Source: Desulfovibrio cuneatus DSM 11391 (GTDB lineage Bacteria > Desulfobacterota > Desulfovibrionia > Desulfovibrionales > Desulfovibrionaceae). Taken from it: a stretch of DNA of 34,673 nucleotides. Below are positions 1 through 34,673 of the stretch, one piece after another; within the stretch, counting starts at the first letter, position 1; each line of letters opens with the position of its first letter. The notes beneath the pieces were generated by a model. The model did not search any database and had not been told where the DNA came from. It saw nothing but the letters and a program-made list of their open reading frames with translations. The stretch spans positions 1-34,673 of the forward strand of contig NZ_AUCY01000036.1 of assembly GCF_000430005.1 (NCBI RefSeq), given 5' to 3'. A program made the position numbers and the translations under genes.

Positions 1-10
1 TAAATAAAGA

Positions 11-46
11 GAACAGAGGAATGGTGTGGCGCTTGCGCCGCAAAAA
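11..46 (-). repeat. Hairpin repeat module, GCGCAAGCGC type
   Basis: Read on the minus strand this block is a GGCGC-AA-GCGCC hairpin followed by a conserved CACACCATTCCTCTGTTCT tail. The same module occurs on the plus strand near 31149-31206 and 31474-31530. Here it lies just downstream of the adenylate cyclase stop, so it could aid transcript ending, but no clean U-tract directly follows the stem. Confidence 0.7.
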
Positions 47-77
47 CACTCCTCTTCTTCCCCTCTCCCCTCTAAAA

Positions 78-2273
78 TTACTTCGTATGCATCACCCACA
101 CCCCGTTCCAGTCTTTAGGGGGTGCAAGCAGCAGTTGCTGCAAGCGGTTTGCATACAGGGTATACAGGGGCAAATCCGGGTGGGCCTGGCGCAAGGCACC
201 CACAAGAACGGAAGCCTGGGAGAAATTCCCCTGGGAATACAACTGGCGGGCTTGTTCCCATTTCTGGAGTTCTTGTTCCCGCTTGTTCATCTCTTCAAGG
301 GAAATAACGGTAAACACATCCACTGCCATCTTTTTGCCTTTCACTGTCAGGGTGTCCAGGTGCTGGAAGCCGAACAGGTCGTGGCAGGCCCGGCGGGTTT
401 CACCGCTAATGACAATGGCTGTGCCATATACAGAACACAATGCTTCCAGGCGGGAAGTCAAGTTTACGGCGTCGCCAATAAGGGTATAGTTTTGCAGGTC
501 GCTGGAACCCATGTTGCCCACGTAGGCTTTGCCAGTATGAATGCCAATGCCCATGGCGACATTCAGGCCAAATTCTGCTTCAATGTGTTTGTTTAAAATG
601 GGCATTTGCTCCAGCATATTCATGCCTGTCTGCACCGCCAGCACAGGGTGGTTTGGCACGGTGAGGGGGGCATTCCAGAATGCCATAAGGGCGTCGCCAA
701 TAAACTTGTCCAGGGTGCCGGAATGGTCGCGCACAATGGATGTCATGTGGGTGAAATAGCGGTTCAGGAACTGCACTGTTTGCTGCGGTGTCAGCCCTTC
801 TGCAATGGAGGTGAAGCGGCGAATATCCGTGAACATGATGCTCAGTTCCCGCTCTTCTCCTGCCATGAGGTCGCCATCAAAATGCATTATCTGTTTCACC
901 ACTTCAGGGGAAACATAGCGGGAGAATGTGGCCCGCAAAAGAACCTTTTGCCGCTCTTCATACCAAAAACGCAAGGTAAGCAGCACGCCCCCCTGGGTTA
1001 CAATGATGAGCAAGGTATACACAGGGGAAATAAAAATCCCCCTGGTAAACAGGGTATGTGCGCCATAGAGCGAGAGAAACACCAGAATAAGGCCAACAGG
1101 AATGAACAGGCGGGGCCGGGCAAGGCAAAAGGCTGCGGCAGAAACCAGGCCGTATACCACAATCAGTAGCACCTGCGCGCCCGGTACCCACATAGGGGTA
1201 ATTATGGAACGGCCGGAAAGCACGGCATCAATAAAGGCGGCGTGCACTTCCACCCCGGGGTAAATGTTGTCCAGGGGGGTGGCGCGAATGTCTAGTAACC
1301 CAGGGGCGGAAGTACCTACAAACGCAATTTTGCCTTGAAGGGCCTCTTTTGGGTAAGTGCCTTGCAGCACGTCTGCGGCGCTTATATACGGGTAGGTTTT
1401 GCTCCCCCCGCGAAAGGGAATGAATGCCCTGCCGTCTGGCTGCACAGGAATGGTATAAGGGCCAATGCGCAGGCTTTCAAGGCCGTCGCCCACGCCCAGC
1501 AGCAGGGTGTTTTTACCAAGGGCCACCATCAGGGTGCGCAGGCCCAAGCTGGCATGCAGTTTGTCTTCCAGCATTGTCAGCAGGGGCAGGGTGCGCACCA
1601 CGCCGGATTGCCCAGGGGCCATGTTAATAAGCCCCACCTTGGCTTGCTCCCACATTACAGGCAAGGGAAAAGTGCCCCCTGTGGCGGTAAGTAGCCGGGT
1701 ACGAAAATCTGTAGCATTGGGCTTTTCAAGCAGGGCATAATTGACACCTGGGGGAATGGAGGTGCCTTCAGCGTTGGCTTCTGAAAATTTGGCATACGCC
1801 CCAAGCACAACAGGGGCACCCTGCAAAGAGTTGGCAAAAAGGGTGTCATAATTGCTCAGGGCTTTGGGCAGGCCGCTTACATCCACTTCCAGCCCGGTGT
1901 TTTCCTTAATTTCCTTAATCACGTAGTCAGGGGAGTGGTTGTCTGGCTCTGCCAGCAAAAGGTCAAGCCCCACGGCAGCGGTGCCGCCCTGCATAAGGTT
2001 TTGCACCAGCTTTGCCATAAGCAGCCGCGACCATGGCCACTGTCCAAACTGGGCCAGTGAAGCTTCATCAATATCGATAATAACTGGCACAGGGGAAGGT
2101 GTGCCCCCGCTGTGCATGGTGAGCAGAATGTCATAGGCCTTGTCGTCTAACAGGCGCATTTGGCGCGGCTGCACAATGTACAGGGCGGCTACGGCAACGG
2201 TAACTACCAGGCTCCAGGTGCCCAAAATGGCCCAGCGATTTTTCAAGCGGCGAAAAAAAGTAAATGATGGCAT
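78..2273 (-). CDS. CHASE2-domain adenylate cyclase (class III)
   Basis: Membrane-bound class III nucleotide cyclase of 731 aa, predicted to make cAMP from ATP in the cytoplasm in response to an extracytoplasmic signal. One N-terminal membrane helix (about residues 14-34) is followed by a periplasmic CHASE2 sensor (about 40-350), three closely spaced helices (about 365-435) and a cyclase domain (about 475-660). Seen motifs are FTDIRRFT (first metal Asp), KFIGDALMAFW (second metal Asp and adenine-selecting Lys) and IGDAVNLTSRLE (Asp, Asn and Arg of the active site). All catalytic positions are present, and the Lys/Asp pair favours ATP over GTP. The tail after 660 looks helical, TPR-like. I chose the internal ATG at 2273 because AGGAAG lies 6 bases upstream; a start at 2312 would add 13 residues without a ribosome site. 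The signal sensed is unknown. Confidence 0.9.
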   Translation of the reverse strand: MPSFTFFRRLKNRWAILGTWSLVVTVAVAALYIVQPRQMRLLDDKAYDILLTMHSGGTPSPVPVIIDIDEASLAQFGQWPWSRLLMAKLVQNLMQGGTAAVGLDLLLAEPDNHSPDYVIKEIKENTGLEVDVSGLPKALSNYDTLFANSLQGAPVVLGAYAKFSEANAEGTSIPPGVNYALLEKPNATDFRTRLLTATGGTFPLPVMWEQAKVGLINMAPGQSGVVRTLPLLTMLEDKLHASLGLRTLMVALGKNTLLLGVGDGLESLRIGPYTIPVQPDGRAFIPFRGGSKTYPYISAADVLQGTYPKEALQGKIAFVGTSAPGLLDIRATPLDNIYPGVEVHAAFIDAVLSGRSIITPMWVPGAQVLLIVVYGLVSAAAFCLARPRLFIPVGLILVFLSLYGAHTLFTRGIFISPVYTLLIIVTQGGVLLTLRFWYEERQKVLLRATFSRYVSPEVVKQIMHFDGDLMAGEERELSIMFTDIRRFTSIAEGLTPQQTVQFLNRYFTHMTSIVRDHSGTLDKFIGDALMAFWNAPLTVPNHPVLAVQTGMNMLEQMPILNKHIEAEFGLNVAMGIGIHTGKAYVGNMGSSDLQNYTLIGDAVNLTSRLEALCSVYGTAIVISGETRRACHDLFGFQHLDTLTVKGKKMAVDVFTVISLEEMNKREQELQKWEQARQLYSQGNFSQASVLVGALRQAHPDLPLYTLYANRLQQLLLAPPKDWNGVWVMHTK

Positions 2274-2420
2274 AGTGCTTCCTGTGGACGTGGCGTTGGC
2301 AAAGAGGTGCAAAAGGCAATACTGGCTTTTTGTGCCTTACCTGAATGCACAACCTACGAAATGCTCTCATGGGAAGCAAGCACTATCTGTGAATTTTGTG
2401 GCTGCTCGCTTAAAGCACAC

Positions 2421-2461
2421 AGCGTGCTCCTTGCCAGGTTAAGACTGGAAGGGAACACGCT
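2421..2461. repeat. Imperfect inverted repeat upstream of cyclase
   Basis: AGCGTGCTCC and GGGAACACGCT pair around an inner CTTGCCAG/CTGGAAGG stem, giving a 41-nt hairpin between the DinB-like gene and the cyclase. No T-run follows on either strand, so it is not a normal terminator. A fragment resembling the right end of the large hairpin family follows at about 2511-2536, ending on the DinB-like stop codon. Confidence 0.5.
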
Positions 2462-2533
2462 GCGTTAGGGAAACTCCAAGGGGGTTATTCTGCCACGCAT
2501 GGCTGAACACACGCTGAATAAATCAGCATTTTC

Positions 2534-3013
2534 CTAGTATAAGCCGGGCAGTCCTCGCTCACGCAGGCCCGCATCGCACGTGCCAAGGTGGTAGAAAACG
2601 TGCGTAGCCAGCAAGCCAATGGTAAAGGCATGGTCCAGTTCTTTGCCGGCTGCGTTTGAAAACCCAACGTTACGCTTAGTAAGGTCATTAAGCGTAAGGC
2701 GGGCAAGGTAGGCGTCTGCCCTGGTTTTGGCCTGGGTGGCAAATTCCTTAATGGCCTGCTTGCTGATAACCTCTGTGCCCTGCACTGTCAGGCCTACCAC
2801 TTCCCTGCTGCACAGGGGGGTAAAGGGGGCGTCGCCTTCCTGGTGGGTAAAATAGTCGTAGGCACCAAAGGTATGGGCCACTTGTTGCCACACTGGCCAG
2901 CCGCCAAAGGTGCTTGCCCACAGGTCGTCTGGGCATACGTCAACAAATTGCAAGAATAAACCGTGGGCGCGTTCAAAAGACTGGGCCAGGGCGGCTATTT
3001 GTGGGTTTGACAT
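2534..3013 (-). CDS. DinB-like four-helix protein
   Basis: A 159-aa soluble protein that looks like the DinB/YfiT four-helix-bundle family of putative metal-dependent enzymes. Visible features are the early WQQVAHTFGAYDYF helix carrying one histidine and a late HVFYHLG segment giving the H-x3-H pair, so the usual three-histidine metal site appears intact. Members include thiol transferases and many proteins of unknown role, and the substrate cannot be told here. The ATG at 3013 is preceded by AAGGAG at ideal spacing; the longer frame to 3082 has no such site. It is transcribed divergently from yraN with a 161-bp gap. The family call is by motif and length only. Confidence 0.7.
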   Translation of the reverse strand: MSNPQIAALAQSFERAHGLFLQFVDVCPDDLWASTFGGWPVWQQVAHTFGAYDYFTHQEGDAPFTPLCSREVVGLTVQGTEVISKQAIKEFATQAKTRADAYLARLTLNDLTKRNVGFSNAAGKELDHAFTIGLLATHVFYHLGTCDAGLRERGLPGLY

Positions 3014-3174
3014 GGGAAACTCCTTTTCGGTATGAAGAAAGCAGGGTATTGAAGTTGTCAGGGAATGCCCGGCTGTGTTCATAGCCAGCAGGACAACGAG
3101 AAATATTTTTTATACATAAGGCCTGTGTGGGCGGTGGCAATACTTTTGAATGCAGAAATAATCAGAGGGTGAAG

Positions 3175-3615
3175 ATGGACACACGCCAGCGCCGGAAAGT
3201 AGCGGGCCTTGTGGGGGAAGCAGGCGAAGCGGCTGCCCGCACCCTGCTGGAGCAGGGGGGCTATGGCATTTGCGCATGCAACTGGCGGCCTCAGGGGGTG
3301 CAGCAGGGGCTGGAGCTTGACCTGGTGGCCCGTAAAGGCGACACTCTGGTGTTTGTTGAGGTGAAAACCCGTAGCGTGCCGCAAGGTGGGGGCATTCCCC
3401 CGCTGGCTTCGTTCACCCCGGCCAAGCAGCGCAAAATGGTGCGTGCGGCCCAGGCCTACCTTGCCAGCCACAACCTGTGGCATTTGCCTTGCCGGTTTGA
3501 CCTTGTGTGCGTTACCCAAACCCCCAACACCCCACCAACTCTGGAGCATTTTTGTGATGTCATCTGCCTTGGGCACTCTTTGGATAGTGGCAACGCCGCT
3601 TGGCAACCCTGGTGA
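3175..3615 (+). CDS. yraN: YraN family nuclease-fold protein
   Basis: A 146-aa UPF0102/YraN protein with a restriction-endonuclease-like fold. The N-terminal GEAGEAAA helix, ELDLVAR (Asp49) and VFVEVKTR (Glu62-x-Lys64) match the family's D...ExK active-site pattern. Its cellular role is not established; relatives are often next to rsmI or rnhB, as here. The ATG at 3175 gives the standard N-terminus, while the upstream frame to 3127 adds non-family residues. The last 59 bases overlap the start of rsmI in another frame, so the two are probably translated from one message. Confidence 0.88.
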   Translation: MDTRQRRKVAGLVGEAGEAAARTLLEQGGYGICACNWRPQGVQQGLELDLVARKGDTLVFVEVKTRSVPQGGGIPPLASFTPAKQRKMVRAAQAYLASHNLWHLPCRFDLVCVTQTPNTPPTLEHFCDVICLGHSLDSGNAAWQPW

Positions 3616-4399
3616 CCTTTCCCCCCGCGCTAAAGAAACGCTGGAAGGAGCCACCCTTGTGCTGGCAGAAGACACCCGCCGGGCCGGGCAGCTTTTTGCC
3701 CGCTGTGGCATGAAGCACCACGGGTTCAGCAGTTTTCACGACCATAATGAGGAAGAACGCCTGCCCCGCGTGCTGGAAGCGCTGGAAAGTGGGCAACAGG
3801 TGGCGCTTATTTCCGACGCAGGCACGCCCCTGCTTTCCGACCCTGGCTTTCGCCTGGTGCGGGCCTGCCGGGGACGGGGCATACCCGTAAAGCCAGTGCC
3901 TGGGCCTTCAGCCCCGGTTACAGCCCTGTGTGCCAGTGGGTTGCCCCCGCTGCCCTTTGTGTTTTTGGGCTTTCCCCCGCGCAAAGAAGGGGAACGCGAA
4001 GCGTTTTTTGCCCCTTACGCCACCCTGCCCATTACCCTTATTTTTTTTGAACGCAAAGACCGCCTTGGGGAAACTTTGGGCACAGCCTATACCTTGCTGG
4101 GGGAGCGGGAGTTGTGCATTGCCCGCGAACTCACCAAAACATATGAAGAATTTATCCACCTGCCCCTTTCCCGCTATGCTGAACTCTCAGACGCTCTGCT
4201 GGGGGAGCTGACCATTCTGCTAGGCCCCCCTTGCCCTGGGGCCAGCCGCCACAGTGAAGAAGAAGTGCAGGCCCTTATTGCCAAAGAAGTGGCCCGTGGT
4301 GGCAAACCCAAAGAGGTAGCCCGGCGGGTGCAGTTGCAAATTATGGGCTGGAGCGCTAAGGATGTGTACAGGCTGATGCAAGAACCTCCATCCGCTTAG
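3557..4399 (+). CDS. rsmI: 16S rRNA 2'-O-methyltransferase RsmI
   Basis: A 280-aa SAM-dependent methyltransferase of the tetrapyrrole-methylase fold, which methylates the ribose of C1402 in 16S rRNA (E. coli numbering) at the ribosomal P site. Seen motifs: VATPLGNPGDLSPRA near the start, VLAEDTRRAG, the SAM-binding LISDAGTPLLSDPGFRLV and VPGPSAPVTAL, then the GGKPKEVARRV C-terminal region. Length fits the family. The ATG at 3557 lies inside the yraN end and begins exactly where the family begins; CTGGAG about 10 bases upstream can act as its ribosome site. Followed by a hairpin repeat and then smpB, so the three may form a small translation-related operon. Confidence 0.95.
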   Translation: MSSALGTLWIVATPLGNPGDLSPRAKETLEGATLVLAEDTRRAGQLFARCGMKHHGFSSFHDHNEEERLPRVLEALESGQQVALISDAGTPLLSDPGFRLVRACRGRGIPVKPVPGPSAPVTALCASGLPPLPFVFLGFPPRKEGEREAFFAPYATLPITLIFFERKDRLGETLGTAYTLLGERELCIARELTKTYEEFIHLPLSRYAELSDALLGELTILLGPPCPGASRHSEEEVQALIAKEVARGGKPKEVARRVQLQIMGWSAKDVYRLMQEPPSA

Positions 4400-4433
4400 G
4401 GAACACTCGTTTTTTACAGTCTGTATAATTAAT

Positions 4434-4490
4434 TGGGGAGGCCTGCCTCCCCAAACCCCACCGCCAAGGGCATGATGCCCTTGGAACCCC
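4434..4490. repeat. Double-hairpin repeat (family A, copy 1)
   Basis: Two perfect hairpins side by side: GGGGAGGC-ct-GCCTCCCC and CCAAGGGC-atg-GCCCTTGG types. The block recurs in inverted orientation at about 11658-11717 in front of pbpC. It sits between rsmI and smpB. There is no T-run, so it may stabilise or punctuate the transcript rather than end it. Confidence 0.75.
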
Positions 4491-4551
4491 CCAGTTGCGT
4501 TACAATCCACTGCCAGCACGCCCAAAGGGTGCCCGGTCCAAGCGAGAAGCC

Positions 4552-5013
4552 ATGAGCAAGAAAACCCCTTCCAACTTGATTGCCCAGAATAAAAAAGCCC
4601 GTCACTATTTTGAACTGCTGGAGTTTGTGGAAGCGGGTATTGTGCTTACCGGTTCAGAAATGAAAAGCATCCGCCTGGGTGCTGTGAACTTTCGCGATTC
4701 CTACGTTTCGTTTCGTGAAGGCGAGGCCTTTCTTATTGGCCTGCACATTGCCCCATACGCCAACGCAGGCTATTCCCAGCACGACCCGGACCGCGACCGT
4801 AAGCTTTTGCTGCATGCCAAGGAAATTGGCCGCCTTGCCCTGCAAATTGAACAGAAGGGCCTTAGCCTTGTGCCTGTAAATATGCACTTTACCCGCGGTA
4901 AGGTGAAGGTGGAACTGGCCGTTGGGCGCGGCAAAAAAATGCACGACCACCGCGAAACCTTGAAGCAGGCGGCGGCGTTGCGGGATGCGCAGCGCGAAAT
5001 GAGTAGCTTCTAG
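4552..5013 (+). CDS. smpB: SsrA-binding protein SmpB
   Basis: A 153-aa partner of tmRNA in trans-translation, which rescues stalled ribosomes. The sequence follows the family from the N-terminal NLIAQNKKARHYFELLE through GIVLTGSEMKSIRLG, the NFRDSYVSF strand, IAPYANAGYSQHDPDRDRKLLLH and the C-terminal GRGKKMHDHRETLK tail that lies in the mRNA channel. The ATG at 4552 gives the standard start; GAGAAG upstream is a modest ribosome site. The C-terminal tail is slightly short (ends REMSSF) but within range. No tmRNA gene is visible next to it, where many bacteria place it; the downstream space is filled by tandem repeats. Confidence 0.96.
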   Translation: MSKKTPSNLIAQNKKARHYFELLEFVEAGIVLTGSEMKSIRLGAVNFRDSYVSFREGEAFLIGLHIAPYANAGYSQHDPDRDRKLLLHAKEIGRLALQIEQKGLSLVPVNMHFTRGKVKVELAVGRGKKMHDHRETLKQAAALRDAQREMSSF

Positions 5014-5017
5014 TTTC

Positions 5018-5385
5018 CGCTCGGGCGTCGTAGAGATGAACAGCCAGCGTAGCTGTCTGTTCCCTCCGCCCTCGCTCCACGGCTCGCTACGCTCGCGACT
5101 GCCGTCGGCTTTAGGGATACAGCCCTGAACAGAAGAGTCCACTCCTGCTTCAAAAAAAGCTCATGCCTTGCCAAACAAAAAAACTGCACGTTTCCTTTCT
5201 TCGCTCGGGCGTCGTAGAGATGAACAGCCAGCGTAGCTGTCTGTTCCCTCCGCCCTCGCTCCACGGCTCGCTACGCTCGCGACTGTCGTCGGCTTTAGGG
5301 ATACAGCCCTGAACGGAAGAGTCCACTCCTGCTTCAAAAAAAGCTCATGCCTTGCCAAACAAAAAAACTGCACGTTTCTTTTCTT
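5018..5385. repeat. Two tandem 184-bp repeat units
   Basis: Units 5018-5201 and 5202-5385 are almost identical, with only a few substitutions, and begin CGCTCGGGCGTCGTAG. Each holds a CAGCCAGC/GCTGTCTG hairpin, a CGCTCCACGGCTCGCTACGC segment and, at the right end, the reverse complement of the GTTTGGCAAGGC-AGCTTTTTTTGAAGCAGGAG arm found in the large hairpin family at 22295 and 29455. The units start five bases after the smpB stop. Short chance ORFs cross them in every unit; I do not regard these as genes. Confidence 0.9.
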
Positions 5386-5488
5386 CGCTCCTGCGGCGGG
5401 GTTAGATGCTTCGGTGGCATAGCCACCTTCGCCCCGCCTCGTCGCTACACGGCTCGCTACGCTCGCGACTGCCGTCGGCTTTAGGGAA
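5386..5488. repeat. Diverged third unit with swapped hairpin
   Basis: The phase of the 184-bp array continues with CGCTCCTGCGG, but the interior is replaced: a GGTGGC-at-AGCCACC hairpin stands where units 1 and 2 carry CAGCCAGC/GCTGTCTG. The flanking ACGGCTCGCTACGCTCGCG and CTGCCGTCGGCTTTAGGG segments are retained. A fourth relative with yet another hairpin lies at 31885-31986. Confidence 0.75.
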
Positions 5489-5852
5489 GGCTTTGGCGTA
5501 GGGCTGTATTGGGCAACACCGGGCTTGGGGTGTAGGCCGTACCGGGCTTGGCAGTGGGTTCTGCCGTGTGCGGGTGGGGTGAAAAGAGGGGGGCCATATA
5601 TGCTCCTGCAAATTATAGTATCAATTTTTTCGCACTATGGGCGTATGCACCAATGGTGTCAATATTGTAGCCTTGGTGTCTGTTTTTTTCAGATGAATAT
5701 GTTGCTATGGCAGCAAAGTTCATGGCACAGGCACACGGTATTTTTTGCTGGGGTACTTGTTTATTGACGTGCTTTAGGTCATGAATGAGCAAAGCGTTTG
5801 CAGGTGTTTTTTCCGAACGTCTCATCCCATTTTTACCCTTGGCAGGTTGCTC
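5489..5852 (+). other. Gene-free leader region of alpha-2-macroglobulin
   Basis: About 360 bases between the repeat array and the macroglobulin start. It is more A+T-rich than its surroundings from about 5600 on and probably holds the promoter, but I could not pick a convincing -35/-10 pair. No supported ORF or RNA gene was seen. Confidence 0.4.
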
Positions 5853-8800
5853 ATGGCCCGCATTACTTCTGTTTTGGCACTGGCGTTGGTGTTGGTATGT
5901 GTTGGTGTTGTGGCGGCTGTTGCGGCGGTGCCCGCAGCCAAGCCCACGTTTTACACCATGCGGGCCATTGCCCCGGAAAATCATCAAGATTCCCTTTCCC
6001 TGATATTTGATATTGATGGCAAGGCCTGCAACGACGCTTATGGCTACCAGTGGTCCACGGTGTGCAACGCCCCTGCCATGCGTGAAGGTGTGGTGCCAAC
6101 CGTAACCATGACCCCCCCGCGTGAAGGCCAATGGGCGTGGGATGGGGAAACCCGCCTCATCTTTACCCCCCGGCAGCCGTGGCAACCGGATGAGCGCTTC
6201 AAGGTTGCTGTGGAAGCAGGCACCCTTGCCCCCAGGGTTCGGCTGGCAAGCAACACGGCCAGTGTGGCCACCCCCCCCCTGGCAGCGCGCATAGACAACA
6301 GCAATCTGGTTATTGACAGAAGCCCGCGCAGTTCGCACTGGGTTTCCTTCGACATGCGCTTTACCTACCCTGTGCCCACTGCCATTACGGGTAAAGACTT
6401 TACCATGCAGGTGGTGCCTTCGGGCAAGGGCCTTGCCCTTGGTGCGCCGGAACTGGTGTGGAATGCTGAACGCACTACGCTTACGGTTTCTGCCCCCATC
6501 ACTTCCCTGGCGGAGCAGCCGGGGGTGGTGGAATTTACGGCAAAAGGCTTGCCCGGCGTGTGGCGCTGGGAAAATGACAAGCGCACCATTCGTAAGGAAG
6601 CTGCCCGTGAAAGCGTGCGGGTGCCGGGAAAAATAGGTTTTCTGGAAACATCAGAGGTTGCGTTGCAGCTTGTGAGCAACGATAAACTGCAAAAAGAATA
6701 TCGCCTGAACCTGGGCTTTAACGTGCTTATGCGCCCTAAAGACGTGTTACAGTATGTGCAGGTGGTGCAACTGCCCCGGCTGCGCACCGCAGAAGCCCTT
6801 AACCCCACGGCCTGGACAGAGGCCCCTGTGCTGAGTGACGACGACCTGAAACGGGCCACCCCGCTGCGCCTTGAAGCGCTTACCCCGCAGGAAGAGCTAA
6901 GCAGCACCATACCCTTACGCATTACCCCGGAACCCGGCAGCTATATTGCCGTGGTAAAAGACCCCAAGCTGGCTTCCCCGGCAGGGTTGAGCCTTGGCAA
7001 AACACCTGCCAACGTGCTTGCTGTGCCGGAACGGGACGCCACGTTGAACTTTTTGCAGCCAGGCCATGTGCTGCCTCTTTCCAGCGACAAAAAGCTGGGG
7101 TTTGTGGGGTATGAGCTGGAAAGCGTCAACTGGCAGGTGTTCCACATGCGCCCGGAATTTCTCAACATAGTAGCTATGAGTAACCCGGGGTTGGACTGGA
7201 CTGTGTATGGCGCTAACCAGTATGCCACCATGGAAGAGGGCACCATTCCCCTGGCTTCCAGCAAGGAAGGCAAGCCGCAATTTGGCGTGCTGGACCTTGC
7301 CCCCCTGTTGCAGGGAGGGGAAAAAGGGGTGCTGCAAGTAAAGCTGGAGGGCATGCGGCGTAACGAAAAAGGGGAACTTGTACGGGGGGAGGACGAGCGC
7401 CGCTTCGTGCTGGTAACCGACCTTGGCCTTGTGCTGAAGCAGAATTTTTCCGGCGGGTACGATGTGTTTGCCTGCTCCCTTGCCAATGGCGCCGCCATGG
7501 AAGGGGTAACCCTTGAAGTGCTGGGGGCCAACGGCCTGCCCGTGCAGGAAGCCAAAACAGACAGCACAGGGCACAGCACCCTTGCCCCTATGCAAAACCT
7601 GAGCCCGGAACGGCAGCCCAGTGTGCTGGTGGCCCGCAAAGGGCAAGACATGGCTTACCTGCCCCTTGGCAGCACTAGCCTGGAAGTGGATTACAGCAAC
7701 TTTGCCACAGGCGGGCGCACGGGCATAGCCGGGCAAAGCCTTATGGCCCATGTGTTCAGCCAGCGCGGGCTGTTCCGCCCAGGGGAAACCATGCACTTTG
7801 GCGCGGTGGTGCGCAAAGGCGACTGGTCTGCCCTGCCGGAAGCAATGCCGTTGCGGGCCGTGCTACGCGACCCCACCGGGGCTACGGTACTGGACAAAAC
7901 CGTTACCGTGCCTGCCTCCGGGCTGGTGGAGGTTTCCTGGCAGTCTGCGGAATATTCCCCCACAGGCAACTATTGGTTTACCCTGCAATTACCGGGAGAT
8001 GACGAGGAAGCGCTGGCTTCCTGCATGGCAAAGCTGGAAGAATTTTTGCCAGACACCCTTGCCGTTTCCACAGCCTTTACCCCAAAGCTGCCCCGTGGCT
8101 GGCTGCGCGAACATGAAGTAACCGCCAACATTACCCTTACCAACCTGTTTGGCATGCCTGCGCCCCAGCGCCGGGTGGAAGGGCAACTGGCGGTCAGCCC
8201 TGGGCGTTTCGGCTTCCCAGGGTGGGAAAGTTATTCCTTTTTCCAGCAAACGGAAAATTTGCCCCTGCGGGAAGTGCCCCTGCCTGCCACCACTTCCAAT
8301 GATGAAGGCAAAGCCGCCTTTGCCCTGGACTTGCGCCCCTTTGCCGGGGGGGTAAGTGCCGTGGCACTGAACGTGCGCGGGTTTGAACCGGGTGGTGGCC
8401 GGGCCGTGGAAACAGAACACACCTTCCTTGTTTCCCAGCAGGAACGGGTGGTGGGCTACCGCACCCTTACCAACCTGCGCTTTGTGCCCCAGGGCAGGCA
8501 GGCCATGCTGGAACTGGTAAGCCTGAACAGTAACCTGGAACAGGTAGACCCCGGCCCGCTTACGGCAGTTACCTCTTCGCGCCGCTACATCAGCACGCTG
8601 ATGAATGACGGCGGCAAGCTGCGTAATGAATCGGTGCCGCAAGACACGGAAATTGCCCGCAGCCCTGTGGCGTTTTCCCTGCTGGAAGGCAAGCCGGAAG
8701 TCCGCTTCCCACTGGTCAGCACGGGCACCGGTGAACACGTGGTGCAGTTTTATGACGCCAGCAATACCCTTGTGTGTCAGGTGCCGTATTATGTGGCGGG

Positions 8801-11534
8801 CAACACCGTGCGGGTTGATGGCAAGCAAGACCAGGGCACCCTGCGGGTGGAACTGGAAAAAAGCGACTATAATGCAGGCGACACCATACGCATGGCCATA
8901 AACGTGCCCTTTGACGGGGCCGGGCTTATTACCATTGAACGTGAATCCGTGTTGGCCCATATCTGGTTCCAGGCCAAAGCCGGGGAAAGTGTACAAAGCA
9001 TTGTGCTGCCCCAGGGCTTTTCCGGCAAGGGCTATGTGAACGTGTCTTTTGCCCGTTCCCTGGCTTCCCCCGATGTGTACATTACCCCCCACGTGTTTGC
9101 TGTGGCCTCGTTCCAGGCCAACATGCAGGAACGCGACCTTGGCTTGCAGGCCACAGTGCCGCAACGCCTGCGCCCAGGGGAAACCCTGAACGTGCGTATG
9201 CAGGCCAAAACCCCTGGCCATGCCCTGGTGTTTGTGGTGGATGAAGGCATATTGCAGCTTACAGGGTTCCGTTCCCCTTCTCCCTTGCAGGCCTTGCTGC
9301 TGGACAGGGGCCTGGATGTACGCACCTTTGTGAACCTTGGTCTGGTCATGCCAGACAACCGCCTTATTCAGGGCATGTTGCCTGGCTTTGGGGGCGGGTT
9401 AATGGCCAGTTCCTTTGCCATGCAAAACCCCTTCAAGCGTAAAAGTGAACCGCCCGTGGCGTTCTGGTCTGGCATTGTGCCTGTGGGGCCGGAAGGGTCC
9501 ACCGTGGCTGTGCCCATTCCCGACTATTACAACGGCAAGCTGCGGGTTATGGCTGTGGGGGCTTCTGCCACCCAGGCTGGTGCCGCCCAGGGGGCTGTGT
9601 TTTCCCGTGGCGACCTTATTCTCACACCGCAAGTACCTGTAGTGGTGGCTCCTGGCGACATCTTTGAAGCCAGCGTGGCAGTAATGAACAACATGGAAGG
9701 TTCCGGCAAGGAGGCTCAGGTTTCCGTTGTGCTGGAACACGGCCCAGGCCTGAGCCTGAGCGGGCCGCTTACCCACACCTTCCCCCTGGAAGAAGGCGCT
9801 GAAAAGGTTGTGCGCTTTACCGCCACTGCCGGGGCAGAGCCGGGGGCCGACTTTATACTGACCCGCGCTTCCGGCAGCCACAGCGGGCAGGAATTCACGG
9901 CTAAGCGCAATGCCACTCTTTCTGTTCGGCCAGCCAGCCCGCGCATGGGGCAACTGCTTTCCGGCTTCACCGGCAAGTCCATGAACATTCCGGTGGGCCG
10001 CAAGCTGTTTGCCTATGAAGCCACAGCCCAGGCTTCGGCTTCACCCCTGCCACTGCCCATGGTGCAGGGGCTGGTGCGCTACCTTGCCAGCTACCCTTAT
10101 GGCTGCACAGAACAGCTCATCAGCAAGGCCATGCCCTATGTTCTTTTGCTCAAGCACCCTGAACTGCTTTCCGGCAGTGGGGAAAGCCAGGAAGCCCTGC
10201 ACAAGCGCGGGCAAACACTGGTGAACAAGGCTATTGCTGCCATTCAGCAGGCATCCAGCTTCCGGGGCGTTGCCCAATGGCCCGGCGACTGGGAGCCAAA
10301 TGAACTGATTACCGCCTATGCAGCCGACTTTTTGATGGAAGCGCGCACAGCAGGCTTTGGCGTGCCTGCCATGGTGGAAGAAGGTGTCATTAATGCCCTG
10401 CGGCGCAGCACAGTGGAAACCGCCCACAACCTGCGTGAGGCACGCAACAAGGCCTATGGCGTGTGGGTGCTTTCCCGCCAGGGGCTTATTACCACGGAAG
10501 CCTTAATGCAGTTGGAGCGCGCTCTGAAAAGTGATATTCCCGGTTGGCAAGAAGACGTAACTGCAAGCCTTATGGCTGGCAGTTACAGCCTGTTGCACCT
10601 CACAAACATGGCAGAGGAGCGCATGGGCGGGTTTACTGGCAAGGCAACAGACTTTGCCCCCGGTGGCCTGTTTGACCCCTTGGCGGCAGCTTCCCTGCAC
10701 ACGGCTGTGCTGGCCCGCCAGTTCCCGCAGCGCCTTACGGGCGGGGCAAAGGAATATAACGCGGTTGTGCAAAACCTGCTGGACATTGCCCTGGACGAAA
10801 TGCGCGGCAACCGCTTTGCCAGCTTTTCCGCTGCCCAGGCTATTCGCGGCATTTTGGCCCTGGCAGAGCACGGCAGCCAGGATGCCCCGGTGGCAGGGCT
10901 GCGTTGCCTTTCCGGGGCAGAGCAAACACTGCACCAAACTGGCCTTGTAACCTTGCTGGAAGCTCCCGGCTGCACCGAGTTTGCCCTGGCCCTGCCCAAA
11001 GAAGGGAGTGCAGGCAGTTACTGGCAGGTGTTCACCGAAGGCTTTGATAAAGTGCCCCCGGCAAAGGCTTCCTTTGAGGGGCTTGAACTGCATGTGGAAT
11101 ACCTTGGGCCGGAAGGCAAGCCAGTGGCAACCGTACCCCTTGGCCAGAAGGTGACTGTGCGCCTGCGGGCGCGCACCCTTGGTGGCCCCCTGGACCAGGC
11201 TGTACTTATAAGCCTGCTGCCCGGCGGGTTTGAAATGGTGCTGCCCCGTGACGACGACGCCCAGGGCAGTGCAGGGGAAGACGAGGCCGGAGAAGGCGAG
11301 TATGACAACAGCAGCTATTCTTCAGGAGCTTCTGTAACCCAACGCCAAGAGCGGCGTGAAGACCGTATGCTGGTGTTTACACCTCTTTCCCCGGAAGAAA
11401 AGGAGTTCACCTACACCATTCAGGCCGTGAACGTGGGCCAGTTTACCCTGCCTGCGGCCTATGCCGAAGGGCTGTACAACCGCAACATGCGGGCCAATAC
11501 AGCGGCGGGTATTATTAAGGTCACACCTAATTAG
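5853..11534 (+). CDS. Bacterial alpha-2-macroglobulin (thioester type)
   Basis: A 1893-aa secreted protein of the bacterial alpha-2-macroglobulin family, thought to trap foreign proteases in the periplasm. It has an N-terminal signal sequence (MARITSV, then a long hydrophobic run to AAVPAA, about residues 1-28), many macroglobulin beta domains including the RGLFRPGETMHF strand, the ASYPYGCTEQ thioester site (Cys1418 to Gln1421) and an alpha-helical thioester domain after it. An acidic Ser/Gly-rich linker (near residues 1802-1825) precedes the last domain. Unlike E. coli YfhM no lipobox cysteine is evident at the cleavage site, so it may be free or held by the signal helix. Start chosen at 5853 because the signal peptide begins there; the frame to 5781 adds 24 polar residues. 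It is paired with pbpC downstream, the common arrangement for this family, suggesting defence plus wall repair. Confidence 0.93.
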   Translation: MARITSVLALALVLVCVGVVAAVAAVPAAKPTFYTMRAIAPENHQDSLSLIFDIDGKACNDAYGYQWSTVCNAPAMREGVVPTVTMTPPREGQWAWDGETRLIFTPRQPWQPDERFKVAVEAGTLAPRVRLASNTASVATPPLAARIDNSNLVIDRSPRSSHWVSFDMRFTYPVPTAITGKDFTMQVVPSGKGLALGAPELVWNAERTTLTVSAPITSLAEQPGVVEFTAKGLPGVWRWENDKRTIRKEAARESVRVPGKIGFLETSEVALQLVSNDKLQKEYRLNLGFNVLMRPKDVLQYVQVVQLPRLRTAEALNPTAWTEAPVLSDDDLKRATPLRLEALTPQEELSSTIPLRITPEPGSYIAVVKDPKLASPAGLSLGKTPANVLAVPERDATLNFLQPGHVLPLSSDKKLGFVGYELESVNWQVFHMRPEFLNIVAMSNPGLDWTVYGANQYATMEEGTIPLASSKEGKPQFGVLDLAPLLQGGEKGVLQVKLEGMRRNEKGELVRGEDERRFVLVTDLGLVLKQNFSGGYDVFACSLANGAAMEGVTLEVLGANGLPVQEAKTDSTGHSTLAPMQNLSPERQPSVLVARKGQDMAYLPLGSTSLEVDYSNFATGGRTGIAGQSLMAHVFSQRGLFRPGETMHFGAVVRKGDWSALPEAMPLRAVLRDPTGATVLDKTVTVPASGLVEVSWQSAEYSPTGNYWFTLQLPGDDEEALASCMAKLEEFLPDTLAVSTAFTPKLPRGWLREHEVTANITLTNLFGMPAPQRRVEGQLAVSPGRFGFPGWESYSFFQQTENLPLREVPLPATTSNDEGKAAFALDLRPFAGGVSAVALNVRGFEPGGGRAVETEHTFLVSQQERVVGYRTLTNLRFVPQGRQAMLELVSLNSNLEQVDPGPLTAVTSSRRYISTLMNDGGKLRNESVPQDTEIARSPVAFSLLEGKPEVRFPLVSTGTGEHVVQFYDASNTLVCQVPYYVAGNTVRVDGKQDQGTLRVELEKSDYNAGDTIRMAINVPFDGAGLITIERESVLAHIWFQAKAGESVQSIVLPQGFSGKGYVNVSFARSLASPDVYITPHVFAVASFQANMQERDLGLQATVPQRLRPGETLNVRMQAKTPGHALVFVVDEGILQLTGFRSPSPLQALLLDRGLDVRTFVNLGLVMPDNRLIQGMLPGFGGGLMASSFAMQNPFKRKSEPPVAFWSGIVPVGPEGSTVAVPIPDYYNGKLRVMAVGASATQAGAAQGAVFSRGDLILTPQVPVVVAPGDIFEASVAVMNNMEGSGKEAQVSVVLEHGPGLSLSGPLTHTFPLEEGAEKVVRFTATAGAEPGADFILTRASGSHSGQEFTAKRNATLSVRPASPRMGQLLSGFTGKSMNIPVGRKLFAYEATAQASASPLPLPMVQGLVRYLASYPYGCTEQLISKAMPYVLLLKHPELLSGSGESQEALHKRGQTLVNKAIAAIQQASSFRGVAQWPGDWEPNELITAYAADFLMEARTAGFGVPAMVEEGVINALRRSTVETAHNLREARNKAYGVWVLSRQGLITTEALMQLERALKSDIPGWQEDVTASLMAGSYSLLHLTNMAEERMGGFTGKATDFAPGGLFDPLAAASLHTAVLARQFPQRLTGGAKEYNAVVQNLLDIALDEMRGNRFASFSAAQAIRGILALAEHGSQDAPVAGLRCLSGAEQTLHQTGLVTLLEAPGCTEFALALPKEGSAGSYWQVFTEGFDKVPPAKASFEGLELHVEYLGPEGKPVATVPLGQKVTVRLRARTLGGPLDQAVLISLLPGGFEMVLPRDDDAQGSAGEDEAGEGEYDNSSYSSGASVTQRQERREDRMLVFTPLSPEEKEFTYTIQAVNVGQFTLPAAYAEGLYNRNMRANTAAGIIKVTPN

Positions 11535-11574
11535 GAAAGCGCTGAGTATTAATTTACTTGGGTGACTCCGTCCC

Positions 11575-11725
11575 CCATACCCCCTGCAAGGGGAATGATT
11601 CCCCTTGACCCTCATTTGCGTTCAGCTTTTCGCCTAGCGAAAAACTGAACGCCGATGTGGGGTTCCAAGGGCATAATGCCCTTGGCGGAGGGGGTTGGGG
11701 AGGCAGAGCCTCCCCAAGTGTCAGC
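11575..11725. repeat. Cluster of three to four hairpin repeats
   Basis: Between the macroglobulin and pbpC lie, in order: AAGGGGAA-tga-TTCCCCTT (about 11586-11605), GCGTTCAG..TTTTCGC-cta-GCGAAAA..CTGAACGC (about 11618-11652), then the family A double hairpin CCAAGGGC/GCCCTTGG plus GGGGAGGC/GCCTCCCC (about 11665-11717), inverted relative to the copy at 4434. They fill nearly all of the 206-bp gap. No T-run gives a clear terminator, so read-through into pbpC is possible. Confidence 0.8.
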
Positions 11726-11740
11726 CTAGGTTATATTATT

Positions 11741-14107
11741 ATGCGTTGTTTCAGGTGGTGTCGTCGTCCGTTGGTGGCCCTTTCGCTGTGTGCGGGGGGT
11801 CTTTTGTTGTGCGTGCTGTTTGGTTTTTTTGCACTGCCCCGGCTGTTGCCAAAGCCTTTGTTGCTGGTGGCCATGCCGTATTCGCAGGTGGTGGGTGACG
11901 CACGGGGCACCATGCTGCGCCTTAGCCTTTCCAGTGACGAAAAGTACCGCCTGCCCATGCAGTCGGAAAAGCTGAACCCGCACCTTGTAAGCGCCACGTT
12001 GCTGTATGAAGACCGCTATTTTTACCAGCATCCGGGGGTGAACCCGTTTTCTTTGTTGCGGGGTGCCTACAGCACCTACATTGGCGGGGGGCGGCGCATG
12101 GGCGGTTCCACCATTGCCATGCAGGTGGCCCGGCTGCGGGGCGGGCCGGAGGGCGTATATTCCAGCGCCACGTTGGGGGGCAAGCTGGAGCAGTTGTTCA
12201 TGGCCTTGCGGCTTGGTGCCCACTATAGCAAGGAAGAATTGCTGGCAGCGTATTTCAACCTTGCGCCGTATGGCTATAATATTGAAGGGGTGGAAGCCGC
12301 GGCGCAGGTATATTTTCATAAACCCGCCGCGCAACTAACCCTTGGGGAAAGTGTGCTGCTGGCGGTTATTCCCCAAAACCCCGGCAAGCGCGTGCCCACA
12401 GGCAGCCCTGCCCAAAAGGCTGCCCATGAAGCGGCCCGCCAGCGCCTTGCCGCCGCCTACCAGCAGGAATATGCCCCGCAGGGGGAAGCGGCCTTAAGCC
12501 TGACCCTGCCTGTGGTTATGCATGGCCCTGCTGCCTTGCCTTTTGCTGCGCCCCATGTGGTGCAGTATGTTATGGCAGCAAACCCCAAGGCCACCACCCT
12601 GCGCACCACAGTGCGTGCCCCGGCCCAGCGCGTGCTGGAAGAGGTGCTGGGGCACTTTGCCCAGCGGGGAGAACGTTATGGCCTGCGCAACGCCGCTGCC
12701 CTGCTGGTGCACTGGCCCACCATGGAAGTGCACGCCAGCGTGGGGTCTGCCGGGTTCAGCAAGGGGGCCATACAGGGGCAAATTGATGGCACGCGGGTGG
12801 CCCGTTCCCCCGGTTCCACCTTGAAGCCGTTTATTTATGGCCTGGCAGCGGAGCAGGGCCTTATTCACCCCATGAGCCTGCTGGTGGACGCCCCGCGCGG
12901 GTTTACGGCCTACAGCCCGGAAAATTTCGACAAACAGTTCCAGGGGCCGCTGCCTGCCCACATGGCCTTGAAGGCCAGCCGCAACATTCCTGCCATTAGC
13001 CTTGCCCTGCGCTTGCAGCACCCCAACTTGTACGATTTTTTGCAGCGGGCCGGAACCATTCTGCCATTTTCCCAGGAGCACTACGGCCTTTCCCTGGTGC
13101 TGGGCGGCGCAGAAATTCCCATGCAGCAGCTTGTTGCCATGTATGCCAGCCTTGCCAACCAGGGCATGCTGCGCCCCCTTGTGTATACAACCACGCCAGC
13201 CCCGGCCCCCGGCCCGCCTGTGCGTTTGCTTTCGCCGGAAGCGGCCTTCCTTGCCCTGGACATGCTGGCAGAACGCACCCGCGCTGTGCCCGGCCCGGCA
13301 GGCCCCGTGCCCGTGTACCTGAAAACGGGCACCTCTAACGGGTTTCGTGATGCCTGGACAGTGGGGGTGTTCGGCCCCTATGTGCTGGCGGTGTGGGCGG
13401 GGAATTTTGATAACAGCAGCAACCCCATGCTCATAGGTTCACAGGTGGCCATGCCCCTGTTTGAGGAAGTCGCCCGCGGCATTGGCAGGCTGCACCCCTT
13501 GCGCGACCTTGTGCAGCAGAACGCCCACGGCCTGAACCTGACCAAGCTGGATGTGTGCGCTGCCACGGGCGATACAGACATAAGCCTGTGCCCGGAAAAA
13601 ACCAGCACATGGTTTATTCCCGGCGTTTCGCCCATTCGCTCCAGCGGGGTGTTCCGTACTATTTTGGTGGATGCAGAAACAGGCCTGCGGGCCTGTGTGG
13701 AAGGGGAACAAACCCGGCAAGAGGTGTGGGAATTCTGGCCTTCCGACCTGCGGCGTATCTTTTTACAGGCAGGCATTGTAAAGCCGGAACCGCCGGAGTG
13801 GATGCCGGGCTGCGGGGAAAATGCCCAGAACCAACGCGGGTTGGCCCCGGAAATTCGGGTGCCACGGGCCGGGGTGGTGTACCGGGTGAGTGTGCGCCAG
13901 CCGGAGCGGTATGCCCTGCCCCTGATGGCAGAAGGCGATGCCGACACGGGCACCCTGCACTGGTTTTATAATAACCGCTATTTGGGTGCTTCAACCAAGG
14001 GGCAGCCCATGGCCTGGGTGCCTCCGCCGGGGGCTGGCACCCTGCGCGTGGTGGACGAGCAGGGCAGGGCGAGTGTTATGCCGCTACGGGTAGATATGGT
14101 GGAGTAG
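11741..14107 (+). CDS. pbpC: Penicillin-binding protein 1C
   Basis: A 788-aa bifunctional peptidoglycan synthase, inner-membrane anchored by one helix (about residues 10-33). The GT51 glycosyltransferase domain carries EDRYFYQHPGV (catalytic Glu90) and GGSTIAMQVARL. The transpeptidase domain carries SPGSTLKPF (Ser359, Lys362) and LKTGTSNGFRDAW (Lys528), so both activities look intact. The last ~130 residues match the C-terminal domain typical of PBP1C. The ATG at 11741 starts the basic-plus-hydrophobic anchor; only a weak TAGG lies upstream, and the longer frame to 11657 runs through a repeat. Its role relative to other PBPs is unclear in the family; the macroglobulin neighbour suggests a shared response to envelope damage. 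Confidence 0.95.
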   Translation: MRCFRWCRRPLVALSLCAGGLLLCVLFGFFALPRLLPKPLLLVAMPYSQVVGDARGTMLRLSLSSDEKYRLPMQSEKLNPHLVSATLLYEDRYFYQHPGVNPFSLLRGAYSTYIGGGRRMGGSTIAMQVARLRGGPEGVYSSATLGGKLEQLFMALRLGAHYSKEELLAAYFNLAPYGYNIEGVEAAAQVYFHKPAAQLTLGESVLLAVIPQNPGKRVPTGSPAQKAAHEAARQRLAAAYQQEYAPQGEAALSLTLPVVMHGPAALPFAAPHVVQYVMAANPKATTLRTTVRAPAQRVLEEVLGHFAQRGERYGLRNAAALLVHWPTMEVHASVGSAGFSKGAIQGQIDGTRVARSPGSTLKPFIYGLAAEQGLIHPMSLLVDAPRGFTAYSPENFDKQFQGPLPAHMALKASRNIPAISLALRLQHPNLYDFLQRAGTILPFSQEHYGLSLVLGGAEIPMQQLVAMYASLANQGMLRPLVYTTTPAPAPGPPVRLLSPEAAFLALDMLAERTRAVPGPAGPVPVYLKTGTSNGFRDAWTVGVFGPYVLAVWAGNFDNSSNPMLIGSQVAMPLFEEVARGIGRLHPLRDLVQQNAHGLNLTKLDVCAATGDTDISLCPEKTSTWFIPGVSPIRSSGVFRTILVDAETGLRACVEGEQTRQEVWEFWPSDLRRIFLQAGIVKPEPPEWMPGCGENAQNQRGLAPEIRVPRAGVVYRVSVRQPERYALPLMAEGDADTGTLHWFYNNRYLGASTKGQPMAWVPPPGAGTLRVVDEQGRASVMPLRVDMVE

Positions 14108-14190
14108 GGGGGAGGGCCCCCTGACCCTAGCGGAGTGGCAAACAAAATAAAAACCACAAGCGGTTGCGCTGGCACGCCGCACTTACTCAC
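14108..14190 (-). repeat. Repeat family G copy after pbpC
   Basis: Immediately after the pbpC stop. Read on the minus strand it runs GTGCGGCGTGCC..., then CGCTTGTGGTTTTTATTTTG, CCGCT, AGGGTCAGGGGGCCC. The same block occurs on the plus strand at 34556-34645 and, in parts, at 31229-31290 and 31511-31560. The GGGGG/CCCCC arms at 14108-14122 could form a hairpin at the transcript end of pbpC. Confidence 0.75.
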
Positions 14191-14258
14191 GCAGCTCTAC
14201 TTGAAAAATGACGAGGCGGCGCCACGCCGCAAAAATCATATGCAGCCACTCTTTCTTC

Positions 14259-14290
14259 AAAAAAAGAGGGCAGGTTCTTTGCACCTGCCC
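14259..14290 (-). terminator. Intrinsic terminator of glnS
   Basis: On the minus strand GGGCAGGT, a 7-nt loop and ACCTGCCC are followed by TCTTTTTTT. This lies 27 bases after the glnS stop and is a textbook Rho-independent terminator. Confidence 0.9.
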
Positions 14291-14316
14291 CCTTCCACAA
14301 TCAAGAAACAATTCCC

Positions 14317-16008
14317 TTAGGACTTGGCAACAATCTTCGCCCAGGTATCTTTCAACGTCGCCGTTCTATTCAACACCATTGTACCATCGGTGCTGTCTTT
14401 ATCCACACAAAAATACCCAATCCGTTCAAACTGCACCCTCTCACCGGGGGTCATGCCCAGAATGCTGGCATCGGTATACCCCGTCACTACGCGCAGGGAA
14501 TCCGGGTTCAGCACATCCAAAAAGGTCTTGCCTTCTTCCACATCTTCCGGGTTATCTTGCAGGAACAAATGGTCATATAACCGCACTTCCACAGGTTTTG
14601 CATGGCGGGCGCTTACCCAGTGCAGCGTACCTTTCACTTTACGGTTGTCCGGCGTGCCGCCGCCCCGGCTTTCCGGGTCGTAGGTGCAAATAAGCGCCGT
14701 AATGTTGCCCTGGGCATCTTTTTGCACGTCTTTGCAGGTGATATAATACGCACAACGCAAGCGCACTTCCTGGCCTGGGGCAAGGCGGTGGAACTTTTTA
14801 GCAGGTATTTCCATAAAGTCATCGCGCTCAATGTACAATTCCCGGCTAAAGGGCACGCGGCGCACGCCTTTTTCCGGGGCATCCGGGGCAAGGGGCAGGT
14901 CAAACCATTCTTCCTGGTCTTCCGGGTAGTTTTCCACCACTACCTTAATGGGGTCCAGCACGGCCATGCCACGGGGGGCGGTGTGGTTCAGCGCCTCACG
15001 AATGCAAAATTCCAGCATGCTGAATTCCACTTCGTTTTCTGCACGGGAAATGCCAATACGGGCGCAAAAATCGCGCAGGGCTTCCGGCGGGACGCCGCGG
15101 CGGCGCATACCGGAAAGAGTGGGCATGCGGGGGTCGTCCCAGCCTTTCACATGGCCTTCTTCCACCAGTTGAATGAGCTTGCGCTTGGAAAGCACGGTGC
15201 GGGTAATGCTGAGGCGGGCAAATTCCGTTTGCTCGGAGCGGTACAGGTCCAGCGTTTCCAGCACCCAGTCATACAAGGCACGGTTGTTTACAAACTCCAG
15301 GGTGCAGAAGGAATGGGTTATGCCTTCCAGGGAGTCGGAAATACAGTGGGTATAGTCGTACATGGGGTAAATGCACCATGTATCGCCCGTGCGGTGGTGT
15401 GTTGTGCGCCGAATGCGGTACAAAGCGGGGTCGCGCATCACAAGGTTGGGGGAAGCCATATCAATTTTGGCTCGCAACACGTGCTGGCCGTCGGCAAATT
15501 CTCCGGCCCGCATGCGCCGGAACAGGTCCAGGTTTTCTTCCACGCTGCGGGTGCGGTAGGGGCTTTCTTTGCCCGGCACCGTAAGGTTGCCCCGGTAGGC
15601 GCGAATTTCTTCCGCAGTCAGGCTGTCCACATAGGCTTTGCCCATGCCAATAAGCTTTTCCGCCAGTGCATACAGCGTTTCAAAATAGTCTGAAGCGTAA
15701 TATTCCCTGTCCGCCCAGTCAAAGCCAAGCCATTGTACGTCTTCGCGGATAGAATCCACGTATTCCTGGCTTTCCTTCAGGGGGTTGGTGTCGTCAAAGC
15801 GCAGGTTGCACAGCCCGTTATATTCCTTGGCCACGCCAAAGTTCAGACAAATGGACTTGGCATGACCAAGGTGCAAATACCCGTTGGGTTCCGGGGGAAA
15901 GCGCGTGTGCAGCGTGTTTCCTTTACGGCCTGTGGCCAAATCTTGCTCAATAAGGGCTCGGATAAAATCTTTCCCTGTCGTGGCAGGTACTTCAGGTAAT
16001 GTTGTCAT
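14317..16008 (-). CDS. glnS: Glutaminyl-tRNA synthetase
   Basis: A 563-aa class I aminoacyl-tRNA synthetase that charges tRNA-Gln with glutamine, so this organism can use the direct route. The HIGH-type motif is in [17 protein letters not shown] (about residues 37-53), the KMSKS-type motif is VLSKRKL, followed by [21 protein letters not shown] as in the E. coli enzyme. The C-terminal anticodon-binding beta barrels are present. Length matches E. coli GlnRS (554 aa). The ATG at 16008 has AAGGAAG upstream at good spacing. Ends in its own terminator. No sign of damage. Confidence 0.97.
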
Positions 16009-16038
16009 GATACTTCCTTATACAAACAAAGGGAATGG

Positions 16039-16067
16039 TATGCCCTGCGATTGAACCGCAGGGCATA
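16039..16067. other. Strong 11-bp hairpin upstream of glnS
   Basis: TATGCCCTGCG and CGCAGGGCATA pair perfectly around a 7-nt loop in the 101-bp gap between the 284-aa envelope protein gene and glnS (both minus). It lies about 30 bases before the glnS start. No T-run follows, so it may be a weak or Rho-assisted end for the upstream operon, or a 5'-leader structure of glnS. The loop bases recall a tRNA T-loop, but no tRNA fold surrounds it. Confidence 0.55.
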
Positions 16068-16109
16068 TGCTCTTTGAACTGAGTAGTGCACAATGAGTTT
16101 TGGTGAGTG

Positions 16110-16964
16110 TTACCGGGAAAAGCGATGTGTCCACTGGTATTTTGCCCCACCTTCCAGTTCCACCAGCACTTTAAGCTCGGTAAAACTGGCAAGAGGGCTT
16201 CCTTCCGGTAGCATAACCATGGCTTCAATGGGCTTCATGCGGGAAATGGTAAACCGCGCATCTTCCTCATTTTCCAGAGTAAGGGCAACGGCTTGCCCAT
16301 TTTTACGTATGCCGTAAAAATGCATAACCCCGCTGGCTTGCTTGCCAGATTGGGTTGAAAGGTCATAACGCAGGCGCAGGCGGTTTTCCCCCTGGGGCTT
16401 CCAGGTGAACCCACCAATGCGTATGGGCGTTTGGGCACCTGTCAATTCTGGCAAAGAAGCAAAGGGAGTCTCTTCTTTAGCCATGGCGGCAGGTTCAAGG
16501 GTTCCTGCTTCCGTTGTGGGCAGGGGGGCGCTAGCATTGCCCTGCCCAACAATAAGGCTGGCGTTGCGTTGCAGGGCTGTAGCGTTGGCCGTTAACCCAT
16601 TGCGCCCTGGTGTGGCTTCCAGGGTTTGCGGTTCGGCCCCCACTTCATTGTTGCGTGCAGGCTCCACTTCCCCTTCTGTTTGCTCCACCAGTGTTTTTAC
16701 GTTGGTCAACTGCTCCAGGTGCAGGCGTGCCTCGGTAAATTGTTGCTGCGTAACCTTAAATTCTTGTTGCAATGAATAGTACCTATCCATATAGCGCATA
16801 GCAACCAGTGAACCGGCAACCCCCACGCCCAAAACCAGCAGCAGGAAAACACATAAAAGCCGCAAGGTTCTGCGCTGCATGCGCAGGCTGCGAACCGGGC
16901 TGTCGTCACGCATCAGCAACACGCTGTAAGTCACATCCCGTTTCAGTTTCACCCGTTTGTTCAC
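16110..16964 (-). CDS. Single-pass envelope protein, unknown function
   Basis: A 284-aa protein I do not recognise. A basic N-terminus (to about residue 33) is followed by one membrane helix (about 34-56), then a helical, probably coiled-coil stretch (YYSLQQEFKVTQQQF... to about 97), a low-complexity Ala/Thr/Glu/Pro linker (about 98-180) and a compact C-terminal domain rich in beta-strand patterns (IRIGGFTWKPQGENRLRLRYDL to the end). Topology predicts a cytoplasmic tail and a periplasmic domain. It starts with GTG at 16964, overlapping the stop of the L,D-transpeptidase gene (GTGA), with GGAGGG upstream, so the two are translationally coupled and may work together at the cell wall. Confidence 0.8.
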   Translation of the reverse strand: MNKRVKLKRDVTYSVLLMRDDSPVRSLRMQRRTLRLLCVFLLLVLGVGVAGSLVAMRYMDRYYSLQQEFKVTQQQFTEARLHLEQLTNVKTLVEQTEGEVEPARNNEVGAEPQTLEATPGRNGLTANATALQRNASLIVGQGNASAPLPTTEAGTLEPAAMAKEETPFASLPELTGAQTPIRIGGFTWKPQGENRLRLRYDLSTQSGKQASGVMHFYGIRKNGQAVALTLENEEDARFTISRMKPIEAMVMLPEGSPLASFTELKVLVELEGGAKYQWTHRFSR

Positions 16965-19168
16965 CGTGCCCTCCAGTCTTCACGAAGAATGAACCACATA
17001 TCCTTAGAGAGCTGGAATTCAAGTGTTTTAATACCTCTATCCGTTGTTCCCTTAGCATCGCGGTATATTTGCGTCATTACCGCTTTGGCCTTGTCTTTGG
17101 TGACGCTGATTTCTACATTTTGCAATAAAATTTTCCCAGGCCGCAACTTTCTCCACAAGGCATCCTTTTGCTGGCGAATAGCTTTTGCCCCAGTGCGCCC
17201 ACCCTGCTCTGCGTTGTCGTCGTAAAACTGCATGTACAAATCAAGGTCGGCCTGTTCCCAGGCACCGCGCCATTCTTCCACCGTTTCAAAAACAGAAATC
17301 ATGAGCAGTTCGTCGCTGCTAACGGCCTCTGCTTTTTGTGCAGCAGGCTCACCCACAGGCTGCGCAGCAGGGGTCGTCCGTTCCCCACGTTCTGCTCGCA
17401 CAGTGCCGGCCTCCTGGGCTGTTGGCTGCGGGGCAGTTTCTTCCGGCACGGGCTGGGGTTCTTCGGTTGCCACCTTCCCATCAGGCTCTATGGCCGGGGG
17501 GGCATCCTGTTGGGCTGCGGTTGATTCTGGTTCGGGCTTTTGGGGAATCATGCCTATGGCCAGGCGCTCACCTTCCGGGGTTGCACTGTCAGAAGAGGCC
17601 GTAGTGGCTTCAACAGCAGGCGCGGTAAATTCTTTCTCTGGCAAAGCGGCAGCATGGGTTGCATCGGAAACCGTGTTGCTTGGCCCTGTAGCCATGAGCA
17701 CAGGGGCCACGGTACTGGCACCCCCCAAACGCTGGGAAGGTAACGCAGGGGGCAAAGAAAGCGCTGCCACGGTATGCCCGGCACCAGTAATGGCTGGTGG
17801 TGCAAGGGCAGGGCTGGCAGCGGGGGAAGATGCAGGCATTGCCGCCATAAGGGAGGCTTGCTCGGCAACAGGTACAGCCTGCACAAATGGTTCTAACAGG
17901 CCTTTGTCATACAGTTGCAGGGCAAGCAGTGGCTTGGCAAGGGGGCCTTCCGGCGCGGCAGGCCCCACCTGTTGGGTGCTTGAGGCAAGCACAGGCAAGG
18001 GGGCCGGGCCTTCTTGCACAGCGTCTTGTGGGGCAGCATCCCTTTCTGGGCCAGCCTGTTCCAGGGTGGCTTCTGCCAGGGGCACGGCCTGTTCTTCGCT
18101 TTTCAGTTCCGGCTGGCTTGGGGGGCTGGCGGGTTCCGCATCTGCCAGGGCAGAACCGGTGGAAAGCCCCGGCAACCATTCCATACCCACAATAACATAC
18201 TGCCCCTTGGCATTTTGGCGCCAATACAGGCGGCGTACCCCTTCGGTACTCAGGTTGGGGGCCTGGTAATCCTGGTAAAACCACGTAACCCAATATCCCG
18301 GCCCTTTCAGGGCCTGCACATCGTGCACCCTGTTTTTTATCCAGGGTAACATTTTAAACAAGCGTTCTTTTTGTGTCTGAAAACGGGAAAAAGACTCACC
18401 TTGGGCTTTGGAGTAGGCATCTGCATCATAAAAGCTGAACAAAGCGGGGGAGCGGTCTGCCCAGGCCTTGGCCCACTTTTGCACATTGTCCACCAGGTGG
18501 CGCGCTGTGGCTTCATCTTCCGGCAGGCCTTTGCCGGTGTGGGCAAAGCTGGAACTTAAGGCCACAGGCGTGCCTGCGGGCAAAAACTGCCCAAGCCCGC
18601 CAAGGTCGTCGTTGTTCATGGCAACGCACCCCTGGGTAAGGAGTGGGCTTATGGTTTCACCGCGCCCATGAATCCAGATACCGTACCCTGTTTTTCCCCG
18701 CAGTTTGTCCACCGGGTTGGGGTAGTTCAGGGTGTAGGCTTCTTTGCCATACTTGGCGTAATCCAGCCCCGAATTTACGTGGCTGACGACAAAATAAATA
18801 CCTTCAGGGGTTTTCAGGTCACCCTGGTTCTGCTTGTCGCCCATGCGCTGCCCGGTGGTACACACATAGGTACCATCTTGGCTTAACTGATTTTTTTGGG
18901 AAAATACGAAAAGCTGCTGTTTGTCTTTATCTACAGCAATAAGGCGGGGGGGCATGGCAGAATGGCTGCCCACAATGGCTTGCCACATGCCTGGGGCGGC
19001 GGTTTCGGAAATGGCATGGCCAACTGGAGGCAGGGCGCACAGCAAGAAAAGTGAAGACAACAACACACATACAAAAGCAGCAGCCACAGGGAAAGGCATA
19101 CACCTGCAAGGAAAACAGAATACTGCATGCAACGGCCTTCTTTGCCGAAAAAACGCACTATTGCTCAT
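16961..19168 (-). CDS. L,D-transpeptidase (YkuD) with two NTF2-like domains
   Basis: A 735-aa exported protein. After a signal/anchor segment (hydrophobic about residues 26-47, possible cleavage after GHA) comes a YkuD L,D-transpeptidase domain (about 74-206) with the IWIHGRGE...TQGCVAMNN active site (His168, catalytic Cys181). Such enzymes form 3-3 cross-links or attach proteins to peptidoglycan. Residues about 222-334 look like an NTF2/Cds6-type domain (KWAKAW...FYDADAY...YWVTWFYQDY), then a long Pro/Ala/Glu linker (about 336-620), then a second such domain (WRGAWEQADLDLYMQFYDD to the end). The start is uncertain: the ATG at 19168 has a poor ribosome site, and an ATG at 19099 would begin closer to the signal peptide. 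Coupled to the following membrane protein gene. Confidence 0.88.
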   Translation of the reverse strand: MSNSAFFRQRRPLHAVFCFPCRCMPFPVAAAFVCVLLSSLFLLCALPPVGHAISETAAPGMWQAIVGSHSAMPPRLIAVDKDKQQLFVFSQKNQLSQDGTYVCTTGQRMGDKQNQGDLKTPEGIYFVVSHVNSGLDYAKYGKEAYTLNYPNPVDKLRGKTGYGIWIHGRGETISPLLTQGCVAMNNDDLGGLGQFLPAGTPVALSSSFAHTGKGLPEDEATARHLVDNVQKWAKAWADRSPALFSFYDADAYSKAQGESFSRFQTQKERLFKMLPWIKNRVHDVQALKGPGYWVTWFYQDYQAPNLSTEGVRRLYWRQNAKGQYVIVGMEWLPGLSTGSALADAEPASPPSQPELKSEEQAVPLAEATLEQAGPERDAAPQDAVQEGPAPLPVLASSTQQVGPAAPEGPLAKPLLALQLYDKGLLEPFVQAVPVAEQASLMAAMPASSPAASPALAPPAITGAGHTVAALSLPPALPSQRLGGASTVAPVLMATGPSNTVSDATHAAALPEKEFTAPAVEATTASSDSATPEGERLAIGMIPQKPEPESTAAQQDAPPAIEPDGKVATEEPQPVPEETAPQPTAQEAGTVRAERGERTTPAAQPVGEPAAQKAEAVSSDELLMISVFETVEEWRGAWEQADLDLYMQFYDDNAEQGGRTGAKAIRQQKDALWRKLRPGKILLQNVEISVTKDKAKAVMTQIYRDAKGTTDRGIKTLEFQLSKDMWFILREDWRAR

Positions 19169-19630
19169 GAGGGCTCGTAGGGTTGCGGGTGTTTACCCCT
19201 GGTTGGCGGGTAGCTGCGTACACCCGGTGTTGTTACACACCACGCCCCAGAACTTGCCGGGTGCGTATGCCTTCGGAAAACACAATTATGAGTATGCCCA
19301 ATGAACTGTGGCATGCCTACTGCACTGCGTGCAAAGTTGCCTGTAGCGCAAACAAAAGCAGACTCTTTCCGCCCTGTGGAACAGTAAGAAAAGAGCGAAA
19401 GCCATGTAACCCAGGTTGCAGCAATGGCATTTGTCAAAAAAAACGCCACAACTAGTAAGCCAGATAACATTTACCCTTGCTGCTGTGCAAGCATTTTAGG
19501 AGCAGCATGTAATTACGTCAAGCGTCCAGCCTTCAGGCCACGCTGTGCCAGTGTGCCTAGGGTGCATTCTGCACGTGGAGAAAGAATTTCAGAGGGTTGT
19601 AAAACAACCAGTGATTACATGAGCGTTTCC
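19169..19630. other. 462-bp gap between pyrE and the L,D-transpeptidase
   Basis: No supported gene. It must hold the promoter of the transpeptidase operon (minus) and the end of the pyrE transcript. A small GGTTGT-aaa-ACAACC hairpin at 19595-19609 follows pyrE without a good T-run, and GAGCGTTTCCTTA at 19620-19632, at the pyrE stop, resembles the right end of the large hairpin family. A plus-strand frame at 19183-19455 has no ribosome site and no recognisable protein. Confidence 0.4.
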
Positions 19631-20203
19631 TTACTTTTTGCCAAGGGCAACAAGCTCGCTCCTGGTAAAAATAGCGCCCACAGGATAACCCGCAGCCTGC
19701 ACAGCTTCAGCCCCGCCTTCTTCGCGGTTCAAAATGCACAGCACGCTACGTACTACCAGCCCGGCTTCTTCCAGGCGGGCACAGGCACGCAGGGCGGAAC
19801 CGCCAGTGCTCAGCACGTCTTCCACCACCAGCACGTGGTCGCCTTTTTTGACGTTGGCAAGACCTTCCACTGCGCGGGCAGTGCCGTGGCCTTTCACTTC
19901 TTTGCGCACAATAAGGCCGGGCAGTTGGCGGCCCGTTGCATAGGCAGCCAGGGAAGTGGCAGTAATAAGCGGGTCTGCCCCCATGGTCATGCCACCCACA
20001 GCCACAATGCTGTCATCGGCGATCATGGAAAACAGCAGGCTGCCAATTAAAAAAGCCCCTTCGGCATGGAGGGAACTTTGGCGGCAATCAAAATAGTAGT
20101 CGCTTTTGCGCCCGGAAGTAAGGGTGAAATCGCCTTCCATATAGGATTTTTCAAACAAAATACGGGCCAGGCGCTTTTTTGCATCTTGTACGATTATAGA
20201 CAT
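19631..20203 (-). CDS. pyrE: Orotate phosphoribosyltransferase
   Basis: A 190-aa enzyme of pyrimidine synthesis that joins orotate and PRPP to give orotidine monophosphate. The PRPP-binding motif is VLVVEDVLSTGGSALR (about residues 124-139); FTLTSGRKSDYYFDCR near residue 27 and the IVRKEVKGHGT catalytic loop are also typical. The ATG at 20203 is preceded by AAGGAG at ideal spacing; the open frame continues upstream to 20521 only by chance inside purB. It lies 85 bp downstream of purB on the same strand, giving a small nucleotide-synthesis cluster. Confidence 0.95.
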   Translation of the reverse strand: MSIIVQDAKKRLARILFEKSYMEGDFTLTSGRKSDYYFDCRQSSLHAEGAFLIGSLLFSMIADDSIVAVGGMTMGADPLITATSLAAYATGRQLPGLIVRKEVKGHGTARAVEGLANVKKGDHVLVVEDVLSTGGSALRACARLEEAGLVVRSVLCILNREEGGAEAVQAAGYPVGAIFTRSELVALGKK

Positions 20204-20288
20204 AATCTCTCCTTTGAGAGTTAGGGAAACCAGTGCTTCCTTAGGGCAATACCCTGCACTGACGTTTTGGGGAATGCTATGAAAGTGC

Positions 20289-21596
20289 TTAGTCTGTCTT
20301 TCCCCCAAACACACGGGAAAAAATCTGGTCTTCATACACCAGGAAGCTGGCGGGGTTGAACAGCTCGTCCATTTTTTCCCCGGTAAGCCGCGTTTGCATG
20401 GCAGCGTCGGCCCGCACCAGTTCAGGAAACGAAGTACGTGTTTCCCAGCTTTGCATGGCAAGGCGCTGTACCAGGGCATAGGCTTCCTGTCGGGGCATGC
20501 GGGCTTCTTCCATAAGGGCATGCAGTACCCGCTGGGAAAAGAACAGCCCGTAAGAGCCCATGAGGTTGCGCTGCATATTTTCCGGCAACACCCGCAGGTT
20601 CTTCACCAGGCTGGTAAGGCGGTGTAAAATGTAGTCCATGAGGATGGTGGAGTCTGGCATTATCACCCGCTCCACAGAAGAATGGCTGATGTCACGTTCA
20701 TGCCACAGGGCCATGTTTTCCATGGCGGCCAGCGCGTTGGAACGTACAAGGCGGGCAAGGCCTGTCATGTTTTCGGCAGAAATGGGATTTTTTTTGTGGG
20801 GCATGGCAGAAGAACCTTTTTGGCCTTTGCCAAAACCTTCTTCCACTTCCAGCACTTCAGTGCGTTGCAGGTGGCGCAGTTCTACACACAGGCGCTCAAC
20901 CCCGCCAGCGGCAAGGGCCAGGGCGGTAAAGTAGTGGGCGTGCCTGTCGCGCTGAATAATTTGGGTGGAAACCGGGTCTACCTGCAAGCCAAGGCGGGCA
21001 CAGGCAGCCTTTTCCACAGCCGGGGTGAGCATGGTGTAGGTGCCCACAGCGCCGGAAATTTTGCCCACGCGCATGCCTTCCACCGCAGCAGCAAAGCGCT
21101 CCCGGTGGCGAACAAATTCCGCATAAAAGCCGGCCATTTTCAGGCCAAAGCTGGTGGGTTCCGCATGCACGCCGTGGGTTCTGCCAATGCACAATACGCC
21201 TTTATGCTGCCTGGCAATGCCAGCCAGCACGTCCAGCAGGGCATCAAACCCCTGCAAAATAAGGGTGCCAGCACGCACCAGCAGGAGGGCACCCGCGGTG
21301 TCCACAATGTCGGAAGACGTACACCCAATATGGATGAAGCGGGCCGCAGGGCCCACCTTTTCTTCCAGCGCCGTTAAAAACGCAATAACGTCATGGCGCG
21401 TCACTTCTTCAATTTCCAGCACCCTGTCCACATCTATAGCGGCCTTTGCCTTAATTTCGGCAAGGCTTGCGGCATCAATAACGCCCGCTTCTGCCCAGGC
21501 TTCACACACCGCCAGTTCCACCTCAAGCCAGGTGTGCAGGCGGCGCTCCAGGGTCCAAAGTGCGCCCATTTCCGGGCGGGTGTAGCGTTCTATCAT
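20289..21596 (-). CDS. purB: Adenylosuccinate lyase
   Basis: A 435-aa enzyme of purine synthesis acting twice: on SAICAR and on adenylosuccinate, releasing fumarate each time. The fumarase/aspartase superfamily signature SSAMPHKKNPISAENMTGL is clear; HIGCTSSDIVDTAGALLL and GRTHGVHAEPTSFGLK hold the other active-site regions. Length fits the bacterial PurB of about 430 aa. The ATG at 21596 starts the usual MIERYTRPEMGALW N-terminus, yet no Shine-Dalgarno sequence is visible in the bases just upstream (AAAACACACC). Lies upstream of pyrE. Confidence 0.96.
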   Translation of the reverse strand: MIERYTRPEMGALWTLERRLHTWLEVELAVCEAWAEAGVIDAASLAEIKAKAAIDVDRVLEIEEVTRHDVIAFLTALEEKVGPAARFIHIGCTSSDIVDTAGALLLVRAGTLILQGFDALLDVLAGIARQHKGVLCIGRTHGVHAEPTSFGLKMAGFYAEFVRHRERFAAAVEGMRVGKISGAVGTYTMLTPAVEKAACARLGLQVDPVSTQIIQRDRHAHYFTALALAAGGVERLCVELRHLQRTEVLEVEEGFGKGQKGSSAMPHKKNPISAENMTGLARLVRSNALAAMENMALWHERDISHSSVERVIMPDSTILMDYILHRLTSLVKNLRVLPENMQRNLMGSYGLFFSQRVLHALMEEARMPRQEAYALVQRLAMQSWETRTSFPELVRADAAMQTRLTGEKMDELFNPASFLVYEDQIFSRVFGGKTD

Positions 21597-21696
21597 GGTG
21601 TGTGTTTTGGGGGCTAGAAGGTGAAAAGATACGCTTTTGCTGCACCAGGGTCATGCCCCGGCCTGCACCTGGGGAAACACTGATGTAATGGCACTC

Positions 21697-21760
21697 GGGA
21701 AGCGCTCAGCTATTTCGTTTGGCGAGGTAAGGCTGCCAAACGGAATAAACAGCGTTTCCC
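21697..21760. repeat. Large hairpin family H, minimal copy
   Basis: GGGAAGCGCT (21697-21706) pairs with AGCGTTTCCC (21751-21760) and TATTTCGTTTGGC (21711-21723) with GCCAAACGGAATA (21735-21747), each with a single wobble-type difference. The loop is only 11 nt. The right arm abuts the stop codon of the zinc ribbon gene. Longer members occur at 22295-22494 and 29455-29578. Confidence 0.9.
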
Positions 21761-22101
21761 TAGGTGGCAGGCGTCGCCTTGGCAGGAGCTTCTGCCTTGG
21801 CCACTGGGGCAGCAGGTACAACCGCAGGTGCCGGGGCAGCCGGGGCACTGGCATCAGTGGAAGCGGCTGGGGCTTCCGCCGCGGGGCTGGCCGCATTTTC
21901 CTTGGGGGCGTTCTTGTGGGAACCATATTCCGTAACGTACCAGCCTTCCCCTTTCAGGGCAAAACTGGTTTGCGACATAATGCGCTGTGAAGTGCCATGG
22001 CAAATGGGGCACGGATGCGTTGCCTCCTGTGGCTCCACATGCTTGCACCATTCTTCAAAAATTTGCTGGCAATCATTGCAGCGGTATTCGTAAATTGGCA
22101 T
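21760..22101 (-). CDS. FmdB family zinc ribbon protein
   Basis: A 113-aa protein. The N-terminus MPIYEYRCNDC with a later CPIC forms the CxxC...CxxC zinc ribbon of the FmdB/CxxC_CXXC_SSSS family, a putative regulatory protein family of unclear role. Residues after about 70 form a low-complexity Ala/Pro tail. The ATG at 22101 has GGAGAAATTC upstream; the longer frame to 22167 is not family-like. The stop codon lies on the edge of a hairpin repeat. Function cannot be stated beyond probable nucleic-acid or protein binding. Confidence 0.88.
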   Translation of the reverse strand: MPIYEYRCNDCQQIFEEWCKHVEPQEATHPCPICHGTSQRIMSQTSFALKGEGWYVTEYGSHKNAPKENAASPAAEAPAASTDASAPAAPAPAVVPAAPVAKAEAPAKATPAT

Positions 22102-22294
22102 GAATTTCTCCAAAAAGCAAAAAAACACACTCCGAGAGCAGACCCCCTTTTCACACCATTGCTGCAAAGGAAATCTGCTCTAAAAGCGTTTCAATAAACA
22201 CCTATGCTGCATACCCCAAAATTGTGGGGAAAGGCACAACGAAACCAAAGAAATAATAAATTGCACCTTGGCAAGAAATCCGTTGCGACCCCAT

Positions 22295-22494
22295 GAAAAT
22301 TTCAGTTTTTTCGTTTGGCAAGGCACAAGTTTTTTTGAAGCAGGAGTGACAATTCCGCAGGAAAGCGGAATTGGGAACCACCCGCAGGGCGGAAGCCGAA
22401 GGCCGAGGCCCAGGACGGGCCGAGTCAACTCTTCCGTCCTCGACTGCTTAAAAAAAACGAAGTAACGCCGCCAAACGGAATAAATGAAATTTTC
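22295..22494. repeat. Large hairpin family H, 200-bp copy
   Basis: GAAAATTTCA (22295-22304) pairs exactly with TGAAATTTTC (22485-22494). CGTTTGGC pairs with GCCAAACG, and a second stem GTTTTTTT.AAGCAG pairs with CTGCTT.AAAAAAA. The interior has further hairpins, including CAATTCCGC-aggaaa-GCGGAATTG at about 22350-22374. It lies between the zinc ribbon gene and the 35-aa gene. The outer arms differ in sequence from the other copies but remain complementary. Confidence 0.88.
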
Positions 22495-22602
22495 CTAAGC
22501 TTTGGCAGCCTTGGCTTCTTTGATCCGCACCTTAAGGCGCTCTGCACGACGCTTGCGTCTGCGATCCAGTTCTTTCGAGCGTTCTTTTCTTTTTTGGCTC
22601 AT
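22495..22602 (-). CDS. 35-aa highly basic small protein
   Basis: A short ORF: MSQKRKERSKELDRRRKRRA followed by ERLKVRIKEAKAAKA. It begins with ATG at 22602 behind a perfect AAGGAG at 7-8 bases, and ends in TAG at 22495 on the edge of the large hairpin repeat. Nearly half the residues are Lys or Arg and the whole chain looks like one amphipathic helix, suggesting RNA, DNA or ribosome binding. I do not recognise a named family; it recalls other tiny basic ribosome-associated proteins only in composition. The strong ribosome site and codon-like composition argue that it is a real gene. It is isolated, with 259 bp of open space upstream toward the larE start region. Confidence 0.7.
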   Translation of the reverse strand: MSQKRKERSKELDRRRKRRAERLKVRIKEAKAAKA

Positions 22603-22861
22603 GAGATATCTCCTTCATAACCGTTTATAAGCGCGTATATTTACCCTTGCCAGTACAGTTTGTAAAGGGAAACACGCTGTTTCCTTTATTTCACCGCCAG
22701 GGGCAGCCTGCAATAGGCTCCACATCTACCCAAAAAGTATGTTTTTTGCTCTGGCAGCCGCCGTTACAGGTTGCACAAATTCATTTTACCATATTGTATT
22801 TATTGTGCATAAATTATTTCCGCGTGATTATGGCATACGTGTTTCCAAAGCCGCTACCTGT

Positions 22862-23818
22862 TTATGAGCTTTTTATGTCGTAATAACCGGAAAGTGCCGT
22901 TTGGCACACCAGCCCCGCAAGGGCAATGCCCAAAGGCAGCAACGCCGCCCGCACCTTCTCTTCCCACTTGGCAGGCAGGGGCACACTGGTGTGCAGCTCT
23001 GCTACAAGCAGTGGGGGAACATCCCCTGCTTGCCCGTGCGCATCAGGTTGTTCTTGCCCCCCAGGCTGCGCATGGGGGCAGCGCAGGCGCAAGCCCCCTT
23101 CTGGCCCCAGGGGTTCCAGCAGGGGGTGGAGCAGGGCGGCGAGTTGTTTTTCCCCTTCTGCCAGGGTAGCAAGCTGGGAGCAGGAAGGCACCACACCGTA
23201 GGGGAAGCGGGTAAGCAGGCACGGCGTGGCAGGCTGCTGCGCCCATTCCAGCCCAAGGGCTTGCCCCAAAACGCGCACGCTATTTTTTTCAAGGCCTGCC
23301 TCCGCCAGGGGGGAAATGATGCCAGCTTCTTGCAGGGCCTTCAGCCCTGGGCGAAAGGTTTTGATATCAGAAGCATTGGTGCCGTCACACAGGGTATACG
23401 CCCCCTGCCCTGGGGCGCCGCCAGCGGCTTCCGCATTGGCAAGCGCTTGTTGCAGCACAGCAAAAAGAGTTTTTTTACAATGGTAACAGCGCTGCGTACC
23501 ACTATTGGCAAGGTCCACAGCCTCCAGCGGAGTAAAATATACCTGAAGCAAGCGCAGGTTGTGCCGTGTAGCCCACTCTTGTGCGGCAAGGGTTTCATGC
23601 TGGGGAACATGTGGGCCATGGGCATGCACCAGCAACGGGGCCAGCCCTGCCCTGGCCGCTGTAAAGGCAAGGAAGCGGCTATCCAGCCCACCGGAAAAGG
23701 CAATGGCCAGCGGGGCCAGGGCATGCAGGCGCTGCACAAGCCCCGCATACTGGGCCTGTAAGGAAGCGGCTACACCGGGCAATGGATTTGTGCTTGCTAT
23801 GGTATTATGGCTGTTCAT
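22862..23818 (-). CDS. larE: LarE-type ATP-dependent sulfur transferase
   Basis: A 318-aa PP-loop enzyme of the LarE/ExsB-like family. LarE adenylates and thiolates the pyridinium dinucleotide in making the nickel-pincer cofactor of lactate racemase. The AIAFSGGLDSRF PP-loop is at residues 42-47. Cys111 and Cys114 (QRCYHCK) plus Cys200 (TPCLLTRFPYG) form the three-cysteine set seen in LarE homologues proposed to hold an iron-sulfur cluster and recycle sulfur, rather than giving up a single cysteine sulfur. The start at 23818 opens MNSHN; a GTG at 23878 in frame is possible but unlikely, and neither has a strong ribosome site. No larA, larB or larC is in the window, so the target cofactor or tRNA is not proven. 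Confidence 0.78.
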   Translation of the reverse strand: MNSHNTIASTNPLPGVAASLQAQYAGLVQRLHALAPLAIAFSGGLDSRFLAFTAARAGLAPLLVHAHGPHVPQHETLAAQEWATRHNLRLLQVYFTPLEAVDLANSGTQRCYHCKKTLFAVLQQALANAEAAGGAPGQGAYTLCDGTNASDIKTFRPGLKALQEAGIISPLAEAGLEKNSVRVLGQALGLEWAQQPATPCLLTRFPYGVVPSCSQLATLAEGEKQLAALLHPLLEPLGPEGGLRLRCPHAQPGGQEQPDAHGQAGDVPPLLVAELHTSVPLPAKWEEKVRAALLPLGIALAGLVCQTALSGYYDIKSS

Positions 23819-23844
23819 ACTTACAATCCGTGGCGTAATGGCGC

Positions 23845-23915
23845 TGTGGAAACACGCTGGATAAATTGAGGGAAGCACTGGTCACATTGCATTTTGGAAA
23901 CGCTCAGTTATTTCG
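23845..23915. repeat. Fragment of hairpin family H
   Basis: GGAAACGCTCAGTTATTTCG (about 23893-23912) matches the left arm of the large hairpin elements, but the expected right arm is missing; a GTGGAAACACGCTGGATAAA stretch lies upstream at about 23847. It occupies the gap between the larE-like gene and the NtrC-family regulator and is probably a decayed copy. Confidence 0.5.
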
Positions 23916-23921
23916 TTTCCA

Positions 23922-25307
23922 CTACGCTCCCTGAATATTATATAGCTTAAGCTTCTTATACAGGTAGCTGCGTTCCAGCCCAATGCTTTCCGCAAGGCGG
24001 CTGATGTTGCCGTCGCACTCTTGCAGTTTTGTTGCCAGAAAGCGTGCTTCAAAGGCACTGCGGGCCGCCTTGAAGTCTCCATCAAACGCCTCTTCAAACA
24101 AAAAGGCTCCCTCTTTGTCCACCAGGGGCATAACTTCATGAAACTCCTGGGGCAGTTGGTCCGGCGTAACTGTTTCACCGCCATACAAAATGAGCATGCG
24201 TTCCACAAAGTTTTTCAGCTCGCGCACATTGCCGGGCCAGGGGTACCGCACCAGGGCTTTTCTGGCCTGGGAAGCCAGCAAAAAAGGCGGCAAATTCAAT
24301 TCCTGGGCAAGGGTGGCGGTAAAGTAGTCGGCAAGCAGCAAAATATCGCCATCGCGTTCACGCAGGGGGGGCACTTGCAAGGGGAACACCCGCAGGCGGT
24401 AGTACAGGTCTTCCCGGAACTCCCCGGCCTGAATGGCGGCAGGTAAATCTTTGTTGGTGGCGGCAATTACCCGCACGTCGGCATGTTGGGAGCGGGAACC
24501 ACCCACCCGCTCAAAGGTTTTTTCTTGCAGAATACGCAAAATTTTGGCTTGGGTTTTCAGGCTCATGTCCCCAATTTCATCCAGAAACAGGGTGCCCTTG
24601 TGGGCCATTTCAAACTTGCCTGTTTTGGGGGCATCTGCCCCGGTAAAGGCCCCTTTTTCATGGCCAAACAACTCGCTTTCAATCAATTCTTCCGGAATGG
24701 CCGCACAGTTCAGGGCCACCAGGGGTTGGTCCTGGCGTTTGCTGCCCTGGTGCAGGGCGCGGGCCACCAGTTCTTTGCCGGTGCCATTTTCCCCGGTTAT
24801 CAGCACCGAGGTATCCAGCGGGGCCACCCTGGCTATTTGCCCGCGCAACGAAACCATTACCGGGGAAGCACCCATGGGGCCGCCGGGGTCTTCTGCTGCC
24901 AGCCGCTCGCGCAATTCGGTGTTTTCCTGCTTCAAGGCATGAAATTCCAGGGCACGCTCCACTGCCAGCAACACTTTTTCCAGGGAAAGGGGCTTTTCAA
25001 TAAAGTCGTAGGCCCCCTTTTTAATGGCTGTTACCGCCGTTTCAATGGTGCCGTGGCCGGAAATCATCAGCACAGGCAAGGCAGCAAAGCGGGTGCGCAC
25101 CACATCAAGCATGGCAAGGCCGTCCATGCCGGGCAACCAAATATCCAGAAACATCAGGTCAACGCTGTCATTTTCCAGAAAAGCCAAGCCTTCTTCAGCA
25201 CTGGCTGCCTCAAACACTGTGTGCCCTTCGTCTTCCAGGATACCACGCAAAGAAAGGCGTATGCCCTGCTCGTCATCTACAATCAGCAGCCGTTTTTGCT
25301 CCACCAT
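23922..25307 (-). CDS. Sigma-54-dependent response regulator (NtrC/NtrX-like)
   Basis: A 461-aa activator of sigma-54 promoters. The receiver domain (residues 3-118) has the acidic pocket DDE at 11-13, phospho-acceptor Asp55 and Lys105. The AAA+ domain has Walker A GENGTGKE (172-179), GAFTGA (219-224), the loop that contacts sigma-54, and LFLDEIGDM as Walker B. The C-terminal Fis-type helix-turn-helix (ISRLAESIGLERSYLYKKLK) is intact. The organisation resembles NtrX. No histidine kinase lies next to it, and 700 bp of open DNA is upstream, so its partner is elsewhere. The ATG at 25307 gives the normal MVEQKRLLIVDDE opening; AGGGA lies upstream. Which genes it controls cannot be seen. Confidence 0.93.
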   Translation of the reverse strand: MVEQKRLLIVDDEQGIRLSLRGILEDEGHTVFEAASAEEGLAFLENDSVDLMFLDIWLPGMDGLAMLDVVRTRFAALPVLMISGHGTIETAVTAIKKGAYDFIEKPLSLEKVLLAVERALEFHALKQENTELRERLAAEDPGGPMGASPVMVSLRGQIARVAPLDTSVLITGENGTGKELVARALHQGSKRQDQPLVALNCAAIPEELIESELFGHEKGAFTGADAPKTGKFEMAHKGTLFLDEIGDMSLKTQAKILRILQEKTFERVGGSRSQHADVRVIAATNKDLPAAIQAGEFREDLYYRLRVFPLQVPPLRERDGDILLLADYFTATLAQELNLPPFLLASQARKALVRYPWPGNVRELKNFVERMLILYGGETVTPDQLPQEFHEVMPLVDKEGAFLFEEAFDGDFKAARSAFEARFLATKLQECDGNISRLAESIGLERSYLYKKLKLYNIQGA

Positions 25308-26021
25308 AGCCTGTTCCCTGCTCCTTGCGTTGCAACGTCAACCCACCGTGCCGGAAAAGGCACTGCCCCAAGGCACCCTGAAAGGGGGAATAATTTGTTG
25401 TGATTGATTATGGGTCGATTTAATACTGGTAGTTGCTGTAAAATAGAACGCAACTACGCCTGGGTCAAGGCCCCCCCAAAACAGCACCATCAATGCCATT
25501 TACGCCGTGGTTACACAACGACCATGAGAAATGCACCAAGAAATTAGCCCAACAGGATAAAAGCTTCTTTTCAACAGTCATAATCACGTGTAGTATACTT
25601 AGTGTACATTAGGAAGCTGTTGATACTATTTCATGCATCAGCTCCCTACCCAAACAAGCACACGTTTGTTTATTACAAAGAAGCACAAAACCCATATGTT
25701 TTACAAGAGAAGTACATTCTCGCTTTTCATGGGGGCTGGTCTTTTAACCGTGCATAAAAAACATACGGAAACACGTAGTACGTGTTTTCCCCAATACCAG
25801 GTATAGTTGCTCCAGCCCAAATTGCCTTTGAGTGTTTTGCTTCTCAATAAAGGTACGCCGGTTGCAGCGCTCACCCTTTGCAAATACCTGCGCATGCGCC
25901 CACACAGCGGCTCTATGCCCGCGCATGCACCAACACATTGTACCACAGCATTGCACCAGAGCACTGCAACGGCACATACGCTGGTAGCCATAGGGCCGCA
26001 CTGCGGCGAAAGAGAGGTTTT
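25308..26021. other. 714-bp intergenic region before the oxidoreductase operon
   Basis: Divergent control region between the NtrC-family gene (minus) and the ferredoxin gene (plus). It is clearly more A+T-rich from about 25540 to 25760. No supported protein or RNA gene; frames at 25701-26118 on both strands lack ribosome sites and recognisable sequence. It probably contains both promoters and possibly a long 5' leader for the operon. Confidence 0.5.
25571..25599 (+). promoter_or_regulatory. Possible sigma-70 promoter toward the operon
   Basis: TCAACA, 17 bases, TATACT: four and five of six consensus matches. It would leave a 400-nt leader before the ferredoxin gene. Offered as a weak candidate in the A+T-rich part of the gap. 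Confidence 0.25.
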
Positions 26022-26249
26022 ATGCCCCGTGCAATCATTCTGGCAGAACGCTGCAAAGGCTGCTTGCTGTGCACCACCGTGTGCCCCGTTAAAATTTTAC
26101 GGCGCTCTACTGTGGTAAACAGCCAGGGCTATGCCATTGCACAGGTAAGCGACATGAGCCTGTGCACAGGCTGCGGTTCCTGCGCGCTTATTTGCCCGGA
26201 TATGGCCATTCGTGTATTTGCGCCAGAAAAACAGGAGAGGGGCGCATGA
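26022..26249 (+). CDS. vorD: 2-oxoacid:ferredoxin oxidoreductase, ferredoxin subunit
   Basis: A 75-aa 2x[4Fe-4S] ferredoxin-like delta subunit. Two complete cluster motifs are seen: Cys11, 14, 17, 21 and Cys48, 51, 54, 58, each in CxxCxxCxxxCP form. It carries electrons from the thiamine-dependent catalytic subunits to free ferredoxin. The start ATG at 26022 has GAGAGG upstream. Its stop overlaps the alpha subunit start (ATGA), so the two are coupled. The subunit is often listed as VorD, PorD or KorD depending on substrate, which sequence alone does not settle. Confidence 0.87.
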   Translation: MPRAIILAERCKGCLLCTTVCPVKILRRSTVVNSQGYAIAQVSDMSLCTGCGSCALICPDMAIRVFAPEKQERGA

Positions 26250-27436
26250 GCCCTATACATACCAACAAAAAAAGCACCCCCCCCCTTGCCACAGCCCTGT
26301 GCCAGGGCACCCTGGGCAACCAGCGTGCCACCCTGCCGCGCAGCGGGTTTGCCAAGGCACCCAAGCGCTTTATGAAAGGGAACGAAGCCATTGCCTTTGC
26401 CCTTATTGCAGGCGGTGTGCGCTGTTATTTTGGCTACCCCATTACCCCCCAAAACGAAATACCGGAAACACTGGCAGTGGAGCTACCCAAGGTGGGCGGC
26501 ACCTTTGTGCAGGCTGAAAGCGAACTGGCAGCCAGCAACATGCTGCTGGGTGCTGTGGCTTCCGGCATTCGGGCCTGCGTTTCTTCCGCCAGCCCCGGCA
26601 TTTCCCTTATGCAGGAAACCATCTCCTACATGGCGGGCAGCGAACTTCCCGGCTTTATCATCAACATGAACCGTGGTGGCCCCGGCCTTGGGGATATTTT
26701 TACCGGGCAGGGCGACTACTTTCAGTCTACCCGCGGTGGCGGCCATGGCGACTACCGCACCCTTACCCTGGCCCCTTCTTCCTGCCAGGAAGCCTACGAC
26801 CTTACCCTGCTGGGCCTGGACCTAGCCTACACCTACCGCAACCCGGTTATTTTTCATGGCGACGGTATTATTGGCACCATGAAAGAGCCTGTGCGCCTGT
26901 GGCAGCCCAAGGGCATAAACAATGGCACAGTGGAAGAATGGCAGCTTAATGGCTGCGCCGGAAGGGAAAAGCGCCTCATTAAATCTGTTTTCCTGGAACC
27001 GGGCACCCTGCCTGCCCACAACCGCAAGCTAATGGCCAAATATGCCAGTATGCAAAAAGAAGCCAGGGCAGAAGTTTTTGCCGTGGACGATGCAAAGCTT
27101 GTGGCAGTGGCTTTTGGTTCCGCCGGGCGTATTGTGAAAAGTGCGGTGCGTGCCTTGCGCGAGCAGGGCCTGCGCATTGGCCTTGTGCGCCCCATAACCC
27201 TGTACCCCTTCCCGGAAAAAATACTGGCAGCCCTGGCAGCCCAGGGAAAGCACTTTATTACCATTGAAAATAACACAGGCCAGATGGTGGAAGATGTGCG
27301 CCTTGCCGTGCGCGGCCTTGGCGATTCTGACTTCTTTGGTTACATGCCGGGGGAACTGCCCTGCACGGATGATTTTTTAGAGCCCTTGGCCAACGCCTAT
27401 GCCCGCTCCGGGCGTATGCGCCGGAGAAACCCATGA
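26246..27436 (+). CDS. vorB: 2-oxoacid:ferredoxin oxidoreductase alpha subunit (VorB-like)
   Basis: A 396-aa alpha subunit that pairs with beta to decarboxylate a 2-oxoacid and form an acyl-CoA with reduced ferredoxin. The conserved part begins at about residue 43 (MKGNEAIAFALIAGG), followed by CYFGYPITPQNEIPE, NMNRGGPGLGD, GDYFQSTRGGGHGDYRTL and the IGLVRPITLYPFPEK domain. The first 40 residues are an unusual Thr/Pro/Lys-rich extension; an in-frame ATG at 26372 would give the usual length. AGGAGAGG before 26246 supports the long form. The sequence style is that of subunits named VorB (2-oxoisovalerate), but 2-oxoglutarate or aryl-pyruvate use cannot be excluded. Overlaps the beta gene by ATGA. 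Confidence 0.88.
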   Translation: MSPIHTNKKSTPPLATALCQGTLGNQRATLPRSGFAKAPKRFMKGNEAIAFALIAGGVRCYFGYPITPQNEIPETLAVELPKVGGTFVQAESELAASNMLLGAVASGIRACVSSASPGISLMQETISYMAGSELPGFIINMNRGGPGLGDIFTGQGDYFQSTRGGGHGDYRTLTLAPSSCQEAYDLTLLGLDLAYTYRNPVIFHGDGIIGTMKEPVRLWQPKGINNGTVEEWQLNGCAGREKRLIKSVFLEPGTLPAHNRKLMAKYASMQKEARAEVFAVDDAKLVAVAFGSAGRIVKSAVRALREQGLRIGLVRPITLYPFPEKILAALAAQGKHFITIENNTGQMVEDVRLAVRGLGDSDFFGYMPGELPCTDDFLEPLANAYARSGRMRRRNP

Positions 27437-28260
27437 ATACTGTTCCCGGCCCCACCCACCAGGCGGGCGAACAAGGCCCTTGCCCCCAGCAAGGTGAGCG
27501 CGCGGTAAACCCGCCGCCCCACACCCACCTGCTTGCCCCCACCCACTACTGCCCCGGTTGCCACCACGGCATTGCCCAGCGCATGGTGGCAGAAGCCATT
27601 GACCACTACAACCTGCGGGAAAAAACAGTGGCCATTTCTTCCATTGGCTGCTCTGCCTTTATTTACCGTTACCTGGACATAGACATTCTTGAAGCCCCCC
27701 ACGGGCGCGGCCCTGCCGCTGCCACGGGCATGAAGCGGGCCCGCCCCGATTCATTCGTGTTTACCTACCAGGGCGACGGCGACCTTGCGGCCATTGGCCT
27801 TGCAGAAATTATGCATGCCGCCAACCGGGGGGAAAACCTTACCGTGGTCTTTGTGAACAACACAGTATATGGCATGACAGGCGGGCAAATGGCCCCCACC
27901 ACCCTGGTGGGCCAAAAAACCACCACCACCCCGGGGGGCCGCACCCTTGTGGAAGATGGTGGCCCCCTTCGCATGGCAGAAATAATTGGCGGGCTTGATG
28001 GCACGGCCTATGCCGCGCGTGTTTCCCTGCATGATGTAAAGCACATTCGCGCCGCGAAGCGCGCCTTGTTCAAAGCCTTTGAAGCCCAGCTGCAAAGCAA
28101 GGGGCTTGGGTTTGTGGAAATGCTTTCCGGCTGCCCCACCAACTGGCGCATGGACCCCGTTGCTGCTAACACCCGCATTGCCGAAGAAATGATTCCCGCA
28201 TTCCCCCTGGGTGTATACAAAGACATTCTGGCAGAGGCGACCACCACACCAGCACCCTAG
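27433..28260 (+). CDS. vorA: 2-oxoacid:ferredoxin oxidoreductase beta subunit
   Basis: A 275-aa thiamine-diphosphate-binding subunit. HYCPGCHHG (Cys40, Cys43) starts the conserved domain, SSIGCSAF holds another conserved Cys73, and GDGD (114-117) with VNN (141-143) forms the ThDP/Mg site, followed by YGMTGGQMAPTT. The first 30 residues are an extra Pro/Gly/Gln-rich stretch like that on the alpha subunit. The start overlaps the alpha stop (ATGA). Its own stop codon forms part of a 26-bp perfect palindrome, which separates it from the gamma gene. Confidence 0.9.
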   Translation: MNTVPGPTHQAGEQGPCPQQGERAVNPPPHTHLLAPTHYCPGCHHGIAQRMVAEAIDHYNLREKTVAISSIGCSAFIYRYLDIDILEAPHGRGPAAATGMKRARPDSFVFTYQGDGDLAAIGLAEIMHAANRGENLTVVFVNNTVYGMTGGQMAPTTLVGQKTTTTPGGRTLVEDGGPLRMAEIIGGLDGTAYAARVSLHDVKHIRAAKRALFKAFEAQLQSKGLGFVEMLSGCPTNWRMDPVAANTRIAEEMIPAFPLGVYKDILAEATTTPAP

Positions 28261-28284
28261 AGCATTGCAACGTTGCAATGCTCT
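28259..28284. repeat. 26-bp perfect palindrome at the beta-subunit stop
   Basis: AGAGCATTGCAAC and GTTGCAATGCTCT are exact complements with no spacer, starting inside the TAG stop codon. No T-run follows. Part of the arm (ACAATGCTCT) is repeated at about 28397-28406, just before the gamma gene. It could be an operator, a processing site or an RNA stabiliser inside the operon. Confidence 0.8.
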
Positions 28285-28432
28285 GTGGCTGCGCAGCGGA
28301 CACTCGCGAAGCGTATTGTTTTATTTTGGCATCTCCATGGGTTATAGAAGAATGCCCATATGCGTTACGGGAAAATGAACACAACTTTTCACAGTTACAA
28401 TGCTCTCAGGCATTCGCTTTAAAGGAACACAC

Positions 28433-29041
28433 ATGAGCCGCCCTGTAGCCCCCAAAGCACCCCCCATGTACCTTGACCTGATCATTGCCGGGTTTGGTGG
28501 GCAAGGAATTTTGCTTATGGGTAACCTGCTGGCCTGTGCGGCCATGGAAGCGGGCCTGCACGCCACATTCATTCCTGTATACGGCGCTGAAATGCGCGGC
28601 GGCACAGCCAACTGCACTGTGGTCCTTTCCAATGCGGAAATAGGCTCCCCCCTCATTCGCCGGCCCCACAGCCTTATTATTATGAACAGGCCCTCCTACG
28701 AAAAATTTGTGCCCCTCATTCAGCCAGGGGGCGTTTGTGTGGTGAACACCAATCTGGTGGAAACGCCCCCGCCTCCCCCAGCAGGCACACGCATTGTGGG
28801 GGTGCAGGCCAATGCCCTGGCAGAACAGGCAGGCAACGGCCGCCTGGCAAACATGGTGGCCCTGGGGGCCTACATTGCCGCCACAGGCGTGGTGCCCCTT
28901 GCCCTGGTGGCCCGCACCCTGCCACAGGTGCTGAGCGCCCACTACCAGCATTTGCTGGAAACAAACACCACTGCCCTTAACCTTGGCTATGCAGCGGGGG
29001 TGAAGGCGCTTGAAGCCACCACGGCGCAAGCACACGCTTGA
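28433..29041 (+). CDS. vorC: 2-oxoacid:ferredoxin oxidoreductase gamma subunit
   Basis: A 202-aa gamma subunit that completes the alpha/beta/gamma/delta complex. The LIIAGFGGQGILLMGNLL nucleotide-fold motif (GFGGQG at 20-25), FIPVYGAEMRGGTANCTVV and GSPLIRRP segments identify the family; a run of prolines (ETPPPPPAG) lies near residue 106. The ATG at 28433 has AAAGGAAC upstream; an alternative ATG at 28466 is nearer the conserved core. A 172-bp gap with a palindrome separates it from the beta gene, which is unusual for an otherwise overlapping operon. Confidence 0.88.
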   Translation: MSRPVAPKAPPMYLDLIIAGFGGQGILLMGNLLACAAMEAGLHATFIPVYGAEMRGGTANCTVVLSNAEIGSPLIRRPHSLIIMNRPSYEKFVPLIQPGGVCVVNTNLVETPPPPPAGTRIVGVQANALAEQAGNGRLANMVALGAYIAATGVVPLALVARTLPQVLSAHYQHLLETNTTALNLGYAAGVKALEATTAQAHA

Positions 29042-29067
29042 CACTGCAAATAATATCAGGCAAGAAT
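29038..29067 (+). promoter_or_regulatory. Candidate promoter overlapping the gamma-subunit stop
   Basis: A perfect TTGACA at 29038-29043, spanning the stop codon of the gamma gene, is 18 bases from AAGAAT (four of six matches to the -10 box). Transcription from here would start only about 10 bases before the leader ORF at 29085. Alternatively the leader is read from the oxidoreductase operon. Confidence 0.35.
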
Positions 29068-29084
29068 TATTTCAGGAGATTTTT

Positions 29085-29162
29085 ATGCACACCATATTTT
29101 TCTTTATGAGCTTCTTTTTTACCCCGTCTTACCGCAAGACCCTGGGGAGCGCTGCGCTGTAA
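29085..29162 (+). CDS. Phe-rich leader peptide (pheL-like)
   Basis: A 25-codon ORF with a CAGGAGA ribosome site 6 bases upstream. The product starts MHTIFFFMSFFFTP: six Phe in eight residues, in two triplets. The arrangement closely resembles the E. coli pheA leader peptide (FFF, one residue, FFF, Thr), which senses charged tRNA-Phe. The stop at 29160-29162 is 32 bases before a strong terminator, and a 48-aa membrane protein gene and a symporter gene follow. I infer a translation-coupled attenuator responding to phenylalanine. The peptide itself probably has no other function. A tiny membrane protein is the alternative reading, but the helix would be very short. Confidence 0.6.
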   Translation: MHTIFFFMSFFFTPSYRKTLGSAAL

Positions 29163-29167
29163 AAAGA

Positions 29168-29226
29168 AGCCGAAAGAAACCGGCTGAAAATACCAAGCCG
29201 CCGACCTAAGGGTCGGCGGCTTTTTT
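29168..29226 (+). terminator. Attenuator/terminator after the leader peptide
   Basis: The terminator is a 12-bp stem, AAGCCGCCGACC (29195-29206), loop TAAG, GGTCGGCGGCTT, running into six T's (29221-29226). Just before it are AGCCG (29168-29172) and CGGCT (29181-29185), which can pair with each other, while CGGCT can also pair with AGCCG of the terminator's left arm (29196-29200). This gives possible protector, antiterminator and terminator forms, but the first two have only 5 bp. The terminator itself is certain; the switching is inferred. Confidence 0.8.
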
Positions 29227-29274
29227 GTTAACCCATGCCGGGCATGCTGCCACGGCCAACCTAAAGGAACGCGT

Positions 29275-29421
29275 ATGGAACCAGTGGAAAGTTTTTGGGG
29301 GAAAATTGACCTGTTTGTATTTATCACCCTGGCTTCAGTAGTTGGGGCCATTGTCTATTCAGGCCTTCGCCTTGTGCAGGGGTTTGTGCAGGGTGCCACC
29401 GGCCAGACCAGTAAGAAGTAA
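29275..29421 (+). CDS. 48-aa single-helix membrane protein, symporter partner
   Basis: A small ORF missed by a length cut-off. MEPVESFWGKIDLFVFITLA begins the chain; a membrane helix spans about residues 12-36 and the tail ends TGQTSKK. AAAGGAAC lies just upstream of the ATG. It stands between the leader terminator and the symporter gene, same strand. Some sodium:solute symporters have small accessory or stabilising subunits encoded directly upstream, and I infer such a role. No family is recognised with certainty. Confidence 0.7.
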   Translation: MEPVESFWGKIDLFVFITLASVVGAIVYSGLRLVQGFVQGATGQTSKK

Positions 29422-29454
29422 TTATCAAATAGTAATAATTATATGACAGCATTA

Positions 29455-29578
29455 GAAACGCTCAGTTTTTCGTTTGGCAAGGCACGAGCTTTTTTTGAGG
29501 TGGGTGCTGGACTCTTACCGTCCTGCCCCTCCTCAAAAAAAGTGAGAAACGCTGCCAAACGGAATAAATCAGCGTTTC
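29455..29578. repeat. Large hairpin family H, 124-bp copy
   Basis: GAAACGCT (29455-29462) pairs with AGCGTTTC (29571-29578), CGTTTGGC (29471-29478) with GCCAAACG (29554-29561), and CTTTTTTTGAGG (29489-29500) exactly with CCTCAAAAAAAG (29531-29542). The whole unit can fold as one long interrupted hairpin. It sits between the small membrane protein gene and the symporter gene. Confidence 0.9.
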
Positions 29579-29583
29579 CTTAT

Positions 29584-29597
29584 AATTGATAACAATT
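29584..29597. promoter_or_regulatory. Short inverted repeat before the symporter gene
   Basis: AATTG-ataa-CAATT, ending 12 bases before the symporter ATG and overlapping neither the hairpin repeat nor the ribosome site. It could be an operator half-site pair, but it is short and A+T-rich, so chance is possible. Confidence 0.25.
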
Positions 29598-29609
29598 CGA
29601 GGGGGAACA

Positions 29610-31064
29610 ATGCCTTCACTTTCTATGCTAGCCTTATGGGGCGGTTATATTGCTTTCATGATCTACCTTACCCGCAAAGGCCGTGGGCACGACGCCGTAC
29701 TTTCCGGCCCGGTGAAATTTTCCGTGCAGGCCCTTGCTTATGTGGCCACCTACATTTCTTCCGTAGCCCTGGTGGGCTTTGGCGGCCTTTCCCATAAATA
29801 CGGCATGCAGGTACTGGCAGTGGCAGCAGGCGTGGCCTGGCTGGGTACCTGGGCTGTGTATGCCAAGCTGGCCTGGCCCACCCGCCAGTGGCAGCAAAAA
29901 CTTGGGGTGCGCACCCCCGCCCAACTGCTGGCCTATGGGCACAATGCACCGGGCCTGCGCCGCTTCTTTGGGGCCATTTTTGCCTTGCTCCTGGCGGTGT
30001 ACGCTTCCGCCGTTATCAAAGGCGCTGCCATTATGATGGTAGACATTATTCCCGTGGAACTGAACACCCTGGTGTGGATTGTGGCCGTGCTGGTTGGCCT
30101 TACGGTGTACATTGGGGGGATGCGCGGCGTGCTGTACACGGAAGCCATGCAAGGCGCGGTAATGCTGGTAGGCATTGTTATGCTCACCGCTGCCGTGCTT
30201 GCCAAGGTGGGTGGCCCGGTTGAGGGAATGCGGGCCCTTGCTGCACTGCCGCCAGATTCCTTCGCCAACCAAGGGTTTCTTTCCCTTTCTTCTGGCGACC
30301 AGGGCATGTTTATTATCTCCCTGGTGCTGGTAACGTCCATTTCTGTGTGGTCGCAGCCACAAATGATACAGCGCCACTTTGCCCTGGCAGACAAAAACGC
30401 TGCCATGCGTTCTGCCCCCCTGGCCATGCTGGTGGCCAGCATTTTGCTGGGCGGCGTGTTCTTTTCTTCTGCCCTTTCCCGTGTGTTCATTCCCACCATT
30501 GAATCGGCAGACAAGCTGGTGCCCCACCTTGTGGCCATGCTGTTGCCGGAAGTGGGCCGCCAGCTCTTTATTCTGGCCATTGTTTCTGCTTCCCTTTCCA
30601 CCGCCACAGCCCTGTACCACATTGCTGTGGCGGCCATGGTGGAAGATATTCCCGGCAAGCAAACCGGGCGCGGTACATGGCTTATGGGCATTATTGCCTG
30701 CGTGGTTATTGCCGGGGGCAGCGCTGGGCTGAAGGGGGCACTTATATCCATGGTGCACGTGACAAGCTGGACGCTGATAGCCGCCAGTTCGTTTGTGCCG
30801 TACCTTATGCTGGTGGTGTGGGGGAAGCAGTCTTCCCGTGGGGCCTGGTGCAGCGCCATTGGGGGGAGTATTTGCTGCATGGCGTGGTACTTGTTGGCGT
30901 ATCCACAAACGGCGCTGGTGGTGCCGGTTTTAGGTAGCCTTGGGGCGAAGATACCACCGTTTGTGGTGGGGGTTGGGGCTTCGGCACTGTGCTGGGGTGC
31001 GCAGGCGGTGCTCATGCCGGAAAGGGTGAAGGAAGAAGAAGAGGTGACGGAAGGGGCGGTGTAA
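29610..31064 (+). CDS. Sodium:solute symporter (SSS family)
   Basis: A 484-aa polytopic inner-membrane protein with about 12-13 hydrophobic helices, typical in length for the SSS family (PutP, PanF and relatives), which couple Na+ entry to uptake of amino acids, vitamins or organic acids. Seen features: VATYISSVALVGFGGL in the first helices, KGAAIMMVDIIPVE, VGLTVYIGGMRGVLYTE as in family members, and SASLSTATALYH, a Ser/Thr-rich helix like the one holding the Na+ site. The ATG at 29610 has GAGGGGG upstream. Substrate is not readable from sequence; the Phe-rich leader upstream points to phenylalanine or another aromatic compound. Followed by a terminator-like hairpin. Confidence 0.9.
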   Translation: MPSLSMLALWGGYIAFMIYLTRKGRGHDAVLSGPVKFSVQALAYVATYISSVALVGFGGLSHKYGMQVLAVAAGVAWLGTWAVYAKLAWPTRQWQQKLGVRTPAQLLAYGHNAPGLRRFFGAIFALLLAVYASAVIKGAAIMMVDIIPVELNTLVWIVAVLVGLTVYIGGMRGVLYTEAMQGAVMLVGIVMLTAAVLAKVGGPVEGMRALAALPPDSFANQGFLSLSSGDQGMFIISLVLVTSISVWSQPQMIQRHFALADKNAAMRSAPLAMLVASILLGGVFFSSALSRVFIPTIESADKLVPHLVAMLLPEVGRQLFILAIVSASLSTATALYHIAVAAMVEDIPGKQTGRGTWLMGIIACVVIAGGSAGLKGALISMVHVTSWTLIAASSFVPYLMLVVWGKQSSRGAWCSAIGGSICCMAWYLLAYPQTALVVPVLGSLGAKIPPFVVGVGASALCWGAQAVLMPERVKEEEEVTEGAV

Positions 31065-31088
31065 AAAGGGGGCTTTAGTTGGAAGAAG

Positions 31089-31124
31089 AGGGGGTGGCGC
31101 GAGGGGCGTGCCACCCCCTTGGTT
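31089..31124 (+). terminator. Probable terminator of the symporter gene
   Basis: GGGGGTGGC (31090-31098) and GCCACCCCC (31110-31118) form a 9-bp G+C-rich stem, followed by TTGGTTTT. The T-run is interrupted, but the location 25 bases after the stop supports the call. Confidence 0.65.
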
Positions 31125-31148
31125 TTGTAAGAGGTGGGGATGCGCGGG

Positions 31149-31580
31149 GGATTGCGGCGCAAGCGCCACACCATTCCTCTGTTCTTTTTTTGTTTGCCGC
31201 TCCGCTTGGGTGGAAACATGGAGTTTCGTGCGGCGTGTCGCCGCGTACGCTTGTGGTTTTTTGTTTTGTTTGCCGCTCCGCTTAGGTGGAAACACGAAGT
31301 TTTTTCGTTTGGCAAGGCATTCGGCGCAAGCACCGTCATCCACGCGCAGGCGGGGATCCAGTATTTTCAATGTGATAGCGCGTAGTTTTGTGCGGCGTGC
31401 CGCCGCGCCAGCCTAAGCACCGTCATCCCTGCAAAGGCAGGGATCCAGTATTTTTTGGGTGATAGTATTTTCTTGCGGCGCAAGCGCCACACCATTCCTC
31501 TGTTCTTTTTTTGTTTCCCGCTCCGCTAGGGTCAGGGGGCCCTTGTGCGGCCCCCTAACAACCCCACACCCACGGGGTTG
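31149..31580 (+). repeat. Dense mosaic of hairpin repeat modules
   Basis: In order: the GCGCAAGCGC module with its CATTCCTCTGTTC tail (31149-31206) and again at 31474-31530; family G, CGCTTGTGGTTTTTTG plus GTTTGCCGCTCCGCTT (31229-31291); a left-arm fragment of family H, TTTTTTCGTTTGGCAAGGCA (about 31301-31320); two CGTCATCC...GGGGATCCAG or GCAGGGATCCAG hairpins (about 31335-31361 and 31421-31450); and a GGGGGCCC...GGCCCCC hairpin (about 31535-31554). Modules are joined in different combinations, each attached to the same CGCTCCGCT core. Confidence 0.85.
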
Positions 31581-32221
31581 CACCCCGTGTCCCCGCTAAG
31601 CTTGTGGCCCGCGCTCAGGTAGATTTGTTTCGCTCACTCGAAGACTCGTACGCTGCACAAATATATTCGCGCGGAGAGTGCACCGTGCAGAACATGAGAG
31701 AGGGGGCGCTTATCGGTTACTTGCTGGGAAAAAGACTGTGCCACAGAAGGTAATTTCTGCGAAGTCGGAGAGTGGAGGCGAAACGATTGCACTCCGAGTG
31801 AGTAGGCGGGCGCAGCAAAGCGCACGTGGGCTAGGGGTAACTCGAAGAATTATCTGTACGGTGCGGCGAAGACGCGACCTTCTCCTCTCGGGCTTCGTGG
31901 AGATGCACAGGCAGCAAAGCTGCCCGCGCCCTCTGCCCTCGCTCCACGGCTCGCTACGCTTGCGACTGCCGTCGGCTTTAGTGAAGATTCACGCCACCAT
32001 CATTAGGAAAGATAGCGAGTAGTTTTGTACGGTACACGCCTCCTCTCAGCTATTCCACGCACCCTCTCTCAGCTATTCCACCCGCCCTTCTCCCGCGTGT
32101 CATAAGCATACAACCAAGCCTTACCACAATTACCTCCTTCTGCTATGGGGAAAACAACTGCCGTGTATTCGTTGTGAATCATACGGCACAATTGTATTCC
32201 ATTTATGGCAGGAGGCAGTAT
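31581..32221. other. Gene-free region before the Rhs gene
   Basis: About 640 bases with no supported gene. It contains a CGGGGT/ACCCCG hairpin (about 31578-31591), a stretch of unclear origin (31600-31880), a relative of the 184-bp repeat (31885-31986) and a short 23-bp-spaced direct repeat of CTCTCAGCTATTCCAC at 32043 and 32066. Translation of 31600-32170 gives no Rhs-like sequence, so this is not an obvious remnant of a longer Rhs N-terminus. The Rhs promoter is presumably in the A+T-richer end near 32100-32210. Confidence 0.5.
31885..31986 (+). repeat. Diverged relative of the 184-bp repeat
   Basis: CTCGGGCTTCGTGGAGATG, then a GGCAGC-aaa-GCTGCC hairpin in place of the CAGCCAGC one, then CCCTCGCTCCACGGCTCGC and CTGCCGTCGGCTTTAG as in the array at 5018. 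Framework conserved, hairpin stem different. Confidence 0.8.
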
Positions 32222-33970
32222 ATGCGCCCCATGAGCACCGAGGATTTTTTACGAGAAATCGTGTTTCGCAACAGCGGAAATTCCAGCAGTTCCGGCACCC
32301 TTCTTTCCGGGGCATCCGGCCCCATGCCCCCGCAAGCGGCAGGCTGGCAAGGCACTGCCCCGCGCCAGTCGTTACTTGGTTCACCGCAGGCAGGTTCTGG
32401 TGCCAGTGTCTTCCGCATGCGTTGCACGACAAACCACCTTGGCAAGATAGAAGCCAAGGAAGAACATACCCCCAACGAAAGCACCCGCTGGGAGTATACC
32501 TATGACGTGGCAGGGCACCTTGCCACGGTACGTTGCAACGGCGCGGTAACGGAAGAATACACATACAACACCCAAGGCCAGCGCATTGCAGACCGCGTGC
32601 CCTCTGCCATGCGCCACCGGGGCGGGCAGCGCAGATTCACCTACAATGACGAGGGGCAACTGGTGGAAGTAAACGCCACCCACTTTTACTACACCGCCTC
32701 CGACACTCTGCGCGGAAGGCAGGAAAACGGCAAAAATACCTATTTCAGCTACGGCGACGACACTCGGCTGGACAGCGTCACCCTGCCTTCCGGGTTTGAA
32801 GTGCGCTATGAATATGGGCAAAGCCTGCTGCCGGAGCGCATTCACGTGTCGGGGCGGTTGGTGGGGGAATACCGCTGGCAAACTCCGCTACAACTACAAG
32901 AGTATTACGATGTGATGCAGGACACTCGCTACACATTCCAGTACAAGGGGCAACGTGTCCCCATGGGAGTATACATCAGCGGCACCGGGGCGGCCTTCAT
33001 TAAGGAGCGCTTTCAACGCGGCAATCTGGATCAGTATTCCCCCATGTTCCAAGCACAAGGGGCTACGGACAGCCTTTTTCTGCACATCGGGGCCGACCAG
33101 GTGGGCAGCATCCGCACCCTGAGCACAGAAGACGGACGCATGGTGAAGGAAATCGAGTACGACAGCTTTGGCAATGTGCTACGCGATTCCTTCCCGGAAT
33201 TGTCGTTCCCCCTTGGCTTTGCGGGCGGGCTAGTGGATGAACATACAGGCTTCGTTCGCTTCGGATACCGCGACTACGACCCGCAAACGGGACGCTTCAC
33301 CGCCCAAGACCCTGCCCGCGACCTGCGCGGCGATGCGGATTTGTACGACTACTGCGTGGATGACCCTGTCAGTTGTGTTGACCCGCAGGGGTTGGCAACA
33401 CGGCAGTGGAACGAGAGCTTGCATCCCCGGGATGATGTGGGCAAGTTTACCTTTAAGGATGGGGCGGATAACTTGCCGAGGGAAATGAGAAAATATGCGC
33501 GTAAAAACTTCACAAGTACTCCCTATTCCTATAATATTGGTGAAGCGTTACAGCGTGCAACAAAGGGGCAGATTGTTGATAAAATGCCTGTCGACGATAA
33601 AGTTGCTCGCTTTTATTTGCTGGCCGACATGCTCAAAGAGGCTGCTGATCATTTGAATATTGACCCTGATTACTTGATGGCACTTGCTTCTCACGAAAGT
33701 AGTTGGCTTAATGACCATAATTTTGGGCTAAACAATCTTTTTGGTCTGACCAACGCCGGTAAGAATAATCTGTCATTCTCTTCTCTCGGAAAAAGCGTAG
33801 AGTATTGGGTAAAGAACTATGCAGACTGGGTGAGTGGCAGCAAAAGCATGGAAGAGTTCATTCATGGTTTACGCTACAATGGCCCCAACGCCTATAATTC
33901 TAAAGATCCGAAATACGACGAGAAACTTCGTAAACAATATAAGACTATTGTAAAAAGGAAACTAAAATGA
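32222..33970 (+). CDS. Short Rhs/YD-repeat toxin with glucosaminidase-like tip
   Basis: A 582-aa Rhs protein. Residues 1-70 are a Ser/Gly/Pro-rich lead-in with no signal peptide, PAAR or membrane segment. YD-type repeats follow (for example WEYTYDVAGHL, EEYTYNTQGQRI, FTYNDEGQLV), then the Rhs core VGSIRTL...GFAGGLVDEHTGFVRFGYRDYDPQTGRFTAQDP and the DYCVDDPVSCVDPQGLA boundary (DPQGL at 387-391). The variable tip (393-582) has ASHESSWL with Glu492 as likely catalytic acid, NNLFGLTNAGKNNLSF and YWVKNYADWV, resembling glucosaminidase/lysozyme-like domains that cut peptidoglycan. The tip DNA is visibly A+T-richer than the core. The ATG at 32222 has a perfect AGGAGG; the GTG at 32174 does not. The stop overlaps the next gene (ATGA). 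I infer an antibacterial polymorphic toxin. Confidence 0.85.
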   Translation: MRPMSTEDFLREIVFRNSGNSSSSGTLLSGASGPMPPQAAGWQGTAPRQSLLGSPQAGSGASVFRMRCTTNHLGKIEAKEEHTPNESTRWEYTYDVAGHLATVRCNGAVTEEYTYNTQGQRIADRVPSAMRHRGGQRRFTYNDEGQLVEVNATHFYYTASDTLRGRQENGKNTYFSYGDDTRLDSVTLPSGFEVRYEYGQSLLPERIHVSGRLVGEYRWQTPLQLQEYYDVMQDTRYTFQYKGQRVPMGVYISGTGAAFIKERFQRGNLDQYSPMFQAQGATDSLFLHIGADQVGSIRTLSTEDGRMVKEIEYDSFGNVLRDSFPELSFPLGFAGGLVDEHTGFVRFGYRDYDPQTGRFTAQDPARDLRGDADLYDYCVDDPVSCVDPQGLATRQWNESLHPRDDVGKFTFKDGADNLPREMRKYARKNFTSTPYSYNIGEALQRATKGQIVDKMPVDDKVARFYLLADMLKEAADHLNIDPDYLMALASHESSWLNDHNFGLNNLFGLTNAGKNNLSFSSLGKSVEYWVKNYADWVSGSKSMEEFIHGLRYNGPNAYNSKDPKYDEKLRKQYKTIVKRKLK

Positions 33971-34497
33971 AGCTATTGTCTGCTCTGCTTTCCATGATGT
34001 GCCTAGTGGGAATGGCAAGTGCAGCCCAAGCAAAAAAGAATACGGAGGTATATGAAAATTTTCAATTTTGCTACTCATTTGAATATGATACAGCCAACAT
34101 TAAACGTATTGACCGTGATGATTGGTATCCTCCTAATCCCAACCACGGCATATCTTTATTCTTAAAGAATGAACAAATCAATTTTTGGGGTGAAGGGCGC
34201 TCTATGCTTGACGACAGCGTCCCCAACGATTTTGCCGATGATGTGGTTTTTTTGCAAGAAGTGGCACCTTGCCAGAAAGTCCCTGTTACGGGGATGTTCT
34301 CGTTTTATTACGTGTGTCCTGATTCCGTTCGGGCAATGGCACGACATCCTGAAGAGATCATGAGTATGATATATTACGCGAACTATTCTTACACGGGCAA
34401 ACCAAAACATATAAAGCTCTACGAGCAAATTCTTAAAACGTTCAAGATTATCCCGGAAACAGAGCCAGAATTGTATGTTCCTCCCCCTGAGGAATAA
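33967..34497 (+). CDS. Secreted probable immunity protein
   Basis: A 176-aa protein of no family I recognise. It starts with a clear signal peptide (MKLLSALLSMMCLVGMASA, cleavage likely after AQA, residue 22), so it should act in the periplasm. The mature part has a Tyr/Phe/Asp-rich globular sequence with three cysteines (one in NFQFCYSF, then PCQKV and YVCPD), which allow one disulfide, and a Pro/Glu-rich end. The ATG overlaps the Rhs stop, with AAAGGAAAC upstream, so the two are coupled. Low G+C content matches the toxin tip. A periplasmic location fits protection against a wall-cutting toxin. Role is inferred from position and export signal only. Confidence 0.7.
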   Translation: MKLLSALLSMMCLVGMASAAQAKKNTEVYENFQFCYSFEYDTANIKRIDRDDWYPPNPNHGISLFLKNEQINFWGEGRSMLDDSVPNDFADDVVFLQEVAPCQKVPVTGMFSFYYVCPDSVRAMARHPEEIMSMIYYANYSYTGKPKHIKLYEQILKTFKIIPETEPELYVPPPEE

Positions 34498-34555
34498 TAG
34501 AGGAGAAATCGTGGTAAAGGGAAAATAACAATTCCTGCCAGCAGTCGTATCGATT

Positions 34556-34673
34556 GTGCGGCGTGACGCCGCAACCGCTTGTGGTTTTTTGTTTTGTTTG
34601 CCGCTCCGCTTGGGTCGGAGGGGCCCTTGTGCGGCCCCCCGACACCCCCACACACTTGGGGCTCTGCCCCAAG
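34556..34673 (+). repeat. Repeat family G plus terminal hairpin
   Basis: GTGCGGCGTG-a-CGCCGC, CGCTTGTGGTTTTTTG, GTTTGCCGCTCCGCTTGGGT, then GGGGCCC..GGCCCCC, as at 31229-31560 and inverted at 14108. It ends with a perfect CTTGGGGC-tct-GCCCCAAG hairpin (34655-34673) cut off by the window edge. It lies 58 bases after the immunity gene. Confidence 0.8.

Follow-up and report, generated by a model that had tools for sequence, protein, structure and literature searches.

A putative phenylalanine-codon attenuator in front of an SSS-family symporter gene in Desulfovibrio cuneatus, with related aromatic leaders in its family

In this study, we analysed a DNA stretch of 34,673 nucleotides from Desulfovibrio cuneatus DSM 11391 (the window in what follows; contig C31, the whole genome measuring 3.36 Mb) and propose that it contains a ribosome-mediated attenuator with phenylalanine as the sensed amino acid, acting on the genes for a small membrane protein and an SSS-family symporter; judged from the sequence, we give this reading a probability of about 0.8. 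The proposal is based on the parts of the element, on its recurrence among relatives with exchange of Phe and Tyr, on the terminator that follows each of the 20 leaders found in front of close symporter homologues, and on covariation in the leaders of ADH-synthase genes and of a second SSS group. Textbook leader-peptide attenuators control amino acid synthesis. The mechanism suggested here would be of a known kind, and what appears to be new are the SSS symporter targets and the reading of tyrosine codons in relatives. Codes for families, genera, genomes, contigs and loci (f1, g1, g40 etc.) are labels internal to this analysis. The features of the locus are the following:

26162-29041: three genes for a 2-oxoacid:ferredoxin oxidoreductase (VorB-like and partners), directly 5' of the leader region
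29038-29067, + strand: promoter-like site TTGACA-N18-AAGAAT, from a consensus scan only, overlapping the end of the last oxidoreductase gene
29074-29078, + strand: leader ribosome-binding site AGGAG, six bases 5' of the ATG, read from the sequence
29085-29162, + strand: leader reading frame of 25 residues, MHTIFFFMSFFFTPSYRKTLGSAAL, with ATG at 29085 and stop codon TAA at 29160-29162
29097-29120, + strand: Phe codons TTT TTC TTT ATG AGC TTC TTT TTT, the proposed sensing codons and proposed segment 1
29122-29147, + strand: hairpin directly 3' of the Phe codons, CCCCGUCUU / AAGAC..GGGG, counterpart of CCCGG..CCGGG in relatives
29195-29228, + strand: intrinsic terminator, stem 29195-29222 with 12 unbroken base pairs, loop of 4, T-run, -24.0 kcal/mol
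29275-29421, + strand: reading frame for a small membrane protein of 48 residues with one hydrophobic stretch, a candidate symporter accessory protein
29610-31064, + strand: SSS-family symporter gene (PF00474), frame open from TTG 29586, ATG 29610 preferred

The start codon of the leader and its ribosome site had been proposed in an earlier note made from the letters of this DNA, and both were recovered; the same note let the peptide end at 'TP', but the reading frame runs on to the TAA. Six Phe codons stand among codons 5-12 in two runs (29097-29105 and 29112-29120), both without Tyr, and a single Tyr codon follows further on. The Phe-codon segment is able to pair with about 29158-29184, as seen both in folds and in the alignment to the Rfam Phe_leader model. 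The hairpin behind the Phe codons has three consensus pairs only in the alignment of relatives; a short hairpin 3' of the aromatic codons and a terminator recur in the window's group. The 12-bp terminator with a T-run was found as the earlier note had described it, and three pairs of its stem show changes on both sides among 10 relatives. Promoter-like sites occurred twice in a stretch of 801 bases compared with a shuffle mean of 0.8, which is weak taken alone; TTGACA (once TTGACG) also stands 5' of the nine leaders that were inspected by eye.

The small membrane protein and the SSS symporter that had been read downstream of the leader are both present. The symporter matches PF00474 with E 1.2e-27 and 97.3 bits, above the gathering score of 22.8 bits, while no NCBIfam model reached its cut-off and the comparison with solved chains gave one weak match, to the sodium/iodide cotransporter (E 7e-4). 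Its start is probably ATG 29610, which is preceded by GAGGGGG. The 48-residue protein has no Pfam or NCBIfam match at E 0.001; reading frames of 39-49 residues lie directly 5' of the symporter in several relatives, and this single-span protein is possibly a symporter accessory protein. Two further observations concern other parts of the window. A 16-base core, TTTCGTTTGGCAAGGC, is present at 29466-29484 and 31301-31319, the former copy lying between the 48-residue reading frame and the symporter, close to nested inverted repeats; with up to two mismatches it has 295 copies in the genome against 5 for a reversed-pattern control, and it is therefore an interspersed repeat of about 300 copies. 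An RHS-core protein with a C-terminal glucosaminidase-like domain is encoded at 32174-33970.

According to the proposed model, a shortage of charged tRNA-Phe would make the ribosome stall on the Phe codons. The leader segment further downstream would then be available for pairing with the terminator's 5' arm, and RNA polymerase would continue into the transporter genes. With Phe plentiful, or with the leader untranslated, the terminator would form, and the net effect would be that a shortage of Phe-tRNA raises symporter expression. We infer translation of the leader, stalling and the switch in the window itself, and also the substrate: given a Phe-codon attenuator in front of it, the symporter would most likely import Phe itself or a precursor of it.

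When both strands of the window were scanned for reading frames of 8-50 residues with at least four F, Y or W in seven, followed within 120 nucleotides by a hairpin of -12 kcal/mol or lower and a T-run, the leader at 29085-29162 was the single match in 34.7 kb. The stretch 29060-29235 folds with a z-score of -4.3, and 0 of 200 shuffles were equally stable. A homologue of the symporter at E 1e-60 or better is found in 54 of the 288 genomes of the family, that of D. cuneatus included, mostly with 52-62% identity. The 53 loci with at least 250 bases of upstream sequence were compared (G226 has no upstream sequence, and fragments in G230 and G002 were left out). Requiring an ATG, 10-45 residues, at least three F or Y in seven and, within 120 nucleotides, a hairpin of -14 kcal/mol or lower with a T-run, we found an aromatic leader with a terminator in 20 of the 53 upstream regions, as against two matches in 587,896 control bases, the control being the remainder of the same loci on both strands; the other 33 loci gave no leader by the same criteria. 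The terminators behind the 20 leaders range from -15 to -26 kcal/mol. The aromatic runs are kept though their codons alternate between TAT and TAC and between TTT and TTC.

These figures bear on the possibility that the leader is a Phe-rich reading frame present by chance and sensing nothing, which happens to precede the terminator of the upstream operon, the symporter having a promoter of its own. T-rich DNA yields Phe codons, the antiterminator of the window is weak, the leader is absent in those 33 close homologues, and the terminator lies about 150 bases past the upstream oxidoreductase stop codon, so that it could serve that gene. However, a chance reading frame in T-rich DNA is contradicted by the single match in the window and by the frequency of leaders in front of homologues compared with the control. 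Moreover, leader, terminator and symporter are retained in relatives whose upstream sequences differ, and T-richness does not explain Tyr in place of Phe. We consider a chance origin very improbable.

It had been suggested that the Phe codons and the terminator should be conserved in relatives if the leader senses Phe. A terminator follows each of the 20 leaders found, but the Phe codons are not conserved: most of the relatives' leaders carry Tyr codons, Phe and Tyr exchange with one another, and conservation of Phe as such was rejected. By the test that the earlier note had set itself, the Phe-specific reading appears to fail across relatives, whereas a reading in terms of aromatic codons seems strengthened. 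The genome of D. cuneatus itself encodes the symporter once more at C2:17065-18453; this copy is 54% identical to that of the window and has the leader MNTSFVFANSNYYRSFNERGQAVECAVF and its own terminator, with no small reading frame in front. As the leader in the window has Phe and those of the C2 copy and of most relatives have Tyr, the property that is kept is the aromatic one, and the amino acid read may follow the symporter copy.

The leaders of the close homologues fall into two types, one seen at 10 loci in 9 genomes (e.g. MNKAFFFSFTYYYYPDALPRLGVMPCA, MYQAFAYTYYYYPDHIAHPGLLRRA, MQKLYTQYAYYPDCPAAPGIFALGLS and the window's own) and the other at 10 loci of genus g40 (e.g. MKLTTAICYFRYYFTGVSN, MNAATTFRFFRYYVARVNH). 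Covariance model R1, made for type 1, matches 8 of the 10 type 2 leaders with E 3e-5 to 9e-4, and R2, made for type 2, matches 4 of the 10 type 1 leaders, among them the window with E 0.0014; these E-values refer to a single genome, and similar scores are reached by the leaders of other genes and by some chance sites. In view of these partial cross-matches, the two types may form one family. Matches of the models in genus g8 (G086, G021, G280, G281) and at G000:C10 looked like chance when read and were set aside.

A second group of SSS proteins, 25-30% identical to the symporter of the window, has leaders at 8 of 16 loci, the leader alone being scored. A homologue of one member of this group, from genus g5, is found at E 1e-120 or better in 67 of the 288 genomes, and among the 30 best of these loci, all from genus g5, 28 have a Phe-dominated leader (e.g. 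MNTYPNRFSFFFFFSFRFFRSACGLGVYV), 27 with a scored terminator; at one of the remaining two loci the landmark that was used is absent. In three genomes of genus g21, SSS symporters stand in tandem, one with a Phe leader (MNKLTTIIFFAFFGFRGIQACGSVECVRT and variants) and one with a Tyr leader (MNTINRHMNSYFYAYYGYRVSKTCGSVECA and variants) (L205, L206 and G069:C13, the last with L018 and L152), while a fourth tandem pair (G034) showed no aromatic leaders on inspection. Another SSS protein, at L123 (G266:C278:919-1081), is preceded by the Tyr-rich leader MNSIFAMNAYYYLYYHSGSCGVSCER; its best NCBIfam match is PutP, below the cut-off.

It might be suggested that these leaders sense aromatic amino acids in general, Phe as well as Tyr, and that the differences in codons are drift. 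This is compatible with the main reading and differs from it in specificity. Leaders that mix F and Y exist, such as MNKAFFFSFTYYYYPD... and MNTSFFYSFSFYYYW..., and many of the ADH-synthase leaders described below mix F, Y and W codons. However, the tandem symporters of the three genomes pair one Phe-type with one Tyr-rich leader, the g5 loci have leaders dominated by Phe, and the runs of the window leader contain no Tyr, and a general sensor therefore seems rather unlikely to us.

Aromatic leaders also precede biosynthesis genes. Weak matches of the covariance models led to ADH synthase (2-amino-3,7-dideoxy-D-threo-hept-6-ulosonate synthase; NF005556 and TIGR01949 above cut-off), which catalyses the first step of the aromatic pathway and is present in 78 of 87 relatives. 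At the 30 best-scoring loci (L165-L194) an aromatic leader was found in every case, with a scored terminator in 29, and 10 further loci picked by hand, that of D. cuneatus included, all have one too, three of them starting with GTG or TTG; the resulting 40 of 40 refers to the loci read, further copies in the same genomes lying outside the count. In D. cuneatus the leader is MHNSLSPRSWRFTTAVESVFFYGFFYYGFSQSCGGVSAV (L197, C4, 5' of 120415). The trpE gene of the same genome has a Trp-type leader, ...FGRWWQGA..., and a terminator (L198, C4), and a Trp-codon leader with a terminator precedes trpE in four g40 genomes (L124, L126, L127, L132); the Rfam Trp_leader model gave no match at its gathering score at the two trpE loci searched, L198 and L124. 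Counting the window, the C2 copy, ADH synthase and trpE, the genome has at least four aromatic leaders, the putative switch in the window being one. At the level of sequence comparison, the presence of the same device in front of aromatic biosynthesis genes and of two symporter groups that are only distantly related supports a link of the transporters to aromatic amino acids.

The substrate of the symporter might nevertheless be an arylacetate (phenylacetate or 4-hydroxyphenylacetate) instead of an amino acid; the attenuator would then be real, and the cell would make Phe or Tyr from the arylacetate through CoA ligation and reductive carboxylation. This alternative is compatible with the main reading except for the substrate. 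The SSS family includes the known phenylacetate permeases, and 2-oxoacid:ferredoxin oxidoreductase genes lie just 5' of the leader in the window. Phe-rich leaders, e.g. MKNFLVFRSFFFFMCPQ, also precede a phenylacetate-CoA ligase-like gene of genus g5 (TIGR02155, with 630 bits slightly under the cut-off of 646): of 30 loci fetched (L218-L247), five could not be placed, and 20 of the other 25 have such a leader, the leader alone being scored. This keeps the alternative alive. However, the oxidoreductase alpha subunit has its best match in the 3-methyl-2-oxobutanoate type, and when the upstream sequences of relatives were read, with no dedicated search, oxidoreductase genes were not noticed in them. 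Import of an arylacetate therefore appears unlikely. The odds that we give to the different readings do not sum to one because the alternatives on substrate and on specificity are compatible with the attenuator itself.

The evidence for an antiterminator differs between the groups. In the window the candidate antiterminator is no better than in shuffled sequences (86 of 200 shuffles as good in one test, 83 of 300 in another), while in individual members of its group the end of the leader can engage the terminator arm, as in the C2 copy, with 3 of 300 shuffles equal. For seven of the 20 leaders, at most 10 of 200 shuffles did as well, and five of these seven belong to genus g40. Cognate pairing between leader and terminator is marginal in type 1 (reached by 1364 of 20,000 permutations) and unsupported in type 2 (19,598 of 20,000). 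A model of ribosome positions in the window gave the degree to which the terminator arm is engaged while its 3' half has yet to be made. The value was 0.41 without a ribosome and 0.53-0.62 with the leading edge placed as for a stall on the Phe codons. For an edge at 29157-29163 it was 0.09-0.13, for one at 29169-29181 (about a ribosome on the stop codon) 0.35-0.42, and at 29187 it was 0. A ribosome on the stop codon is thus about equal to no ribosome, and these values suggest that the stall helps a little and that its contrast with a ribosome on the stop codon is small; at equilibrium the terminator stands at 0.97-0.98 for every ribosome position. We would say that this model proves nothing about the window.

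In the leaders of ADH synthase and of the second SSS group, an 8-base segment, typically GCCTGCGG or GCCTGTGG, is complementary to the 5' arm of the terminator, CCGCAGGC, and forms the Ala-Cys-Gly codons of a common peptide ending. Both segments are present in 43 of 51 leaders (seven of the others have no leader segment and one no terminator of the searched form), where 331 of 344 positions form standard pairs, partly by construction as the searched form fixes several positions; the weight is carried by the free positions and by a permutation in which shuffled partners reached this value in 0 of 10,000 cases, a figure that is generous because the sequences are related. At the free fourth base the combinations of leader and terminator are T-A 29, C-G 8, T-G 3, A-G 2 and C-A 1, so that a G in the terminator is met by a C in the leader in 8 of 13 cases, and otherwise in 1 of 30. 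At the first base, three leaders have A-T in place of G-C, one has G-T, and nine are mismatched (T-C 4, A-C 3, C-C 2). The covariation at the fourth and first bases is what an antiterminator predicts for these two groups.

Taken more widely, we tentatively suggest, with the odds slightly against it, that in the Desulfovibrionaceae aromatic uptake as well as aromatic synthesis is under leader-peptide attenuators, Tyr-codon ones included, and that the codons of a leader report the substrate of the adjacent transporter. The same tentative reading, held at the same odds, includes the sorting of paralogous SSS proteins into Phe importers with Phe leaders and Tyr importers with Tyr leaders, for which we rely on the C31 and C2 copies of D. 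cuneatus and on the tandem pairs of g21. If this is true, leader codons would be a readable label of transporter specificity, and the SSS family would gain a branch for aromatic amino acids. The findings also supply a testable substrate for two SSS groups; in D. vulgaris, as far as the available part of that study goes, no gene was found to be specifically important for the use of phenylalanine (PMC10102598). The attenuation device would recur in a distant group of bacteria, read Phe and Tyr and precede transporters. In the accessible portion of a survey that included 10 Desulfovibrionales genomes, leader motifs are given for His, Leu, Thr and Trp only, most targets of attenuators are described as biosynthetic enzymes, and a gamma-proteobacterial origin of attenuators is suggested (PMC3766115). 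Within open-licence PubMed Central, outside of which most subscription journals lie, we found no report of a Tyr-codon leader attenuator, nor of any leader attenuator in front of an SSS symporter.

Several known systems can be compared with the element in the window. In the parts of the text available, PMC1262725 names attenuators for phenylalanine and T-boxes for the RNA-level control of tyrosine genes. T-boxes sense uncharged tRNA. The control of tyrosine genes at the RNA level is a point of likeness, but in the proposed model sensing in the window would be by translated codons, and a T-box identity was rejected, as the Rfam T-box model gave no match in the window or in 12 loci of relatives. 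Within the same bacterial group, Table 7 of PMC1173090, in the part consulted, lists for D. vulgaris a putative attenuator ahead of aroA'-aroB'-...-tyrA-[trp], an entry taken from a prediction website. The aroA' gene is the counterpart of the ADH synthase whose leaders are found here; however, the target is biosynthesis, and the word 'leader' is absent from the text of that paper. An older reconstruction of regulation in this group does not contain the terms aromatic, phenylalanine, tyrosine, leader peptide or T-box (PMC545781). The classical trpL is matched by the Trp-codon leaders with terminators in front of trpE in D. cuneatus and the four g40 genomes, while the leader in the window would read another amino acid.

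A further likeness is to the Phe_leader element of enterobacterial pheA/pheL and pheST (RF01859). The window resembles it in having a short Phe-rich leader, a hairpin and a terminator, and in that the Phe-codon segment can pair with one that includes the stop codon and the bases behind it, a pairing that the enterobacterial element also has; it aligns to the model over its full length (positions 1-125) with 37 bits, a score that comes partly from this pairing. The earlier note had drawn a parallel with the E. coli pheA leader; by the curated score, 37 bits being under the gathering score of 55, the window is not a member of this family. The same stretch is also matched by other, unrelated families with lower scores, Phe_leader gave no match at E 1 in 13 loci of relatives, and no Rfam family reached its gathering score in the whole window; a named Rfam family at that score was rejected for the window and for the relatives' loci searched. 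The E. coli pheA leader peptide is Phe-rich, and compared with the pheL peptide the leader in the window has 11 further residues past FFFTP. Finally, enterobacterial Phe leaders control biosynthesis or a tRNA synthetase, whereas the leader in the window precedes a symporter.
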